Below, in pieces: positions 1-64,000 of a DNA stretch of 64,000 bases. The notes under the pieces were generated by a model. That model ran no database searches, was not told the DNA's origin, and saw only the letters and a list, made by a program, of their open reading frames with translations. The DNA comes from Oceanidesulfovibrio marinus (GTDB lineage Bacteria; Desulfobacterota; Desulfovibrionia; Desulfovibrionales; Desulfovibrionaceae), in assembly GCF_013085545.1 (NCBI RefSeq), contig NZ_CP039543.1, positions 620,001-684,000 on the forward strand, written 5' to 3'. The first letter of the stretch is position 1, and each line of letters opens with the position of its first letter. The translations under genes were made by a program, and so were the position numbers.

Positions 1-1
1 G

Positions 2-337
2 CTGCAGGCCATGGCGCGCACCCTGGGCAACGCCGGGCTCGAGGTTTTCACGGCCGAGAGCGGCGAGGAAGGGCTGGAGCGGTTCATCAACGCCAGGCAC
101 CGCTTTTCCCTGGTGCTGGCGGACCACACCATGCCCGGCATGACCGGCGTCGACATGGCCAGCCGCATCCTGGCGCACGACCAGGACGCCAACGTGATCA
201 TCTGCACCGGGCACGTGGAGCCGGAGCTGGAGGAGCAGGCCCTGGCGGCAGGCATCCGGGAGTTTATCATGAAGCCCATGACGCCGCGGGCGCTGGTGGA
301 AACCGTGAAGAAGTACTGCAGCCACGCGGCGCAGTAG
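2..337 (+). CDS. Receiver-domain protein, 5' end outside window
   Basis: This is the C-terminal part of a phosphoacceptor receiver domain. The reading frame is open to the left edge, so the start lies outside the window; the ATG at 11 falls inside the first helix and is probably not the start. Visible features are the phosphoacceptor Asp in VLADHTMPGMTG, the Thr in IICTGH, and the conserved Lys in FIMKPM, followed by a short tail ending in TAG. It ends 27 bases before the sigma-54 response regulator at 365. It is therefore probably the terminal receiver of a hybrid histidine kinase, or a stand-alone receiver, acting in the same phosphorelay. The receiver fold is clear; which of the two it is cannot be decided here. 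Confidence 0.85.
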   Translation: MQAMARTLGNAGLEVFTAESGEEGLERFINARHRFSLVLADHTMPGMTGVDMASRILAHDQDANVIICTGHVEPELEEQALAAGIREFIMKPMTPRALVETVKKYCSHAAQ

Positions 338-364
338 CGACGACACTTTTGGCAGGGAACGGAC

Positions 365-1762
365 ATGTCCAAGGTTCTGGTCATCGACGACGACGAGTTC
401 ATCCGCAAAAGCCTGTATCGGCTTATTTCGGACATGGGCCACGACACCATGCTGGCCGAGAGTCTGGAGCACGGCATGAGCTGCGCCGAGCAGGGCGTGG
501 ACGTCATCTTCCTGGACCTCGACCTGCCGGACGGTCCGGGCCAGGACGCCATCGACAACCTCTGCGCCACCAACGGAAAGCCGGAGATCATCGTCATCAC
601 CGGCGTGGGCGACAACTACGGCGCCCAGGAGACGCTGGCCAACGGCGTGTGGGACTACATCCGCAAGCCGGCTTCGCCCAAGACCGTGTCCACCTCGCTC
701 AAGAGCGCCCTCAAGTACCGGCAGGAAAGCTCCGGCCGACACGATCCGCAGGCGCGGCTGGATGCCTGCGGCATCATCGGCGAGGCCCCGGCCACCCAGC
801 GTACCAAGCAGCACATCCTGCGCGCTGCCCAGAGCGAGGCGAGCGTGCTTATCCTGGGCGAGACAGGCGTAGGCAAGGAGCTGGCCGCCCACGCCGTGCA
901 CTCCATGAGCCGCCGGCGCGACAAGCCCTTCATGGTGGTGGATTGCTCCAACCTGTCTGAGTCATTGGTTGAAAGCATTCTGTATGGCCACAGGAAGGGA
1001 TCGTTCACCGGCGCGCACGCCGACCGCCGGGGGTTGGTGGCCCAGGCCAACGGCGGCACCCTCTTTCTGGACGAAGTGGGCGAGCTGCCCATGAGCCTGC
1101 AGAAGTCCTTCCTCCGCGTGCTGCAAGAGCAGCGCTTCCGGCCCGTGGGATCGGCCACGGAGGAGACGAGCGATTTCCGGCTGGTGGCCGCCACCAACCG
1201 CGACCTGGAAAAGATGACGGAGCACGGCACCTTCCGCAGCGATCTTCTGTTCCGGCTGCGGACCATCGAGCTGAACATGCCGCCCCTGCGGGAGCGCGTG
1301 GCCGACATCGAGGTGCTGGCCCGGCATTTCCTGAGCGAGTCATGCAACCGTTACGCCGTGCCGCCAAAAACGCTGTCCCGGCAGCTGCTCAAGGTGCTCA
1401 CCGGCTACGCCTGGCCCGGCAACGTCCGGGAGCTGGCCAATGTCATGGAGGCCGCGGTTATCGAGTCCGGCGCGGCCAACGTGGTCTACCCCAAGCACCT
1501 GCCCAGCCACATCCGACTGTCGTTTCTGGACAAACCCAAAAAGAAGCGCCAGCAGAATCCGGCGCAGGAGATGCCCCTGGGCGAGCTGATGCCGTACATG
1601 GAGTACAAGGTGCAGCGCGACCGGGCGTACTTCATGCGGCTCATGGAGGCGTGCAGCAACGACGTGTCCGAGGCCAGCCGCCTCTCCGGCCTCAGCGTGC
1701 CCAGCATCTATCGTCATCTGGGCATGGCGGGCATTCCCACGCCGAGCCGCCGTCGGCGGTGA
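365..1762 (+). CDS. Sigma-54-dependent response regulator (NtrC family)
   Basis: A 465-residue cytoplasmic transcription activator. An N-terminal receiver (about 1-120) has acidic residues in VIDDD and phosphoacceptor Asp51 in FLDLDLP. A central AAA+ domain (about 135-370) has Walker A GETGVGKE at 165-172, the sigma-54 contact loop GSFTGA starting at Gly212 (one conservative change from GAFTGA), and Walker B LFLDEVGELP. A C-terminal Fis-type helix-turn-helix ends in SVPSIYRHL. The start is supported by AGGGAACGGAC before ATG 365. It probably receives phosphate from the kinase or receiver just upstream. Targets are unknown. It is one of three related sigma-54 activators in this window, and the only one with both a normal receiver and a nearly normal GAFTGA loop. 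Confidence 0.93.
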   Translation: MSKVLVIDDDEFIRKSLYRLISDMGHDTMLAESLEHGMSCAEQGVDVIFLDLDLPDGPGQDAIDNLCATNGKPEIIVITGVGDNYGAQETLANGVWDYIRKPASPKTVSTSLKSALKYRQESSGRHDPQARLDACGIIGEAPATQRTKQHILRAAQSEASVLILGETGVGKELAAHAVHSMSRRRDKPFMVVDCSNLSESLVESILYGHRKGSFTGAHADRRGLVAQANGGTLFLDEVGELPMSLQKSFLRVLQEQRFRPVGSATEETSDFRLVAATNRDLEKMTEHGTFRSDLLFRLRTIELNMPPLRERVADIEVLARHFLSESCNRYAVPPKTLSRQLLKVLTGYAWPGNVRELANVMEAAVIESGAANVVYPKHLPSHIRLSFLDKPKKKRQQNPAQEMPLGELMPYMEYKVQRDRAYFMRLMEACSNDVSEASRLSGLSVPSIYRHLGMAGIPTPSRRRR

Positions 1763-1858
1763 GGGCTGGGCGGGACGGCCCGTTATCCCACAATCACCAC
1801 CGCGCAATCGGGCCGGAGAGGGGCGCGGTCCGGCCCGGAACCTGGCTTCTGCCGGCTG

Positions 1859-2266
1859 TTACTCCGCCTGCTGCTTCAGCAGGTCGCGAATTTCCGTGAG
1901 CAGTTTTTCCTCGGCCGAAGGAGCCGGCGGCTCAGCAGGCGCAGCCTCCTCCTTACGGCGCAGGCTGTTGATTGCCTTGACCAGCAGGAAGACGGCAAAG
2001 GCGATGATTGTGAAGCTGACGATGGTCTGGATGAACGCGCCGTAGCCCAGGATCACGGGGTCCACGCCCTCGGAGCCTTTCTTGAGCACGATCTCGAACT
2101 CGGAGAAATCCACGCCGCCAATCAGCAGGCCGATGGGTGGCATGAGCACCTGGTCTACAAAGGATGAGACGATCTTGCCGAAGGCGGCGCCGACGACGAT
2201 ACCCACGGCGAGATCGACCACGTTGCCGCGCATGGCGAACTGCTTGAACTCCGAAAAGAATCCCAT
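1859..2266 (-). CDS. mscL: Large-conductance mechanosensitive channel MscL
   Basis: A 135-residue inner-membrane channel that opens under high membrane tension and releases solutes during hypo-osmotic shock. The protein starts [15 protein letters not shown], the family N-terminal amphipathic helix. TM1 (about 15-45) contains the conserved [18 protein letters not shown] pore segment. A periplasmic loop and TM2 (about 70-95, [20 protein letters not shown]) follow, then a charged cytoplasmic helix ending [11 protein letters not shown]. Length matches the family. GGGAGG lies 7 bases before the ATG. It is monocistronic, convergent with the regulator at 365-1762, and follows the terminator of the large redox operon. 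Confidence 0.97.
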
Positions 2267-2390
2267 GACATACCTCCCTGGAGAATGGCGATAGAAGCGT
2301 TCCAGAGAATCTCATAACCGAAAACCCCTCGTTGTCATATAGAGGAGAATACTATTTTGCCGGCTGCTTGGAGAGGCGGTGATGCAGAAA

Positions 2391-2421
2391 AAGGAGCCGC
2401 GGACAATCGCCACGGCTCCTT
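2391..2421 (-). terminator. Rho-independent terminator of the Hdr operon
   Basis: A perfect 9-bp stem (AAGGAGCCG / CGGCTCCTT) with a 13-base loop lies about 47 bases after the stop codon of the selenoprotein gene. Read on the minus strand, the stem is followed by a run of five T residues. This marks the end of the operon that runs from 14915 to 2468 and separates it from mscL. Confidence 0.8.
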
Positions 2422-2467
2422 GCAATGCCGTCAGAAAGCAGGACGGCAGGGCGCGTTTTCTGCGGTG

Positions 2468-3763
2468 CTACAGTCCCACCTCGGCCAGGTCCTCGCCCAG
2501 GTAGCCGCGCTCGTTCTCGCCCAGAATGCCCAGGGAGAGGCAGATGAGCGTCCAGAGGTGCACCACCGGGAAGTGCGCGCCGGAGAACTCGCTCAGGTCG
2601 TGGATCTGCGAGTGGCAGTTGTGGCACGGCGCTATGCAGTAATCGGCCTTGGTGGCCAGGATCTGCTTGAGCTTGGCGTCTCCATACTTGCGGCGCTGTT
2701 CCGAGAAGCCGGACTGGAGGTAGCCGCCCCCGCCGCCGCAGCAGTAGTTGTTGGAGCGGTTGGGCCACATGTCGATGAAGTTCTCCTCGCCCACCACGGA
2801 CGTGACCACGAAGCGCAGGTCCTCGGCCACGGGATCGCCCAGGGATTTCCGGACGAGCTGGCAGGGGTCCTGCACCGTGAAGGTCACCCCCAGCTCTTTG
2901 TTCCAGTCGGAGCTCACGGGCAGCTTGCCCTCGCGAATCCACCTGGCGTAGAGGCGGATGATGGATTCCATCTCGAATGAATGCTCGATGTTGAACTTTT
3001 GCAGTCCGGCCCGGACTGCGTAGAACTCGTGCCCTCACTCCGTGTTGAGCCAGACCTTGCACCCCAGGTCCTCCACGGCCTGCGCCTTGTTGCGCACCAC
3101 CTGCTCCCAGGCCGCGTCGTCCGCCGCGAACATGCAGTAGTTCTCCGCGGCCCAGCCTCTGGTGGAGTATGTCCAGTCCGCGCCCACCAGGTGCAGGATC
3201 TTCCACAGCGGCACCATCTCGTCCGGTTCGGTCACGGGCTCACGCGAGTTCTGATTCAGGAAGTAGTAGGCGCCTTTCTTGTCCACAGGGGCCTGCAGCT
3301 CTTCGAAGCCGGGTTGCGACTCCCGGACCTCTTCCAGGATGTCCTCGACCACGAACTTGAAGTCCTCGCTGGATGCACCCATGGCGCTGTTGCCGTCGGT
3401 GCGTAGGGCCTGGTCGCAGGAGCCGATGATGCCCTTGGGGCGCTCCTCGCGTGGCCACTGGGAGCGGCACCAGTAGATGAGCTGCGGGATGTTCACGCCC
3501 ATGGGGCAGGCGTGCACGCAGCGCTGGCACATGGAGCACATCCAGACCCACGGCGTCTTCAGCGCGATGTCGTCCAGCCCGTAGGCGCAGAGCCGCAGGA
3601 ACCTGCGCGGGTCCATGCCCTCCAGGCCGGAGGCCGGGCAGCCGTCCACGCATGTGCCGCAGGTCATGCACATGGAGAGGTTGCCGCCTTCCGGCAGCAG
3701 CTCGGCCACCTTGTCCATCAGCTCGGAGCTCGTGTCCGGCGTCAGCACGGCTTGGTCACTCAT
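2468..3763 (-). CDS. DsrK/HdrD-like iron-sulfur oxidoreductase, selenocysteine-containing
   Basis: A predicted 431-residue cytoplasmic iron-sulfur protein that reads through an in-frame UGA at 3035-3037 as Sec243. The frame is otherwise open from ATG 3763 (preceded by GGGGGAGG) to 2468. An N-terminal HdrC-like part has two 4Fe-4S motifs, Cys32/35/38/42 and Cys76/79/82/86. A C-terminal HdrB-like CCG domain has Cys301, Cys341-Cys342 in NYCCGGGGG, and Cys380/Cys383 in PCHNC. Sec243 sits in NTE-U-GHEFY, exactly where the upstream paralogue has Cys244 in NIE-C-GHSFY. A 19-base inverted repeat starts 15 bases after the UGA and fits a bacterial SECIS. An automated annotation would split this gene into two fragments (3763-3035 and 2971-2468). 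The electron donor and acceptor are unknown; by operon context it should exchange electrons with the HdrABC-type complex. The family is known for noncubane-cluster disulfide chemistry. The Sec assignment is inference, but several features agree. Confidence 0.88.
3001..3019 (-). promoter_or_regulatory. Candidate bacterial SECIS hairpin for Sec243
   Basis: In the mRNA, 15 bases after the UGA, a perfect palindrome folds as an 8-bp stem (GCAGUCCG / CGGACUGC) with loop GGC. The apical loop lies 23 bases from the UGA and begins with G. Both points fit the published bacterial SECIS model (loop 16-37 bases downstream, a G in the first two loop positions). The aligned stretch in the Cys-encoding paralogue (about 4341-4374) has similar amino acids but lacks the palindrome. 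The element would recruit SelB-tRNA-Sec. Confidence 0.82.
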
Positions 3764-3801
3764 TGTTTCCTCCCCCGGGATGAACGCATCCCGCTGCACA
3801 G

Positions 3802-5106
3802 TCATTCGGGCAGGCCCACCTCGGCCAGCTCCGGCCCCAGGTAGGTCCGCTCGTTTTCGCCCAGCACGCCGAGGCTCAGGCAGAGGATGGTCCACAGGTT
3901 CACGGTGTGCCATCCGCCCTCGTAGTGCTCGGACAGCTCCTCGATCTGCGCGTGGCAGTTGTGGCACGGGGTAATCACATAGTCCGCGTGCGTGGCCAGT
4001 ATCTGCCCGGCCTTGACCTTGCCGTAGGCCAGCCGCGCGTCCTTGTAGCCGGACTGCAGGAACCCGCCGCCACCGCCACAGCAGTAGTTGTTGGAGCGGT
4101 TGGGGAACATCTCCACGAAGTTCTGCTCACCCACGCAGGCCTTGGTCACGAAGCGCAGATCCTCGGCGAACGGGTTGCCCATGGACTTGCGCACGGCCAT
4201 GCACGGGTCCTGCACGGTGAAGCGCAGGCCGAGGTCATCGTTCCAGGCCGAGCTGGGCTGGAGCGTGCCCTCGCGAATCCAGCGCGCGTACCAGCGCACG
4301 ATGTGGTCGAACTCGATGTCCGTATCCAGGCCGAAGCGCTGCATGCCGGCCCAGATGGAGTAGAAGGAGTGGCCGCACTCGATGTTGATCCAGGAGGAGC
4401 AGCCCAGCTCCTGCACGCCCTGGAGCTGCTTTTCGAGGATCGCTTTCCAGTGGTCGTCCTCGGCCGCGAACATGCAGTAGTTCTCAGCGCCCCAGCCGTG
4501 GGTGCCGTAGGTCCAGTCCGCACCGGCCAGGTGCAGAATCTTCCACAGCGGCACCATCTCCTCGGGCTCCTTCACAGGCTCGCGGGAGTTCTGGTTCACG
4601 TAGAAGTACGCGCCGTGCTTGTCGATGGGGGCTTCCAGGTCCGCAAAGGCCGGCTGGGTCTCGCGCACCTCCTCCAGCACGTCCTCCACGGTAAAGCGGA
4701 AGTCCTCGCTGGAGATGCCCACGGCGCTGGCGCCTTCCGTGCGCAGGCCCTGATCGCAGGAGCCGATGATGCCCTTGGGCTTCTTTTCCCGCGGCCAGCG
4801 CGCGCGTATCTCGTACACGAGCATGGGGATGTTCACCTGCATGGGGCAGGCCTGCATGCAGCGGAAGCACATGGTGCACATCCAGACCCACGGCGTGGAC
4901 AAGACCTCCTCGTCCTGACCAAAGGCGGCCAGCCGCAGGAACCTGCGCGGGTCCATGCCTTCCAGGCCGGAGGCCGGGCAGCCGTTCACGCAGGCGCCGC
5001 AGGTCATACACATGGACAGATTGCCGCCCTGGGGCAAGGCCGCGGCGGCCAGCTCCATGACCTCGGAGCGGTGCGCCGGCGTCAACGTTCGGGCGTGTTC
5101 CACCAT
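3802..5106 (-). CDS. DsrK/HdrD-like iron-sulfur oxidoreductase (Cys paralogue)
   Basis: A 434-residue paralogue of the downstream selenoprotein with the same architecture. An N-terminal dicluster ferredoxin segment has Cys33/36/39/43 in CMTCGACVNGCP and a second CxxCxxCxxxCP set. A CCG-type cysteine-rich domain follows, with DPC, NYCCGGGGG and PCHNC. Cys244 in NIECGHSFY aligns with the UGA of the neighbour. I chose ATG 5106 (MVEHART) because GGAGG lies 5 bases before it; the in-frame ATG at 5118 has no ribosome-binding site. The gene ends 38 bases before the selenoprotein start. Proteins of this family (DsrK, HdrD, TmcB, HmcF) pass electrons between quinol, cytochrome or Hdr modules and thiol or disulfide substrates. 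No membrane segment is visible. Confidence 0.9.
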   Translation of the reverse strand: MVEHARTLTPAHRSEVMELAAAALPQGGNLSMCMTCGACVNGCPASGLEGMDPRRFLRLAAFGQDEEVLSTPWVWMCTMCFRCMQACPMQVNIPMLVYEIRARWPREKKPKGIIGSCDQGLRTEGASAVGISSEDFRFTVEDVLEEVRETQPAFADLEAPIDKHGAYFYVNQNSREPVKEPEEMVPLWKILHLAGADWTYGTHGWGAENYCMFAAEDDHWKAILEKQLQGVQELGCSSWINIECGHSFYSIWAGMQRFGLDTDIEFDHIVRWYARWIREGTLQPSSAWNDDLGLRFTVQDPCMAVRKSMGNPFAEDLRFVTKACVGEQNFVEMFPNRSNNYCCGGGGGFLQSGYKDARLAYGKVKAGQILATHADYVITPCHNCHAQIEELSEHYEGGWHTVNLWTILCLSLGVLGENERTYLGPELAEVGLPE

Positions 5107-5170
5107 GGCGTCCTCCATGGATGCTATGATTGTTGCGCTCCGGGGCAGGAACTCCGGAGCGCTTCATCAC

Positions 5171-6121
5171 CTATGCGTCGGCAGGCGCTTCATGCTCTTC
5201 GGAGGTCACGGCGCCGGTCTGGTCGTACATCAGGCCGCAACGCATATCGAAGTGCTTGTTCACGCTCATGGTCGGGCAGGCCGAGTTCAGGGAGACCTGC
5301 GTGACCGTGGAACCGAGGAAGGCCTTCTCGGGGTCCGTCTCCTTGGAGTGGTGGGCCATGATGATGATATCGGCCTCCTTCATCCGCGCGAGCTTGAGGA
5401 TCTCCATGGAGGGCTTGCCCTCCCAGCACTCGTACTCGCACTCCGCGATGCCGCGCAGGCGATGCTCATACTCCTCCTTGAGCCGCTTCTTGATATCGGT
5501 GATGCGCAGTTCGACCTCCTGCTGGTCGAGCTGCCCGCTGATCCCTTCGATATCCAGGGCGTGGAACATGGTGAGGGCGGACTTGTATTGCCGGGCCATC
5601 TGGCCGCCGTAGTTCACGGCGCAGTCGGCCTGGTCGGAGAAGTCCGTGGCTACCACCACGCGCAGGAAGTTGGTTTCGACGTCGCACAGCGGCCGGGACA
5701 CGATCATCACCGGGCAGCGGGCCCGCTGGCTGACGCGTTCCAGGGTGCTGCCAGTCATGCCCCACATGCGGGAGCGGCGCTCGGCGTGCTCCTTGGTGTG
5801 CGGTCCCAGCACGATGAGATCGGAGTTCACCTTGCGCGCCGTACGCAGAAGCTCTGCGTGCGGCATGCCGGGCACCACCATGATCTCAAAGTGCTCCAGG
5901 TCCTGCAGCCGCGGTCCGTAGTACTCCTGGATCTGCTCACGGAGACGGCCGGTCTCGCCGCTGCCTTCGAGGTAGCGAATCTCGCCCCAGCCCTGGGCCG
6001 CGCCGGCCACATGGACCAGGTAGAGCTTGGCGTCGAAGCGCTTGGCGAACCCGACGGCCGCGTTCACGGCGCACTCGTCCACTCCGGAAGGCGTCACACC
6101 GACAACGATGTCCTTAAACAT
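5171..6121 (-). CDS. Tandem universal stress protein (two UspA domains)
   Basis: A 316-residue cytoplasmic protein with two Usp domains. The first (about 1-145) starts MFKDIVVGVTPSG and has a nucleotide-loop-like GMTGSTLERVSQRARCPV. The second (about 150-295) starts FLRVVVATDFSDQADCAV and has AHHSKETDPEKAFLGSTV before SACPTMSV. Usp domains bind ATP or AMP in many species and act in stress or energy sensing. The gene lies between hdrB and the DsrK-like pair on the same strand with short gaps, so it is probably co-transcribed. A regulator or stabiliser of the redox complex is plausible, but nothing in the sequence proves it. Confidence 0.9.
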   Translation of the reverse strand: MFKDIVVGVTPSGVDECAVNAAVGFAKRFDAKLYLVHVAGAAQGWGEIRYLEGSGETGRLREQIQEYYGPRLQDLEHFEIMVVPGMPHAELLRTARKVNSDLIVLGPHTKEHAERRSRMWGMTGSTLERVSQRARCPVMIVSRPLCDVETNFLRVVVATDFSDQADCAVNYGGQMARQYKSALTMFHALDIEGISGQLDQQEVELRITDIKKRLKEEYEHRLRGIAECEYECWEGKPSMEILKLARMKEADIIIMAHHSKETDPEKAFLGSTVTQVSLNSACPTMSVNKHFDMRCGLMYDQTGAVTSEEHEAPADA

Positions 6122-6159
6122 GGTACACCCCCTTGCTGAAAGGGTTTCGACATCGGGTC

Positions 6160-7083
6160 TCAGGCCTCCTCGACGACCGTTTCCTCGAGGGAACCTTGCG
6201 TGGCCCAGCCCTGGCGCATTCCGGCGCGGAAGCGTGGGGCCAGGCTCATGTTCTTGTTCAGCATCAGCTCATCTTCCGTACAGCCGAAGGCCAGCCCCAT
6301 GAGCTGCGGCAGGTAGACCACGCTCACTGTCTCGCGGGGGCCGCCGTAGCCTGCAGCCTTGCTCTGGTAGGCCTCCAGGTTGATCTGGCACATGGGGCAG
6401 ACCGTGACGACTGCATCTGCCTGGGACGCGCTGTCCAGTATCCGCGCTACCGAGGCAAGGGCCGCCTCCGGCTTGGTCACCATCAGGGACGCGCCGCAGC
6501 AACGCGCCTCGTCGTCCCAGGCCATGGGTTTGACGCCCAGTGCTTCGAGCACCAGGTGCATGGAGCGCGGCTGCCTGGGATCGTCGAACACCGGGTAGGG
6601 CCGCAGAATCTGGCAGCCGTAGTAGGCCGCCGCGGAAAAACCGCTCATGTCACGCTCCGTCCTGGCCGCGATGGCTCCGGTGCCCACGTCGTTGATCAGG
6701 ATGTCCAGCAGGTGGCGCGGTTTGGCCCGGCCGGTGTAGCGCAGGTCCTCCACGGAAAGCGCCTCGTTGATCTGGGCCAGCAGCTTCTTGTCGTGGCGTG
6801 TGTCCTCCACAACGCGGAGCAGGTTGAGGTAGCAGGCGCTGCACGGCACGAGGATGTCGTCCACATCCATAAGCTGCTCCACCAGGGCGAGGTTCCGCGC
6901 CGGCAGCACGTAGGTCAGCAGCCGGCTCACGGACTCCACGGCGCTGGCCCCGCAACAGGTCCAGTCCGGAATCTCGGTGAGCTCCGCGTCCAGGACGTCC
7001 ATCACCTGGCGGACGCTGCGGTCGTACTCCACCGCGCTCTCCAGGAGCGAGCAGCCGGGGTAGTAGGCGTAGTGGTGCGTCAT
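6160..7083 (-). CDS. hdrB: HdrB-like heterodisulfide reductase subunit
   Basis: A 307-residue soluble subunit with two complete CCG domains. The first has Cys11 (YYPGC), Cys43-Cys44 (TCCGAS) and Cys81/Cys84 (PCSAC). The second has Cys157 (YYGC), Cys195-Cys196 (CCGAS) and Cys229/Cys232 (CPMC). In methanogen HdrB these ligate the paired noncubane 4Fe-4S clusters that reduce a disulfide, so the catalytic set is intact. ATG 7083 overlaps the hdrC stop in an ATGA junction, implying translational coupling. The physiological disulfide or other acceptor is unknown; sulfate reducers lack CoM/CoB. Confidence 0.93.
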   Translation of the reverse strand: MTHHYAYYPGCSLLESAVEYDRSVRQVMDVLDAELTEIPDWTCCGASAVESVSRLLTYVLPARNLALVEQLMDVDDILVPCSACYLNLLRVVEDTRHDKKLLAQINEALSVEDLRYTGRAKPRHLLDILINDVGTGAIAARTERDMSGFSAAAYYGCQILRPYPVFDDPRQPRSMHLVLEALGVKPMAWDDEARCCGASLMVTKPEAALASVARILDSASQADAVVTVCPMCQINLEAYQSKAAGYGGPRETVSVVYLPQLMGLAFGCTEDELMLNKNMSLAPRFRAGMRQGWATQGSLEETVVEEA

Positions 7084-7649
7084 GTCCGTTCCTCCATTTC
7101 GTCCACCTTGCGGAAGAGCAGCTCCAGCCTGCCGGCAAAGGCGCGGCTGGGCGGGTGGAGCTTGCCCTTGCCGAGCATCTTCATGCCGATGGGGGTGAAC
7201 TCCAGGGCGCGCCTCGGGCTGGCCAGGGATGTGAGATAGCTCGACATCAGCGCAGTCTCCTGCACCCGGCCGTAGCGGCGGATATTGCCGGCAAAGGCGC
7301 GGTAGAAGGCGGATTTCCTGCGCGATGCGCGGTCGTGCTCCCCGGCCAGGCGCTTGAGCGCGGCCATGGCGCGCGTGGGCTCCACATCGCGCGGGCAGCG
7401 CAGCCAGCACGTGTAGCAGGAGGAGCACATCCAGAAGGTCCTGGACTCGAAAATGCGGTCCAGCTGGCCCAACTGCACCAGCCGCCAGAGCTGCCGCGGC
7501 GTGAGGTCCATGGCCTGGGCGTTGGGGCAGGAGGCCGTGCACGTGCCGCACTGCATGCAGCGCGAGAGCATTGCCTGGAGCTCACACAGCTCGCTGTCTT
7601 GCGGCAGCGGCGTGATGGTGAGGGCCTGGTGTTTCGTCATCTGGCGCAT
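7080..7649 (-). CDS. hdrC: HdrC-like iron-sulfur subunit
   Basis: A 189-residue electron-transfer subunit with two 4Fe-4S motifs, Cys31/34/37/41 (CMQCGTCTASCP) and Cys75/78/81/85 (CSSCYTCWLRCP), followed by a helical region. It should carry electrons from HdrA to HdrB. GAGGAG lies 6 bases before ATG 7649. It overlaps hdrB by four bases and follows the giant HdrA fusion by 19 bases. No transmembrane helix is present, so this is a soluble HdrABC type and not the membrane HdrDE type. Confidence 0.92.
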   Translation of the reverse strand: MRQMTKHQALTITPLPQDSELCELQAMLSRCMQCGTCTASCPNAQAMDLTPRQLWRLVQLGQLDRIFESRTFWMCSSCYTCWLRCPRDVEPTRAMAALKRLAGEHDRASRRKSAFYRAFAGNIRRYGRVQETALMSSYLTSLASPRRALEFTPIGMKMLGKGKLHPPSRAFAGRLELLFRKVDEMEERT

Positions 7650-7668
7650 ACCGTTCTCCTCAGGCCTG

Positions 7669-10600
7669 TCAGGCCGGTTCCTCCAGGGCGGCGTCGATCA
7701 TGGAGAGCACGGGGCCGTCGTGGAATCCCGTGAGCACCGTGGCGCTGTTGGGACACACGGCGGCGCACGAGCCGCAGCCCTGGCAGAGGATTTCGTCCAC
7801 CTCGATCCGCTCCAGGTCGAGATTCACGCTGCGCGCGCCGTACGGGCAGGCTGTGATGCAGCGCTGGCACAGGGAGCAGAGGCTGTGGCGCACCGTGGCC
7901 ACCACGGTCTCCCGCGCGATCTTCTCGGCGCTGAGGATGCGTATGGCGCGCTGCGCCGCGGCCTGGGCCGAGACTATGGCCTCGCTCATGGAAGCCGGGG
8001 CCCGTCCCAGCCCGCACATGAAGATCCCCTGCTTGAGGAAGTCCACGGGCCGCCACTTGGAGTCGGCCTCCTGGTAGAAGCCGTTTTCATCGATGGCCAC
8101 GCCGAAGATCTCCAGCAGGTCATCCACCTCGTTGGGCTCCACCCCGCTGGAGAGCACCAGCCTGTCGGGCCGGATCTGGATGGTCTCGCCCAGGATGGGG
8201 TCTTTGGCCGTGATCACCGGCGCGTCGTCTTCGAAGCCCACCTCGGGCTTGTGCGCCAGGGTGTAGGGAATGAAAATGGCCCCGGCCTTGCGCGCCTCGG
8301 TGTAGTAGTGCTCGCGGAAGCCGTAGCTCATGATGTCGCGGTAGAAGACGTAGATATCGAGGTCCGGGTTCTTGCGCTTGAGGGCCAGAATGTTCTTGAG
8401 CGCCTCGCCGCAGCAGACCCGGCTGCAGTAGTTGCGGTCTTCGTCGCGGGAGCGCCAGCATTGGATCATGGCCACGCTGTTCAGCCCCTTCACATCCAGG
8501 GTTCCGGTGGCGAGCTGCTCTTCGAGTTCGAGCTGGGAGAGCACGGACTTATGCACGCGGAACCCGTACTCGTAGACGCGGGACTCGTGCCCGCCCGTGG
8601 CCAGGATGGTCACGCCGTGGTCCACCACCAGGGTGCCCTCGTCAGAGGTGACGGCGCTTTGGAAGTGGCCGGCCGTGCCGCGGGAGAAGACCACCCGCGC
8701 GTCCGTGAGGACCTTGATCTTGGGATGCTTGCGCACCTGCTCGATGAGGTCCTCCATGTGCCGGCGGGGCTCGCCGCCGTCCAGGGTGTAGTGCAGCTTC
8801 ATGGCCTGGCCGCCGAGCTCTTCCTCCTGCTCCACGAGCACGACCTCATAGCCCTGGTCGGCGATGGCCATGGCCGACGTCATGCCGGAGAGACCGCCGC
8901 CTACGATCAGGGCCCGGCGCGCCACGTTGACCGTGACGGGCGGGGGCACGGGGTCTGCCCCCAGCAGCCGGGCATGGGCCTGGGCCAGGGCGGAGTAGAC
9001 CTGCTTGTTGCGCGAGGCCGTGCGTTCGCCGTTGCCGCCCATCACCGGGGTGTAGATGTCCACCACGTCCATCAGCGCCGGGTTGAGGCCGATGGCCCGG
9101 CCCAGCTCCCGCAGCCTGGGCACGTAGGCGTAGGGCAGGCACGCGCCGATGAGGATGCGGTTGGCCCTGGTCTCCGCGGCCATGTCCTGGATCTGCTGCC
9201 AGCCCTTCTCGGTGCAGGCTCCGTCCACGCAGGCCACGGTGTGCACAGCGGGCAGGGAGCGCACCTTGCGCTCCACGTCCTCCACATCCACGTTCTGTTC
9301 CAGGGTGGGGCAGGAGCTGCACAGGGCCACCAGGGAGCGCGCCGGCTCGCGAGAGACGTCCGGGTACTCGGTTTCGGGCTGGGGCTCCAGGCCGGTGAGC
9401 GCGTCGTAGATCTTGATGAGCCGCGAGGCACCCTGGGCCGCCGCGCCGGACTGGATGACCGACTCGGCGATGTCCTTGGGCCTACCGAATGCCCCGGCCG
9501 CGAACACGCCGAGCCGGCTGGTGCGCTCGGGCGTGAACTCCGGGCTCTCGCAGAAGCCGTAGGCGTTCACGTCGATGTCGGCCACCTCGGCCAGCTTGGC
9601 CATGTTCTTGGGTGGCACCGCGCCCGTGGCCAGCACCACCATGTCGAACTCCTCCTCGATCCGCTCGCCGGCGTCGTCGATGTAGCCGATGACCGGGTTG
9701 CCGGTTTCGGGCGAGGGGATGATGGTGTGCGGACGGGAGCGCACCAGGCGGACGCCGTCCTGCAACGCCTTGTTCTTGTAGCTCTCGAAGTTCTTTCCGA
9801 AGGTGCGCAGGTCCATGTAGAAGATGGTGGTCTCGGCCCCGTCGCCAATGGCCTTGCGGGCCAGCACGGCCTCCTTGAGCGAGAACATGCAGCAGATGGA
9901 GGAGCAGTAGTCCGCGCCGGTCTTCAGATCGCGGGAGCCTACGCACTGTATCCAGGCGATGCGTTTTGCGGGCTTTCCGTCACCTGGGCGGAACAGCTTG
10001 CCCTCGCTGGGGCCGGTCTTGGAGAGGATACGCTCGAACTCCACGGCTGTGACCACGCCGGGGATGACGCCGTAGCCCAGGGTGTCCGAGAACTTGCGCG
10101 GGTCGAAGCACTCGAACCCGCCGGCCAGGACCACTGCGCCCACGTCCAGCACGATGCGCTTGTCCGAGAGGATGCGCATGTAGAGCTTGTCCATCCACGG
10201 GACCAGGGTCCGCGGTTCCAACGGCTTGGCCAGCACCTCGCGGGCCCCCAGCTTGAGCAGCTCGTTCGCGCGTTCTTTGGACTCCTCGGAGGCCATCAGC
10301 ACCACCGTGAGGTCGGGCCGCAGCTCCTTGGCGCGCAGCAGGATGCGCTCGGCGTCCATGTCCTTCATGTCCACGTCCAGGAGCATGAGGCGGAAGCGGT
10401 CGTCCTCTGCCAGCAAGTCCACGGCCTCGGCACCTGTGGTGACGCCGTGCAGCGGGAAGTTCTGCGCCTGGAGCCAGTCGGAGAGGAACTCGCCGGTGTT
10501 GGGGTCCGGGTCGGCGATGAGGATGTGGAAGTCCTTGCGTTCCTCGAACTTGAAGTCGATGGCTCCGGTGGGACAGGCTTCGTAGCACTGCCAGCAGCGC

Positions 10601-11094
10601 AAGCAGTTATCCAGGTCCACCACGTAGCGGTTGGGGATGTTGTGCGGCACCGGCAGGTATACGGCCGGCCGCTGGGTGAGCCCGGCATTGAACTCGTTGG
10701 GCACACGCACCGGGCAGACTTCGGAGCATTGGCCGCAGGACACGCACTTGTGCGGATCGACCAGGGTGGAGCGCTGCACGAGCTCTGCCGTGAAGCGGCC
10801 CGGCTCTCCATCCAGGGCAGTGAGCTCCGTGGAGAGGTAGAGATCGATGTTGTCGTGGAACAGCCCCTTGCGCAGGCAGTATTGGCTGGCCGAGTCCCGC
10901 GCCATCAGCGGCAGCATCTTGCACATGCCGCAGTGGTCGTTGGGGAACTGGTGGTCGAGCTGGGCCAGGATGCCGCCGTGGTGGGGCCGCTGGTCGATGA
11001 GCGCCACCCTGTGGCCCGTGACCGCCAGGTCCAGGGCTGCGCGGATGCCGCCGATGCCGGCTCCGACCACTAGCGCCGCGTAATTCTTCTTCAT
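7669..11094 (-). CDS. Giant tandem HdrA with embedded receiver domain (HdrL-like)
   Basis: A 1141-residue iron-sulfur flavoprotein with two HdrA-like units. The first has an N-terminal FAD motif (VVGAGIGG, about 9-16), ferredoxin clusters at about 115-125 and 165-176, and the HdrA cysteine set in QCVGSRD...CSSICC (about 385-405). Between them, at about 188-305, is a receiver domain: HILIADPDP, phosphoacceptor Asp240 in LLDVDM, and Lys290 in LAKP. The second unit (about 600-1141) has its own HdrA N-terminal domain, FAD motif IVGGGLSG (about 728), cysteine set QCWRSRDEDRNYCSRVCC, and two C-terminal ferredoxin motifs (CSLCQRCITACP, CQGCGSCAAVCP). HdrA is the flavin-based bifurcating subunit. Large double HdrA proteins are known in sulfate reducers; the receiver insertion is the unusual part. 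All cofactor and phosphorylation residues look intact. Confidence 0.92.
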   Translation of the reverse strand: MKKNYAALVVGAGIGGIRAALDLAVTGHRVALIDQRPHHGGILAQLDHQFPNDHCGMCKMLPLMARDSASQYCLRKGLFHDNIDLYLSTELTALDGEPGRFTAELVQRSTLVDPHKCVSCGQCSEVCPVRVPNEFNAGLTQRPAVYLPVPHNIPNRYVVDLDNCLRCWQCYEACPTGAIDFKFEERKDFHILIADPDPNTGEFLSDWLQAQNFPLHGVTTGAEAVDLLAEDDRFRLMLLDVDMKDMDAERILLRAKELRPDLTVVLMASEESKERANELLKLGAREVLAKPLEPRTLVPWMDKLYMRILSDKRIVLDVGAVVLAGGFECFDPRKFSDTLGYGVIPGVVTAVEFERILSKTGPSEGKLFRPGDGKPAKRIAWIQCVGSRDLKTGADYCSSICCMFSLKEAVLARKAIGDGAETTIFYMDLRTFGKNFESYKNKALQDGVRLVRSRPHTIIPSPETGNPVIGYIDDAGERIEEEFDMVVLATGAVPPKNMAKLAEVADIDVNAYGFCESPEFTPERTSRLGVFAAGAFGRPKDIAESVIQSGAAAQGASRLIKIYDALTGLEPQPETEYPDVSREPARSLVALCSSCPTLEQNVDVEDVERKVRSLPAVHTVACVDGACTEKGWQQIQDMAAETRANRILIGACLPYAYVPRLRELGRAIGLNPALMDVVDIYTPVMGGNGERTASRNKQVYSALAQAHARLLGADPVPPPVTVNVARRALIVGGGLSGMTSAMAIADQGYEVVLVEQEEELGGQAMKLHYTLDGGEPRRHMEDLIEQVRKHPKIKVLTDARVVFSRGTAGHFQSAVTSDEGTLVVDHGVTILATGGHESRVYEYGFRVHKSVLSQLELEEQLATGTLDVKGLNSVAMIQCWRSRDEDRNYCSRVCCGEALKNILALKRKNPDLDIYVFYRDIMSYGFREHYYTEARKAGAIFIPYTLAHKPEVGFEDDAPVITAKDPILGETIQIRPDRLVLSSGVEPNEVDDLLEIFGVAIDENGFYQEADSKWRPVDFLKQGIFMCGLGRAPASMSEAIVSAQAAAQRAIRILSAEKIARETVVATVRHSLCSLCQRCITACPYGARSVNLDLERIEVDEILCQGCGSCAAVCPNSATVLTGFHDGPVLSMIDAALEEPA

Positions 11095-11126
11095 GGCTTC
11101 TCTCCGCTGGCTTCCTGTTCACGCCG

Positions 11127-12272
11127 CTAGTCGGCGCCCGCCACCTCCGGGAACTCGTCCGCCTTGAACACGGACAAGGGCGGCGGCTCGTCGAAGCTGC
11201 GTCCGGGCACGTAGTCAAACCCTGCCTGGGTGCGCGCGCCCACGGTGCGGAACAGCTCCATCACCGGGATATCGTTGGGGCAGGCGTTGGAGCACTGGCC
11301 GCAGCCCACGCAGGAGGTGGACATGTGCGCGAGCCGCGTGAGGTGGAAGAAGAGGGTGTCCGTAGGCATCTTGAGCATGCCCTTGTGCCTGGCCCAGCCC
11401 AGGTACTGCCACGGCTTGTGGTCGAAGACGTCGGTGAGGAAGACGCACTCCTTGCAGTAGCACACCGGGCAGGCTGCGCGGCAGTTGTAGCAGTTCACGC
11501 AACGGGCAAAGAACTCCGAGAGCCCGGCCAGGGTGGAGGTGGCTTCGTGGGTGCGCTCGAACATGGCGTTGCGGTAGGCGGTGCGCTTCTCGACCAGGGC
11601 GTCCATGGCGGCGCGCCGCGCGGACGGGTCCTCCACATCGGCTAGGCCCAGCCGGCTGAGCACGGCCTCGCCCTGGGGCGTGTGGGCCGTGACCACGAAG
11701 TGGTCCCCAAGGTCCATGCCCACCAGGCCGATGCCGATGTCCGCACCCAGAGGCTCCAGGTTCTCGCAGGACTGGCACGCCTCGGCGATGTCGTAGTCGC
11801 TCTGGGCCGTGTCCTCGGAACCGCCGGTCTTGCCCAGGAACCCGGAGGTAAGGGACATGGGGTCATCGCCGCCGATGTAGCGCGGGTAGTTCCTGTTGCT
11901 GTACGCGCCCAGGCAGTCGAACCCGATGAGCAGGATCTCGTCCATGCTGCCCTGGTTGAGCTTGACCAGCTCCACAAAGGCGCGGATCTCGCACGGCCGG
12001 AGCACCGCGGCCACGCGGTCGCCGGAGCGTCCGTGGGTCAGCCGGGCGGCCATGCGTGCCGCGTTCATGGGGAATGCGGGCGCCAGGGGATCGGCCCTGT
12101 CCAGCCGCTCGGGATCGGTAATCAGCGTGGGCATGGGCATGCCGTGCGGGTTGAGGTGCGTCTGGACAAAAACGCCTCCGATCTCGCCCTGCCGTAGCAG
12201 CAGCTTCAGGAACTCCTGCACGCCCAGGACCGGGTCGGACCCGGGCACGTCGACTTTCGCGGTAGTGGCCAT
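11127..12272 (-). CDS. FrhB/FdhB-like flavin iron-sulfur subunit
   Basis: A 381-residue protein of the coenzyme F420 hydrogenase/dehydrogenase beta-subunit family. The flavin-binding C-terminal-type domain comes first, with RPCEIRAFVELVKLNQ and IGFDCLGAYSN. A cysteine-rich segment (CVNCYNCRAACPVCYCKEC, about 256-280) and a 4Fe-4S motif (CVGCGQCSNACP, about 318-330) follow. In methanogens this family oxidises F420H2 or supports formate dehydrogenase. In sulfate reducers it sits with HdrA and MvhD as an electron-input module whose donor (NADH, formate or ferredoxin) is unsettled. It lies 27 bases after the MvhD gene and 32 bases before the HdrA fusion. Confidence 0.88.
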   Translation of the reverse strand: MATTAKVDVPGSDPVLGVQEFLKLLLRQGEIGGVFVQTHLNPHGMPMPTLITDPERLDRADPLAPAFPMNAARMAARLTHGRSGDRVAAVLRPCEIRAFVELVKLNQGSMDEILLIGFDCLGAYSNRNYPRYIGGDDPMSLTSGFLGKTGGSEDTAQSDYDIAEACQSCENLEPLGADIGIGLVGMDLGDHFVVTAHTPQGEAVLSRLGLADVEDPSARRAAMDALVEKRTAYRNAMFERTHEATSTLAGLSEFFARCVNCYNCRAACPVCYCKECVFLTDVFDHKPWQYLGWARHKGMLKMPTDTLFFHLTRLAHMSTSCVGCGQCSNACPNDIPVMELFRTVGARTQAGFDYVPGRSFDEPPPLSVFKADEFPEVAGAD

Positions 12273-12299
12273 AGTGCTTCCCCCTTTGTGGAACGCGGC

Positions 12300-12782
12300 C
12301 TACAGGACCATCATGTCCCGTGTCTCGATGGGGCCGAGCTCGCGTATCTCCTCGATGAGGTCGTTGACCGTCTCGGCGAACTCGTTGCCTTCGCTGGCGC
12401 CCACCCAGGTGAGCTTCAGGCGGCGGCGGTCTATGCCGAACTGGTCGAGGATGTCGTTGAGCAGCTTGACCCGGCGGCGGGCCTTGTAGTTGCCGTTGAT
12501 GTAGTGGCAGTCACCGGGGTGGCAGCCGCTGATGAGCACGGCGTCTGCGCCGCCCAGAAGCGCCTTGATCACGTACTTGGGGTCCACCATGCCGGTGCAC
12601 ATCATGCGCACCAGGCGCACATTGGGCCGCTGCACCAGCCGGGAGGTGCCGGCCAGGTCGGCCGCGGTATAGGTGCACCAGTTGCAGACAAAGGCCACGA
12701 TGGTGGGCTCGAAGGCCTCGGTTGCCGGGGCCTGCGGGGTCTCTTCTTCGGCGACTGCGGTGTCCATGAGTTCCTCGCGCAT
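12300..12782 (-). CDS. mvhD: MvhD-like hydrogenase/Hdr linker iron-sulfur subunit
   Basis: A 160-residue subunit with the MvhD/FrhD delta-domain. Cysteines in VCNWCTYTAADLAGTSR, MMCTGMVD and SGCHPGDCHYINGN bind a 2Fe-2S-type cluster in characterised homologues and connect an electron-input enzyme to HdrA. I chose ATG 12782 because GGAGG lies 5 bases before it. An in-frame ATG at 12794 and another at 12767 are possible; the N-terminal acidic tail is low-complexity in any case. It is encoded between HdrA and the FrhB-like subunit, the usual order for HdrA-MvhD modules. Confidence 0.9.
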   Translation of the reverse strand: MREELMDTAVAEEETPQAPATEAFEPTIVAFVCNWCTYTAADLAGTSRLVQRPNVRLVRMMCTGMVDPKYVIKALLGGADAVLISGCHPGDCHYINGNYKARRRVKLLNDILDQFGIDRRRLKLTWVGASEGNEFAETVNDLIEEIRELGPIETRDMMVL

Positions 12783-12830
12783 ATCGTCCTCCATGTTATT
12801 CTCTGGCGTGTTGTTCGCTGGTGAATGGGA

Positions 12831-14915
12831 TCAGACCTCGGCCTCGGCCGGTTCGGCGCTTTCGGGCATGGCCTCCTCGGGTGCAGCTTCCTCGGGTACG
12901 ACCTCGGCGGCCGGTCGCCTTGCCGTCTGCGGCTCGATTTTTTCAGGTGCGGGAGCCGGCGGCTTCACTGGCATCAGCAGGCCTTCGAGCTCGTTGAACA
13001 CCTGCGTTTCGTTGAAGTGCTTGATCTGGGCAGCGCCGCTGGGGCAGTAGCCGGCGCAGCTGCCGCAGCCCTTGCACATGGCCTCGTTGACCACGGAGAC
13101 CTGGCGGCGCTCGTCGAACTCGATGGCCGAGTAGGCGCAGAGGTCGATGCAGACCTTGCAGCCCACGCAGATGTCCGGGTTGATGTACGAGGTGGTGGGC
13201 GAGATGGAGACCGTGCCCTTGGCGGCCAGGGCCAGAGCCTGCGCCGCGCCGCCCGAGGCATGGGCCACGGCGTCCGGGATGTCCTTGGGCCCCTGGCAGG
13301 TGCCGGCCAGGAACACGCCGTCCGTGGCTGTGGAGACCGGGCCGAGCTTTGGGTGCTCCTCCAGAAGGAAGCCGTCCTGGCTGCGGCTGACGCCGAAGAC
13401 GCGGGCAACCTCGGCCGTGTCCTTGCGCGGCTCCATGGCTGTGCAGAGGATGACCATGTCCACGGGCACGCGCACGATCTCGCCGAGCAGGGTGTCCTCG
13501 GCCACGACCACCAGCTTGCCGTCTTCCTCCAGAACCTCGGCCGGGCGGCCGCGGATAAAGGTCACGCCCTCGCCCTGCACGCGCTCGTAGAACTCCTCGT
13601 ACCCTTTGCCGAAGCAGCGCATATCCATGTAAAAGTTGTAGATCGGGACGCTGTGGCCGACCTTGTCCTTGATCAGGTGGTCGTACTTGAGGGCGTACAT
13701 GCAGCACACGCGCGAGCAGTACTGGTGGTAGTTGGCGTCGCGGCTGCCCACGCAGTGGATGATGGCCACGCTCTCTGGTGGCGTGCCGTCCTTGAGCAGG
13801 ATCTTGCCGCCCGTGGGGCCCACGGCGTTGTTCAGCCGCTCGAACTGCAGGGCAGTGTAGACGTTGTCGAAGCGGCCGTAGCCGTACTCGCGGATGGGGC
13901 TGGGGTCCATGGTGTCGTAGCCCGTGGCCAGGACGATGCTGCCCACCTCCAGGGTCACGGAGCTCTCGGTCTGGGTGTAGTCGATGGCTCCGGTGGGGCA
14001 GAACTTCTCGCAGGCGCCGCACTTGTCCTTGGTCAGCTTGAGGCAGTGCTCGGCGTCGATGACCGGCGTGTTGGGCACGCTCTGGGGCGAGTTGCGGTAG
14101 ATGGCCTTGCGCATGCCGATGCCTTCCTCGAACTCGCTGATTACCTTGGTGGGGCACTTCTCCAGGCAGGTGCCGCAGCCGGTGCAGATATCCTCGCGCA
14201 CGTAGCGGGGCTTGCGTCGGACCGTGACCTTGTAGTTGCCCACAAAGCCGTCCACCTCGGTGACCTCGCTGTAGGTCATCAGGTGGATGTTGGGCTCCTG
14301 GGACACGGCCACCATCTTTGGCGTGGAGATGCACGCGGCGCAGTCCAGGGTGGGGAAGGTCTTGTCGAACTGGGCCATGTGGCCGCCGATGCTGGGGCCT
14401 TTCTCGATGAGGTGAACCATGTGGCCGGACTTGGCGATGTCCAGCGCGGCCTGGATGCCGGCGATGCCTGCGCCCACCACCATGACGTCCGGCAGCACGC
14501 CCACCTCGCGGGAGAAGAGCTCCTGGTGCCGGGCCACGCGGCGCACGGCCGCGGCCACGATGTGCTCAGCCTTGCGCGTGGCCTCCTCCGGGTCCTTGGT
14601 CACCCAGGAACAGTGCTCGCGGATGCAGGTGTGCTGCATCATGTAGGGATTCAGCCCGGCGCGGGCGCACGCCTTCTGGAAGGTTTTCTCGTGCAGACGC
14701 GGCGAGCAGGAGGCCACCACCACGCGGTTCAGGCCCAGGCTGCGGATGTCCTCCACGATGAGGTCCTGGCCGGGGTCCGAGCACATGAACTGGTAGTCGC
14801 GGGAGACCACCACGTCGCGGAGGCCGCCGGCGTACCGCGCCACCTCGGAGCAATCCACCTTTCCCGCGATGTTCGTTCCGCAATGACAGACGTAGACGCC
14901 TATTCGGTTTGCCAT
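12831..14915 (-). CDS. hdrA: HdrA-like iron-sulfur flavoprotein
   Basis: A 694-residue HdrA of standard type. It has the N-terminal domain starting VYVCHCGTNIAGKV, an FAD-binding motif VVGAGIAGIQAALDIA (about 146-161), ferredoxin motifs CTGCGTCLEKCP (about 243) and CGACEKFCPTGA (about 296), the HdrA cysteine set HCVGSRDANYHQYCSRVCC (about 385), and two C-terminal ferredoxin motifs, CVGCKVCIDLC and CKGCGSCAGYCP (about 590-630). A Pro/Glu/Ala-rich tail follows. HdrA splits electron pairs at its FAD to reduce ferredoxin and the HdrBC disulfide. GAGGAGG precedes ATG 14915. It is the first gene of the operon and lies only 27 bases after a transposase remnant. Confidence 0.94.
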   Translation of the reverse strand: MANRIGVYVCHCGTNIAGKVDCSEVARYAGGLRDVVVSRDYQFMCSDPGQDLIVEDIRSLGLNRVVVASCSPRLHEKTFQKACARAGLNPYMMQHTCIREHCSWVTKDPEEATRKAEHIVAAAVRRVARHQELFSREVGVLPDVMVVGAGIAGIQAALDIAKSGHMVHLIEKGPSIGGHMAQFDKTFPTLDCAACISTPKMVAVSQEPNIHLMTYSEVTEVDGFVGNYKVTVRRKPRYVREDICTGCGTCLEKCPTKVISEFEEGIGMRKAIYRNSPQSVPNTPVIDAEHCLKLTKDKCGACEKFCPTGAIDYTQTESSVTLEVGSIVLATGYDTMDPSPIREYGYGRFDNVYTALQFERLNNAVGPTGGKILLKDGTPPESVAIIHCVGSRDANYHQYCSRVCCMYALKYDHLIKDKVGHSVPIYNFYMDMRCFGKGYEEFYERVQGEGVTFIRGRPAEVLEEDGKLVVVAEDTLLGEIVRVPVDMVILCTAMEPRKDTAEVARVFGVSRSQDGFLLEEHPKLGPVSTATDGVFLAGTCQGPKDIPDAVAHASGGAAQALALAAKGTVSISPTTSYINPDICVGCKVCIDLCAYSAIEFDERRQVSVVNEAMCKGCGSCAGYCPSGAAQIKHFNETQVFNELEGLLMPVKPPAPAPEKIEPQTARRPAAEVVPEEAAPEEAMPESAEPAEAEV

Positions 14916-14942
14916 GCGCGTCCTCCTCGTGTGCTGGCTGCT

Positions 14943-15203
14943 CTACTTTCCGGCCAGCTCTAGGGTCAGCTCGCCCACGAGCTTTTTGAGCCGGGTGTTC
15001 TCCGTTTCAAGGTTGCCCTGGCTGCGGCATCGGGGCGGTCCGTCAAAGGCCCGCACGCAGTTGGAAAGGAAGTGGTCCCGCCACTTGTAGTACTGGCTGG
15101 GCCGAATCTCGTACCGGCGGCAGAGATCGGTTACGGATTCGCCCTCCAGCCCGGCGAGCACGATCCTCGTCTTGGTCTGGGCATCCCATTTTCTGCGTTT
15201 CAT
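14943..15203 (-). pseudogene. IS3-family transposase orfA remnant
   Basis: 86 codons starting MKRRKWDAQTKTRIVLAGLEG, with a helix-turn-helix (VTDLCRRYEIRPSQYYKWRDHF) and the start of a leucine-zipper region (ENTRLKKLVGELTLEL). This is the OrfA half of an IS3-type transposase. The ORF stops just after LELAGK, where full OrfA proteins continue. No OrfB follows, because hdrA starts 27 bases downstream, and no terminal inverted repeat was found. A ribosome-binding site (GGGGGGACGGC) is present, so a small DNA-binding protein may still be made. It lies between the candidate operon promoter and hdrA. Confidence 0.8.
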
Positions 15204-15347
15204 GCCGTCCCCCCACAGTTCCGCTGTTCCGTTTTTTCTTCGGGAACGCCGGCTTGACTAAGAGAGCTGGAGACGGATGCCGGCCGCCGCAGCGCCTTTG
15301 GCGCGCTGCTCCAACAGGGCGACTTTGCTCAGCATTGACGGACAGCG

Positions 15348-15362
15348 GCAATGACCGCGCCT
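15348..15362 (-). promoter_or_regulatory. Sigma-54-like -24/-12 element facing the Hdr operon
   Basis: On the minus strand the sequence AGGCGCGGTCATTGC matches 9 of 11 defined positions of TGGCACGNNNNTTGC, including the GG and GC dinucleotides at correct spacing. Transcription would start near 15337 and run through the orfA remnant into hdrA. Two palindromes lie about 170 and 295 bases upstream, at distances usual for activator sites. This is inference from sequence only. Confidence 0.45.
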
Positions 15363-15516
15363 GCGTCGGAGCAGTTCTTGGTCTCCTTGAAAAACAAGAA
15401 CCATTCCGGCGGGAAATATGCGCAATGAAGCTGTGCCGTTAGTCCAGAAAAAGAGACTCCGGCCTGCGGTGGAATAGGGTAGATCGAGGGGAAATGTGTA
15501 TTGTCCGGCGGGATGC

Positions 15517-15535
15517 GTCTTGCGCCGCAAGACGA
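15517..15535. promoter_or_regulatory. Perfect 19-bp palindrome, operator copy 1
   Basis: CGTCTTGCG-C-CGCAAGACG is a perfect inverted repeat. A second copy of its 17-base core (GTCTTGYGCYGYAAGAC) lies 122 bases away at 15639-15657. The two differ only by three pyrimidine transitions. This is a candidate binding site for the NtrC-type regulator encoded at 15825. Confidence 0.6.
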
Positions 15536-15638
15536 GAAGGGACGGCAAGGAGACTAATTGTGCACGGCGATTGACGGATATCCATCATTCCACGGTTGCA
15601 TATGTCTCCAAGCAGGTTCCAGGACGTTGTCCACGGTT

Positions 15639-15657
15639 TGTCTTGTGCTGTAAGACA
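15639..15657. promoter_or_regulatory. Imperfect palindrome, operator copy 2
   Basis: TGTCTT-GTGCTGT-AAGACA has the same 6-base arms and 7-base centre as the palindrome at 15517-15535. It lies about 170 bases before the regulator start, so it could serve the Hdr operon, the regulator gene, or both. Confidence 0.55.
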
Positions 15658-15824
15658 CGGCGCATGGGAAATACCTCAAAAATATGGGGTCAATTATCAT
15701 AAGTGCCTGGAATATTTTTTCAATAACATCTTGATAGTAATGAGTGCATTATGCTATTGCTATTCACAATCACCGTAGAAGCCATCCAGCCACCCAACCC
15801 GGGCCAACTTAGGAAGGGGGCGTC

Positions 15825-17246
<1,422 letters not shown>

Positions 17247-17780
17247 CGCCAATGCTTCGGCAGTTTGTGCAACCTACACACAGTGAAGCGCAGAAAAGGC
17301 GTTCTGTTGTCAGCCTTTCCGACGAATGCACGTCGGGATTCCTTACAATGAATGCGCCGGCGTGATCCCAGCCGTCGGCAGCTCCTTTTGAACGTACCCT
17401 GTTCCCTGTTCTGGCAGACGAAATAGGCCATGCAGCGCGGGCTGACGCTGTTTTTTCTGCATGGCGCATGGCTCTGCGTTCTTTGGCTGCGGCGTTTGCT
17501 CATGCGCATCCGAATGCGTGCAGGTCGGATCGCGCGGCCGAGGGGCCAGCCGCGTTGTCGGGTTGTCTTACACCCGTTTCGCATTCACTTTTGAGCGTGT
17601 GCGCTTAATACGATAGAATAATTAATGTTTTCTTATTGGCTCGGTTCTTCGTCGTTCCTTTTTGCATACCTCGCCAACTACGCATATCTCTCTGAAATAT
17701 TTAGTCTAAATTTGGTCCAGGGCTTGCTAGGGCTTCGATGCCCCCTGAAACACTTGGGAGGAACACCCAAGGAGGATATT
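17247..17780. other. Intergenic region before PEP-CTERM gene
   Basis: 534 bases without a convincing gene. Near 17297-17320 a weak 6-bp hairpin (AAAGGC / GCCTTT) may end the regulator transcript. The last 200 bases are AT-rich and contain the sigma-54 promoter at 17713-17727. An in-frame upstream extension of the next gene to 17625 has no ribosome-binding site and no signal-peptide logic, so it was not used. Confidence 0.6.
17713..17727 (+). promoter_or_regulatory. Sigma-54-type promoter of PEP-CTERM gene
   Basis: TGGTCCAGGGCTTGC has TGG and TTGC at exact -24/-12 spacing and ends 53 bases before ATG 17781. The second PEP-CTERM gene in the window also has a sigma-54-like element. This agrees with reports that PEP-CTERM genes are controlled by RpoN and the PrsK/PrsR pair in other bacteria. 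Confidence 0.6.
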
Positions 17781-18398
17781 ATGAGAAAGACTCTTTCCAT
17801 GGTTCTGGCCACTCTGGTCTTCGTGGTCGTGGGAGCCTCACAAGCCATTGCCATGTCGTTCCAGTTTGATTCGTCCGCATCCTATGTCTCGGAGACCACG
17901 GACCCCGGGCTGGTGATGGACTGGCGAAACATCCCGTTCTCAACCGAGGAATTCGACCTCGAAGTCGGCGATTCCTACAACTTCGTCTTTGGCAGCATCG
18001 CGACCACCGAAGAATCGATCAACCAAGACGATTTGACGGCGCTGGCTGTCACTGCATACTTCGAGTTCATCCTGCCGGACGAGCTGGGCGGCACTCTGAG
18101 CGGATCTGTCCAGGGCATGTCGTACTTCTGGGGTGCGGTGCAAGGGTGGAGCCTGGAGTGGAACAACCCGGCCACGCTCTACTTCGGCCCGCACGACTCC
18201 GGCATGGTCACCATCGAGCTTGCGGACCTCAGCCATTTCGGTCTCTTTGATCCGGACAACGGCTTCCCCACGTACGTGGACATCGACGGCATCATCACCT
18301 ACTCGACCGCTCCCACGCCCGAGCCGGGCACGCTGCTTCTGCTGGGCGCCGGTCTGGGCGCACTGTGCTTTGCCCGCCGCAGAAGGCGCGACGCCTGA
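17781..18398 (+). CDS. PEP-CTERM sorting-domain protein
   Basis: A 205-residue exported protein. A signal peptide (MRKTLSMVLATLVFVVVGAS, cleavage near ASQAIA-M) precedes an acidic beta-rich body with no recognised enzyme motif. The C-terminus is a classic PEP-CTERM signal: TPEPGTLLLLGAGLGAL, a hydrophobic helix, then FARRRRRDA. Exosortase cuts such signals and releases the protein to the extracellular matrix. ATG 17781 follows AAGGAGG at 6 bases. It stands alone between a sigma-54-type promoter and a terminator hairpin. It is probably a matrix component working with the polysaccharide made by the 38-60 kb locus. Confidence 0.93.
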   Translation: MRKTLSMVLATLVFVVVGASQAIAMSFQFDSSASYVSETTDPGLVMDWRNIPFSTEEFDLEVGDSYNFVFGSIATTEESINQDDLTALAVTAYFEFILPDELGGTLSGSVQGMSYFWGAVQGWSLEWNNPATLYFGPHDSGMVTIELADLSHFGLFDPDNGFPTYVDIDGIITYSTAPTPEPGTLLLLGAGLGALCFARRRRRDA

Positions 18399-18432
18399 TC
18401 AACCGCGTGTAAGGTTTTGCATACGCTACAGC

Positions 18433-18466
18433 CAAGCCGGCGGGGTCTTATAGCCCTGTCGGCTTG
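18433..18466 (+). terminator. Terminator between PEP-CTERM gene and phnN
   Basis: A 13-bp stem (CAAGCCGGCGGGG pairing with CCCTGTCGGCTTG, two G-U pairs) with loop TCTTATAG is followed on the plus strand by TTTAT. It lies 35 bases after the PEP-CTERM stop and between convergent genes, so it may also act for phnN. Confidence 0.6.
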
Positions 18467-18548
18467 TTTATGGCGCAGATGAACCTTGCTCCCAATGCGC
18501 AGAAGGAAACGACGCGACGTGTAGGCCACGGGGACGGTTTGGCTGATT

Positions 18549-19100
18549 CTACGGAGCAGGTTTCCGAAGGAAGTCCACAAGCTCGGATGTCGCGTGCGAG
18601 AGATCGCCGCTGTTGTCAATAACCCGTACGCCGGGCATGTCCGATTCCAGAGCGGTGTTGCGGCGGATGCGTTCCTTGATGGCGGCGTCGCTCTCGCGAC
18701 CGCGATCCTGGAGCCGTTGGCGCAGAACCTCGGAGCGCGCGGTTATCAGGACGCCCTCGATGTTCGGTATCCGTTCCCGCGCCTGGGGCCAGTACTCCCG
18801 CGAGCCATTGAGCACCACCGTGAAGCCGCGGTACATCCAGTCCAGCAGCTCGATGCCCGCGCCGTAGAAAAACCCATGACTGTGCCAATGAAACAGGAAG
18901 AGGCTCCGGTCCCGCCGGCAGGCGAACTCCTCCTCGCTCAAGGTCACGTGGTTCTCGCCCCCCGCATCGGCAGGCCGGGTGATGTAGCGATGGGCAAAGG
19001 CTGTGGGAGAGCCGCCGAGCTGGCGCCGCGCCTCGTTCAGCACACTGTCCTTTCCTGCGCCGGACGGTCCCATCACGTAGACCAGCCTGCCCGAGCTCAT
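18549..19100 (-). CDS. phnN: Ribose 1,5-bisphosphate phosphokinase PhnN
   Basis: A 183-residue kinase that makes PRPP from ribose 1,5-bisphosphate at the end of the C-P lyase pathway. It is guanylate-kinase-like, with Walker [11 protein letters not shown] near the N-terminus, then [15 protein letters not shown] and [13 protein letters not shown] typical of PhnN. The start at 19100 overlaps the phnL stop in an ATGA junction. It is the last gene of the minus-strand phnGHIJKLN operon. Confidence 0.92.
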
Positions 19101-19825
19101 TCGTTTTCTCCGTCGCCGGCCGCGGCGTCGTGTGGCGCTACAGGGTAAATCCTGTCCGCAATGGCGTGTCGCACTTCGGCGTCGTGGAAGATTCCTACGA
19201 TGGCCGCGCCACGCGCTTTGGCCTCCCGGATCAGCTGGATCACCACGTCGCGGTTGTCCGCATCCAGGGACGCCGTGGGCTCGTCCAGCAGCAGAACAGG
19301 GTAGTGGGCCACAAACCCGCGGGCAATGTTGATCCGCTGCTGCTCGCCGCCAGAGAACGTGGCCGGAGCAAGGCCCATGAGCCGCTCCGGGATGTTGAGC
19401 CGGCGCAGCATGGTCTCTGCGCGCTCCAGCGCTTCCTGCGCATCCACGCCGCGGTCGCGCAACGGCTCGGCAACGATCTCCCGGGCCGGAACACGCGGAA
19501 TGACGCGCAGGAACTGGCTCACGTAGCCCAGCGTGCGCTTCCGGAGCTGCAGCACCTCGCGCGGTCCGGCCGAAGCCAGGTCCACCACGCACGGGCCGTC
19601 TCCTTCCTCCACGCGAATGCGGATGCTGCCGCTCAGGGGTTTGTAATTGGCGTACAGCGAACGCAGCAACGTGGATTTGCCCGCGCCGGAAGGACCATGG
19701 AGCGCTACGCACTCGCCCGCCATGACGCTCAGGCCAAGGCCTTCAAAAACAGGGATCTCCGCCCCGCCCTGGGTGTGCAGCACAAAATGTTTGGTCAAAT
19801 CTTCGACTTCGATGACGGCGTCCAT
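19097..19825 (-). CDS. phnL: C-P lyase complex ABC-type subunit PhnL
   Basis: A 242-residue ABC ATPase-like protein needed for phosphonate breakdown; it binds the C-P lyase core together with PhnK and is not a transporter component. Walker [10 protein letters not shown], signature FSGGEQQR, and Walker [13 protein letters not shown] are intact. It is separated from phnK by a 189-base gap that holds a cluster of hairpins, and it overlaps phnN by four bases. Confidence 0.94.
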
Positions 19826-19880
19826 GGCATCCTCCGGAACCGGTTAAATCGATAGAAACGAATTCTTGAACTAGTATTTC

Positions 19881-19962
19881 CGGGGGACGCTGTCCCCCGC
19901 CCCCTGCCAGGGAGCAGTGCTCCCTGGACCCATTGCTGGGGTCCAGGGGGACATAGTTCCCC
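19881..19962. repeat. Cluster of four tandem palindromes (REP-like)
   Basis: Four adjoining inverted repeats lie between phnK and phnL. They are CGGGGGAC-GCT-GTCCCCCG (19881-19899), CCAGGGAGCA-G-TGCTCCCTGG (19907-19927), CCCTGGACCC-attgctg-GGGTCCAGGG (19922-19948, overlapping the second), and GGGGGAC-ata-GTTCCCC (19946-19962, one G-T mismatch). The form resembles dispersed intergenic palindromes of Desulfovibrionaceae genomes. Inside an operon it could stop or stabilise mRNA. Confidence 0.7.
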
Positions 19963-20014
19963 TGGCCGCCGGAGGCTATGGTCGTTCAGGTAAAAACAAT
20001 GGTATTATACCATG

Positions 20015-20860
20015 TTATGCATGGAGTACGGACGACACCAGCAGTTGGGTGTAGGGGTGCTGCGGGTCGTCCAGGACCTGGTCGGTCAAACCGGACTCGA
20101 CCACCTCGCCGCGGCGCATGACCATGAGCCGGTGGGCCAGCAGCCGGGTCACGGCCAGGTCGTGGGTCACGATGACCACGGCGAGTCCCAGCTCGCCCAC
20201 CAGCCCGCGCAGGAGGTCCAGAAACCGGGCCTGCACCGAGACGTCCAGCCCGCTCGTGGGCTCGTCCATGAACACGAGCCTGGGGTCGGTGACCAGGTTG
20301 CGGGCGATCTGCAACCGCTGCTGCATGCCGCCGGAAAATGTCGCGGGCAGATCATCGATGCGCTCGGCGTCGATTTCCACCCGTTCCAGCCAGCGCAGCG
20401 CCTTGGCGCGGATGTTGCCGTAATGCCGTTCGCCAAGGGCCATGAGGCGTTCACCGATGTTGGCCCCGGCGCTGACATTCATGCGCAGCCCGTCGCGCGG
20501 GTTCTGGTGCACAATGCCCCATTCGCTCCGCATGAGCATACGCTTCTCCACGTCTTCCGCGGCGTGTATATCCACGGCCCGGCCGTTCCTGTCGTGGTAG
20601 ACGACAGAGCCGCTGCTTGCCGGCAGCATGGCCGAGAGGCAGGAGAGCAGGGTGGATTTGCCGGAGCCTGACTCGCCCACAACGCCGATGACCTCGCCGG
20701 ACCAGAGGTCGAAGCTCACGTCCCGGCAGCCGAGATGGCGGTCGTAGTATTTGCTCAATCCCTTGACCTGCAGGAGGGGGATGTCCGCTTTGGAGGCAGC
20801 CTCGGCGGCTCCTGTTCCGCATTGGGCCAGGTGCGCCTGTGCGCATATGGATGTATCCAT
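20015..20860 (-). CDS. phnK: C-P lyase complex ABC-type subunit PhnK
   Basis: A 281-residue ABC ATPase-like subunit that docks on the PhnGHIJ core. Walker A GESGSGKST, signature FSGGMQQR, Walker B LVFMDEPTSGLD, and switch His in VIVTHD are intact. The N-terminal about 27 residues before LLQVKGLSKYY are non-conserved, and the ribosome-binding site before ATG 20860 is weak, so a later start is possible. It lies 27 bases after phnJ. Confidence 0.94.
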   Translation of the reverse strand: MDTSICAQAHLAQCGTGAAEAASKADIPLLQVKGLSKYYDRHLGCRDVSFDLWSGEVIGVVGESGSGKSTLLSCLSAMLPASSGSVVYHDRNGRAVDIHAAEDVEKRMLMRSEWGIVHQNPRDGLRMNVSAGANIGERLMALGERHYGNIRAKALRWLERVEIDAERIDDLPATFSGGMQQRLQIARNLVTDPRLVFMDEPTSGLDVSVQARFLDLLRGLVGELGLAVVIVTHDLAVTRLLAHRLMVMRRGEVVESGLTDQVLDDPQHPYTQLLVSSVLHA

Positions 20861-20887
20861 GGTGTCGAACCTTTGGGGATGGTTTCC

Positions 20888-21811
20888 CTAAAATATGCCG
20901 GCCTTGGCCATGGGGCCTTCGTGACCGGCCGCCCGGCGCTCGCCGCAGTAGTCGGAATCGGAGCAGACGAACATCTTCGATCCCTTGTCGTCCAGAATCA
21001 CTTCATCGAGGTAGCTGTCCGTGGCGTCGCACAACCCGCAGCACTCGTCCCAGTGCTGGATCTCGAAGGGGTGATCCTCGAAGTCCAGGCTTTTGACCTC
21101 GGTGTACGGCGGAACGGCGTAGATGCGTTTCTCCCGGCCGGCGCCGAACAGCTGCAGGGCGGGCATGCCGTCCATCTTGGGGTTGTCGAACTTGGGAATG
21201 GGTGAGGGCGCCATGACGTAGCGGCCGTTCACCTGCACTGGGTAGTCGTAGTTGGTGGCGATGCGCCCCAGGCGGGCGATGTCCTCATACAGCTTCACGT
21301 GCATCACGCTGTACTCGGTCAGGGCGTGCATGGTGCGCGTCTCGGTCTCCCGTGGCTCCATCTTGCGCAGGGGCTCGGGGATGGGCACCTGGTAGACGAG
21401 AATCTGGTCCTCGGTCAGGGGCTTTTCCGGGATGCGGTGCCTGGTCTGGATGATGGACGCCTCAGCGGTTTTTTCCGTGGTGCGCACGCCGGCCGTGGTG
21501 GCAAAAAAGCGGCGGATGGACACCGCATTGGTGGTGTCGTCCGCGCCCTGGTCGATGACCTTGAGCACGTCATCCGGGCCGATCACGCTGGCCGTAACCT
21601 GGATGCCGCCGGTGCCCCAGCCGTAGGCAAGGGGCATTTCCCTGCCTGCAAAGGGCACCTGGTAGCCGGGAATAGCCACGGCCTTGAGGATGCTGCGGCG
21701 GATCATGCGCTTGGTCTGCTCGTCCAGGTAGGCGAAGTTGTAGCCGCCGTCATTGACGTCGGGCGTCGCGACATCCTGGGGCTGGCGGTGCTGGGAGGGT
21801 TCAAATGTCAT
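20888..21811 (-). CDS. phnJ: C-P lyase catalytic subunit PhnJ (radical SAM)
   Basis: A 307-residue enzyme that cleaves the carbon-phosphorus bond of ribose-1-phosphonate-5-phosphate, releasing methane (from methylphosphonate) and a cyclic phosphate. The cysteine set CGLC - 21 residues - CSDSDYC matches the PhnJ pattern CX2CX21CX5C that binds the 4Fe-4S cluster and supplies the radical Cys. The GYNFAYLDEQTKRMIRR start and YGWGTGG are family-typical. It overlaps phnI by 11 bases, with GAGGAGG before ATG 21811. Confidence 0.97.
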   Translation of the reverse strand: MTFEPSQHRQPQDVATPDVNDGGYNFAYLDEQTKRMIRRSILKAVAIPGYQVPFAGREMPLAYGWGTGGIQVTASVIGPDDVLKVIDQGADDTTNAVSIRRFFATTAGVRTTEKTAEASIIQTRHRIPEKPLTEDQILVYQVPIPEPLRKMEPRETETRTMHALTEYSVMHVKLYEDIARLGRIATNYDYPVQVNGRYVMAPSPIPKFDNPKMDGMPALQLFGAGREKRIYAVPPYTEVKSLDFEDHPFEIQHWDECCGLCDATDSYLDEVILDDKGSKMFVCSDSDYCGERRAAGHEGPMAKAGIF

Positions 21812-22967
21812 GGTCGGACGCCTCCTCGGGCTGGACGGCCGTGTCTGCGGAATCCTGGTCCTGCGTATCCGCCGTTGCGGCGTTCTCGTCCATGGCCTTG
21901 CGCATGGCGCGGAGCATGGTGAGCTCGCCCTGGAAGTCTACGTAGTGCGGCAGCTTGAGGTGCGAGACAAAGCCCTGCGCCTCCACATTATCCCCGTGGT
22001 AGAGCACGAACTCGTGGTCCTCGGCCGGCGCGGAGGGCTCCTGGCCGTACTCCTCGCAGCGCAGGGAGCGGTCCACCAAGGCCATGCTCATGGCCTTGCG
22101 TTCCGAGTGGCCGAACACGAGGCCGTAGCCGCGGGTGAACTGGGGCGGGATGTCCTTGGTCCCCTTGAACTGGGTGATCATCTCGCATTCGGTGACAAGG
22201 ATGTCGCCGATCTCAATGGCGAAGCCCAGCTCCTCTGGCGCGAGCTCCACGGCTGCCTCGCCCATGCGGATCTCTCCGGCAAAGGGATGGGTCGAGCCGA
22301 AGCCGCGCTGGGTGGAGTAGGCCAGCCCCAGAAGGAAGCCTTCGTCGGCCCTGGACAAGGACTGCAACCGCACGTCCCGGTCCGCCGGAAAGGTCAGGGG
22401 CTCGCGGGTGATATCCCCCACCGGGCCGTCCTCGCCGCCAACCTCGTCTTCCAGCAACCCTTCGTCGCCCAGAATCTCGGCCACTCGCGGCACGCGCTCC
22501 GCAGGGGTGTCCGGGTTCGGAGTCGCGGTTGGAGCGGAATCATGGCTTTCATTGCCTGCACTGCGGGACAGGCTGAAATCGAGCAGCCGGTGGGTGTAAT
22601 CGAAGGTCGGCCCCAACACCTGGCCGCCGGGCAGATCCTTGTATGTTGCGGAGATGCGGCGCTGGATGACCATGCGCGAGGTGTCCAGAGGCTCGCTGTA
22701 GCCCAGGCGCGGCAGGGTGGTGCGGTAGGCCCGCAGCAGGAAGATGGCCTCCTGGGTATCGCCCATGGCCTGCTTGATGGCCAGGGCGGCCAAGTCCGGA
22801 TCGTACAGGGAGCCTTCCGCCATGACTCTGTCCACGGCCAGGGGCAGCTGCTCTCGTATCTGGGCCACGTCCAGTTCCGGCAGGCGCTCATCCCCCCGGC
22901 GCTTGAGCGCCAGCAGGTCGTGGGAGCGCAGGATGGCTTTCTCACCGCCTTTGACTGCAACGTACAT
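21801..22967 (-). CDS. phnI: C-P lyase subunit PhnI
   Basis: A 388-residue core subunit. With PhnG, H and L it transfers the phosphonate to ribose of ATP with loss of adenine. Family features include the start MYVAVKGGEKAI, the central YSTQRGFGSTHPFAGEIR, and GYGLVFGHSERKAMSMALVDR near the C-terminus. An acidic, low-conservation tail follows. Its ATG overlaps the phnH stop by one base (TGATG). Length is normal. Confidence 0.97.
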   Translation of the reverse strand: MYVAVKGGEKAILRSHDLLALKRRGDERLPELDVAQIREQLPLAVDRVMAEGSLYDPDLAALAIKQAMGDTQEAIFLLRAYRTTLPRLGYSEPLDTSRMVIQRRISATYKDLPGGQVLGPTFDYTHRLLDFSLSRSAGNESHDSAPTATPNPDTPAERVPRVAEILGDEGLLEDEVGGEDGPVGDITREPLTFPADRDVRLQSLSRADEGFLLGLAYSTQRGFGSTHPFAGEIRMGEAAVELAPEELGFAIEIGDILVTECEMITQFKGTKDIPPQFTRGYGLVFGHSERKAMSMALVDRSLRCEEYGQEPSAPAEDHEFVLYHGDNVEAQGFVSHLKLPHYVDFQGELTMLRAMRKAMDENAATADTQDQDSADTAVQPEEASDHDI

Positions 22968-23569
22968 CAGCTCTCCACTTGTGTTGTGCGGGGCATGGCT
23001 GCCACCGCGTCGGAAGTTGTAAAGACCAGATCAACACCCCTGGGGAAGAGGCTCCGGTTGGCTTCCTGCTCGGCCCAGAAGCGATCGGGCAGGCCGTCCA
23101 CGCGCAGCCGGGCGCTTTCCTGTATGCCGGGCCCGGAAAGCCGGACGCCTTCGCCTTCAGCCAACGCGGAAACCTGAATAATCAGCGTGGCCGAGCGGTC
23201 GGGGTAATCCTGTCGGCCCGGGTTGAAGGCGCACAGGGCCGGCATGGCGGCTGGGTCTGATATCAGCGCGAACGAGGCCGCCACCGGCTCGGCGGCAAGG
23301 GGGCATCCGCAATGGAAGCGCAGGTATCCGGCCGCGTTGCTGGCGGCCAGGGGCGCGTCCAGCCACAGCGGCGTTTCGAAATCCACCAGGGTCAGGCAGA
23401 CGGCGGCTGTGGCCGGGAGCAGGGGCGGTTCCGCCGGGGGCAGGCTTTGGATGCGCTGCAAGGTGCCCGGCCGCGACATGGCCGTAAGCACCTGGCGGAA
23501 CACGGCCTGCGAGGACAATACAGGGTTTGAAAAACCGGCTTTGAGCCCGGTCATGCTCGTATTCGTCAT
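22967..23569 (-). CDS. phnH: C-P lyase subunit PhnH
   Basis: A 200-residue subunit of the C-P lyase core, a PLP-transferase-like fold without PLP. Typical features are FRQVLTAMSRPGTL near the N-terminus, LVDFETPLWL, and AFNPGRQDYPDRSATLIIQV. It lies between phnG (2-base gap) and phnI (1-base overlap), so the three are translationally coupled. Confidence 0.95.
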   Translation of the reverse strand: MTNTSMTGLKAGFSNPVLSSQAVFRQVLTAMSRPGTLQRIQSLPPAEPPLLPATAAVCLTLVDFETPLWLDAPLAASNAAGYLRFHCGCPLAAEPVAASFALISDPAAMPALCAFNPGRQDYPDRSATLIIQVSALAEGEGVRLSGPGIQESARLRVDGLPDRFWAEQEANRSLFPRGVDLVFTTSDAVAAMPRTTQVES

Positions 23570-23571
23570 GG

Positions 23572-24099
23572 TCAGCTTCCTCGGACCAGGGTGAAAAAGT
23601 CCACGGTGGTTTCCTCCGCCAGCGTGCGCTGCTGCGCCAGGCGGAGCTGGCGGCGTTCGTCCAGGGGGGCGAGCACGCGCGCTTCCAGGAGAGGACGCAG
23701 CGCCTCGTTCTGCAGCAGGCCGTCAAAAGCGGCTGTCAGCTCCGCCTTTCGTTTGCTGCGGCCCATGACCCAGGAGAGGCCCACGGTTTCGTCTTCCAGA
23801 CGCACGGCGCAGCGGGTCACGGCCATTTCCCCAAGGTTGAAGCGTTTGCCCACATTGCCGGCGCGGCCGCGCACCATGACGAGCCCGGTTTCCGGCCCGC
23901 GCAGGAACTCGTAGTTCGGCTTGTGCTCCAGGGCGTCCCAGGCAGATTCAAGGTCGTTGATATCCGCTCTGGCCAGAATGCCCATCCAGCGGCGCCGCGG
24001 GTTGGCTTCGGGGCCGTCAGGGGCGTCGCCGTGGTTGCGGGCTGCGGGATTTCCGCCGGCCTCCGGCGGTTGAGTCGTGGTAAGTTTACGATCTGTCAT
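23572..24099 (-). CDS. phnG: C-P lyase subunit PhnG
   Basis: A 175-residue subunit and first gene of the phnGHIJKLN operon. The conserved part runs from RRRWMGILARAD through GLVMVRGRAGNVGKRFNLGE and VTRCAVRL to the C-terminus. The first about 35 residues are not conserved, and the ribosome-binding site before ATG 24099 is weak (AAGG at 9 bases). It is divergent from phnF, sharing a 246-base promoter region. Confidence 0.94.
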   Translation of the reverse strand: MTDRKLTTTQPPEAGGNPAARNHGDAPDGPEANPRRRWMGILARADINDLESAWDALEHKPNYEFLRGPETGLVMVRGRAGNVGKRFNLGEMAVTRCAVRLEDETVGLSWVMGRSKRKAELTAAFDGLLQNEALRPLLEARVLAPLDERRQLRLAQQRTLAEETTVDFFTLVRGS

Positions 24100-24268
24100 A
24101 CGTTCGCGCCTTGTGCTGAAACGCGTATGCGCTGGTTCATTGCTTGGAGTCCTGTGTCGATTCTTTTTAGTCGTGGCGTCTTGCCTAACTACCTGCGGTT
24201 ATGAAGAATCCTGCTGTGGATCACGAGCCCGACCGTCAAACCGAGATAGATGAATCTAAAATTGGTAG

Positions 24269-24280
24269 ACATCTAGATGT
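24269..24280. promoter_or_regulatory. Palindromic operator between phnG and phnF
   Basis: ACATCTAGATGT is a perfect 12-bp palindrome in the AT-rich 246-base gap between the divergent phnG operon and phnF. GATGT is repeated 11 bases further on. Position and symmetry suit a site for the GntR-type repressor PhnF controlling both directions. Binding itself is inferred. Confidence 0.5.
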
Positions 24281-24345
24281 ATCGATGTTAGTCGAGGGTA
24301 TCCTACTTGCCATCATCAACGCAACCCTCTTCAAATGAGGCCGCC

Positions 24346-25068
24346 ATGCCTATTGAAAGAAAAAAGGGAGTCTCTGTCTGGAAGCAGATTCAGCAAACGC
24401 TGGCCGGAGAGATCGTTACGGGAATTCTGAAGCCCGGTGAGCGGTTGCCCACCGAGACGGCCTTGAGCGAACGGTTCGGCGTGAACCGGCATACGTTGCG
24501 CCGGGCGTTGTCCGAGCTTGAGCAGATGGACCTGATCCGCATCGAGCACGGCCGCGGCATGTTCGTGCGCGAGCAGGTCGTGGACTACAGTGTCGGCAAA
24601 CGCACCAGGTTCAGCGAAAACCTGTCCAAGCTCAAGCGCACACCCGGCGGTGTCCTGCTCAGTGCGCAGACCCTGCCGGCCGACGAGGTTCCGGCTGAAG
24701 CGCTGGGCATTGCGCCGGGGCGTCCCGTGGCCGTGCTCGACCGCGCCGGCGAGGCGGACGGCCATCGCATCAGCGTGAGCACCCACTACATGTCCGAAGA
24801 CCGTTTCCCTGGCGCGACGGAAGTTTACGCCCGGACAAAGTCCATCACCAGCACGCTCGAGCACTTCGGCGTGGGCGACTACGTGCGCAAGGTCACCCGC
24901 GTGACGGCGCGCATGCCCACTGCGCGGGACGCTCGGATCCTCGAACAGCCGCGTAACCGGCCGATTCTGATGGCCGAAGGCGTGAACACCACCCGCGACG
25001 GCGAGCCCGTGGAGTACTGCGTTACCCGCTTTGCCAGCGACTGGGTGCAGATCGTCTTCGAGTCCTGA
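24346..25068 (+). CDS. phnF: GntR/HutC-family phosphonate regulator PhnF
   Basis: A 240-residue repressor with an N-terminal winged helix (IVTGILKPGERLPTETALSERFGVNRHTLRRAL) and a C-terminal UTRA ligand domain typical of HutC members, ending VEYCVTRFASDWVQIVF. I chose ATG 24346, with GAGG 5 bases before it. An in-frame TTG at 24307 would add 13 residues but has no good ribosome-binding site. Its place between the two phn operons supports local control of both. Confidence 0.93.
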   Translation: MPIERKKGVSVWKQIQQTLAGEIVTGILKPGERLPTETALSERFGVNRHTLRRALSELEQMDLIRIEHGRGMFVREQVVDYSVGKRTRFSENLSKLKRTPGGVLLSAQTLPADEVPAEALGIAPGRPVAVLDRAGEADGHRISVSTHYMSEDRFPGATEVYARTKSITSTLEHFGVGDYVRKVTRVTARMPTARDARILEQPRNRPILMAEGVNTTRDGEPVEYCVTRFASDWVQIVFES

Positions 25069-25563
25069 CCCGCCGCCACAGGATGGCATTCCGCCCGGAT
25101 GTTGCCAGGAATGCGTGTTCATATGGTGCTTTGATTCGTACATGTATTGCGGCATCATATCTTCAAAGCTCATAAGATAGTCAAGTTACGTTTTCAATAC
25201 ATTGGCAAGGAAAAACTGGTGTTTCTTCACCAGAACGAAACATTGCAGTGTATACAAATCATAAATAGATCGAGTTTAAAATCCATAGTGCATCAGAAAA
25301 TCATCTCACACAGCTGCTTTGTATTGTATCTCCAGGTCTTGAGCGCTAGACACCACTGACTGTTGTGTGGATGAATTCCGAATTCATCCATCCTTGTTCT
25401 GTATCACGAGCATCTCTGCTTGCGGGAAAGTGTCATAGACTCTTCTCTGCCCCGCAACCTTCACGGGCTATTACCATCCGAGCGGATCGTGGTGCGGTGC
25501 CTGGGGCTTATCCCCGGATCGCCACGCCGGCGCCGTCAAACAGGATACGCCCGAGGTGGAAGG
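25069..25563. other. AT-rich promoter region before phnM
   Basis: 495 bases without a gene, clearly AT-richer than the surroundings from about 25125 to 25350. It contains an inverted repeat at 25369-25389 and must hold the promoter of the phnM-phnC-phnD-phnE operon. No confident -35/-10 pair or PhoB box could be assigned by eye. Confidence 0.55.
25369..25389. repeat. Inverted repeat GGATGAATT-CCG-AATTCATCC
   Basis: A perfect 9-base-arm palindrome about 175 bases before phnM. A near-identical sequence (GATGAATTCTGGATTCAT) recurs at 31209-31226, at the stop codon of the last gene of the same operon. It may be an operator or the trace of an insertion. Confidence 0.5.
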
Positions 25564-26772
25564 ATGAAGGAACGCGCGGATATGCTCTTGAGCGGCGGCA
25601 ATGTGCTGCTCCCTGGTGGTGATATCGAACCCATCGATGTTCGTATTCGAGGCGGCTACATTGTCGGTTTGGGGCCGGGGGCTGCGCTGGCGCAAATGGA
25701 TCTGGGCGGCCGGCTGTTGCTGCCCGGCATTGTGGATATTCACGGCGACGCCTTCGAGTCCGTGGTGCAGCCGCGTCCCGAGACCATGATTGATCTGACT
25801 CTGGCCCTGGAGGAGACCGACCGCCAGCTGGTGGCCAACGGCGTAACCACGGCGTTCTACGGTCTTTCCTGGAGCTGGGAGAGCAACCGGGGCCTGCGCA
25901 GCGGCAGCGAGCCTGCACGATTCCTCGACCAGTTCGAAGAGCTGCGGCCAAACCTGCGCTGCGACTCCCAGCTGCACCTCCGTTACGAAATCCATCACCT
26001 GGATGCGCTGGAGACCGTGCTGCAGTGGGTGCACGAGGCGCGGATCGATCTTTTGGCCTTCAACGATCATCTCAACTACATCGAAGAGAAAATTGAGGAT
26101 TCCGATCGTATCGGCATCCTCGCCGCACGGAACGGCCAGACCCCGGAAGAGTATCTGGCCGCCCACAGGGCCATGCGCGAACGCTACCCCCACTCCCTGG
26201 CGGGTGTGGAGCGCCTGGCCGAGGCAGGGCGGCTCGCGGCTATCCCCATGGCCTCCCATGATGAGGAAAGTCCCGATGTCCGGCGCTGGTATCACGAGCT
26301 GGGCTGCCGCATCTGCGAGTTCCCGGTCAACGAGGCCACGGCCTGTCACGCTCTTGAGCTGGGGGACGACGTGGTGCTCGGCGCTCCCAACGCCCTGCGC
26401 GGATCGAGCCTCTACAAGCGCCTTTCGGCCCGTCGTTGCGCGGTGGAAGGCCTCTGCACGGTCCTCGCCTCCGACTACTACTATCCGTCCCTGCTTGCCG
26501 CGGCGTGGGACATCCATTCCCGGCGCGGCCTGGAGCTCGGCAGAGCCTGGGACCTCGTGTCTGCAAACCCGGCGCGAGCCCTGGGGCTGACGGACCGGGG
26601 GCGTATCGAGCCCGGCCTGCGCGCCGACCTCATCGCCGCGGAGGTCGGTCCCAACGGATTGTTGCAGGCGGCCTGCACCTGGACGTCTGGGACCATGGCG
26701 TACATGGGCGGAACCCTGGCCGCACAGGCATTCTCCGGACAGGGAAATGTCGGCGGTCGCGTCGCGGCGTGA
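25564..26772 (+). CDS. phnM: PhnM amidohydrolase, divergent copy 1
   Basis: A 402-residue amidohydrolase-superfamily enzyme assigned as alpha-D-ribose 1-methylphosphonate 5-triphosphate diphosphatase, which removes diphosphate before C-P cleavage. Metal-binding motifs are His60-Gly-Asp62 (GIVDIHGDAFES) and SHDEES; a catalytic-type Asp is in ASDYYYPSL. ATG 25564 follows GGTGGAAGG; upstream in-frame codons lack a ribosome-binding site. It opens the plus-strand transport operon. A second, more standard phnM is encoded at 31987-33126, so the two may have different substrates or be redundant. Confidence 0.9.
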   Translation: MKERADMLLSGGNVLLPGGDIEPIDVRIRGGYIVGLGPGAALAQMDLGGRLLLPGIVDIHGDAFESVVQPRPETMIDLTLALEETDRQLVANGVTTAFYGLSWSWESNRGLRSGSEPARFLDQFEELRPNLRCDSQLHLRYEIHHLDALETVLQWVHEARIDLLAFNDHLNYIEEKIEDSDRIGILAARNGQTPEEYLAAHRAMRERYPHSLAGVERLAEAGRLAAIPMASHDEESPDVRRWYHELGCRICEFPVNEATACHALELGDDVVLGAPNALRGSSLYKRLSARRCAVEGLCTVLASDYYYPSLLAAAWDIHSRRGLELGRAWDLVSANPARALGLTDRGRIEPGLRADLIAAEVGPNGLLQAACTWTSGTMAYMGGTLAAQAFSGQGNVGGRVAA

Positions 26773-26913
26773 CGCGAACATGGAAGCAGGCGAAACATTG
26801 TATCTATACGGCATCGATATCCATAATGAAGTATTGATGCAGAATTTAATCCATAACGGATTGTAATTTCCATGTCGTGCGATGCGTGAGTCTCGGTGTT
26901 GCGCATGTAATTT

Positions 26914-26929
26914 GGTGACATGTGTCACG
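26914..26929. promoter_or_regulatory. CRP/FNR-type palindrome before phnC
   Basis: GTGA-CATGTG-TCAC lies 67 bases before phnC in the 223-base gap after phnM. The core GTGA-N6-TCAC matches the half-sites of the CRP/FNR superfamily, which includes HcpR in Desulfovibrio. A separate, redox- or cAMP-type controlled promoter for phnCDE is possible. Confidence 0.45.
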
Positions 26930-26995
26930 TTATCATCAGTATCAAGCGATGTATGTGTATGGCCCAGGTTGGCCTAGCCGCAAGGGGAGAATGAG

Positions 26996-27829
26996 ATGCT
27001 TGAGATTCAGGGCCTGAGCAAACGGTTTGGCGACGTTGTTGCCGTGAATGATGTCAGCCTGAGCATTCCCAAGGGGCAGTTCATCGGCATTATCGGCAGC
27101 TCCGGCGCAGGCAAATCGACTCTTTTGCGGCTCATCAACCGCCTGCTGGACCCGAGCGGGGGCTCGATGCGGTTTGACAACACGGCCGTATGCGAGCTGC
27201 AGGGCAAAAAGCTCCGGGAGTGGCGCGCCACCTGCGCGATGATCTTTCAGCAGTTCAATCTGGTGGAGCGGCTGGACGTGCTGGGCAACGTGTTGCTGGG
27301 CCGTCTGGGCTACAACGCGACTCTGCCCACGCTGATCAAGCAGTTCTCCAGGCGGGAGCGCGACATGGCGGTCGGCGCTCTGGAGCGCCTGGGCATGGCG
27401 CCGCACGCCCTCAAACGGGCGGACACCCTTTCCGGCGGCCAGCAGCAGCGCGTGGCCATAGCGCGGGCCCTGGTGCAGGAGCCCAAGCTGGTCCTAGCCG
27501 ACGAGCCCATAGCCTCTCTCGATCCCCGCAACGCCGCCATGGTCATGGACGCGCTGCGCACCATCAACAAGGACGACGGCATCACGGTCATCTGCAACCT
27601 GCATCAGGTCCCGACGGCGCAGGAGTACTGCGACAGGCTCGTGGGCATGGCCCACGGCCGCGTCGTGTTCGACGGCGCGCCGGAGAGCCTCGACGAGCAG
27701 AAGGTACAGGAGATCTACGGCCTGGAGGAGGGCAGCGAAGAGCTCGAGTGCGCGCTCAATGGATGCGTCCCTGCAGGCAACCCCTCGCGGATACGCTCCG
27801 CCGGACAGCCCGCCACGGCTCAGGTCTGA
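26996..27829 (+). CDS. phnC: Phosphonate ABC transporter ATPase PhnC
   Basis: A 277-residue ATP-binding subunit of the phosphonate importer. It has Walker [10 protein letters not shown] (about 35-43), Q-loop IFQQFNLV, signature LSGGQQQR (about 145), Walker [13 protein letters not shown], and switch His in NLHQV. The last about 30 residues are a non-conserved tail. It is followed 57 bases later by phnD and works with two PhnE permeases. Confidence 0.94.
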
Positions 27830-27885
27830 GCCGGCACCCGGGCTTTCCTGCCCGAACAACCAACAGCAAGCACAAGGAGTCTGGA

Positions 27886-28797
27886 ATGAAGTGGTTTGGT
27901 AGAATCGTGGCCGTCGCGTTGCTTGGGGTGATGTGCATGTCCCAAGTCGCGCGCGCCGAACAGTGGCAGAAGCAGTACCCGGAGATCACCCTCGGTGTCA
28001 TCACCTCCGAGAACGAGAAGGACCGCCTGATCCGGTACGAGCTGGTCCAGAAGTACCTGGAGGAGACCCTGGGCGTGAAAATCAAATGGCGCACGGCCAC
28101 GGACTACGCCGGCGTCATCGAGGGCGTGAAGGCCGGCAAGATCCAGGTCGCGCGCTTCGGCCCCGCGTCCTATGCCAAGTGCTACATCGTCACCAACGGC
28201 AAAGTGGAGCCTCTGGTCGGCGCATTGGATAAGGACGGCAACCTCGGCTACCACTCCGTGATCATCGTCAAGACCGACAGCCCGTACAAGACGGTCCAGG
28301 ACCTCAAGGGCACGAAGTTCGCCTTTGCCGATCCAAACTCCACCTCCGGCCACCAGGCTCCCCGATACTTTCTGGACGAGGAAGGCATCAAGGTCGACGA
28401 GTTTTTCAGCTCGGCCACCTTTTCCGGCAGCCACGAGAACAGCGTGATGGGGCTGGTCTCCGGCACCTACGACGCCGTGGCCACCTGGTGGCGCTCCGAT
28501 TCCAGCAACAACCCCAAGCGCATGGAAAGCAAGGGCATGATCGAGCCCGGCCAGTGGCGCATCATCTGGAAGTCGCCGCTGCTGCCCTCCAGCCCCTGGG
28601 CCGTGCCCACCGACCTGCCGGAGGACATGCGCAAGGACATCCAGAAGGCGCTCCTTGAGTTGCCCACCAAGGACCCCGAAGCCTGGGCCAGCTTCATCAA
28701 AGGTGAGAAGATCTCCGGCTTTGCCGAGGTTACCCACGAGGATTACGAGCCCATCGTTCGCATGATTCAGGCCAACCTGAAGAATCGCAAAAGCTAA
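27886..28797 (+). CDS. phnD: Phosphonate-binding periplasmic protein PhnD
   Basis: A 303-residue periplasmic solute-binding protein. The signal peptide MKWFGRIVAVALLGVMCMSQ is cut after ARA (AEQWQKQYP follows). Family motifs include LGVITSENEKDRLIRY, FGPASY, DLKGTKFAFADPNSTSGH and FSGSHENSV. It delivers phosphonates to the PhnE/PhnC importer. AAGGAG lies 8 bases before ATG 27886; long in-frame extension upstream was rejected because it overlaps phnC and precedes the signal peptide. Confidence 0.96.
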   Translation: MKWFGRIVAVALLGVMCMSQVARAEQWQKQYPEITLGVITSENEKDRLIRYELVQKYLEETLGVKIKWRTATDYAGVIEGVKAGKIQVARFGPASYAKCYIVTNGKVEPLVGALDKDGNLGYHSVIIVKTDSPYKTVQDLKGTKFAFADPNSTSGHQAPRYFLDEEGIKVDEFFSSATFSGSHENSVMGLVSGTYDAVATWWRSDSSNNPKRMESKGMIEPGQWRIIWKSPLLPSSPWAVPTDLPEDMRKDIQKALLELPTKDPEAWASFIKGEKISGFAEVTHEDYEPIVRMIQANLKNRKS

Positions 28798-28865
28798 CCC
28801 GAGCCTCCGCCCGCGCCGTCTCTGCCATTGCCTCCGCAGGGGCGGCGCGGCTTCCATGGGACGCC

Positions 28866-29756
28866 ATGCAGGATACGCTTCTTTCTCCCATGCCCGGTCA
28901 GAGTTGGCCCGAGGTTGTGGAACGCGCACGCATCGAGCATGCGCAGGCCAAACGCGGCAGGACCATGCTTTTCGCGGGCGTCTTCATCGCCGTGCTCTTT
29001 GCATCCGCCTGGGTTGGCGAAGTGCGGATAGGCTCCTTCATCGAAGGCATCCCCGGATTTTTCAACTACATCAACGACATCGCGCCGGTCATGCATGCCC
29101 GCTCGCTGGGGAGCGACCTCCAGGAGTGGTACTGGGCCCTGGACAAGTGGCTCATGATGCTCCTGGACACCGTGGTCATCGCCTTCACGGGCACAGCCCT
29201 GGGCGCCATCGGCGCGTTCGTGTTCTGCTTTCCGGCATCGCGCAACCTGATGAACACCCACTGGCTCTACTTCGGATTCCGCCGTCTGACCGAGTTCTGC
29301 CGCAGCGTGCCCGAGCTGGTCTGGGCCATGCTCTTCGTCTTCTCCTTCGGCATCGGGCCATTCGCGGGTGTGCTCGCGTTGGCCATCCATACGGCCGGCG
29401 CCCTGGGCAAGCTCTTTTCCGAGGTCAACGAGAATGTGGACATGAAGAGCCTCGAAGGAGTCAAGGCCTCGGGCGGCAACTGGTATCAGATGATCCGCTA
29501 CGCCGTGGTCCCTCAGGTATTGCCGAACTTTCTTTCCTACACGCTGCTGCGCTTCGAGGTGAACGTCCGCGCTGCGTCGGTCATCGGGTTCGTGGGTGCC
29601 GGCGGCATCGGCCAGGAGCTGATGTTCGTCATCCGCCAGTTCGTCTACACCGACATCAGCGCCATCGTGCTGCTTATCATCTTCATGGTCTCGCTCATCG
29701 ACATCTCCTGCGAGCATCTGCGCCACCGAATCATTCATATGACAGGAGGGCAGTAG
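28866..29756 (+). CDS. phnE: Phosphonate ABC transporter permease PhnE (copy 1)
   Basis: A 296-residue inner-membrane permease with about six helices. The binding-protein-dependent transport loop reads EGVKASGGNWYQMIRYAVVPQVLPNF, the EAA-type motif that contacts PhnC. VRAASVIGFVGAGGIGQEL is family-typical. A 68-base gap follows phnD. It probably forms a heterodimer with the next gene. Confidence 0.95.
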   Translation: MQDTLLSPMPGQSWPEVVERARIEHAQAKRGRTMLFAGVFIAVLFASAWVGEVRIGSFIEGIPGFFNYINDIAPVMHARSLGSDLQEWYWALDKWLMMLLDTVVIAFTGTALGAIGAFVFCFPASRNLMNTHWLYFGFRRLTEFCRSVPELVWAMLFVFSFGIGPFAGVLALAIHTAGALGKLFSEVNENVDMKSLEGVKASGGNWYQMIRYAVVPQVLPNFLSYTLLRFEVNVRAASVIGFVGAGGIGQELMFVIRQFVYTDISAIVLLIIFMVSLIDISCEHLRHRIIHMTGGQ

Positions 29757-29760
29757 ATCC

Positions 29761-30585
29761 ATGGACGCAGTACGCGAACGCCTGGTCAACGGGCCTGATC
29801 TCCGGCAGCGGGCCCTGTCGTACGGCGCGTGGGGCGCATTGGGGCTTGCCTTCATCCTGGGGCTCTGGCGCACTGGATTTTTTGATTTCTCGATGATTGC
29901 CACAGGGCTCGGCAAGCTGGGCAACGTGCTCGCCTTCATGCTCCCGCCTGCGGCGCACGGATACTTTGGCGAGTTCGCACTGGCAATCGCCCAGACACTC
30001 GGTATGGCCTTTCTGGGCACGCTGCTGGCCAGCCTTGCCGCGGTGCCGCTCGGCTTTCTCGGCGCGAAGAACGTGATACCGCAGTGGGCCTTCCACTTCG
30101 GGCTGCGCCGGGGGTTCGACACTGTGCGCGGCGTGGATGTGCTGATCTGGGCGCTGATCTTCATCAACGTGGTCGGGTTGGGGCCGTTCGCAGGCATCCT
30201 GGCCATTGCCGTGTCCGACACTGGCGTGCTGGCCAAGCTCTTTGCCGAGGCCATCGAGAATGTGGACCGCAAGCAAGTGGAGGGCGTACGCGCCAGCGGA
30301 GCGAACCGGGTGCAGGTCATGCGTTTCGGCATCCTGCCCCAGGTGCTGCCTGTGATGCTCTCCAACTCCCTGTACTACTTCGAGTCCAACACCAGATCCG
30401 CCACCATCCTGGGCATTGTGGGCGCGGGCGGCATCGGCCTGCAGCTCTCGGACCGCATCCGCGTGAACAACTGGGACGAGGCCTGCTTCATCATCCTCAT
30501 GATTCTTGTCACCGTCTCGCTCATCGACATGCTGTCCAGGACCATCCGCATGCGCATCATCAACAACCCCGACTATCGACCCTGA
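29761..30585 (+). CDS. phnE: Phosphonate ABC transporter permease PhnE (copy 2)
   Basis: A 274-residue second permease of the importer, starting 4 bases after the first. It has about six membrane helices and the cytoplasmic motif [24 protein letters not shown], followed by [20 protein letters not shown]. Two different PhnE proteins in one operon are common for phosphonate importers. Confidence 0.95.
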
Positions 30586-30601
30586 CAGGGCATCGGAACA
30601 C

Positions 30602-31210
30602 ATGAAACAGCTCGGTACGCATCCCTTGATAGCCTCCACGGCCACGGTCACAGACTCGACATTCGGCGCGTTTGTGGAAGTGGGCGAACGCACCAAGGTG
30701 GTGGAGTCCTCCATGGGGGACTACAGCTACATCGTCAATGACGGCAGCGTGATCTACACCACCGTCGGCAAGTTCTGCTCCATTGCGGCCTTCGTGCGCA
30801 TTAATCCGGGCAACCACCCCATGTGGCGCGCCAGCCAGCACCACTTCATGTACCGCAGCGCGCAGTATGATCTGGGCCAGGACGACGATTCGTTTTTCGA
30901 CTGGCGTCGCGGACATCCCGTGCATATCGGTCACGATGTCTGGATCGGCCACGGCGTAACCATCCTTCCCGGCGTGACCATCGGTACAGGCGCGGTGATC
31001 GGCGCCGGCGCTGTGGTCAGCAAGGATGTTCCGCCGTATACGATCGTGGGCGGGGTGCCGGCCAAACCGATCCGGGAGCGGCACCCGAAGGCGCTGCAGG
31101 ACGCGTTGCTTGAAATGGCCTGGTGGGATTGGGATCACGAAACCCTGCGGGAGCGGCTGCACGACTTCCGCACTCTGGACGCAGCCGGCTTTGTGGAAAA
31201 GTACGGCTGA
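30602..31210 (+). CDS. Phosphonate-locus hexapeptide acetyltransferase
   Basis: A 202-residue left-handed beta-helix transferase (DapH/LacA-like family found in phn operons). The hexapeptide region includes [20 protein letters not shown] and [25 protein letters not shown], ending in [13 protein letters not shown] as in the phosphonate-associated subfamily. It probably acetylates an aminophosphonate or a pathway intermediate; the substrate is not proven. It starts 16 bases after phnE2 and is the last gene before a strong terminator. Confidence 0.9.
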
Positions 31211-31232
31211 TGAATTCTGGATTCATGCTTCA

Positions 31233-31260
31233 AGGCCGCCCGGCAATTGCCCGGCGGCCT
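31233..31260 (+). terminator. Terminator of phnM-C-D-E operon
   Basis: A long hairpin with outer stem AGGCCGCC / GGCGGCCT, a single C-C mismatch, and inner palindrome GGCAATTGCC, followed on the plus strand by TTCGTTTTT. It lies 22 bases after the acetyltransferase stop, between convergent genes. Confidence 0.85.
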
Positions 31261-31291
31261 TTCGTTTTTCTGGCACGAGTTGGGGGTGAGA

Positions 31292-31987
31292 TCAGGAAGA
31301 ACAGAAGGGAAAGCGATCGATGATGGTGAAAGGCTCTTCCCGCGAGGGCTGATGGAAGAGTGTGACGGCGTCCACCGTGATTGGCTCGGCCAGCGCATCG
31401 GCGAAGTAGAGCCCGGCGGCGTCGAGCATGGCGCGGCGCAGCTCGTTTTCCTGCACACGGGAGGTCAGGGTCATGTGGAACCGGAACTCGTCCAGCACGT
31501 ACGGGTAGCCCCAGCGGATCAACAGGGCGTCCTGCCGCGGCGTCAGACCCGCGGCTCTGCGCTTTTCCAGCTCCTTTGCGGCAGGCGGGGCGCGGAAGCC
31601 GTCGAACTCGATCACGCAGGCGGCGGCCAGGGCGCGCAGCTCCTCGCTGGGTGTGGTTTCCTGCAGGGCCACGAACCCTCCCAGCACACCGGGCGCTAGA
31701 TGCAAGCCAAAGGGCTGTTGCTGTTGTGCGAACTCGGCGACAGAGGCGCGCAGCTCGTCCTCAGTCCGCGAGGGTGCCAGGGCAAAGGGCGGTTTGAGCG
31801 TGGCGTGGAAGCCGTAGTGCCGCGGCGACGCCGTCCGCTCCATTAGAATATCAGCCGGAATGCCGGGGAGCTGAGGCTGTGCGCACGTGTCTCCCGTGGC
31901 TGCGTCCCTGCCAAGCCAGGTGGCGGCCAGCACGGCGAGTGCGCTGCCGGGCTCCGGCGCGAAGTACAAACCGTAGCGTGCGGTCAT
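31292..31987 (-). CDS. DUF1045 2H-type phosphoesterase of phosphonate metabolism
   Basis: A 231-residue protein of the 2H phosphoesterase superfamily found in phosphonate operons. The two catalytic H-x-T motifs are visible: His61-Ala-Thr63 (YGFHATLKPPF) and His171-Met-Thr173 (FRFHMTLTSR). Such enzymes open cyclic phosphodiesters. The C-P lyase product is a 1,2-cyclic ribose phosphate, and no phnP is present here, so this protein is a good candidate for that step (inference). Its ATG overlaps the phnM stop by one base. Confidence 0.88.
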   Translation of the reverse strand: MTARYGLYFAPEPGSALAVLAATWLGRDAATGDTCAQPQLPGIPADILMERTASPRHYGFHATLKPPFALAPSRTEDELRASVAEFAQQQQPFGLHLAPGVLGGFVALQETTPSEELRALAAACVIEFDGFRAPPAAKELEKRRAAGLTPRQDALLIRWGYPYVLDEFRFHMTLTSRVQENELRRAMLDAAGLYFADALAEPITVDAVTLFHQPSREEPFTIIDRFPFCSS

Positions 31988-33126
31988 CAGATCACCCTGC
32001 GGCCTTCACGCCAGACGCCCCGGACCACCGGCACGTCCTGGAAGATCCGGACCTGCACCAGATCGGCGCGCTTGCCCACAGAGAGCTCGCCCCTGTCGTC
32101 GAGCCCGAGGACATCGGCCAGGTTCGTGGAAACGGTGGCAATGGCTTCAGGCAGCGGCAGGCCAACCTTCTGATGCAGCAGAAACGCCCCGTGGATGAGG
32201 CTTTTGGGCGCGTAGTCCGAGGACAAGGCGTCCAGCAGCCCCTCGGCCGCCAGGTCCAGGGCCGAGACATTGCCAGAGTGCGAGCCGCCGCGAACCACGT
32301 TGGGCGCGCCCATGGCCACGGTCAGCCCGCGCTCCTTGATGGCCCGTGCAGCCTCCATTGTCGTGGGAAACTCGCAGATGGACACGCCGGACTCGATGGA
32401 CTCCTCCACGTGCTCCAGGGTGGTGTCGTCGTGGCTGGCCAGAGGGATGTTCCGCTCGTGGGCCATGGCGACGATGGCCTGGCGGTTGGGCTCGGCATAG
32501 AGCCGCTGCGCTTCTGTCCGTTCGGCGATGACCCGCGCTGCGTCCTCGTCGGTCCACTTCTTGTCCGAGTGGTAGAGCCGCCACTTGGAGAGGTCGGACC
32601 ACTGGCGCTGGCCCGGCGTGTGGTCCATGACGGAGACGAGCTTGAGCAGCGGGTCGTCCGCATGTTCCGAGAACAGCGACAGGGTGTGCTCGTCGGCCAG
32701 CTCGCAGCGCAGGTGCAGAAAGTGCTCGGCGCGCAGAAAGCCCTGATCCCGGCCTTCGTGGTTTGCCTGGATAGAGCGTTTGAGCAGGGCCTTGCGGCCG
32801 TTGCCGCGCATGTACTCGCCGACAAAGATGGAGTCGTAGACCGTGGTTATGCCCGAGCCCATCATCTGCACATCGTGTGCAATGAGCGCGGAAAGGGCCG
32901 ACGGCCACTCCACTCCGGGCCTGGGGATGAGATGCTTCTCCAGGTTGTCCGTGTGCATCTCGATAAGGCCTGGCAGCAGGTAGTCCCCTTCCATGTCCAC
33001 GGCCGGCTGCGCCGTAGCTGTGCTTGAAATGTCCGCGATCATGCCGTCCTGGACGGCCAGGGAGCCGTCAAGCACCCCATCGCGTAGTACCATCTTGGCA
33101 TTATTGAAAATTATCGACGTGTTCAT
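31987..33126 (-). CDS. phnM: PhnM amidohydrolase, canonical copy 2
   Basis: A 379-residue alpha-D-ribose 1-methylphosphonate 5-triphosphate diphosphatase. It has LPGLIEMHTDNLEKHLIPRP with His58-Thr-Asp60, the acidic SHDDTTLEH, and SSDYAPKSLI, all typical of the family. ATG 33126 was chosen because the protein aligns from INTERNAL start MNTSIIFNNA; a longer frame to 33240 is not conserved. It forms a two-gene minus-strand operon with the 2H phosphoesterase. It duplicates the function of the phnM at 25564 but is clearly not a recent copy. Confidence 0.92.
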   Translation of the reverse strand: MNTSIIFNNAKMVLRDGVLDGSLAVQDGMIADISSTATAQPAVDMEGDYLLPGLIEMHTDNLEKHLIPRPGVEWPSALSALIAHDVQMMGSGITTVYDSIFVGEYMRGNGRKALLKRSIQANHEGRDQGFLRAEHFLHLRCELADEHTLSLFSEHADDPLLKLVSVMDHTPGQRQWSDLSKWRLYHSDKKWTDEDAARVIAERTEAQRLYAEPNRQAIVAMAHERNIPLASHDDTTLEHVEESIESGVSICEFPTTMEAARAIKERGLTVAMGAPNVVRGGSHSGNVSALDLAAEGLLDALSSDYAPKSLIHGAFLLHQKVGLPLPEAIATVSTNLADVLGLDDRGELSVGKRADLVQVRIFQDVPVVRGVWREGRRVI

Positions 33127-34140
33127 TGAATTCCTCGTTTGGTTCCGTGCAGGCGGCGCCTGGTGTGCATCGGACGTTGAGACGCGATGCCGTGGCCGCC
33201 AATCAGTCACAGGCATATAGCACAAAAGGGGCGGTTGCAAAGCGGTGTCACGCTATTTTCACTGTAATGAAACATTATATGGATGCACTGCTGCACAAAT
33301 AACGGATTCGTCTACATCAAACATGCAGAGGTTGGCGTGCAGACACGCGTTTCGTGGGCGATTCAAAAGACACAGCCTGTCCACCGGCGAGGGCCCTGTA
33401 TGAGATCCCATGCGGCAATGGGGCTCTTCGACGCCCGCAGCACCCCTGGCTACGCACCCTCTACGGCAGCAGTGTCATGACGAGCAGGAGTTCGAGGCGT
33501 TGCTGGAGGAAGTTCCGGGCGCCTGACGACAACTCTGTGGGACGGCCTTCACCTTTGGTTCGAATAGAATTTGCCACCCGCGCGGCGCGACAGTGAGTAG
33601 TGTAATGTGCTGCAATATTGATGTTTGTCTGTAGCTCTGTTTTTTGTAGGTTTTCGGGCAATCGGACGTAAGTCACCAGAAACAGGAATGAAACGTCGTT
33701 TATGACCATCGGAAAAAGGAGTTCTGATGCGTCATGATAGATAAAATAAATTAGTGCATTTTCAATCACTGGAAGCATGATAGATGGGAAAAATACTGTT
33801 CCCGAATGGAATGGTCGTGATTTGTCAAATAAAATTATACGGCAGCAAGACCAAATTCATATAACCATGGAGTCCGGGTGCAATAAAGACGAATGTTCTG
33901 TCTACTATTCTTTGACAATCAGCATCATCGAGCAGCACTCTGGAAAACAAACGAGCCGGATTCAAGGGCGGGGAGGGCCATATGTGTATGCGTATGACGA
34001 TAGTCTCTTGCCTTTGCGCTTTCTGTGATGTAGCAAAGCATATATACAAAAAATAGAGGTTGGTTTGGTTCGTTCATCCGGGGGGCGGGACGAATACTTG
34101 GCTGATCAATCCCCCCCACATTACGTAGTGCAGGTGGGGC
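33127..34140. other. 1-kb AT-richer stretch without convincing gene
   Basis: No open frame here has a good ribosome-binding site, family motif, or neighbour-like codon use. The part 33361-33526 reads like a protein end in two adjoining frames (HPWLRTLYG, then HDEQEFEALLEEVPGA before TGA at 33524), which may be a frameshifted gene remnant. From 33600 to 34080 the base composition drops sharply. Just before the regulator at 34141 is a G-run/C-run inverted repeat (about 34080-34127). Confidence 0.5.
33361..33526 (+). pseudogene. Possible frameshifted gene remnant
   Basis: One frame encodes an ALYEIPCGNGALRR-like stretch followed by HPWLRTLYG. After an apparent shift near 33470 the next frame continues HDEQEFEALLEEVPGA and stops at 33524-33526. 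Both parts have coding-like composition, while the surrounding DNA does not. No start, no ribosome-binding site and no family could be recognised, so this is a weak call. Confidence 0.25.
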
Positions 34141-35568
34141 ATGGAGACAATTCTGGTCGTCGATGACGATCCGATTTTTTGCGACATCCTCAAAGAGCTG
34201 CTGGCCGACGAAGAAGCGCAACTCGACGTCGTCTGCACTTTGAACGCCGCGTTCAAGGCGCTCGATCATGCGCCGTACGATCTGGTGTTGCTGGACGTGC
34301 ACATGCCGGAAGGCAACAGTCTCGATCGGCTCCATGTCTTCAAAAACGCTTCCTCCTTTCCCGAAATAATCGTTCTCACCGGGCAGGGCGACCCGATTGG
34401 CGCCGAGCACGCGCTCAAGCACGGCGCACTGTACTATCTTGAAAAGCCTTCGAGCGGCGATAGCATCCGTTCCGTTGTCCGGCGGGTGCTGGAGTACCGC
34501 CGCAACAAGAAGCAGTATGCCAGCGACGGATTCGCTGCGGAGCACCCGATCATCGGAACGAGCTTCAAGGTTCAGGAATGTTTCAGTAATGTTGTCAAGG
34601 CAGGTCAGTCGAACGCCAACGTGCTGATATGCGGCGAGACGGGCACGGGCAAGGAGCTCTTTGCCCAGGCCATCCACCGGCAGTCTTCGCGCAGGGATGG
34701 CCCGTTTATCGTCATGGACTGCACCAATATTCCGTCGAACCTCGCCGAATCGCTCCTTTTCGGCCACCGGAAAGGGTCTTTCACGGATGCGCGGGAGAGT
34801 CATACCGGTCTGTTCAAGCAGGCCGATAAAGGCACCATTTTTCTCGATGAGATAGGCGATCTCAGCCTGACTGTGCAGCGTTCCCTGCTGCGCGTGCTCC
34901 AGGAGCGCCGCTTCCGGCCCATCGGCTCGCAGGTGGAGGAGTCGTCGGACTTCCGTCTGATCGCGGCCACCAACGTGAACCTGAAGCAAAAGGTCCAGGA
35001 AGACGTATTCCGCGAGGACCTGTACTACCGACTCTCGGGCCTGACCATCGAGCTGCCGCCTCTGCGGGAGCGCGATGACGACATCATTCTGCTCATGCGC
35101 CACTATGTGGAAAAGATATGCCGGGAGCTGGGCGTTCCCAAGAAGGACATATCGCGATCGTTCTTGAAGGACGTGGAGGCGTACCATTGGCCAGGCAATG
35201 TGCGCGAGCTGGTGAACACGATGTATGCGTCCATATCTGCGGCCAATGATGAAGCTTCCTTGTATCCACATCATCTACCGACTGAAATACGGATAGCCTC
35301 AGCCAGGAACAATCTGCACGACAACATGGCGGACAATGCATGTGTGTGCCCTCTGATGCAGGAGGAGACAGCGCTCGCCATCGGTGAAAATGGTTCTTTT
35401 CCAAGCTTCAAGGAGTACAGGGATAATGCATTGAGAAAAGCGGAGCGGCATTATCTGAAGCACGTCATCGTCAAGGCAAACGGCGATGCAAGGACTGTGT
35501 GCAGCTACGCGGACTTTTCACGTGCGCGTTTGTATCAGTTGCTCAAGCAGCATGACATGAAACTATAG
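34141..35568 (+). CDS. Sigma-54-dependent response regulator (NtrC family)
   Basis: A 475-residue activator with receiver (VVDDDP, phosphoacceptor Asp52 in LLDVHMP), AAA+ domain with Walker A GETGTGKE and Walker B IFLDEIGDL, and a Fis-type helix-turn-helix ending SRARLYQLLKQHDM. The sigma-54 loop reads GSFTDA (212-217) in place of GAFTGA, with Asp at the usual second Gly. AGGTGGGGC precedes the ATG. It is followed 74 bases later by a hybrid histidine kinase, its likely partner. It lies next to the polysaccharide locus and might control it. Confidence 0.93.
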   Translation: METILVVDDDPIFCDILKELLADEEAQLDVVCTLNAAFKALDHAPYDLVLLDVHMPEGNSLDRLHVFKNASSFPEIIVLTGQGDPIGAEHALKHGALYYLEKPSSGDSIRSVVRRVLEYRRNKKQYASDGFAAEHPIIGTSFKVQECFSNVVKAGQSNANVLICGETGTGKELFAQAIHRQSSRRDGPFIVMDCTNIPSNLAESLLFGHRKGSFTDARESHTGLFKQADKGTIFLDEIGDLSLTVQRSLLRVLQERRFRPIGSQVEESSDFRLIAATNVNLKQKVQEDVFREDLYYRLSGLTIELPPLRERDDDIILLMRHYVEKICRELGVPKKDISRSFLKDVEAYHWPGNVRELVNTMYASISAANDEASLYPHHLPTEIRIASARNNLHDNMADNACVCPLMQEETALAIGENGSFPSFKEYRDNALRKAERHYLKHVIVKANGDARTVCSYADFSRARLYQLLKQHDMKL

Positions 35569-35642
35569 CGGCTAAGAGACGTTTTTCATGCGCCGTTGTT
35601 CCATTGGGGGGGACGAACAATGCATGGAACTGAGGTAACAGT

Positions 35643-38321
35643 GTGTGCGCGAATGTGGGGCGCGCCATGCTGAGCACCAATGATTTCTCGGTACGCTTTC
35701 CGGTACAGGCCTTCCGCGCGACTTTCGACGGTCGCATCGTCTGCGCCAATACAAACCTCGTACGGCTCCTGGGATACGACGCACCCGAGGAGCTGTATCT
35801 CGCCATGAGCAACGGGTACCTGGAGCAGTGCTACCCAAGGCCCGGGCTGCGCGATCTGCTGTTCCAGAAGCTTCGCAGCCATGGGCAGGTGGACGGCTTC
35901 GAGATCCCCATGCGCCGCAAGAACGGCAGCGTTTTCTGGGCCGCTGTCCACGCCTCGGCGGTTTCCGGAGCGCACGACGGCGACGCCGTGGTGGAAGGAT
36001 TCCTGCTGGACATCACGGCCAAGCACTCCATGCAGGAAGTCATACAATCGAGCCGCGACACGGTTCGCAACCTGCTCGATTCCATGGAGAGCCACTCCAT
36101 AATGCTGCACGAGGGGGGCACGGTCCTCGCGGTCAACAAGGCCTTTGCCTCCTGGCTGAACCTTTCCTTTCATCAGGTGGTCGGTGCCAACATTTTTCAC
36201 ACGGATACCGTTGTCCGACTTGGATCGGAGCTTCTCGAAGGCATCGAGAACGTTCTGTGCAGCGGCATGGAAGCGAACGTGCTGGAAACCTCGGGCGGCG
36301 AGGCCTTTTCCACGGACATCCGCCCGGTGTTCAACGGTGACGGCATGCTCAGGCACCTGGTAGTCAAACGCTACGACCTGAGCAAGCACCGCGCCCTGCG
36401 CGAGGCGCTGCAAGAGAGTGAAACGCGCTACAACTCACTGTTTTCCCAGGCCGGAGACGCCATCTTCATCCACGACTACCAGGGCCGGATTCTGGATGTG
36501 AACCCAGCGGCGGCGTTGCTTTTGGAATCGTCGCGCGAAACCCTTATTAATGAAAATCTTTCAACATTTCTGGAAAAGGGCACGTCCATCCAGTCTCACT
36601 TGAACGAGGACTACAGTCGTGCGCCACTGCAACAGGCGTTCGAGGTGGTGTGTGTCACCAGCAGCAAGCGGCGGGTCTGCCTGGAGCTGACGGCGCGGCC
36701 GGTGGATTATCACGGCCGGCGGTGCATTCTGTGCGTTGGCCGGGATGTGTCCAGGCGCAAAGACGTGGAGCGCAAGCTGTACGAGGCCAAGCGGGCGGCC
36801 GAGGAGAACCTCCGCCTGAAGGATGAGTTTCTGGCAAACGTGACCCACGAACTGCGCACGCCCATGTCCTCGATCCTGGGTCTGTCGGAGTTGGGGCTGC
36901 TCAAAAACGAGGCCAGCGACCCCAAGACGTATCTGAAAAAAATTCACGCCGTCTCGGATCAGCTGCTGCAGCTGGTGAACAGCATCCTCGACCTTTCGGT
37001 GCTTGAGGCCGGCAAGCTCGCGCTGGAAGACGAGACCTTCCATTTCGACGAAATCGTCGGGACGGTTATCGATACCCTGCAGTACCAGGCGGATCAGGCG
37101 GGCATCCAGTTGTCGGCCGAAGTGGACCCGGATCTCGTGGGCTTCTACCAGGGCGATGCGCCCAGGCTGCGGCAGGTGCTGCTCAACCTGACTGCAAACG
37201 CCTTGAAGTACACGAACGAAGGTCAGGTCGCCGTCAGCGTCAGGCCTGCGCGTTCCTCTGCGCTGGCGCAGGGCGAAGGCCTTGTGCCTATCGTCGTGGA
37301 GGTGAGCGATACCGGCATTGGCATCGCGGCGGATCAGATTGAGTTCGTCTTCGAGCGGTTCAGGCGGCTGTCCCAGGAGGGGGCCAAGCGAATACGAGGC
37401 AGCGGCATCGGCCTGGCCGTGTGCAAGCGGCTGGTGGATCTCATGGGCGGCAGCATCTCCGTGCGTAGCGAGCTGGGCGTGGGCTCCACGTTCTCTGTGA
37501 TGGTGCCGGTGCGACGGGTGGAAGAGATGCCGGCGGCGGCGACAGGTTCCGTCCCGTTCGTCTCCAGGCGGCCGTTGCGCATCCTTCTGGCCGAGGACGA
37601 CTGCATCAACCTCAAGATGTACTCCGAAATACTGGAGGAGGGCGGGCATACAGTGGATTGCGTGCTGGACGGTCAGCAGGCCGTTGAATCGTTTATGCGC
37701 GCGGATTACGATCTCATCCTGCTCGATGTGAACATGCCCGTGTGCGATGGCTATGGTGCGGCCAAGCGCATCCGTTCACTGGAGCCGATCCGGCAGAAGC
37801 GCACGCCGATCCTGGTCATGTCGGCATTGCCCGAGCACCGGATCGTGGGCGAATGCGCCGTGCACGGCATCGACGGCTACATTCCCAAGCCTGTGACAAT
37901 GCAGGATTTGCTGCAGACGATCGATGCGCACTCGTCCGGGGAATCAGTCGGCGAGGCGGCGAAAGACGAGTGTGTGACGGGTGAACGCATCGTGGACTTT
38001 TCTCGACTGCAGGAGCAGTTCGATGGCAAGGAGCAACGCATACGATCCGTCTGTAACAGCTTTGTGCAGAACGCTCCCCGATACATAGAGGAGATGGAAG
38101 AAGCCTTGGCGGAATGGGACGGCGAACGGCTGTACCGCGTGTCGCATTCGTTTTCTTCCGTGGCCAAGGTTTTTGGCAGTGCAACCGCGGTGGAGGTTTG
38201 CCACGATGTGATGAAGGCGGCCAAGAGCTGTGACTGGAGTGCTGCGGAAAACAAGATTCATAAGACAAATGGTGTGATACAGAAGATGTGTGAGGAGATT
38301 GGGAAGATGGCTTGGGAGTAA
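35643..38321 (+). CDS. Soluble hybrid histidine kinase (PAS3-HisKA-HATPase-REC-Hpt)
   Basis: An 892-residue multi-step phosphorelay kinase without membrane helices. Three PAS-like domains (about 15-130, 145-255, 262-375) are followed by HisKA with His402 (NVTHELRTP), HATPase_c with NALKYT, DTGIGI and GSGIGLAV, a receiver with Asp695 (LLDVNMP), and a C-terminal Hpt domain with His835 (RVSHSFSSVAKVFG). I chose GTG 35643 because GAGGT lies 6 bases before it; ATG 35667 is the alternative. The Hpt domain suggests a His-Asp-His-Asp relay, with the sigma-54 regulator just upstream as final receiver. Confidence 0.93.
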   Translation: MCANVGRAMLSTNDFSVRFPVQAFRATFDGRIVCANTNLVRLLGYDAPEELYLAMSNGYLEQCYPRPGLRDLLFQKLRSHGQVDGFEIPMRRKNGSVFWAAVHASAVSGAHDGDAVVEGFLLDITAKHSMQEVIQSSRDTVRNLLDSMESHSIMLHEGGTVLAVNKAFASWLNLSFHQVVGANIFHTDTVVRLGSELLEGIENVLCSGMEANVLETSGGEAFSTDIRPVFNGDGMLRHLVVKRYDLSKHRALREALQESETRYNSLFSQAGDAIFIHDYQGRILDVNPAAALLLESSRETLINENLSTFLEKGTSIQSHLNEDYSRAPLQQAFEVVCVTSSKRRVCLELTARPVDYHGRRCILCVGRDVSRRKDVERKLYEAKRAAEENLRLKDEFLANVTHELRTPMSSILGLSELGLLKNEASDPKTYLKKIHAVSDQLLQLVNSILDLSVLEAGKLALEDETFHFDEIVGTVIDTLQYQADQAGIQLSAEVDPDLVGFYQGDAPRLRQVLLNLTANALKYTNEGQVAVSVRPARSSALAQGEGLVPIVVEVSDTGIGIAADQIEFVFERFRRLSQEGAKRIRGSGIGLAVCKRLVDLMGGSISVRSELGVGSTFSVMVPVRRVEEMPAAATGSVPFVSRRPLRILLAEDDCINLKMYSEILEEGGHTVDCVLDGQQAVESFMRADYDLILLDVNMPVCDGYGAAKRIRSLEPIRQKRTPILVMSALPEHRIVGECAVHGIDGYIPKPVTMQDLLQTIDAHSSGESVGEAAKDECVTGERIVDFSRLQEQFDGKEQRIRSVCNSFVQNAPRYIEEMEEALAEWDGERLYRVSHSFSSVAKVFGSATAVEVCHDVMKAAKSCDWSAAENKIHKTNGVIQKMCEEIGKMAWE

Positions 38322-38352
38322 CGTTTGTGAAGAACAAAACATACCATTCAGA

Positions 38353-39318
38353 TTAGTACATATTTCTTTCTCGCCGAATAATAATTTTTACCAATTCCTT
38401 CCAGAGTGTCATGTATGTTAGGTCATTACATGCTGACAAGAAAAAATGACGATAAGCATTGTATCGGTTTCCACTGCTTAATTGGGCACGCCCAGTTGTG
38501 CAATGAGTCATTGCAAAGGCGCGCTTCTTTGCTTTTTTGCTAATCTGTGTTGCAATTTTTTCATTAAGAAGATTCTTGTGCATGATCTCCCACGCGTGAT
38601 CCAGCCTGCATAAAAGCTTGTTGGACATTTGTCCTGTGTGGCCAACGCGATATGTGACGAGTGGAGCATCGACAAAGTCAAATTCATATCTTGCCGCAAG
38701 CCGTATCCACAGGTCGTAGTCGATACCCATATCCAATGATTCATCGAAGCCGCGAGCATCGTTCAGGATTGATCTTCGTGCGATTGATGAAGAGAAGCAC
38801 ACAAAGTTGTCGATGAACATATGGTCGAGAACATTACCTCTGTGCAGCGGTGGGTGATAGAATGTCCGTATGACACCATTAGTGTCTAGTATTCTGCGCT
38901 TGGAATACACGACGCCTACGTTGGGGTTGGAAAATAATGGAAGTTGCATTGCCAGCTTTTCTGACTGCCAAATGTCGTCCGCATCCAGAAATGCAACAAA
39001 CTCGCCTTTTGCTTCTCGTATTCCCGTGTTTTTTGCGGACGCCTGCCCGGCGTTCTGTTGGTACACGTACCGCACCCGCGGATCATCAAGATATCGAGAG
39101 ACCACATCCGCCGTGTTGTCGGTCGAGCCGTCGTCGACAACGAAGGCCTCCCAGTCCGTGAAGGTCTGGTTAAGGACAGAATCCAAGGCTTCGCCAACGT
39201 ATTGTCCGTAGTTGTAACAGGTTATGATAATGGATACGGCAGGTGTCTCCTGGCGCATGCCTTGCTTGGTGATTGCTGGTGCTGGTTTTCTGGTCACTTT
39301 CGCTTCCCCTCTGTTCAC
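38353..39318 (-). CDS. Family 2 glycosyltransferase
   Basis: A 321-residue GT-A-fold transferase and last gene of the polysaccharide operon. The N-terminal motifs are VSIIITCYNYGQYV, VVDDGSTDNT and the DxD-type AFLDADD; MGIDYDLWIRLA is the acceptor-side motif. The start is uncertain: GTG 39318, GTG 39297 (with GAGGGG 8 bases before it) and ATG 39258 are all possible. It adds a sugar to the lipid-linked repeat unit; specificity cannot be read from sequence. Codon use is more AT-rich than that of the early operon genes. Confidence 0.9.
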   Translation of the reverse strand: MNRGEAKVTRKPAPAITKQGMRQETPAVSIIITCYNYGQYVGEALDSVLNQTFTDWEAFVVDDGSTDNTADVVSRYLDDPRVRYVYQQNAGQASAKNTGIREAKGEFVAFLDADDIWQSEKLAMQLPLFSNPNVGVVYSKRRILDTNGVIRTFYHPPLHRGNVLDHMFIDNFVCFSSSIARRSILNDARGFDESLDMGIDYDLWIRLAARYEFDFVDAPLVTYRVGHTGQMSNKLLCRLDHAWEIMHKNLLNEKIATQISKKAKKRAFAMTHCTTGRAQLSSGNRYNAYRHFFLSACNDLTYMTLWKELVKIIIRRERNMY

Positions 39319-39339
39319 AGTCGAGACATGCAGTCACCA

Positions 39340-41157
39340 TCAGCGCATTTGTATTGTGAACACGTCGTCAATTCGTTGTGGATTCAAAACAGCACCAGAA
39401 ACATATCCACCGGCATGAATCTGGATAGGGACTTTCGTATATTTGACCCAGCGTGGTCTAAAAAAATGACCGCCATTGTTGTTCCTGTTTGTGTACGCTT
39501 GCACTGGAACATGAAGAATAACTTCCCCATGGCCATCTGTGGCTCTTTCCTGGGTGGTGGCTTCATTGCTTAGAGTCATGGCGACATGGGTCTCCCGCAC
39601 GGGAGAACCATCAGGGTTCAACAGATGTAGTGTAATGGTCTTTTCCATGATTACGTCCTGGACATCTTCAGCGCGCGAGGGGAAAGCAATATCGTCCTGT
39701 TCTGCGTCGACATATCTATTATTCAAAAATCGCCCGGTGGCCGGCCGATAACGATACAGGTTCTTGATTGTGTGGAAGTCCGAATTGTCGCCGATGCGTA
39801 TGATGTCGTTGTTCTCGAACAACGGATAGCCGCCGCTGTGCCCGTAGTCGTCCCCCAGCAGGATGGGACACCAGTCGCTGGCGATGATATTTTCCCTGAA
39901 AACCAGGTCCGGGCTGGTGTTGAGGCAGACCACGCCCACGGCGACGGTCTTGGCGTCCGTGCCCTGAGCCGTGGCGGCGATGATGTTGTGGTGAAAGAGT
40001 GCGGATTGCTTTGCATCGGGCAACCCTACGAAGAGCGCGCGGCCCCAGCTGTCCATGCCGTTGGGCAGGCCGTCCTCCTTCCCCAGAACCAGAAAGGTGT
40101 TGCACCATGCCTCCACCCCGTCGTTCTTGCCCCAGGTCATGCGCAGGCCCGCTGACCCGGCCGATCCGTACTCCCCGCTCGCCGCCGTGTTTTGCGTCTC
40201 CACATAGTTGGTGTGAACCTTGACTCCAGGTCCCGGCCAGATGCCGATGGGATGCGCTCCCGCGCCGAAGATCTTGTTCTGGTGGATGACGCCGTCGGAA
40301 ATACTGACCCCGAACGAGTTCGTGACGACGCTGTTGATGTGAATCTCGTTGTTGTTGATGTCGGCAGTCTTTCCGTGAACACGAATGCCCATCTGACGCG
40401 CATTGTTGATCACGTTATGGTGGATGCGAACGGTGTCCAGGCCGATATCATCCACCGCAGTGACTCTGATGGCGTCTATGCCCTGATGGCGGTTGGTCAC
40501 CTCGCGGCCGTTGTCTATCAGCTCGCAATGACCGATATCCGCGCCCAGGCTGCCGCGGACGAAAATCCCCGCAACATCGCGGCCTGAGTAGGTCAGTGAC
40601 AGCCCCCCCAGGCGCAGCTTCTTTGCGGAAAGGCTGAAAACCGGGTTGCAGCCCATGCCGTGCACTTCGCCGGCGCACTGGTTGCTGCCTTGGCGGATGA
40701 AGCCGTTGGCGACCTGTACATCTTCGAGCCACCACTTCTCCAGGTGGACGCCGCAGCCTTCCTCCGATTCATTGTAGACCACCGAGTGGCCGTTGAGGTC
40801 GAGCGTCACACGCGAAGCGGCTATCCGGAAAGCGGTAGCCGGCGCAACGATGTCATTCTGCAGGATGTAATGAGTGTCCGGCTGGTCCAGCAGGGAAGGG
40901 CCTTGCAGCATTACGGTGTGTTTGCGCGGAATAATGTCCATATCCTGGCGGCCTGCGCCGATGTCCATGTCCCTGCGTGCAATGGGGCCGGGCGCATCCG
41001 GAGGCGTCATGGCCAGTACCTCCTCCAGCGTGGCGGCACGGGCGGGCGGAGTCGCCAGGAGAAGGATGAAGACGAGGGCAAGAATCAACCAGCATCTATC
41101 ACAACTGGGGATGTGGCCACGAAGGAAAGTGATGGTTCGTACAGTGTGGTATTTCAT
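39340..41157 (-). CDS. Exported parallel beta-helix protein of the EPS locus
   Basis: A 605-residue secreted protein. The signal peptide has an unusually long N-region before WLILALVFILLLATPP and is cut near ARA-ATLEE. The body has repeated beta-helix rungs such as IRIHHNVINNARQMGIRVHG and NNNEIHINSVVTNSFGVSI, like NosD or pectate-lyase folds (about 120-480). A C-terminal beta-sandwich-like domain (about 500-605) follows. Such proteins in polysaccharide loci are often lyases, epimerases or glycan-binding factors; no catalytic set could be assigned. It is coupled to the upstream glycosyltransferase by an ATGA overlap. Confidence 0.82.
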   Translation of the reverse strand: MKYHTVRTITFLRGHIPSCDRCWLILALVFILLLATPPARAATLEEVLAMTPPDAPGPIARRDMDIGAGRQDMDIIPRKHTVMLQGPSLLDQPDTHYILQNDIVAPATAFRIAASRVTLDLNGHSVVYNESEEGCGVHLEKWWLEDVQVANGFIRQGSNQCAGEVHGMGCNPVFSLSAKKLRLGGLSLTYSGRDVAGIFVRGSLGADIGHCELIDNGREVTNRHQGIDAIRVTAVDDIGLDTVRIHHNVINNARQMGIRVHGKTADINNNEIHINSVVTNSFGVSISDGVIHQNKIFGAGAHPIGIWPGPGVKVHTNYVETQNTAASGEYGSAGSAGLRMTWGKNDGVEAWCNTFLVLGKEDGLPNGMDSWGRALFVGLPDAKQSALFHHNIIAATAQGTDAKTVAVGVVCLNTSPDLVFRENIIASDWCPILLGDDYGHSGGYPLFENNDIIRIGDNSDFHTIKNLYRYRPATGRFLNNRYVDAEQDDIAFPSRAEDVQDVIMEKTITLHLLNPDGSPVRETHVAMTLSNEATTQERATDGHGEVILHVPVQAYTNRNNNGGHFFRPRWVKYTKVPIQIHAGGYVSGAVLNPQRIDDVFTIQMR

Positions 41158-42320
41158 GCAGCAGTCCTCTTTGGGCGCGATGCGTTGCGCTGGTTGGCGA
41201 TGACTGTGTTCATGAACTCCAGGAGTCGGTTGGTGCTTTTTCTTGAATCAAATCGAGCACATGCCTCAGCTGCGAATGCCTGAGACCGCGCAGACGTGTC
41301 CCGCCGTGTGTCCATAGCCGCGCGCATGGCGTCGGCCAGGGCCTGTGGATTTTCTGGCGGCACCATCATTGCCGGGGTATTTGCCAGGCTCTCACGCAGG
41401 CCCAGGCAACTGGAGGCGATCAGCGGCGTGCCGCTGCACAGCGCCTCTACGGCGACAAGCCCCCATGCTTCCCAGCGCGACGGCATGACGAGTGTATCCA
41501 CGGCGGCGTATACGCGTCGCGGATCGGCCTGAAACGGTATTATGGTGAACAGGTCGTACAGTTCTCGGCAACGGATTTCCTCGCAGGACTCACGCACATA
41601 ATCCCCGGAAGCCGCCGCAAGTATTCGGAACCGGCGGTTTTCGGCAGCAAGCATGCCGGCCGCGTCCACCAGTATGTCAAAACCCTTCTGCGGCATCATC
41701 CTGCCCAGAAATCCGAAGACAAATTCGTGGTCCGCAATGCCGAGCTCATGGCGCAAACCGGCATGCGTAAGACGGCATCCGGCAAACCATGCGGTATCGA
41801 TGCCGTTTTCGATGACGGTTCTCGGGGGGTGGTTTTGTCTCAGGCCCGGGATATCATTTTCCACATTTTTCAAAATGTCGTTGCTGACAGCGTGTATGCC
41901 GTCCAGGCGTCGAACGATTGAGGAAAGCGCAGCTCTCTTCATACTGCCTTTCCATCCCGAAAGGAGCCGTTCTTCAAGAATGCCATGCAGGGTGAGCACA
42001 TTCGGCACGCCGGCCAGTCGGCACGCCGGGTAAGACGTGGCGGCGGAAATGAATCCCTGGCTGTGCACGATACTGTACGATGTTCGGCGCAGCTCTGTAT
42101 GGACAGCTTTGGCGATCCGCGCGCAACCATCGCCGCATGTGACGAGTCTGGCGCCGAGCCTGGCGGCATCCTGGCGCAGGGCTTGAAGTTCGTGTGTTTC
42201 CGGTGCGACGATCGTAATCCGGCACGTTTCTGAGACGTGGCCATATGTGTACCGGATGTAGGTACGAATTCCGCCGAGGGGCCAGCGGGCAACGATCAAT
42301 ATGTTCATGTCTCGTGTCAT
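41154..42320 (-). CDS. Family 4 (GT-B) glycosyltransferase
   Basis: A 388-residue GT-B enzyme. The N-terminal domain contains ILIVARWPLGGIRTY; the nucleotide-sugar domain contains FGFLGRMMPQKGFDILVDA and the retaining-enzyme motif PSRWEAWGLVAVEAL with the EX7E pattern. The start may be ATG 42320 or ATG 42308. It overlaps the beta-helix gene by four bases. Donor and acceptor are unknown. Confidence 0.92.
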   Translation of the reverse strand: MTRDMNILIVARWPLGGIRTYIRYTYGHVSETCRITIVAPETHELQALRQDAARLGARLVTCGDGCARIAKAVHTELRRTSYSIVHSQGFISAATSYPACRLAGVPNVLTLHGILEERLLSGWKGSMKRAALSSIVRRLDGIHAVSNDILKNVENDIPGLRQNHPPRTVIENGIDTAWFAGCRLTHAGLRHELGIADHEFVFGFLGRMMPQKGFDILVDAAGMLAAENRRFRILAAASGDYVRESCEEIRCRELYDLFTIIPFQADPRRVYAAVDTLVMPSRWEAWGLVAVEALCSGTPLIASSCLGLRESLANTPAMMVPPENPQALADAMRAAMDTRRDTSARSQAFAAEACARFDSRKSTNRLLEFMNTVIANQRNASRPKRTAA

Positions 42321-42344
42321 GGTCCGTTACTACAGTGCACGATG

Positions 42345-43664
42345 TCAGAACTGGTGGATGGACATGCCAAGAGACGCAACAGTTGATGGGAGTCGTTTCT
42401 GTTCTTCATTGATGATATGTCTCCGCAATGATGCTTTGGCATAGACCAGCAGTTGTGCAATGCTCACGGCGAAAAATGACGAGAACAGCCAGTTGAAGCG
42501 AAACATGTTGTGGCCAAAGTTCCCGTTGAAAAGGAGCATGATAAGCGCCATGCTTGATGCCTTGCAGAGCCGCGAGAGCATGTCGAAATCCGGAGGGCTT
42601 GTTCCTGATGCTGTGTTGTACGTTTGAAGCGCGCGGAGCTTTCTGGTGTTGCGGCGTAAGGTCAGCCATGTGCAGGTTACAAAGGCGAAATATGCGAAAG
42701 CGCCCAACCCGCCCAGCTCGCCGAGGATCTGCCCATATAAGTTGTGCGCCTGAAAACCGTTCAAGGTGAACGTAGTGTTGTTTGGTCCGACTCCGAAAAG
42801 TGGGTGGGATGTAAAGAGGTCGATGCCATGCAAGAGGCCTTTGATGCGTCCTTCTGCCGAACTTTCGGCGGACTCGGCAGCCGGCGCCACGGAAGGATCT
42901 ATGATGGAGAGAAAACGGAGCCGGTGCTTGTGAGGAGTGAACTGCCAACCGCCGATGACTACAATCACGGCCAGCAGGACCATGGCGAACTTGCGCTTGG
43001 CCTTGAGGGAAATCATGACCAGAAACAATAAGCCGGTGACGAGGCCGCTGCGCGAGCCTGTAAAAAGAATGGCGATGGGCGCGAGCAGGGCATAACCCAG
43101 TAGTGCGAGGCGCTGCCAACGAAAAGCGAGCCGTTGCCTGCCTGCAAAAGCCCAGACAAATGGCAGCGAGTAGCAGATTGAAGCAGCAAAGGAATTGGGG
43201 TCCCCGTTGGTTGAGTCGATGCCATACATTCGTGCAATGCCCATGCGGTACATGTATCGGCCATGGAAAAAGTATTCATTGGCCGATTTGCCCACGTATA
43301 ACAGCATGGTTCCCAAAAAGGCCAAGGCGATCCGCCGTATCTGCCGCGGCTCGTGAATAGTGGATACCAACACGACATAGAATATGAGTGACTTGCTGTA
43401 CTTCCATGTTGATTCAAAGGCGACTTGCGAGTGGGAAGAGAGAGCGCTGGAAAAGATGAGCACCAGGAAAAAGAAGAGAAGCCACATGTGAGCGGCGGTC
43501 ATTGTAAACCGTTTGCGATTGTATACTAGAGCGCAAAGGACAAGGATAATCATGTAGATGCGCTCAAGATGAAAGCTTCCCAGGGCCGACCAGAATTCGT
43601 ATGGTCTGAAGATGTAGAGGAACAGATAGCCGGAAACTATGTTGGCCATTGCCATGGGGCTCAT
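42345..43664 (-). CDS. O-antigen ligase/polymerase family membrane protein (Wzy-like)
   Basis: A 439-residue inner-membrane protein with about ten hydrophobic helices and a long periplasmic loop (about 265-315) holding GVGPNNTTFTLNGFQAHNLYGQILGELG in parts; the H-N and E-G pattern is typical of the O-antigen ligase/polymerase (PF04932) family. It should polymerise the lipid-linked repeat units. It is coupled to the flippase gene by an ATGA overlap. Confidence 0.88.
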   Translation of the reverse strand: MSPMAMANIVSGYLFLYIFRPYEFWSALGSFHLERIYMIILVLCALVYNRKRFTMTAAHMWLLFFFLVLIFSSALSSHSQVAFESTWKYSKSLIFYVVLVSTIHEPRQIRRIALAFLGTMLLYVGKSANEYFFHGRYMYRMGIARMYGIDSTNGDPNSFAASICYSLPFVWAFAGRQRLAFRWQRLALLGYALLAPIAILFTGSRSGLVTGLLFLVMISLKAKRKFAMVLLAVIVVIGGWQFTPHKHRLRFLSIIDPSVAPAAESAESSAEGRIKGLLHGIDLFTSHPLFGVGPNNTTFTLNGFQAHNLYGQILGELGGLGAFAYFAFVTCTWLTLRRNTRKLRALQTYNTASGTSPPDFDMLSRLCKASSMALIMLLFNGNFGHNMFRFNWLFSSFFAVSIAQLLVYAKASLRRHIINEEQKRLPSTVASLGMSIHQF

Positions 43665-45223
43665 CGGCGCACCTCCATGGCTGGCTCCGGAGCAGCGGGT
43701 TTTAATCTGAGCCGTTTTCGAATCAGTTGGGATGCAAACGCGCGCTCATGCCGATTCAGCGAAAGCGCCCAAGCAAGAGGGGCATACAGGGCAAAAGCGC
43801 CGGCCGTTGCTGCGAATAGAGTGGTATAGCTTGGAACGGAGGGTACTTGGGACAGCCACCACAATACTGCCGCGAACACGGTCAGGGGGAAAAGCACCCG
43901 GAGGTGGCAGCTTGTTATCAGTCTGCGCAGTGGGATATCGACTTGCGATTCGAGCCGGTAGAGGTACAAGCCCTGCTGGCAGATGGCCGACACCAAGCCG
44001 GCCAACGCAGGGCCGACAATGCCGAGCGCGGGGATCAGCGCGACTCCAAGCATGAGCGCAGCGATGGAGGTGCATGCGTTGGTGCGAACAAAAAAGGCGA
44101 GTGAGCCGCTGCCGAGAATGATTCTGCCAAAGAGTGGTTGCACGCCGTTTACAGCCATTTGAAGCGCCAGAATCATCACCACCGGGCCTGCGAGCTCGGC
44201 ATACGTTGGATCGATCCATAGCTTCAAAAACATTGGCCCAAGAAAGAGAAGCATAATGTATATTGGACCAGTCACCAAAAGAAGGTAGCGAGAGTACTGA
44301 AGATACACTTCCTTGATGGCGTCCTTTTCGCCGCGCGCGGCCAGCTCGCTAAACAGGGGCATGAAGCTTGAGCTCAAAGCGTAGATCAGCTCTTGCGCAT
44401 AGGCAGACAGTCTTTTTGCCACGGTGAAATATGCTGTCCAGGTTGTCGTAAGCAGCATGGAGACAGCCAGTGGCATGGCTGTTTCATTGAGGCGAGTGGC
44501 GGTCGAGGCCGTGAATATTCCAAAGCCGAATCTGCTGATTTCATGGATGCTTTCTCGTCCAATGAGCATCGGTGAGACTCGAAATCCGGAGTGGACTGCA
44601 TGGCAGGTTAAAGCGAGGGCCAATGCTACTGATGCATCGAGCCCGAGTTTGAGCCAGGCCAGGCCAAGAAGCCCGAACCCGGCCTTGAGCAGTACCCACG
44701 TGGCGACAAGCCTCGTCAGCCCAATGCAGATATCGAGCTTGCCCCGCAGGTGGTATTGTTGCAGACCGAGCGTAATGCCGATGAAGACATTGCTGCAGAA
44801 TACGAAGATTGCATTGACCCCGATCAGCCGGAGCAATGGAATCGCGACGTTCATCTCCTCTGGTTTACTCACGATGTAATGCATGAAGTGTGGCAGAACG
44901 AACCAGCAGCACATGAAGGTCCCGATACCGAGAAGAACGAAGAACACAACAGCGGTTGATGCAATGGAGTTGAGCCTGTCGGTGTCTTCTCTGCCCTTGT
45001 AGTGCGCGACCAGCTTCATGGTCGCCTGTTGTACGCCCATGTCCAGTATTCCGGCATAGCCGAAAACCGATAGAACGATGGCCCACAAACCGTACTGTGA
45101 ATCACCGACAACCCTGATGATCATCGGCGTCAGAATGAAGACCACGCCGAAGTTCACCAGGAAGCGCAGCAGGTTCCAGATCGTGTTGCGCCCGATCAGC
45201 GAGTGCAGGGATGTAGGCGTCAT
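43661..45223 (-). CDS. Polysaccharide flippase (Wzx/MATE-like)
   Basis: A 520-residue inner-membrane protein with about 12-14 hydrophobic helices. The N-terminus (NTIWNLLRFLVNFGVVFIL) and the QYGLWAIVLSVFGYAGILDMG segment are typical of oligosaccharide flippases of the MOP superfamily. It should move the undecaprenyl-linked repeat unit to the periplasm. It overlaps both neighbours by four bases. Confidence 0.9.
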   Translation of the reverse strand: MTPTSLHSLIGRNTIWNLLRFLVNFGVVFILTPMIIRVVGDSQYGLWAIVLSVFGYAGILDMGVQQATMKLVAHYKGREDTDRLNSIASTAVVFFVLLGIGTFMCCWFVLPHFMHYIVSKPEEMNVAIPLLRLIGVNAIFVFCSNVFIGITLGLQQYHLRGKLDICIGLTRLVATWVLLKAGFGLLGLAWLKLGLDASVALALALTCHAVHSGFRVSPMLIGRESIHEISRFGFGIFTASTATRLNETAMPLAVSMLLTTTWTAYFTVAKRLSAYAQELIYALSSSFMPLFSELAARGEKDAIKEVYLQYSRYLLLVTGPIYIMLLFLGPMFLKLWIDPTYAELAGPVVMILALQMAVNGVQPLFGRIILGSGSLAFFVRTNACTSIAALMLGVALIPALGIVGPALAGLVSAICQQGLYLYRLESQVDIPLRRLITSCHLRVLFPLTVFAAVLWWLSQVPSVPSYTTLFAATAGAFALYAPLAWALSLNRHERAFASQLIRKRLRLKPAAPEPAMEVRR

Positions 45224-46344
45224 TGTGCGCTCCCGGCAATCGCCGCGTAGAGTGATTCATGTGCGGCCACGCACTGATCGAGTGAGTAGCCTTCCGCCTT
45301 TCTCCTGCCGGATTGGCCAGTGGTGTTGCGCAGGGACGCATCGGCCGCAAACCGCGCAATGGCATTTGCCAATCCGCTGTAATCCCCGGCCGGAACAAGG
45401 CTGCCGGTAACGCCGTCGACAATGGTCTCCCCCACGCCGCCTACATTGGTGGCCACCACGGGCAGGCCGGCCGCCATGTACTCGATCACGGCGTTGGACA
45501 TGCTCTCCGAGTCGGAGCAGAGCACGCCAATATCGAGGCCCGGCAGCATTGCCGGGACGTTCTCGCACCGTCCGTGGAACCGGATCACGCCATCCAGCGC
45601 GCGTTCCCGCACCAGAGCTTCCAGCTTCTCCCGCTCGTCGCCGTCGCCGAACAGATGGAAGCGGGCATTAGGGTGGCGGCCCCGGACGATGGCCGCTGCC
45701 TCGATCAGCAGGTCGTGGCGTTTTATCGGTCTTAGATTGGCGACGATTCCGACGCTGATTTCGTCGCGTGACATGCCCAGGGCCTGTCGCGTGCTCTCCC
45801 TGTCGCCATTCATTGGCCAGGGAAACTTCGAGAGGTCGAGACCGTTGGGGATGATCCGAATGCGTTCCGGGGCAATCCCCTCGTCGCGCACCATCTTGTC
45901 CATGGTGCTCCGCGAGTTGGCGATGAATGCCGTGGTCAAGCGGTTGAGGATGGGCTGAAGCCGTTTATCCAAGCCGGTTTGCCAATACCCTTGGTTTCGG
46001 CGCGTTGCGATGACAGGCACTTTGCCGGCCAGGCGAGAAGCGCACACACTGGCGATGGTGGAGTCGCGGAAGTGGGTTTGAACCACGTCTATTCTTCTAC
46101 CGCGCAGAAACCCGGAGAACTTGCCAATGCCGGCGATACTGGCAGGGTGTTTGAAACCTCGTATGCTCACGTTGTAGACAGGGCAGGGCAACACGCTCTG
46201 CTCGATCCAGTCAGATGGGCGAAGCACGCAGAGCACCGGCGCAAAACGGGTGCGGTCGAGTCGCTCCAGCAGGTGCAGAAGCTGGCGCTCCGTGCCGGCA
46301 GTGGCCGACTCGATGGTGTCGATGACAAAGGCGATGTGGATCAC
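45220..46344 (-). CDS. Family 4 glycosyltransferase
   Basis: A 374-residue GT-B transferase. I chose GTG 46344, which forms a GTGA overlap with the preceding gene and gives the family start VIHIAFVIDTIESATAGTERQ. The donor domain has VANLRPIKRHDLLIEAA, RFHLFGDGDE and the EX7E motif in CSDSESMSNAVIEYMAAGLP. It is one of several sugar-adding enzymes of the operon, and specificity is unknown. Confidence 0.92.
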   Translation of the reverse strand: MIHIAFVIDTIESATAGTERQLLHLLERLDRTRFAPVLCVLRPSDWIEQSVLPCPVYNVSIRGFKHPASIAGIGKFSGFLRGRRIDVVQTHFRDSTIASVCASRLAGKVPVIATRRNQGYWQTGLDKRLQPILNRLTTAFIANSRSTMDKMVRDEGIAPERIRIIPNGLDLSKFPWPMNGDRESTRQALGMSRDEISVGIVANLRPIKRHDLLIEAAAIVRGRHPNARFHLFGDGDEREKLEALVRERALDGVIRFHGRCENVPAMLPGLDIGVLCSDSESMSNAVIEYMAAGLPVVATNVGGVGETIVDGVTGSLVPAGDYSGLANAIARFAADASLRNTTGQSGRRKAEGYSLDQCVAAHESLYAAIAGSAQ

Positions 46345-47402
46345 TGGTTTGCCTCCGCCGGGTGCACCGGGTATAACGCGCGGAGCCGGGCCAGGGCCGT
46401 GCGGACCATGCCCGTGACGAATCCCATGCCGAGCCCGAAATGGATGGTGAACAGGATGGTGGGCAACCACAGCAGGTGTCGCCAACCATGCACACAAGCG
46501 ATGGCTGTGGACTGCCCCAGCACCAGTGCTATGTAGGCCGCCATGAGCATGGCGAGGAGAACGGCCGGAGCGATCGGTCCGCCGGCAATTGAGACCAGCA
46601 GGGAAGCGAGCAGCAGGCATACTTCCAGGAAAAACGCCGGCGGCACGAGAGTCTGTACGCCCAGCGTCCGGGGATGCTTGCAGAAAAGCCGCCAGCGTCC
46701 GTAGCCGTAGCGTCGCATCTGGCGCAGCAGGTCGAGAAGAGACTCGCGAGGGTAGTAGCGAACAGTGAGTCGCGGGCTGGTGTAGCAGGTGAGCCCGGCG
46801 CGCTCGACCCGGTAATTGAACTCCACATCCTCACAGGCATCAAAGGATTCATCCACGAATCCGACGTGGTCGAATACTTCGCGGCGATAGGCGGCGCCGT
46901 TGCTTTGTGGGCTGGCAAAGCCTTCATGCTGGCCGTAGATGAGAGAGTTGCCGGCGTGGCCAATGCGGGAGGCTCGCGCCAGGGCCACAGCGTGCTGAAA
47001 TGGTGTGAGGCCGGGAGGATCGAGCGGTTGCGGCCGGCCCAGGCAGTGGGCGCCGCTTTCGGAAAAGCAGCGGGCGGTTTCCGAGAGAAGGTCCGCACTT
47101 GGGATGTGGCAGTGGCCATCGATAACCAGGAAGACGTCGCCCTTGCCCTGTCTGAACCCGATATTTCGTCCGGCTGCGGAGAGCCCGCGCGGATTGTTGA
47201 GAAGCTGTACACGGCCATCCGCCGAGGCGATGCGCTGGACGATCGTCTGCGTGCCGTCATCACTGCCGCCATCGACCACGAGGATCTCGAACTGTTCATG
47301 CGGATAGTCCTGGCTCAGGAGGCTGCGCAGGGTGAACGCAATGAATGTTGCTTCATTGCGCACTGGCATGACTATGGTGATGAATGGAAGTGGAAACATC
47401 AT
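46341..47402 (-). CDS. Family 2 glycosyltransferase, ExoA-like membrane enzyme
   Basis: A 353-residue transferase with an N-terminal GT-A domain (TIVMPVRNEATFI, VVDGGSDDGT, FLVIDGHCHIP as DxD-like region, CEDVEFNYRVERAG) and two to four C-terminal membrane helices (about 255-335). The arrangement resembles succinoglycan ExoA. ATGA overlap with the acyltransferase gene upstream and GTGA overlap with the next gene. Confidence 0.9.
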   Translation of the reverse strand: MMFPLPFITIVMPVRNEATFIAFTLRSLLSQDYPHEQFEILVVDGGSDDGTQTIVQRIASADGRVQLLNNPRGLSAAGRNIGFRQGKGDVFLVIDGHCHIPSADLLSETARCFSESGAHCLGRPQPLDPPGLTPFQHAVALARASRIGHAGNSLIYGQHEGFASPQSNGAAYRREVFDHVGFVDESFDACEDVEFNYRVERAGLTCYTSPRLTVRYYPRESLLDLLRQMRRYGYGRWRLFCKHPRTLGVQTLVPPAFFLEVCLLLASLLVSIAGGPIAPAVLLAMLMAAYIALVLGQSTAIACVHGWRHLLWLPTILFTIHFGLGMGFVTGMVRTALARLRALYPVHPAEANQ

Positions 47403-47971
47403 GTCGACTGAAGATTTCTAATGGTTCGTGCAGGGTTCCCCGCAATGACATCATAATCCCCAAAGGGCTTGGTGATGACTGCTCCAGCTCCTACTATACA
47501 TTGCTGCCCAAGATCGGCCATGACGATTGAATGATTACCAAGCCAGCAGTTTTCTCCGATAATAGTTTCGGTAAATTGCCCCTTGATATTCTGGATGGGC
47601 ATGCCAAGCTCTATATGATGTTGGTTTTTTCCACTAAGAATGGAAACTTGACTTCCAATAGTTGTGAGCCTTCCGATTTTTGACATCCCGATAATCGTGT
47701 ATGCTCCGATGTAAACATGATCACCAACTGAAGCTTCTGGATGAGAAAAGTAACTTCCGAAATCAATGTGTATCATATCTCCATAGCTAGATAACGTTCT
47801 CTTGTAATATGCAGATCGAAGATAGCTCCCAATAGTGCTTGGAATAAACGATAATAATTGAGCGAACGTGATGAATACAGACTCTTTCCTTGTTGTAGTA
47901 TACGCTATAACTAATGGGAAAGTCGCAATTGATGAGATGATGCGGGCGAATATTTTCAAAGCTCTTTTCAT
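47399..47971 (-). CDS. Hexapeptide-repeat O-acyltransferase
   Basis: A 190-residue transferase with an N-terminal hydrophobic segment (about 5-25) and left-handed beta-helix repeats, including VGDHVYIGAYTIIGMSKIGR and GENCWLGNHSIVMADLG, ending GAGAVITKPFGDYDVIAGNPA. ATG 47971 follows AAGGA; an upstream frame to 48058 runs into the neighbouring gene and was rejected. It probably O-acetylates a sugar of the polymer. The DNA is much more AT-rich than both neighbours, a sign of recent gene exchange in the variable part of the locus. Confidence 0.9.
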   Translation of the reverse strand: MKRALKIFARIISSIATFPLVIAYTTTRKESVFITFAQLLSFIPSTIGSYLRSAYYKRTLSSYGDMIHIDFGSYFSHPEASVGDHVYIGAYTIIGMSKIGRLTTIGSQVSILSGKNQHHIELGMPIQNIKGQFTETIIGENCWLGNHSIVMADLGQQCIVGAGAVITKPFGDYDVIAGNPARTIRNLQST

Positions 47972-47997
47972 GTGAGGTCCTTCATGGAGAACAGGTG

Positions 47998-49179
47998 TTA
48001 TGGTCGAGCTTTTTCTGCTGTCCGCGAGGAAAACAGCGCATGCAGCAGGTTCATCCACTGTCTCGTCTGCCCGTCGAAGCTGAAGTCGCGTTGCACGCGG
48101 GCATAGCCGTGAGCGCCCATTCGCTCGCGGAGCTCAGGATCGTTCGCCAGCTCGAGAATATGCTTGGCCAGCCCCTCCATGTCGTTCGGTTCCACAACGA
48201 AGCCGTTTTCTTTGTGGCAGACGACCTCGGGGCAGCCGCCCACACGCGTCACCACAGCAGGTTTGCGGCAGGCAAACGCCTCCAGCACCACGTTGGGCAG
48301 CCCTTCCGTGTGCGAGGGTAGGGCGAAGATGTCGATGTGATGCAGCATGGCCAGTAGGTCCGGTCTGAACCCCGGCAGAAGGAAGCGGTCTTGCAACCCC
48401 ACGTCTTGGATTCGTTTTTCGAGGGCCGGCCGCAGCGCTCCTTCGCCGAACACCACGAAGTAGGCGTCGGGGTTGGCGCTGCACACATGTCTGGCCGCCT
48501 CCATCAGCCCGATGTGGTTCTTTTCCGGCGACAGACGCCCAGCGCTGGCAATGATGACCGCCTCTTCCGGCAGCTCCAGCAGCGTATGCAACGATTCCGT
48601 CGACGGCGCCGGGATAGTGTCCAGAGCGATGCCGTTGCGGATGGTGGTGATCTTGTCCTTCCTGACGCCCAGGTCGAGGAGCTTGCTGCGCTGGCCGTCC
48701 GATACCGCCACCACGTGGTCCGCGAACCGCAGGAAGAGCTTGTCGACGGACTCATAGAGGCGGATGCGCCGCGACTCCCAGGTCCAGCCCCGCGAGACGG
48801 CTATCGTGGGAGTGCCGGTCAGCCAGCCGGCAATCCGGCCCAGCACGTTCGGCTTGTAGCCGTGCGTTACCAGCAGCTTGACGTTTTCCTGTCGAATGAT
48901 TGTTCGAATCCTGGGCAACACGGAGGGATCAAAAGCGAATTTCGAATGGATCGTCTGCATGGCATAGCCGGAGTCCGCAGCCCGCGAAGCCAGGGGGCAA
49001 GGCCCGCCATTGCCGGGAAACGTTCCCAGGATCAGGCGGAAGCCATTGCCGGAGGCATGGCGGAAATGCTCCAGTATCTGGCGCTCCGGGCCTCCGATGA
49101 AGTTGGAGGCGCGCAGATGCAGGATGCTAGGCTGCTGCAACGGGCACTCCTTTGGCCGCGGCGTGTCGCCATGCTTCAT
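47998..49179 (-). CDS. Family 4 glycosyltransferase
   Basis: A 393-residue GT-B enzyme with N-terminal ILHLRASNFIGGPERQIL, and donor-site motifs ASAGRLSPEKNHIGLMEAA, FGEGALRPALE and the EX7E motif in PSHTEGLPNVVLEAFACRKP. ATG 49179 overlaps the preceding gene by 53 bases. TTG 49140, with AAGGAG 6 bases before it, would reduce this to 14 bases and is a serious alternative start. Specificity is unknown. Confidence 0.9.
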   Translation of the reverse strand: MKHGDTPRPKECPLQQPSILHLRASNFIGGPERQILEHFRHASGNGFRLILGTFPGNGGPCPLASRAADSGYAMQTIHSKFAFDPSVLPRIRTIIRQENVKLLVTHGYKPNVLGRIAGWLTGTPTIAVSRGWTWESRRIRLYESVDKLFLRFADHVVAVSDGQRSKLLDLGVRKDKITTIRNGIALDTIPAPSTESLHTLLELPEEAVIIASAGRLSPEKNHIGLMEAARHVCSANPDAYFVVFGEGALRPALEKRIQDVGLQDRFLLPGFRPDLLAMLHHIDIFALPSHTEGLPNVVLEAFACRKPAVVTRVGGCPEVVCHKENGFVVEPNDMEGLAKHILELANDPELRERMGAHGYARVQRDFSFDGQTRQWMNLLHALFSSRTAEKARP

Positions 49180-50383
49180 CCTGAATGGCGGCTATCCCGT
49201 CCCAGCCGTAGCGGTTCATCACGGCGTCGCGGCCAGCAGCGGCCATTGCCGTGTAGTGGTCCGGGTAACGGAGGATGTCGATGCACGCCGCAGCAAACGC
49301 GCCAGGGTCGTCCTCTATCTGCAGATGGCGGCCGTGGGTCAGGTCCAGCCCCTCGGCGCCGAGGGTCGTGGAGAGCACGACCTTGCGCATGGCCAGGGCT
49401 TCGAGAATCTTGAGGCGGGAGCCGCCGCCGATACGAAGAGGCACGACCACCACGGCGGCCTCGGCCAGATAGGGGCGCACATCGTCCACAGTCCCCGTCA
49501 CATCGACACCTGGGCATGCGGACCACTGTCGCGCCAGGGCTTCGGGCGGTTTGCGTCCGACAACGCGGAACACCGCATGGGGAAGCGTTTTGCGAACGCG
49601 TGGGAAAATTTGGTCCACGAAGAACTGCACTGCGTCCTGGTTGGGTCGCCAATCCATGGATCCGGTGAAGACGATGGACGATGCATCCTGCTCCGGCAGG
49701 AGCGAATGGCCAGGATGGAAGTAGTCCAGGTCCACGCCGTTGGGCACGACCACGGCGTTTGCGCAGCCCATCGCTTCGAGCTGGAGCGCATCTTCCGGGG
49801 AAACGCAGGTTGCGACGTCGAAAGCCGGGCACATGGTGCTTTCAAATGCGGCCATCCGCTTCCACTGGGTGCGGAGAAACGCCTTCTTCAAAGGGTTGCG
49901 GGTTGCTTCGCTATATCGGCGCCAGATCTGATGCTCCACATTGTGCGCGGCGAGCACGCAGGGGATTGCGCCCATGGCGTGGGCGATATTCGCAGCGTAG
50001 GGCGTCCACTCACAATGCACGATGTCGAATGTGCGATCGGCGAGGAGTCGGTCAATGGCTGTGCGCATGGCGATGGAGTCGTGGCGATCGACGACGAAAG
50101 GCTGGCTGGAACGCAGGTTCCTGAAGAGCGAAAAGTACAGGGATGGTCCGGATAACGGAGTCAGTGGGCTGGGCACGTGTACGATCTCCACGTTGTCCCA
50201 TCCCTCGGGCTGCTTCTGGCCATCCTCGCCATGGCAGAGGAATACGATGCTATGCCGGGCCTGAAGGCGGCGCACCAGGTTCCATGTCCGCAACCGCTTG
50301 CCGGTGTTGGCGGGCCATGGCAGCTCCTCGTCGACGAGCAGAACGTCCAGCGCCAGGGGCAATGCTGCGGAGTCGCGCGTCAC
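49127..50383 (-). CDS. Family 4 glycosyltransferase (XrtA-locus type)
   Basis: A 418-residue GT-B protein. I chose GTG 50383: it forms a GTGA overlap with the preceding gene and has GGAGGAG 7 bases upstream. The N-terminus LDVLLVDEELPWPANTGKR and the C-terminal VVPLRIGGGSRLKILEALAM resemble the sugar transferases regularly found in XrtA/PEP-CTERM polysaccharide loci. Longer in-frame sequence to 50917 lies on top of the upstream gene and was rejected. Confidence 0.9.
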   Translation of the reverse strand: MTRDSAALPLALDVLLVDEELPWPANTGKRLRTWNLVRRLQARHSIVFLCHGEDGQKQPEGWDNVEIVHVPSPLTPLSGPSLYFSLFRNLRSSQPFVVDRHDSIAMRTAIDRLLADRTFDIVHCEWTPYAANIAHAMGAIPCVLAAHNVEHQIWRRYSEATRNPLKKAFLRTQWKRMAAFESTMCPAFDVATCVSPEDALQLEAMGCANAVVVPNGVDLDYFHPGHSLLPEQDASSIVFTGSMDWRPNQDAVQFFVDQIFPRVRKTLPHAVFRVVGRKPPEALARQWSACPGVDVTGTVDDVRPYLAEAAVVVVPLRIGGGSRLKILEALAMRKVVLSTTLGAEGLDLTHGRHLQIEDDPGAFAAACIDILRYPDHYTAMAAAGRDAVMNRYGWDGIAAIQDEAWRHAAAKGVPVAAA

Positions 50384-51765
50384 AGCTGGTCTCCTCCAAG
50401 CTCGGAAATGCAGAATCTGTACTTGCCGGAGCTTTCGTTCTGAATGCCATCCACATATTCGACGTCGTGGCGCATGGCGGTTCCGAAACGCTTCTCCACG
50501 AGCCGGGCCAGCGCCTTTCTGTCTGTTTCCGACCAGCCCTGGCCGGGCACGACGCGAAACAGGAGGTAGTCTATCTTGCGCTGCACGATCTGGAGCTGCC
50601 GGATGCCGGCGAGATCCATGGCGAAGTTCTCTGTGAGGGAGATGCCGGAGATGTACTCGCCCTCCGGCGTGCGGACATAATCCGCGATGCGTCCTTCCAG
50701 CGAGGCTAGGCGCGGATAGCTCCGCCCGCAGGAGCAGGGGCCCATGGCCATGCGGCCGGTGTCGCCGACCTTGTAGCGGATGAGCGGCATGCCGTAGTTG
50801 GTGAGATCCGTTACTACCAGGGCGCCGACCTCGCCGGGCGCGACCGGACCGCCACCGTTCAGGCATTCGAGCACGATGGTGTCGCAGTTGATGTGCAGGC
50901 CGTCGTGGACCTCGCACTCGCAGGCCAGCAGGCTGGCTTCCTCGCAGCCGTAGCGGTTGGTTACGGGGCAGCCGAAGACTGATTCGATCATCGCACGCTC
51001 GAAGTCGTGCAGCACCATGGCCGTGCTGATGACGCCGCGCGGGCGCGGGGGTTCGAGCCCTTTGCGTTCCACGAACCTGGCGAACAGGTAAAGGGAATGG
51101 GCGTGGCCGAAAAAGAGGGTGGGCTTGCGGCGCAGCACCGTCCGATGGAATTCGAGCATGGCCTGTTCGTCCATGCGCAGGGTGTCCAGGTAGACGGCCC
51201 GTTCCAGAAACGCGTTGCGCAGGTGGCCGCGCCAGCTCTTCTTGTACTCCGGGTTTCCCCAGATGCAGGCGACGACCTCGCCGAGGTTCCAGTCGGCCCA
51301 GCGGTCGTGGCGGATGGTGCAGGCGCGCTTCAGCTGGCGGCTCGCATCGTCCACATAAACGGCCAGGGAAACGCCTGTGGAACCGGAGGTCTTGCGTTGG
51401 ATGAGCTGCTCGCGAGGGACGGCGCTGGAGAGCATGGTGTCGATGTTGTTGCGGATATCATCCTTGCTGAGGACGGGCAGGGCGTTGAAGTCTTGCCAGG
51501 TCCGGATGTCATCCGGTCGGATGCCGATGCTGTCGAACCGTTCTCTATAAAAGGCGGTTGTCTCGTACGCATGCTTGAGAACGGCCTTCAGCCGCGTCCA
51601 CTGGTCGGCCTGCACCTCGTTCAGGCTGCGGTACTGCGACTCTTCCAGGTATCTCAGATGGTTCAGATACGGGCTGCGCTCCCAGAGCGCCCAGGCTGGT
51701 GCGACGATGTTCCGGGCCACGTAGGAGTACAGGTCGGGGCGATTTTGCGCTGATTGCATTGGCAT
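50380..51765 (-). CDS. Phenylacetate-CoA-ligase-like (PaaK/CapK) protein
   Basis: A 461-residue adenylate-forming-superfamily protein. It contains the P-loop-like KTSGSTGVSLAVYVD, a VTNRYGCEEASLLACEC block, and VVTDLTNYGMPLIRYKVGDTGRM, all typical of the PaaK/CapK family. CapK-type members occur in capsule loci, where they may activate or transfer an organic acid to the polymer; the substrate is unknown. It starts 3 bases after the deacetylase stop. Confidence 0.88.
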   Translation of the reverse strand: MPMQSAQNRPDLYSYVARNIVAPAWALWERSPYLNHLRYLEESQYRSLNEVQADQWTRLKAVLKHAYETTAFYRERFDSIGIRPDDIRTWQDFNALPVLSKDDIRNNIDTMLSSAVPREQLIQRKTSGSTGVSLAVYVDDASRQLKRACTIRHDRWADWNLGEVVACIWGNPEYKKSWRGHLRNAFLERAVYLDTLRMDEQAMLEFHRTVLRRKPTLFFGHAHSLYLFARFVERKGLEPPRPRGVISTAMVLHDFERAMIESVFGCPVTNRYGCEEASLLACECEVHDGLHINCDTIVLECLNGGGPVAPGEVGALVVTDLTNYGMPLIRYKVGDTGRMAMGPCSCGRSYPRLASLEGRIADYVRTPEGEYISGISLTENFAMDLAGIRQLQIVQRKIDYLLFRVVPGQGWSETDRKALARLVEKRFGTAMRHDVEYVDGIQNESSGKYRFCISELGGDQL

Positions 51766-51768
51766 ATC

Positions 51769-52641
51769 TCAGTTGGCGTCCATGGCCGCCAGGACGTCGC
51801 ACATTCGTGCGAAGCGGAACTCCGAGAGCAGGCGGCAGACTTTGGATTCCGTGGTGTCCAGGTTGACGTAATGCCGGAAACGGGACTTGGCCGGCGCACC
51901 CTTGACCCGTGGCTGCTCCGGGTCGATTTCCCAGGGGTGGACGTAGACCGAGACAGGCTGGCCTTCCTTGCCGTTCACGTGGCGCAGGGCCTTGCGTATG
52001 AGCTGGAGCGGGAAAAGCCGGAGGTACCCGCCGCCGGAGATGGGCACGTGTAGGCATTTGCCGGGTAGGGACAACCTGAACGTGGTGGGCGGGAACTCAA
52101 GGATGGTGCCGCACCTGCGTTCGATCACATGCGGGAAGCGTTTCGCGTCCGGAATGCCGTAGGTGTCGTGATGAACCGGGAAGATACTGGAGTCGTACTC
52201 GAAGCCTTCCTCGATCAGGATGTCCAGGGCCCAGAGCGAGCGCGCCGTGATCGAGTAGCTCGGGGCGCGGTAGCCGTGCACGGCGGCGCCGGCCATGTCC
52301 TCCAGCAGGGACTTCGCCCGGTGGAGGTCTTCGCGGAACTCGCCTGCCGTCTGCTTGTAGATCAGCTCGTGGCTGTAACCGTGGCAGGCCAGCTCGTGGC
52401 CGCGCTGCACGATCTCCCGCACCAGCTCCGGGTTCCTCTCCGCAACCCAGCCGAGCACGAAGAAGGTGGCCGACACCTCGTTCTGGTCGAGCAGGTCCAG
52501 CAACCGCAGGGTGTTGTCCGCCACGCGAGGCGTGTACGAGTCCCACTCGCAGCGGTCGATGCACTGCGAAAAGGCCGTGACGTGGTAGTAATCCTCGACG
52601 TCGATCGTCATGGCGTTGAGAAGGCTGCCGTTCATCACCAT
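51769..52641 (-). CDS. XrtA-locus polysaccharide deacetylase
   Basis: A 290-residue NodB-fold enzyme of the subgroup linked with exosortase loci. The catalytic Asp pair is in AMTIDVEDYYH, metal His residues are in CHGYSHELIY, and RAPSYSI and VHPWEID give the remaining motifs. No signal peptide is visible, as usual for this subgroup. It should remove N-acetyl groups from the polymer or its lipid-linked precursor. It begins 9 bases after the AAA ATPase stop codon. Confidence 0.94.
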   Translation of the reverse strand: MVMNGSLLNAMTIDVEDYYHVTAFSQCIDRCEWDSYTPRVADNTLRLLDLLDQNEVSATFFVLGWVAERNPELVREIVQRGHELACHGYSHELIYKQTAGEFREDLHRAKSLLEDMAGAAVHGYRAPSYSITARSLWALDILIEEGFEYDSSIFPVHHDTYGIPDAKRFPHVIERRCGTILEFPPTTFRLSLPGKCLHVPISGGGYLRLFPLQLIRKALRHVNGKEGQPVSVYVHPWEIDPEQPRVKGAPAKSRFRHYVNLDTTESKVCRLLSEFRFARMCDVLAAMDAN

Positions 52642-52650
52642 ACCGCCTTC

Positions 52651-53784
52651 TTAAGAGTCCTTTGCCATGCGGACCACAGTGGGTCTGCGGTCGAACTTGC
52701 TTCGTGTTTCCGCCGGCTCATCCGGCCGGGAGGGCAGCATGGTGTCGAGCTTCTGCTCCACGGCCCGGAGTCTGCCGCCGAGATCGTCCAGGGTTTCCTG
52801 GAGCTTCTGCATCTGGCGCGATGACTTCTGCTGCTCCTCCTGCTCCATGCATTCGATATGCGCCTGGATCTTGGCCAGGAACGATTTGAGCGAGTTGCGC
52901 GAGAACTCCGCGCGGCTTGGTTCGACAGTCTGACTCGGGCCGGACTGCCTGGGTGTTGGAGGCGCAGGCGTGTGGATGTCGAGATCGGCGATGATTTCTT
53001 CCAGTGTCTGCATGTCGATGCTCCGTTCGTCGTTCGTGTAGGCAGTGAGGAGCACGTAATCCATGAGGATGTTGATGAGTCGCGGCGTGCCGCCGGAGAA
53101 GCGGTGTATGGTCTGGACCACATCGTCGTGCAGTTTGATGGCGTCCGGGTTGCCGGCCACGCGGAGCCTGTGCAGGATGTACGCTTTTGTCTCGTCGTCG
53201 CTCAGCGGGGAGAGGTGGCACTGTACGCTGATGCGCTGGCGCACCTGTTGGAGCTGGGGCGCGCTGAGCGTCCGCCGGAGCTCGGGCTGGCCCACCAGGA
53301 TGATCTGCAGCAGCTTGTAGTGGTCGGTTTCCAGGTTGGAGAGCTGGCGAACTTCCTCCAGCGCCTCGCCGGAAAGGTTCTGGGCCTCGTCGATGATCAG
53401 CACGCAGGGTTTTTTCCGCGAGAACTGCCGGATGAGGTAGGCGTACAGATCGCTCAGGAGCTCGGTCTTGGATTTGTCGGCAACCGGGAGCTCGAAGTCG
53501 CTGTTGATCATGGACAAAAGCTGGTGGCCGTCGAGGCTTGTGTTGAAAATTTTGGACAGCGCGAGGGAGTTGCCGTGCTCGCGCACCAGGTTGCGGATCA
53601 GCGTGGTCTTGCCGGAGCCGATCTCGCCTGTCAGGCAGATGAAGCCGGCGTGGGACTGGATGCCGTACTCCAGGTAGGTGATGGCCTTGCGGTGCGACCG
53701 GCTTCGGAACAGGAAGTCCGGGTTGGGCAGCAGGTCGAAAGGCTTGACCGAAAAGCCGAAGTATTCGTTGTACATGGCCGTCAT
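52651..53784 (-). CDS. XrtA-locus AAA ATPase (ExeA/GspA-like)
   Basis: A 377-residue ATPase starting MTAMYNEYFGFSVKPFDLLP, typical of secretion ATPases associated with exosortase loci. It has Walker A GEIGSGKTT, Walker B VLIIDEAQNL, sensor VGQPELRR and FSGGTPRLIN. The C-terminal about 100 residues form a predicted coiled coil. ATG 53784 overlaps the kinase stop (ATGA). The exact role in polymer export is not known. Confidence 0.93.
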   Translation of the reverse strand: MTAMYNEYFGFSVKPFDLLPNPDFLFRSRSHRKAITYLEYGIQSHAGFICLTGEIGSGKTTLIRNLVREHGNSLALSKIFNTSLDGHQLLSMINSDFELPVADKSKTELLSDLYAYLIRQFSRKKPCVLIIDEAQNLSGEALEEVRQLSNLETDHYKLLQIILVGQPELRRTLSAPQLQQVRQRISVQCHLSPLSDDETKAYILHRLRVAGNPDAIKLHDDVVQTIHRFSGGTPRLINILMDYVLLTAYTNDERSIDMQTLEEIIADLDIHTPAPPTPRQSGPSQTVEPSRAEFSRNSLKSFLAKIQAHIECMEQEEQQKSSRQMQKLQETLDDLGGRLRAVEQKLDTMLPSRPDEPAETRSKFDRRPTVVRMAKDS

Positions 53785-54617
53785 ACCCTCGATTCCTTCG
53801 CGCTTTTGCCGTAGGCGTAGCCGTAGCTTTCGGCAGGCGCTGTTTTGGAGTCGTTGTAGACGGCCCCCAGAATGGTCGCCCCACCAAGGGCCTGCAGCGT
53901 GTCCGCGATATGGTCGGGCGTGGGCACGCCTTCGCGGACCACCAGGAGCACGCTGTCCACCAGCTTGCTCAGGAGCCGCGCCTCGGCAAAAGGCAGCACC
54001 GGCGGCGTGTCGAAAATGATGTAGCGGTCGTCGTAGCGGTGCTTCAGCTCCAGGACGAGGTCGGCCATCCACCTGGAGGAGAAGAGTTCCAGGGCGTTGT
54101 AGGACGGCGGACCCGACGGCAGGACAGCCAGCTTGCCGTGGCCGGTGCGGACCAGGACGTCTCCAATGTCGGCCTCGCCGGTAAGGCACTGGGCGAGCCC
54201 GGTCTTCACGTCGAGGTCGAAGTGGCCGCCGATGGAGGGCCGGCGCAGATCGCCGTCCACCAGGAGCACCGTGTTGTCGTACTCCTGCGCCAGGCTCATG
54301 GCGAGGTTGATGGCCGTGAGGGTCTTGCCCTCGCCGGCCAGGGCGCTGGTCACCATGATGGTGTTGCGGAACTCGTTGTCGCGGCGCGTCTGCTTGATGA
54401 TCGCTTCCTTGAGCTTGCGGTACTCTTCCGCAATGGGGGAATGGGGCTGCTGCGCCATCACGATCAGCTCGCTACGCACCTGGAGCGGCGTCGTCTGCGG
54501 AGCGAACGTCTTCCGGCGGCGGTCCTCGGCTGGTTCGACCTCGGGCCGGGCAGGAGGCGGCGTTGTCCCGTTGCGCATCTTGAGCGCTTTGGCGATGGAC
54601 TCTTCGATTCTGCTCAT
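53781..54617 (-). CDS. XrtA-locus tyrosine autokinase (CpsD/CapB-like)
   Basis: A 278-residue BY-kinase cytoplasmic domain: Walker A TSALAGEGKT, Walker A' VLLVDGDLRRP, Walker B YIIFDTPP. The C-terminal tyrosine cluster (SYGYAYGKS) is the autophosphorylation site typical of the family. It works with the chain-length protein encoded just upstream to control polymer length and export. The early part (about 10-45) is a flexible Pro-rich linker. Confidence 0.95.
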   Translation of the reverse strand: MSRIEESIAKALKMRNGTTPPPARPEVEPAEDRRRKTFAPQTTPLQVRSELIVMAQQPHSPIAEEYRKLKEAIIKQTRRDNEFRNTIMVTSALAGEGKTLTAINLAMSLAQEYDNTVLLVDGDLRRPSIGGHFDLDVKTGLAQCLTGEADIGDVLVRTGHGKLAVLPSGPPSYNALELFSSRWMADLVLELKHRYDDRYIIFDTPPVLPFAEARLLSKLVDSVLLVVREGVPTPDHIADTLQALGGATILGAVYNDSKTAPAESYGYAYGKSAKESRV

Positions 54618-54666
54618 GGGCTGTTTCCGGTATCTCGTGGCGTAGCGTTCAGGGGTTGGTTCCCGT

Positions 54667-56220
54667 CTAGAGGATCATGGTCATGAGCTTTGTCTTCAGC
54701 GCTTCGATTCCAATGTGCGGGATGGCATTTTCAATGTAGGGCAGGCCAAGGACCTCGATGGACAGGACGGTGAGAATACACAGGAAGTAGACGCCGCATA
54801 CGGCGAACAGCCCTATGGTGCGGGCGGAAACATGGTCGGGACGGCCGATGCGCGGTATGGAGGCCAGCACCGGGATGTGTATCGACCGGAGCTGGTCCTG
54901 CGAGTGGATCGACTGGTTGAACATGTCCAGGAGTATGAGCACGCCCAGGGCGAGCCCGAACCCGGCCGCGATGCCGCCCCCGATGATCAGCGGGCGCTTG
55001 GGACTGACATGGCTGGTCGGCATGACGGCCGGGTCGATGACTCGGAAGCTCACGGCCTTGTCCTGGAGCTCCATCTGCTTGGAAACCTCGGACTGGCCAT
55101 AGCGAGCCACGAGCTGCTGGTAGATGAGGGTTTCGTTTTCCTTGGTGCGCTTGAGCTCGGCGAGCTCGGTCTGGACCACGGGAATCTCGCGCAGGATCTG
55201 CTTTTTTTCTTCGAGCGAATTGTGCAGCAGGTCCTTGTTCTTCTTCACGGCTGAGAGCTCGATGCCGGCCAGTTCCAGCTCGCGCTGGTCCTTATCCGAG
55301 AGGGAGCTGCGCGTTACACGCTTTGCAGACCCGGAAGGAAGGGCCTCCAGCGCCTTGACCGCGCGCCGGACGTCCGGATGGCTTTCCGAGTACTGGGTCC
55401 GGAGCTCGGCGAGCTGCTTCTCCAGCTGGAGCCGTTCCGTATCGGTCTGGACCACCACATGCGTTTTCGCGGAGAGCAGGTTTCGTGTAGCCTGCAGCTC
55501 ATGTTCGCGAATGTTCAGGGCTTCCAGCTCGTTCTGGACATCGTCGATTTCCTTGCGGACAATGGCTTCGTCCAGGGCCAGGACCATGCCCTTTTCCTGC
55601 TTGAAGGCGTTGATGTTGGCGTCGGCCTTGTCGATGCGCTGCTTGAAGGTGTCGATCTGCTCGGCCAGGAAGCGCGTCGCCTCCAGGGATTCTTCGCGCT
55701 TGGAGGAAGTGTTTTCCTCGATGTAGCGGCGCACCAGCGTGTTTACGAAGTTGCTGGCCAGCCTGGGGTCCGTGTTGGTGTAGGAGATGGTGAACACGCC
55801 GCGCTCCTCGTCCAGCGAGATGCGCGTCTGCTTCTGCAGAGTGTCGATCAACTCCTCCAGCTCGGAGTCGGTCTTCACGGAGAGGTCCATGTCCAGCTCT
55901 CTGATGACCTCCAGGAGCATGGTCCGGCTGAGCATGGCCACCTTGAGTACCTTGATCTTCGCCTCCATGGACGGCGTTACGGCGATACCCTTGACCAAGT
56001 CGTTGATCACGTTCTGCTCGATGAAGACGGTGCTCTTGGCCTCGTACTTCTTGGGCAGCACGTAGCTGGCGACGACCGCGCAGGTCATCACGCACAGGGC
56101 AATGCCGCAGAACAGCGGCAGCTTCGCGCGGATCAATCCCAGATAGCGCTGGATGTCGATGTTCGATTCCTGATAGCTGTCGAGCATGGTGCGGTCTGGT
56201 TCCTGATGGTTTTGGGACAT
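54667..56220 (-). CDS. XrtA-type polysaccharide chain-length determinant
   Basis: A 517-residue Wzz/PCP-type inner-membrane protein. A first helix (about 35-55, FCGIALCVMTCAVVASYVLP) and later helices (about 420-445 and 470-490) frame a large periplasmic coiled-coil region (about 180-385). The family motif SHVSPKRPLIIGGG precedes the second helix. It partners with the tyrosine kinase encoded 50 bases downstream. The gene starts 12 bases after the sugar transferase stop. Confidence 0.94.
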   Translation of the reverse strand: MSQNHQEPDRTMLDSYQESNIDIQRYLGLIRAKLPLFCGIALCVMTCAVVASYVLPKKYEAKSTVFIEQNVINDLVKGIAVTPSMEAKIKVLKVAMLSRTMLLEVIRELDMDLSVKTDSELEELIDTLQKQTRISLDEERGVFTISYTNTDPRLASNFVNTLVRRYIEENTSSKREESLEATRFLAEQIDTFKQRIDKADANINAFKQEKGMVLALDEAIVRKEIDDVQNELEALNIREHELQATRNLLSAKTHVVVQTDTERLQLEKQLAELRTQYSESHPDVRRAVKALEALPSGSAKRVTRSSLSDKDQRELELAGIELSAVKKNKDLLHNSLEEKKQILREIPVVQTELAELKRTKENETLIYQQLVARYGQSEVSKQMELQDKAVSFRVIDPAVMPTSHVSPKRPLIIGGGIAAGFGLALGVLILLDMFNQSIHSQDQLRSIHIPVLASIPRIGRPDHVSARTIGLFAVCGVYFLCILTVLSIEVLGLPYIENAIPHIGIEALKTKLMTMIL

Positions 56221-56231
56221 GGAAGGCGACC

Positions 56232-57587
56232 TCAGCGCGCGCCCTTGCCCATGATAACGACGTTGATGGTCTTGAGGATGATCCTGATGTCGAAGAGCAG
56301 GGAGAGATGCTTGATGTAGAAGAGGTCGTAGCGGAGCTTTTCCAGGGCGTCCTCCACCGAGCTGCCGTAGGGGTAGCAGACCTGGGCCCAGCCAGTGATG
56401 CCGGGTTTGATGATGTGGCGTTCGTCGTAGAAGGGGATGGAGGCCTTCAGCTCATCGATAAACACCGGCCGCTCCGGCCTGGGGCCCACCAGGCTCATGT
56501 GGCCTAGCAGCACATTGAAGAGCTGCGGCACCTCGTCCAGCCTCGTCTTGCGCATGAAACGGCCCATCCTGGTGATGCGCGGGTCGTTTTCCTCGGACCA
56601 TTTGGCGCCCATGGCCTCGGCGTCCTGGCGCATGGAGCGGAACTTGATCAGACGAAAGGCCTTGTTGTTCTCGCCCACGCGGATCTGCGTGTAGAACGCC
56701 GGTCCGGCCGAATCGAGCTTGATGAGCAGGGCGAGGATCGGGAAGACCGGCAGGATGAGCAGCAACGACGGTGCCACGAGCAGGAGGTCGAAGCAGCGCT
56801 TGCAGGCGCGCTTGAGCGCGGTGACCCTGAACCCGCTGCCGTAAATGAACCAGCTGGGCGAGATGTTCTCCACCAGGACCTTGTTCATGAAGCTTTCGAA
56901 AAATATGGGCGCCTCGACGATGTCGATGCCGGCGAACTTGCAGGCCATGAGCTGCTTGAGCGGCAGCTTGCCCCGGCGGTCCTCCAGGCCCACGACGATA
57001 GACTGGGCCCGAAGCTCCCTGGCAAGGAGCGGCAGGTCGGCGGCCACGCCGCGGAAGAGCGGGTCGCACTCGTTGATGCCCGAGTCCTCGGACGGCACGA
57101 ATCCCAGCAGCTCGTAGCGTTGCGGCCCGTCGGTCAGCAGGTTGCGGATGCGCTGGGCGATCTCGCCGCTGCCGAATACCAGGATGCGCTGCTTGATGCG
57201 CGGGTGGAGCTCCATGCTGCGGTAGATCGCCTGCCAGGTGAACTGCAGCAGGAAGAAGGCCACCAGGGCGGCGGGGACAACGAAGGGGCGCTCGAAGGCC
57301 GGGGTTTCGAGCAGATAGAACGCGAAGGAGAGCAGCCCGATGGACAAGAGGGCGGCGAAGACCGACTTGGTCAGGAGCTCCTTGGTAAAGATGATCCGCC
57401 GCTGGCTGTAAATCTCGAAAATGGTTGACGAGAGGAACACGGTGAAGGCGATGACGGCGATGTTGGCCGTGCTGAGGAGGCCCTCCGGAAGCGACATGAG
57501 CTTCACGCCCAGGGTGAAGGTGACGTAGAGCGCCACGAAGAGGCTGAGAACGTCGCCTGCGAAGAGCGTCATGATCCGGTTGTACAT
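56232..57587 (-). CDS. XrtA-type undecaprenyl-phosphate sugar phosphotransferase
   Basis: A 451-residue polyprenyl glycosylphosphotransferase (EpsB/WbaP-like group of exosortase loci). It has N-terminal membrane helices (about 10-115), a Rossmann-like domain (FGSGEIAQRIRNLL, about 137), and a C-terminal catalytic domain with KRCFDLL, DSAGPAFYTQIRVGEN, FRSMRQDAE, TRLDEVPQLFNVLLGHMSLVG in parts and GPRPERP. It transfers the first sugar phosphate to undecaprenyl phosphate. It follows prsT by 2 bases. Confidence 0.95.
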   Translation of the reverse strand: MYNRIMTLFAGDVLSLFVALYVTFTLGVKLMSLPEGLLSTANIAVIAFTVFLSSTIFEIYSQRRIIFTKELLTKSVFAALLSIGLLSFAFYLLETPAFERPFVVPAALVAFFLLQFTWQAIYRSMELHPRIKQRILVFGSGEIAQRIRNLLTDGPQRYELLGFVPSEDSGINECDPLFRGVAADLPLLARELRAQSIVVGLEDRRGKLPLKQLMACKFAGIDIVEAPIFFESFMNKVLVENISPSWFIYGSGFRVTALKRACKRCFDLLLVAPSLLLILPVFPILALLIKLDSAGPAFYTQIRVGENNKAFRLIKFRSMRQDAEAMGAKWSEENDPRITRMGRFMRKTRLDEVPQLFNVLLGHMSLVGPRPERPVFIDELKASIPFYDERHIIKPGITGWAQVCYPYGSSVEDALEKLRYDLFYIKHLSLLFDIRIILKTINVVIMGKGAR

Positions 57588-57589
57588 CG

Positions 57590-60352
57590 CTACCCCCGGT
57601 CCTTGGCCGCGATGGACGCGGCAAGGTCTTCTGCTTTGGCCTGTTCCGGAAACTCGCCGAGCTCCAGAGCCCTGGTGATACGGTCCTTGGCCGCCTGGAT
57701 ATCCCCGTTGTCATGGTAGGCCCGGGCCAGGTGGTACTGGATGGTCGGGTTGTCGCCGAGCTGCGCCGCAGCCTTTTCCAGCACGGTCACGGCCTGGCCT
57801 GTCCTGTCGTTGGCCAGCAGGGAGATGCCCAGGGTGTCGAGTATGAGCGGCGCCGAGGGGTCCTGCTGATAGGCGCGCAGGGCAAGTTGCAGCGACTCGG
57901 CGGCGTCGCCGTGCCCGGATGCGCAGATATAGGCGAGGTTGTTCAGAGCCGGCACATTGCCGGGGTCCTTTTGCAGCGCCTTGCGGTAGAACTCCATGGC
58001 GGGCTCGAACTCCTGATTCTGCTCATGCAGCATGCCCATGGAGACCAGCGCGGGCACAAACCCGTCGTCAATGGTGATGGCCTTCTGGTATGACGCCGCG
58101 GCTTCCTCCGCCCGGCCAGCGCTCAGCTCCAGGTCGCCAATCTTGACGAGCATGCCGAGCTTGCCCGGGTCCTTGGCCCATCCTTCGCGCAGGGTCTGCA
58201 GCGCCTCGTCCACCTGTCCCAGCCGCGCCTGTGTGGAGGCAAGCACGGCGTAGCCGTCGGCCGAGTCCGGATCGAGCAGGGGCGCACGGCGCGCTTCCTC
58301 CAGGGCTTTTTCCCTGTTGCCGGCGGCCAGATAGGCTGCCGCCTTCATGGAGATGCCCTGGAGATAGTTCACGGCTTCGAGACGGCTGAAATTGGTGAGG
58401 GCGCCGTCCAGATCGCCCTGGGCCAGGCGATAGCGACCGGCCTGAATGAGCAGGGCCTCGTGGCTTGGCCGGTGGGACAATCCCTCTTCGAGCACTGCCA
58501 GGGCCTCATCCTTGGAGCCCTGCTCGTACAGGGCCGCGGCCAGCATCCGGAATACGGCCGGTTCGCCCGAGCTTTTGGCCTTTTCGAGCATTCCGGTGGC
58601 CGCGTCGGTCTCGCCGGTCAGCGAAAGCAGGGAAGCGTACTGCAGGATGGCCGGCAAGTGGTCGGGGGTTTTCTGCAGGAGCTCTTCATATTCCTTTTTG
58701 GCGTCCTCCTTGTTTCCCTCGGCCAGGAAGATGCGCGCGCGGGTCATATACGCCGAGGTATCGCCGGGAGCGGCCTCTTTGGCTCGGGCCAGCAGCTCCA
58801 TGGCTTCGTCTCGCTGCTCCTGGGAAAGCCGGGCGATGGCCTGGGCATTGTAGACCTTGGCGTCGTCCTCCGTGCCTGTGAGGGCATCGCTCATGAGGTC
58901 GTAGGCGCGCTGGTGCTCGCCGCGCTTGATGAGGAAGGAGAAGAGCATGAGCCGGGTGGGCAGGTTGTCCTTGTCGTTGCGCACGGCCTCTTCAAGGGAT
59001 TGCTCGGCCTCGTCGAGCATTCCCTGGTTGGCGAGGATGATGCCGCGCTTGATCTGCGCGTCCACCATGCCGGGCTGTATTTCCAGGGCGTGCTCCATTT
59101 CCTCCATGCCCTTGTCGAGCTTTCCGTTGGCCATGTAGGCGCTGCCCAGCACGAGGTGGGCGTGGGCGTTGTCCGGCGCTTCCTGCACGGCACGCTCGGC
59201 TTCGGCCTGGGCCTCGTCGAGCCTGAGCTGCCGCAGGAAAGCCACGGCCTTGTAGATGCGCGCGGTGACGAATGCGGGAGCCGCATCCAGCACACGCTGG
59301 AAATGGCTCACTGAAGTGTCGAGCTTCTGGTTCGCGAAGTAGGTCAGCCCCAGGTAAAACGAGGTCTCGGGCGTAGGCGCGAGCTTGTAGGAGCGCTCCA
59401 GCGCAACGGCGGCGGCCTCATAGTCCTTTTTCCTGTACAGCAGAATGCCCTGGAGACGTTGGCCTTCGGCTTTGCCAGAGCTGTTCTTCAGCAGGGAGTC
59501 GGCGATTTGTCTGGCCTCGTCGAACTCGCCATTGTCCATGAGCAGCAGGCCGGCCACGAAGCAGCCCCGTGTGTCCGGCGGGTTCAGGTTGCAGAGCGCC
59601 TGGTTGGCGGCAAGGGCTGTCTCGGAGTTCCGCTCCTGGGTGGCCAGGGCGGCCTGAAGCTGCAACGCCTTGCGATGGCTCGGTTTCATGGCCAGAACCT
59701 CACCGAGCAGGGTCCTGGTCTTGCTTTCGTCACCCTGCTGGAATGCCACGGCGGCGAGGCCGTATGCGGCGGCCTCAGATTCCGGCTTCAGCTCCAGAGA
59801 TCTGGTGTAGTTGCCTTGCGAGGCGTTGAAGTCCTTGTTGAACAAGGCAACGGAGCCGAGAACTTCGTACGCGGCGGCCGTGGCGTTGCTGTCCGGATTT
59901 GCTTCGATGAGTGCCTGGGCATGCTCGGCCGCCTTGTCCGGCTGTTGCTGCATCAGGGCGATCCGCGCCAGGTTGAGCAGAACCTTTTCCTTGCCCGCCG
60001 CGTTTTGCTCTACCGCAGCTTTGTACTCCGACTCGGCCGAGTTCAGCTTGCCCAGCTGCATGTAGGCGTCGCCCAGGCCCAGGTGCGCCGCGCCCAGGGA
60101 CGGCTTCTTTTCCAGCGCATTCTTGAGGTAAACGATGGCGCCTTTTGGGTTTCCGGCGGCCAGGCGCTCCATGCCCTGATCGTACAGGCTCTGGGCCGAC
60201 TCGGATGAGCAACCAGGCAGAGCAACGGCAAAAGTCAGCCCGATTGCGCAGAGCAGAATGAGGAGGATGGTGCGGATCTCGAAAAACGATTCGGCGGATG
60301 CGAACTTGTGTGGTGCAGTCACTACCGGCGCCCCCCATGGCATCGTGTTCAT
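57590..60352 (-). CDS. prsT: PEP-CTERM-system TPR lipoprotein (PrsT-like)
   Basis: About 920 residues, mostly TPR units (about 20, from SLYDQGMERLAAGNPKGAIV to the end). An N-terminal hydrophobic helix ends in a lipobox-like ALPGC. This is the TPR protein that regularly opens XrtA polysaccharide loci and is thought to organise the export machinery. The start is uncertain: ATG 60352 is used here, but ATG 60343 and GTG 60322 are possible, and none has a strong ribosome-binding site. Frame extends to 60511 without conservation. A candidate sigma-54 element lies at 60403-60417. Confidence 0.88.
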   Translation of the reverse strand: MNTMPWGAPVVTAPHKFASAESFFEIRTILLILLCAIGLTFAVALPGCSSESAQSLYDQGMERLAAGNPKGAIVYLKNALEKKPSLGAAHLGLGDAYMQLGKLNSAESEYKAAVEQNAAGKEKVLLNLARIALMQQQPDKAAEHAQALIEANPDSNATAAAYEVLGSVALFNKDFNASQGNYTRSLELKPESEAAAYGLAAVAFQQGDESKTRTLLGEVLAMKPSHRKALQLQAALATQERNSETALAANQALCNLNPPDTRGCFVAGLLLMDNGEFDEARQIADSLLKNSSGKAEGQRLQGILLYRKKDYEAAAVALERSYKLAPTPETSFYLGLTYFANQKLDTSVSHFQRVLDAAPAFVTARIYKAVAFLRQLRLDEAQAEAERAVQEAPDNAHAHLVLGSAYMANGKLDKGMEEMEHALEIQPGMVDAQIKRGIILANQGMLDEAEQSLEEAVRNDKDNLPTRLMLFSFLIKRGEHQRAYDLMSDALTGTEDDAKVYNAQAIARLSQEQRDEAMELLARAKEAAPGDTSAYMTRARIFLAEGNKEDAKKEYEELLQKTPDHLPAILQYASLLSLTGETDAATGMLEKAKSSGEPAVFRMLAAALYEQGSKDEALAVLEEGLSHRPSHEALLIQAGRYRLAQGDLDGALTNFSRLEAVNYLQGISMKAAAYLAAGNREKALEEARRAPLLDPDSADGYAVLASTQARLGQVDEALQTLREGWAKDPGKLGMLVKIGDLELSAGRAEEAAASYQKAITIDDGFVPALVSMGMLHEQNQEFEPAMEFYRKALQKDPGNVPALNNLAYICASGHGDAAESLQLALRAYQQDPSAPLILDTLGISLLANDRTGQAVTVLEKAAAQLGDNPTIQYHLARAYHDNGDIQAAKDRITRALELGEFPEQAKAEDLAASIAAKDRG

Positions 60353-60402
60353 TGGTCGCGTGCGGCAGGGACCGTAGTCGTCCCTTTTGCGACCTCTGGA
60401 AA

Positions 60403-60417
60403 ACACATGTCGTGCCA
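60403..60417 (-). promoter_or_regulatory. Possible sigma-54 element before the EPS operon
   Basis: On the minus strand TGGCACGACATGTGT has a perfect 7-base -24 box, but the -12 box reads GTGT instead of TTGC. It lies 50 bases before ATG 60352. It is listed because both PEP-CTERM genes nearby carry better sigma-54 elements; alone it is weak. Confidence 0.3.
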
Positions 60418-60550
60418 AGACCAGGAAGAGGAGGAATATTGGCAAGATGGATATAGAAAGGCCTGAAATGGAGTATGAATAAGAGGCCATTTTCCAGTGA
60501 TTGCTTGTCAAAGAAAACTGATCCGTCTAGCGCCGCTAGACAGAAAGAAG

Positions 60551-60585
60551 GAGGGACCCGGATGCACAATCGCACCGGATCCCTC
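60551..60585 (-). terminator. Terminator of the second PEP-CTERM gene
   Basis: An 11-bp stem with one mismatch (GAGGGACCCGG / CCGGATCCCTC) and a 13-base loop, followed on the minus strand by the T-rich CTTCTTTCTG. It separates the PEP-CTERM gene from the polysaccharide operon, so that operon needs its own promoter. Confidence 0.75.
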
Positions 60586-60613
60586 ACATGGTGGGGTGGG
60601 ACGAAAAGAGGAG

Positions 60614-61378
60614 CTAGATCGCCTGGCGCCGGCGCCGGACCAGCCCGAGGACCCCGAGCCCGGCCCCGAGGAGCAGCAGGGTCGCAGGCTCGGGCGTGGG
60701 CGCGGTCACCGTTTCGAAGATGACGTCGTTGGCGCAGGCGGCCTGGAATGCAATGGTCACGTCGCCCATGAGCTCGATGTTGAGAGCTTCGTCCAGAGTC
60801 CAGGTGGAGCTGCCGCTGTGGGAAGAGTTGTAGGGGTCCCAGCCGTCGAAGCCGACATCGCCGAGCAGCGTGCCCGAGGCGAGCATGGTTTCCAGAAGCG
60901 TCACGGGGTGGTCTTCCCGGGGAAGGCCGTCGACGGCGAACGAGGTTGTATAAAGGGCCTCCCAATCCGTCGTGTACACCGGAATCTGCGCGTCGTCGGC
61001 GAACTCGTAAAGTGCCCAGTTGCCGGCGGTGTTGCCGTATGGATTGGTGTTGTGAATCACATAGTTCCAATCGTTGTCGCTGTCGGCCGTATCGATGAAC
61101 CAATCGCCCAGCAGCATGTTGTTCCAGAGCCTTTGATATGCCGTGGAGGTCTCGGTGGTCATGTAGTTGAGGGTGATGGACCGAAGCTCGTGGTTGACGA
61201 GCTCCAGGGCGCCGTCAGTGAAGTCGGGAACGCCGTAGACGTCCTGGTTGGGAACACTGGCAGTGCCCTCGTAGCCTTCCCAGACTGTGCGGGTATCGGA
61301 AAAGGCGATGGTGTCGGCATAGGAGACGTTGGCGCACATCAGCAGCAGGAGCAGGGTCGTCGAGAGTATCTTGCGCAT
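60614..61378 (-). CDS. PEP-CTERM sorting-domain protein
   Basis: A 254-residue exported protein. The signal peptide MRKILSTTLLLLLMCANVSYA is cut before DTIAFSDTRTV. The body has DNRLxFxP-like features: an N-terminal DTIAFSDTRTVW and a central RLWNNMLLGDWFIDT are reminiscent of a DNRLRE-type structural domain, though this is not certain. The C-terminus TPEPATLLLLGAGLGVLGLVRRRRQAI is a full PEP-CTERM signal. ATG 61378 follows GGAG at 8 bases; upstream frame to 61459 lies before the promoter and was rejected. It is a probable matrix protein. Confidence 0.92.
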   Translation of the reverse strand: MRKILSTTLLLLLMCANVSYADTIAFSDTRTVWEGYEGTASVPNQDVYGVPDFTDGALELVNHELRSITLNYMTTETSTAYQRLWNNMLLGDWFIDTADSDNDWNYVIHNTNPYGNTAGNWALYEFADDAQIPVYTTDWEALYTTSFAVDGLPREDHPVTLLETMLASGTLLGDVGFDGWDPYNSSHSGSSTWTLDEALNIELMGDVTIAFQAACANDVIFETVTAPTPEPATLLLLGAGLGVLGLVRRRRQAI

Positions 61379-61757
61379 CAGGTTCACTCCGGGTCGGGTT
61401 AGGTTGCCAACCTTCAGCACGAACCATGCCACGCGAAAGGAGTGGATGCAGGATTGCACAATATTACAGGATGATGTGCATGCGCGCCTGAAAATCGTCC
61501 TCTAAAATCAGCCCTGCCTGTTGATAGAACATGGCATTAGAGTGTAACGAAATCCGAATAATGTTGTCGAACTTCCTTACATATGTCAGAGGACATCGGG
61601 GTTGCGGCATGTGCGTCCGAGTGCCTTTGTTGCCCGATGGGTAAGGAATGTTCATTTTTCCGATGGTTGTTGGTTGAAACCAATACGTTTTTTGCATGGG
61701 GTGTCTGGATGCATTGCCGTTCCTCCTTGCCCCCGAGGAAACAAAACAGGAGGTGGC
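61379..61757. other. Intergenic region between PEP-CTERM gene and small ORF
   Basis: 379 bases with the minus-strand sigma-54 element at 61417-61431 and, on the plus side, sequence that must promote the small ORF and acyltransferase gene. A short palindrome TTGGTT-ga-AACCAA lies near 61668-61681. No gene is supported here. Confidence 0.55.
61417..61431 (-). promoter_or_regulatory. Sigma-54-type promoter of second PEP-CTERM gene
   Basis: On the minus strand TGGCATGGTTCGTGC matches 9 of 11 defined positions of TGGCACGNNNNTTGC, with GG and GC at correct spacing. It ends 38 bases before ATG 61378, leaving room for a start site near 61405 and the ribosome-binding site. Confidence 0.6.
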
Positions 61758-61862
61758 ATGTCCGTATTCATGCTCGTGTGCTGCTGGTTTTTCGCGGCGT
61801 TCTGTTGCTCCTGGGCTTTTGGCAACTTCATTTACGCAGGCCGGTGTGGCTCGCGGGAGTGA
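61758..61862 (+). CDS. Small cysteine-rich membrane ORF (34 residues)
   Basis: An ORF of 34 codons preceded by a near-perfect ribosome-binding site (AGGAGGT, 4-5 bases before ATG). The product starts MSVFMLVCCWFFAAFCCSWA and ends AGRCGSRE: one hydrophobic helix with four Cys in two CC pairs, and a fifth Cys in the short charged tail. No family is recognised. It lies 185 bases before the exosortase-associated acyltransferase on the same strand. It could be a small membrane protein or a leader ORF. Confidence 0.45.
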   Translation: MSVFMLVCCWFFAAFCCSWAFGNFIYAGRCGSRE

Positions 61863-62047
61863 CGCGTTCGGATCGCCATTGCCGCAACGAACCCGGGCGC
61901 TTACGCTCTGACGCACGCCGTCGCCTCTCGGCGCAGGGCTCGCTGTTCGCTTCCGCGGGCAAGGGCGTCCCGGTTCGTTCACGTTGTCCAAGCCTCACGG
62001 TGTAACTCGACGTTTTTGTATTGCGCGAGCGCAGGAGGAGTGATCAC

Positions 62048-62911
62048 ATGCCTTTGCCTCCCCCTTCCGATGAAGACCGCCGTCGTTCCATCCGTCTTCG
62101 TCGTTCCACACTCACCACGCTCAGGCTGGAGGGCATCGACCGCCCCAGCATCACAATCGCTACCAAGGGCGAGGACCTGTTGCAGGCTTTTCGTCTGGTG
62201 CGGCAGGAGTATGGGAGAATGGGCTACATCCAGGGCAACGGTACGTACCACTTCAGTGTATACAACCTTTTGCCCGAGACATGCGTTTACGTCTTCAAGT
62301 CTTATGACACGGTGATCGCCAGCCTGACCCAGGTGTTCGATTCGCCGGAGTTCGGGCTGCCCATGGACTCGCTGTACGGCGAGGAGCTGGATGCGTTGCG
62401 GAATCGCGGGCGAAGCGTCTCGGAGCTCACCTGCTTTGTCACATCGCGCGATCTGCGCTGGCGCAACCTTATGACGTATCTCTGCAAGGCCATGTTCGTG
62501 TACTCGAAACAGGTGGGCGTGGACGACCTCTGCATCATGGTAAATCCCAGGCATGTCCCCTTTTACAAACGAATTTTTCTGTTCGATGATTTCGGACCGG
62601 AGCGGCACTACGAGCAGGTGAATGCGCCGGCAGTGGCTTTGCGAATCGACATGCACGACATCGATGCCAGGCTGGAGGAAAAATACTCGGGCTTCGCGTT
62701 TGAAACCGACCTGCACACCTTCTTCTGCCGGATGCACGCGCCCTCGGATGCGATTGTCAAAGGATGCGCTCCAGGCAGGAAGAACGCCGCCCTGCCCACG
62801 GGCATGGTCCGCCGCCTGCTGGGCGACTCGGACAGCCTGCGCTGCCAGCTGAGCGACGAGCAGGGCGCGCTTCTGGAGTCCCTATATCCCGGAGTGTGCT
62901 TCTTCGATTAA
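62048..62911 (+). CDS. FeeM-type PEP-CTERM/exosortase-associated acyltransferase
   Basis: A 287-residue GNAT-like protein related to the N-acyl amino acid synthase FeeM and to the acyltransferases found with exosortase loci. Supporting stretches are VRQEYGRMGYIQ near the N-terminus of the fold, YHFSVYNLLPETCVYVF, DSLYGEELDALR, and VYSKQVGVDDLCIMVNPRH. ATG 62048 follows GGAGGAG at 7 bases; upstream codons to 62021 lack one. It probably uses acyl-ACP to make an acyl-amine; the product is unknown. It ends tail-to-tail with the next gene, overlapping by four bases. Confidence 0.82.
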   Translation: MPLPPPSDEDRRRSIRLRRSTLTTLRLEGIDRPSITIATKGEDLLQAFRLVRQEYGRMGYIQGNGTYHFSVYNLLPETCVYVFKSYDTVIASLTQVFDSPEFGLPMDSLYGEELDALRNRGRSVSELTCFVTSRDLRWRNLMTYLCKAMFVYSKQVGVDDLCIMVNPRHVPFYKRIFLFDDFGPERHYEQVNAPAVALRIDMHDIDARLEEKYSGFAFETDLHTFFCRMHAPSDAIVKGCAPGRKNAALPTGMVRRLLGDSDSLRCQLSDEQGALLESLYPGVCFFD

Positions 62912-64000
62912 TCCTGGTTCCGGCCCCGGCCCCTCCGGCCATCAATGGCGTACCGGCCGGGAGCGATGACGCCGTGCGGGTCGAGCGCGCTCTTGATGTC
63001 CGAGAGGACCTGCCGTTTTGCTTCATCATACTCCAGGTCCGTCATTCCCAGGAGTGCGGAGCGGTAGGTGCGGATTCCCTGCTCCGAGAAACGCGTTTTC
63101 AGTGCGTAATACAGTTCGTGGGCCTGGCCGCGCTGGGTCTCGTCGTGCAGGTCGAAGGCGATGTTAAAAATACCGACAATCCGGTCCGGCGTGACCAGGG
63201 TCATGGTCAACGGCATCTCGAACCCGTGCGTGCGGAACAGCGGCCGCGCCAGCTCCACGGCGGCGCGCGCCATTTCGCCGGTGGCGTCCAGGACTGGCGA
63301 GAACCAGATCAACCCCAGGTCGCCGTGCTCGGCCACGCGCCAGCGGATGTTTCGGTACGGCTCGTCCGTGGGCACGCCCTGCATGAGCTCGTGGATGTGC
63401 TTGAATGATTCGAGGCTCTGCTGGAGCTGCCTTCCTGTCGAAAAGCCCATGGCGTCCAGCTTGCCTGTCACCTGCATCAGGCGGCGGAGCTTGGCGTTTG
63501 AGAAGAAGCGGACCTCGCCGATGCCTTTGAACACCTCGCGCATGCGCCGTTTGGCCGCGCTGACCGATCCTTTCAGCCCATACAGACCGCCGGCCGCGTT
63601 CCAGAAGCCAACCTTCAACAGCCGGGTGCTCATGATCCGCACCGCGTCCGGGCTGGTGATGATCGTGTTTGCGAACTCCGGCGGGCAGGGGCGGGAGGAG
63701 ACGAGGTAGCGCGTGGCGTTGGCCATGTGCACGCAGCTTGTGACCACGCCCTCCTGCCGCAGCTGGCGCAGGCGGTCCGTGAGCGCTTCCAGCCCGGCGT
63801 CGGCGTCTATCCTGATGATGAAGGACTCGTAGTGCGCAGGCCTTGGCAGGAGCGGCAGGCGCAGCGCCGTGACCACACCGAAGTTGGACTGTACGAAGAT
63901 GCCCTTGAGGTCTGGGCCCAGATCCGGGAAGCGGCCGGTTCTTAGGACAGTGCCGTTGCCCAGGACCACCTCGGCGTCGCTGAAGTGCTCGCGGTGGTTG
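62908..64000 (-). CDS. VAO-family FAD-linked oxidase, 5' end outside window
   Basis: The visible part (about 364 codons, open to the right edge) is the C-terminal two-thirds of an FAD-linked oxidase. GPDLKGIFVQSNFGVVTALR matches the FAD-domain end of the vanillyl-alcohol oxidase / 4-cresol dehydrogenase group. The cap domain follows, and the C-terminal DPHGVIAPGRYAI matches the family end (DP.G...PGRY). The N-terminal FAD motif lies outside the window. The substrate is probably a phenolic or another alcohol, but substrate-site residues cannot be assigned. Its relation to the PEP-CTERM genes is unclear. Confidence 0.85.
   Translation of the reverse strand, partial: NHREHFSDAEVVLGNGTVLRTGRFPDLGPDLKGIFVQSNFGVVTALRLPLLPRPAHYESFIIRIDADAGLEALTDRLRQLRQEGVVTSCVHMANATRYLVSSRPCPPEFANTIITSPDAVRIMSTRLLKVGFWNAAGGLYGLKGSVSAAKRRMREVFKGIGEVRFFSNAKLRRLMQVTGKLDAMGFSTGRQLQQSLESFKHIHELMQGVPTDEPYRNIRWRVAEHGDLGLIWFSPVLDATGEMARAAVELARPLFRTHGFEMPLTMTLVTPDRIVGIFNIAFDLHDETQRGQAHELYYALKTRFSEQGIRTYRSALLGMTDLEYDEAKRQVLSDIKSALDPHGVIAPGRYAIDGRRGRGRNQD

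Follow-up and report, generated by a model that had tools for sequence, protein, structure and literature searches.

A predicted selenoprotein of the HdrD/DsrK superfamily in Oceanidesulfovibrio marinus and its possible link to DsrC

An in-frame UGA in a gene for an iron-sulfur protein of Oceanidesulfovibrio marinus raises two questions: whether this codon ends translation or is read as selenocysteine (Sec), and what Sec would do in a protein of this kind. We analyzed the gene, hereafter the Sec gene, in a window of 64,000 nucleotides (contig NZ_CP039543.1, positions 620,001 to 684,000) and followed its relatives in other genomes. Positions are those of the window, and its features are collected in Table 1.

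Table 1. Features of the Sec gene and of its neighbors in the window
Feature	Position	Strand	Basis
Predicted selenoprotein gene, HdrC-like and HdrB-like fusion (HdrD/DsrK-like), 431 residues, U243	2468..3763	-	Translation with TGA=U
UGA codon predicted to be read as selenocysteine, residue 243	3035..3037	-	Site TGA/TGC/TGT in 203/203 distinct homologues
SECIS-like hairpin, GCAGUCC-GGGCC-GGACUGC	3001..3019	-	Begins 18 bases 3' of the first UGA base
Two-cubane [4Fe-4S] ferredoxin domain (Fer4_8), HdrC-like	3494..3679	-	Pfam, residues 29-90
C-terminal CCG domain (C301, C341, C342, C380, C383)	2603..2878	-	PF02754, residues 296-387, 43.1 bits
Tandem paralogue with Cys at the same site	3802..5118	-	66% identity; class without hairpin; nested in Sec clade
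Universal stress protein, 5' of the Sec gene in the same run of genes	5171..6121	-	Pfam Usp, 128.8 bits
HdrB-like protein, two CCG domains (listed ORF)	6160..7551	-	Pfam CCG x2; TIGR03288 145.7 bits, cut-off 345.15
HdrA-like flavoprotein with internal response-regulator receiver domain	7669..11094	-	Pfam; HdrA2 model 657.6 bits, cut-off 1100
FrhB/FdhB-like iron-sulfur protein	11127..12272	-	PF04432 30.7 bits, cut-off 23.3

A conserved reading frame with an in-frame UGA

The Sec gene runs from an ATG at 3763 to a TAG at 2468, 432 codons counting the stop, and its codon 243 is TGA (plus-strand positions 3035-3037). The first-pass annotation had held that standard gene calling would split the gene in two, that the frame is open on either side of the UGA and that the CCG domain 3' of it is preserved. 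All three statements held. The standard-code ORF list breaks the gene exactly at the TGA into two pieces, 3035-3967 and 2468-2971, both on the minus strand, and the CCG domain scores well over its PF02754 cut-off of 20.6 bits. Over 128 alignment rows, the differences at the three codon positions were 0.242, 0.174 and 0.490 before the UGA and 0.172, 0.146 and 0.488 after it; this third-position excess on both sides indicates a coding frame on both sides, with a constraint 3' of the UGA at least equal to that 5' of it.

To see what other genomes hold at this site, the query protein was sought in 84,980 species genomes, where 363 of 376 candidate stretches encode a relative; the best 80 of these 363 were kept. 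From the fetched loci we assembled 203 distinct homologues, that is, tblastn rows extending over at least 300 residues of the query and including residues 230-260, with an identity to the query reaching down to about 26%. The codon at the site of residue 243 was TGA in 162 of them, TGC in 35 and TGT in 6, and no other codon was found, so that the non-TGA rows carry Cys in 41 cases out of 41. An alignment for Cys/Sec exchange at residue 243, which the first-pass annotation had proposed as a check, was therefore clean. Within the window's order (348 genomes, matches at E <= 1e-70), the family was present in 95 genomes, 91 of which have a TGA copy as judged by stop count, the exact site being checked in the fetched loci. 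In its broad sense, with divergent copies included (E <= 1e-60), it was present in 109 of 395 genomes sampled across the phylum. The Sec gene is absent from one genome of the same genus (G001), and a plasmid search for the family gave no match at E 1e-40. A divergent subfamily of 30-39% identity, of the PE-U-GHAY type, has UGA at the same site and is sometimes located near a main-type copy (loci L063, 10162-11301; L146, 2250-3470; L145, L147 and L205-L210; further L214, L221, L222 and L224-L228).

Bacterial selenoprotein genes are marked by a SECIS hairpin just 3' of the UGA, and a hairpin lies there in the Sec gene. We aligned 49 TGA rows, 45 taken from 113 distinct ones and 4 that are distant; standard pairs filled 96.2% of the cells of their 7-bp stem. 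Fourteen stem cells were changed on both sides, a number that none of 500 shuffles reached (shuffled mean, 2.5); such two-sided changes touched four of the seven pairs, compared to 1.9 in shuffles, of which 16 in 500 also came to four. Pairing fell to 9-48% when the 3' arm was slid by 1-3 columns. At least six of the seven pairs were formed in 150 of the 162 TGA rows but in only 6 of the 41 Cys rows, the latter of which may be relics or chance; in 13 aligned Cys rows, pairing was 63.7%, no better than in shuffles, and two-sided changes were absent. The 12 TGA rows that lack the exact stem all fall below 48% identity, and in five of them the hairpin is shifted by one base. Among the 130 TGA rows of at least 60% identity, the stem codons were nearly fixed (GTC in 118, CGG in 114, GGA in 124 and CTG in 108), whereas Cys rows of the same identity had varied codons at these positions. 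An Rfam scan of 2900-3100 returned no SECIS match, only weak matches to unrelated families.

A lack of Sec machinery would have spoken against this reading, and the first-pass annotation had suggested a search for selA, selB, selC and selD. All four are present in the organism's own genome, searched as one contig of 4.76 Mb: a tRNA-Sec (81.8 bits; anticodon tca by ARAGORN), selB (370.8 bits, cut-off 242.25), selA (610.4 bits, cut-off 267.9) and selD (331.4 bits, cut-off 125). The selD gene (L140, C1:325026-325961) itself has one in-frame TGA, at TAAG-U-ASKI, and in the cited table of a review the Sec motif of SelD is given as UxxK (PMC13188914), which makes selD an internal positive control. 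By eye, the bases 3' of the selD TGA resemble a 7-bp hairpin. Across the order, selB exceeded its cut-off in 84 of the 91 genomes with a TGA copy, and the other seven (G216, G230, G237, G302, G018, G052 and G061) are all drafts or incomplete. Two of three Cys-only genomes have selB; the Cys-only genome G179 (3 contigs, 95% complete) gave no selB match at E <= 1e-70. The Fisher value for selB against the TGA copy was 0.001, a value that ignores phylogeny, and G045, whose orthologue is a fragment lacking the site, was left out of the tally.

Two other fates of the UGA have to be weighed against Sec. If it were a real stop, a sequencing error or the mark of a pseudogene, a 242-residue fragment alone would be made, as the two pieces displayed by ORF tools would suggest. 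We consider this extremely improbable. The same TGA recurs in many genomes, including those of other species, and a sequencing error was rejected on this ground; TAA, TAG and non-Cys sense codons never occur at the site in the 203 rows and the coding constraint persists 3' of the UGA, which led us to reject a pseudogene; and the conserved hairpin is found mainly where TGA is present. Just as improbable is that a changed code or readthrough puts Trp or some other residue at the UGA. It would account for the open frame, but not for a replacement residue that is always Cys, on which ground an altered code was rejected, nor for a full Sec machinery with a tRNA-Sec of anticodon tca and a SelD with its own in-frame TGA. 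The site codons, the hairpin and the machinery thus support the proposal of the first-pass annotation that the UGA is decoded as Sec, a reading that is as strong as evidence from sequence allows. We regard it as nearly certain that UGA 243 is decoded by the ordinary bacterial SelB/SECIS route, which would give a 431-residue cytoplasmic electron-transfer enzyme of the HdrD type.

Class, fold and setting of residue 243

The N terminus of the Sec protein matches HdrC (7bkb_C; phmmer E 2.3e-13). An AlphaFold2 model based on 35 sequences had a mean pLDDT of 85.9 and a pTM of 0.86; it is a model without cofactors, and its confidence falls to about 51 at residues 341-350. Its best structural match was mycobacterial EtfD (9ojn; Z 23.8, rmsd 3.1, 365 residues), and model residues 165-430 also matched HdrB (5odc_B; Z 19.5, rmsd 2.8, 254 residues). 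An HdrC match at the N terminus together with an HdrB fold in the C-terminal half indicates an HdrC-HdrB fusion in a single chain. In this it is like the HdrB and HdrC of methanogen HdrABC, but unlike them it has lost most of the first CCG Cys set, and one full noncubane site is therefore expected. The full Cys set in both CCG domains that goes with an HdrB or HdrD of two noncubane clusters is not found in the Sec protein. The C-terminal CCG domain, whose five Cys are invariant (202/202 rows), is expected from these residues to hold a noncubane [4Fe-4S] cluster.

The best NCBIfam relatives of the Sec protein were HmcF (NF045711; 161.2 bits, cut-off 750), TmcB (NF045724; 143.0 bits, cut-off 735) and DsrK (NF045796; 109.9 bits, cut-off 400). 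Genuine members score far higher (own-genome DsrK, 739.3 bits; HmcF relatives, 923; TmcB relatives, 812-826). With scores this far under the cut-offs, the Sec protein belongs beside these three families and not inside them, and DsrK, HmcF and TmcB proper were rejected as its class. The label DsrK/HdrD-like given to it by the first-pass annotation is thus right for the superfamily but does not extend to DsrK, HmcF or TmcB proper. GlpC proper (TIGR03379) was also rejected, at 32.3 bits against a cut-off of 279.9.

The DsrK, TmcB and HmcF of the same genome all have E-C-G-H where the Sec protein has E-U-G-H, and in the part of this DsrK that aligns with residues 165-242 there is no further Cys. 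The Sec protein therefore shares the motif and its place with these relatives, and differs from them in having Sec for Cys and in the HdrA, HdrB and Usp neighbors of its gene. A profile alignment to EtfD put U243 on Cys581, H245 on His583 and E246 on Cys584. The profile covered residues 100-431 and included HmcF and TmcB rows; the alignment scored 38 bits and was anchored by the second CCG domain. It is the sole basis for the register of U243, since a profile made from the first domain by itself gave no match to either EtfD or HdrB; a profile comparison with the HdrB-like protein of the window aligned the second CCG domain only. In the cited account of EtfD, Cys581 and Cys584 ligate the first, linear cluster and His583 ligates the second, noncubane cluster; EtfD has retained a linear [3Fe-4S] cluster and connects ETF with menaquinone; and the noncubane clusters of HdrB each have a bridging Cys that is displaced by substrate (PMC13083937). 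The likeness to EtfD lies in the fold and in the position of H245 on a cluster ligand, while EtfD is membrane-bound and the Sec protein has no membrane part.

Around the site, residue 242 was E, D or Q in 202 of 202 rows, H245 was present in all 161 Sec rows, and the position of Cys584 was E in most rows. The first CCG domain retains U243, C210 and C235 only; it has neither the CC pair nor the second Cys of the CxxC, so that a full first cluster is unlikely. At 48% identity or more, all 160 rows had Cys at position 210, but none of 19 divergent Sec rows did, and C235 was common but not fixed; DsrK and many divergent Sec copies lack both residues. Taken with the EtfD register, this pattern suggests that U243 should face the noncubane cluster from the vacated cavity of the first cluster, with H245 next to it. 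In the main group, C210 could be a resolving Cys or a ligand, and C210 and C235 might possibly hold a first cluster of some kind.

Neighboring genes, DsrC and the proposed reaction

On the minus strand, the genes follow each other in the order FrhB-like protein, HdrA with receiver domain, HdrB-like protein, universal stress protein, Cys copy and Sec copy. The FrhB/FdhB-like protein is a possible electron-input subunit, and the true start of the HdrB-like protein is probably internal to the listed ORF. The receiver domain of the HdrA-like protein (residues 191-298) keeps the aspartate of LLDVDM and the lysine of AKP, which suggests a phospho-controlled Hdr.

We then compared this arrangement with the 80 named loci, in which many neighborhoods are cut by contig ends; all counts are for this reason lower bounds, and each cluster of neighbors was named by one representative. 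At least 9 of the 80 show both an HdrB-like and a Usp match 5' of the Sec gene, accompanied by HdrA in 8 of these 9, the ninth being cut by a contig end. An HdrA-like match of more than 35% identity is located near the Sec gene in at least 28 of the 80. By cluster, MetF-like neighbors were found in at least 11 loci, MetV-like in at least 10, MvhD/FlpD in at least 9 and HdrA in at least 27, and a free receiver-domain protein lies directly upstream of the Sec gene in at least 6. Many loci have no Hdr gene nearby, which indicates that the Sec gene is not tied to one operon. Four loci (L057, L088, L096 and L101) share a neighbor family; in L057 the neighbor, which adjoins the Sec gene, is a pyridine nucleotide-disulfide oxidoreductase with a rhodanese domain. 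In another seven (L084, L085, L095, L098, L102, L103 and L104), the Sec gene is followed by a ParA-like gene, as named by the cluster representative, and mostly then by genes for a ParB-like protein and a LytB-UbiA fusion, an odd setting for a redox gene.

DsrC showed a much more constant association. Among the genomes of the phylum sample, DsrC (TIGR03342 over cut-off) was found in 107 of the 109 with the family and in 98 of the 286 without it; the two exceptions are genomes of 79% and 80% completeness. Counted by genus, the figures were 73 of 74 and 51 of 172. The family thus hardly occurs outside DsrC-bearing genomes in this sample, although shared ancestry inflates the counts and the Fisher value ignores phylogeny. 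DsrMKJOP is described in the cited passage of PMC6470260 as reducing the DsrC trisulfide, and DsrC is the leading candidate substrate of the Sec protein.

We favor, with a probability of roughly 0.57, an HdrD-type selenoenzyme that is fed by HdrA and cleaves a disulfide or trisulfide; its geometry, its chemistry, its substrate and the HdrA partnership are what we infer. The N-terminal half would carry two cubane clusters as in HdrC, and the C-terminal half, of HdrB fold, would hold the noncubane cluster on the five Cys of its second CCG domain, faced by U243 and H245 from the vacated cavity. Electrons from a partner HdrA would pass through the cubanes to the noncubane cluster, and the disulfide or trisulfide substrate would be cleaved between that cluster and the selenolate. 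DsrC or a similar sulfur carrier would be the likeliest substrate. A more specific form, which we put forward tentatively and hold to be rather improbable as worded, is a soluble selenoenzyme arm of the DsrK superfamily, HdrA-fed and widespread in sulfur-dissimilating bacteria, that reduces the DsrC trisulfide or a DsrC-like carrier and in which one selenolate replaces one of the two noncubane clusters of heterodisulfide reductase and acts jointly with the cluster that is left and its histidine.

Two other functions compete with this scheme. The protein may work with HdrA on a substrate other than DsrC, for instance as an HdrBC-like acceptor arm of MetFV-HdrA-MvhD or, elsewhere, within an HdrA-HdrB-Usp system. 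The MetF-, MetV-, MvhD/FlpD- and HdrA-like neighbors counted above point in this direction, as do the loci with HdrB-like and Usp genes, mostly with HdrA. However, many loci show neither arrangement, some of them cut short by contig ends, and the contexts vary by lineage while the presence of DsrC is nearly constant; we therefore see a non-DsrC substrate as a real but minority possibility. Alternatively, Sec could serve as a cluster ligand or redox tuner and not as a thiol-disulfide catalyst, the protein being an electron relay as in EtfD. EtfD is the closest solved fold, its matching stretch ligates both clusters and its D2 is called non-catalytic in the cited text (PMC13083937); H245 aligns with the ligand His583, and the invariant C210 and common C235 of the main group could help to hold a first cluster. 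On the other hand, most rows have E at the Cys584 position, the first domain lacks the CC pair, the divergent Sec rows lack C210, the membrane part of EtfD is missing and DsrMKJOP, whose DsrK has the ECGH motif, is described as acting on the DsrC trisulfide (PMC6470260). We see such a relay, too, as a minority possibility.

Should the specific form of the favored HdrA-fed scheme be true, it would mean that, alongside DsrMKJOP, there is a second way into the final step of sulfate reduction, one that depends on selenium and is possibly bifurcating. If the protein acts on DsrC, the availability of selenium would directly affect sulfite reduction. Given how often the family occurs in the order and in the phylum sample, models of the energy metabolism of sulfate reducers may lack a common selenoenzyme. 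The site is also one where Sec next to a noncubane [4Fe-4S] cluster could be put to the test, with the tandem Sec and Cys copies as a built-in comparison.

Known selenoproteins and the history of the site

Selenoproteins of this kind have been reported before. In the cited part of a 2026 review (PMC13188914), an "Fe-S oxidoreductase-like protein, PTHR43551, UGH" stands among high-confidence predicted selenoproteins and is credited to a 2004 paper. Elsewhere, five GlpC selenoproteins are counted in Deltaproteobacteria, including Desulfovibrio vulgaris, with a glpC-hdrA-frhD-frhG-frhA operon (PMC1794560), HdrD4 of Desulfobacterium autotrophicum HRM2 is named as selenocysteine-containing (PMC2702500), and an Fe-S oxidoreductase TGA cluster includes Desulfotalea DP1009 (PMC1914089), each in the passages cited here. 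The Sec protein has the same U-G-H motif in an Fe-S oxidoreductase with Fer4 and CCG domains (TEUGHEF), as in the GlpC/PTHR43551 selenoproteins, and it resembles HdrD4, by description, in combining HdrC and HdrB domains with no membrane part. The published UGH, GlpC and HdrD4 selenoproteins show that the kind was already known; the Sec gene is a member of it, in a neighborhood not met in the cited passages of these sources. Those passages hold no discussion of the cluster geometry of this Sec or of a link to DsrC, and a search of an open-access library (subscription papers lying outside it) gave no paper pairing "selenocysteine" with "DsrK". What we add is that the site corresponds to the Cys of the E-C-G-H motif of DsrK, TmcB and HmcF; that U243 and H245 fall, by one profile alignment, on EtfD Cys581 and the noncubane-cluster ligand His583; that the family tracks DsrC; and that a Cys paralogue is nested in the Sec clade.

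This paralogue adjoins the Sec gene and, as the first-pass annotation had pointed out, has Cys at the site (NIECGHSFY, compared to NTEUGHEFY). Among the 80 named loci, a close Cys copy lies beside the Sec gene in one other, L041. We built a tree on 108 of the 203 homologues, taking 84 rows that have Cys or lower identity and one in five of the remaining 119, and rooted it on five HmcF/TmcB-type rows, three of whose five loci were scored against those families. At least 14 changes between Sec and Cys are needed on this tree, 13 of them forced by its starred branches; it is a quick tree in which long branches join each other, and of its 105 inner branches 21 are drawn open. The paralogue of the window falls among Sec copies, in a clade made up of eight Cys copies, and this nesting favors a derived copy over the ancestral form. 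Parsimony, applied here to a tree whose branches are not all supported, suggests that the neighboring Cys gene arose by duplication and then changed from Sec to Cys. The Cys copy of locus L150 (site codon 3999-4001, minus strand) has kept six of the seven hairpin pairs, possibly as a relic SECIS left by a recent change from Sec to Cys.
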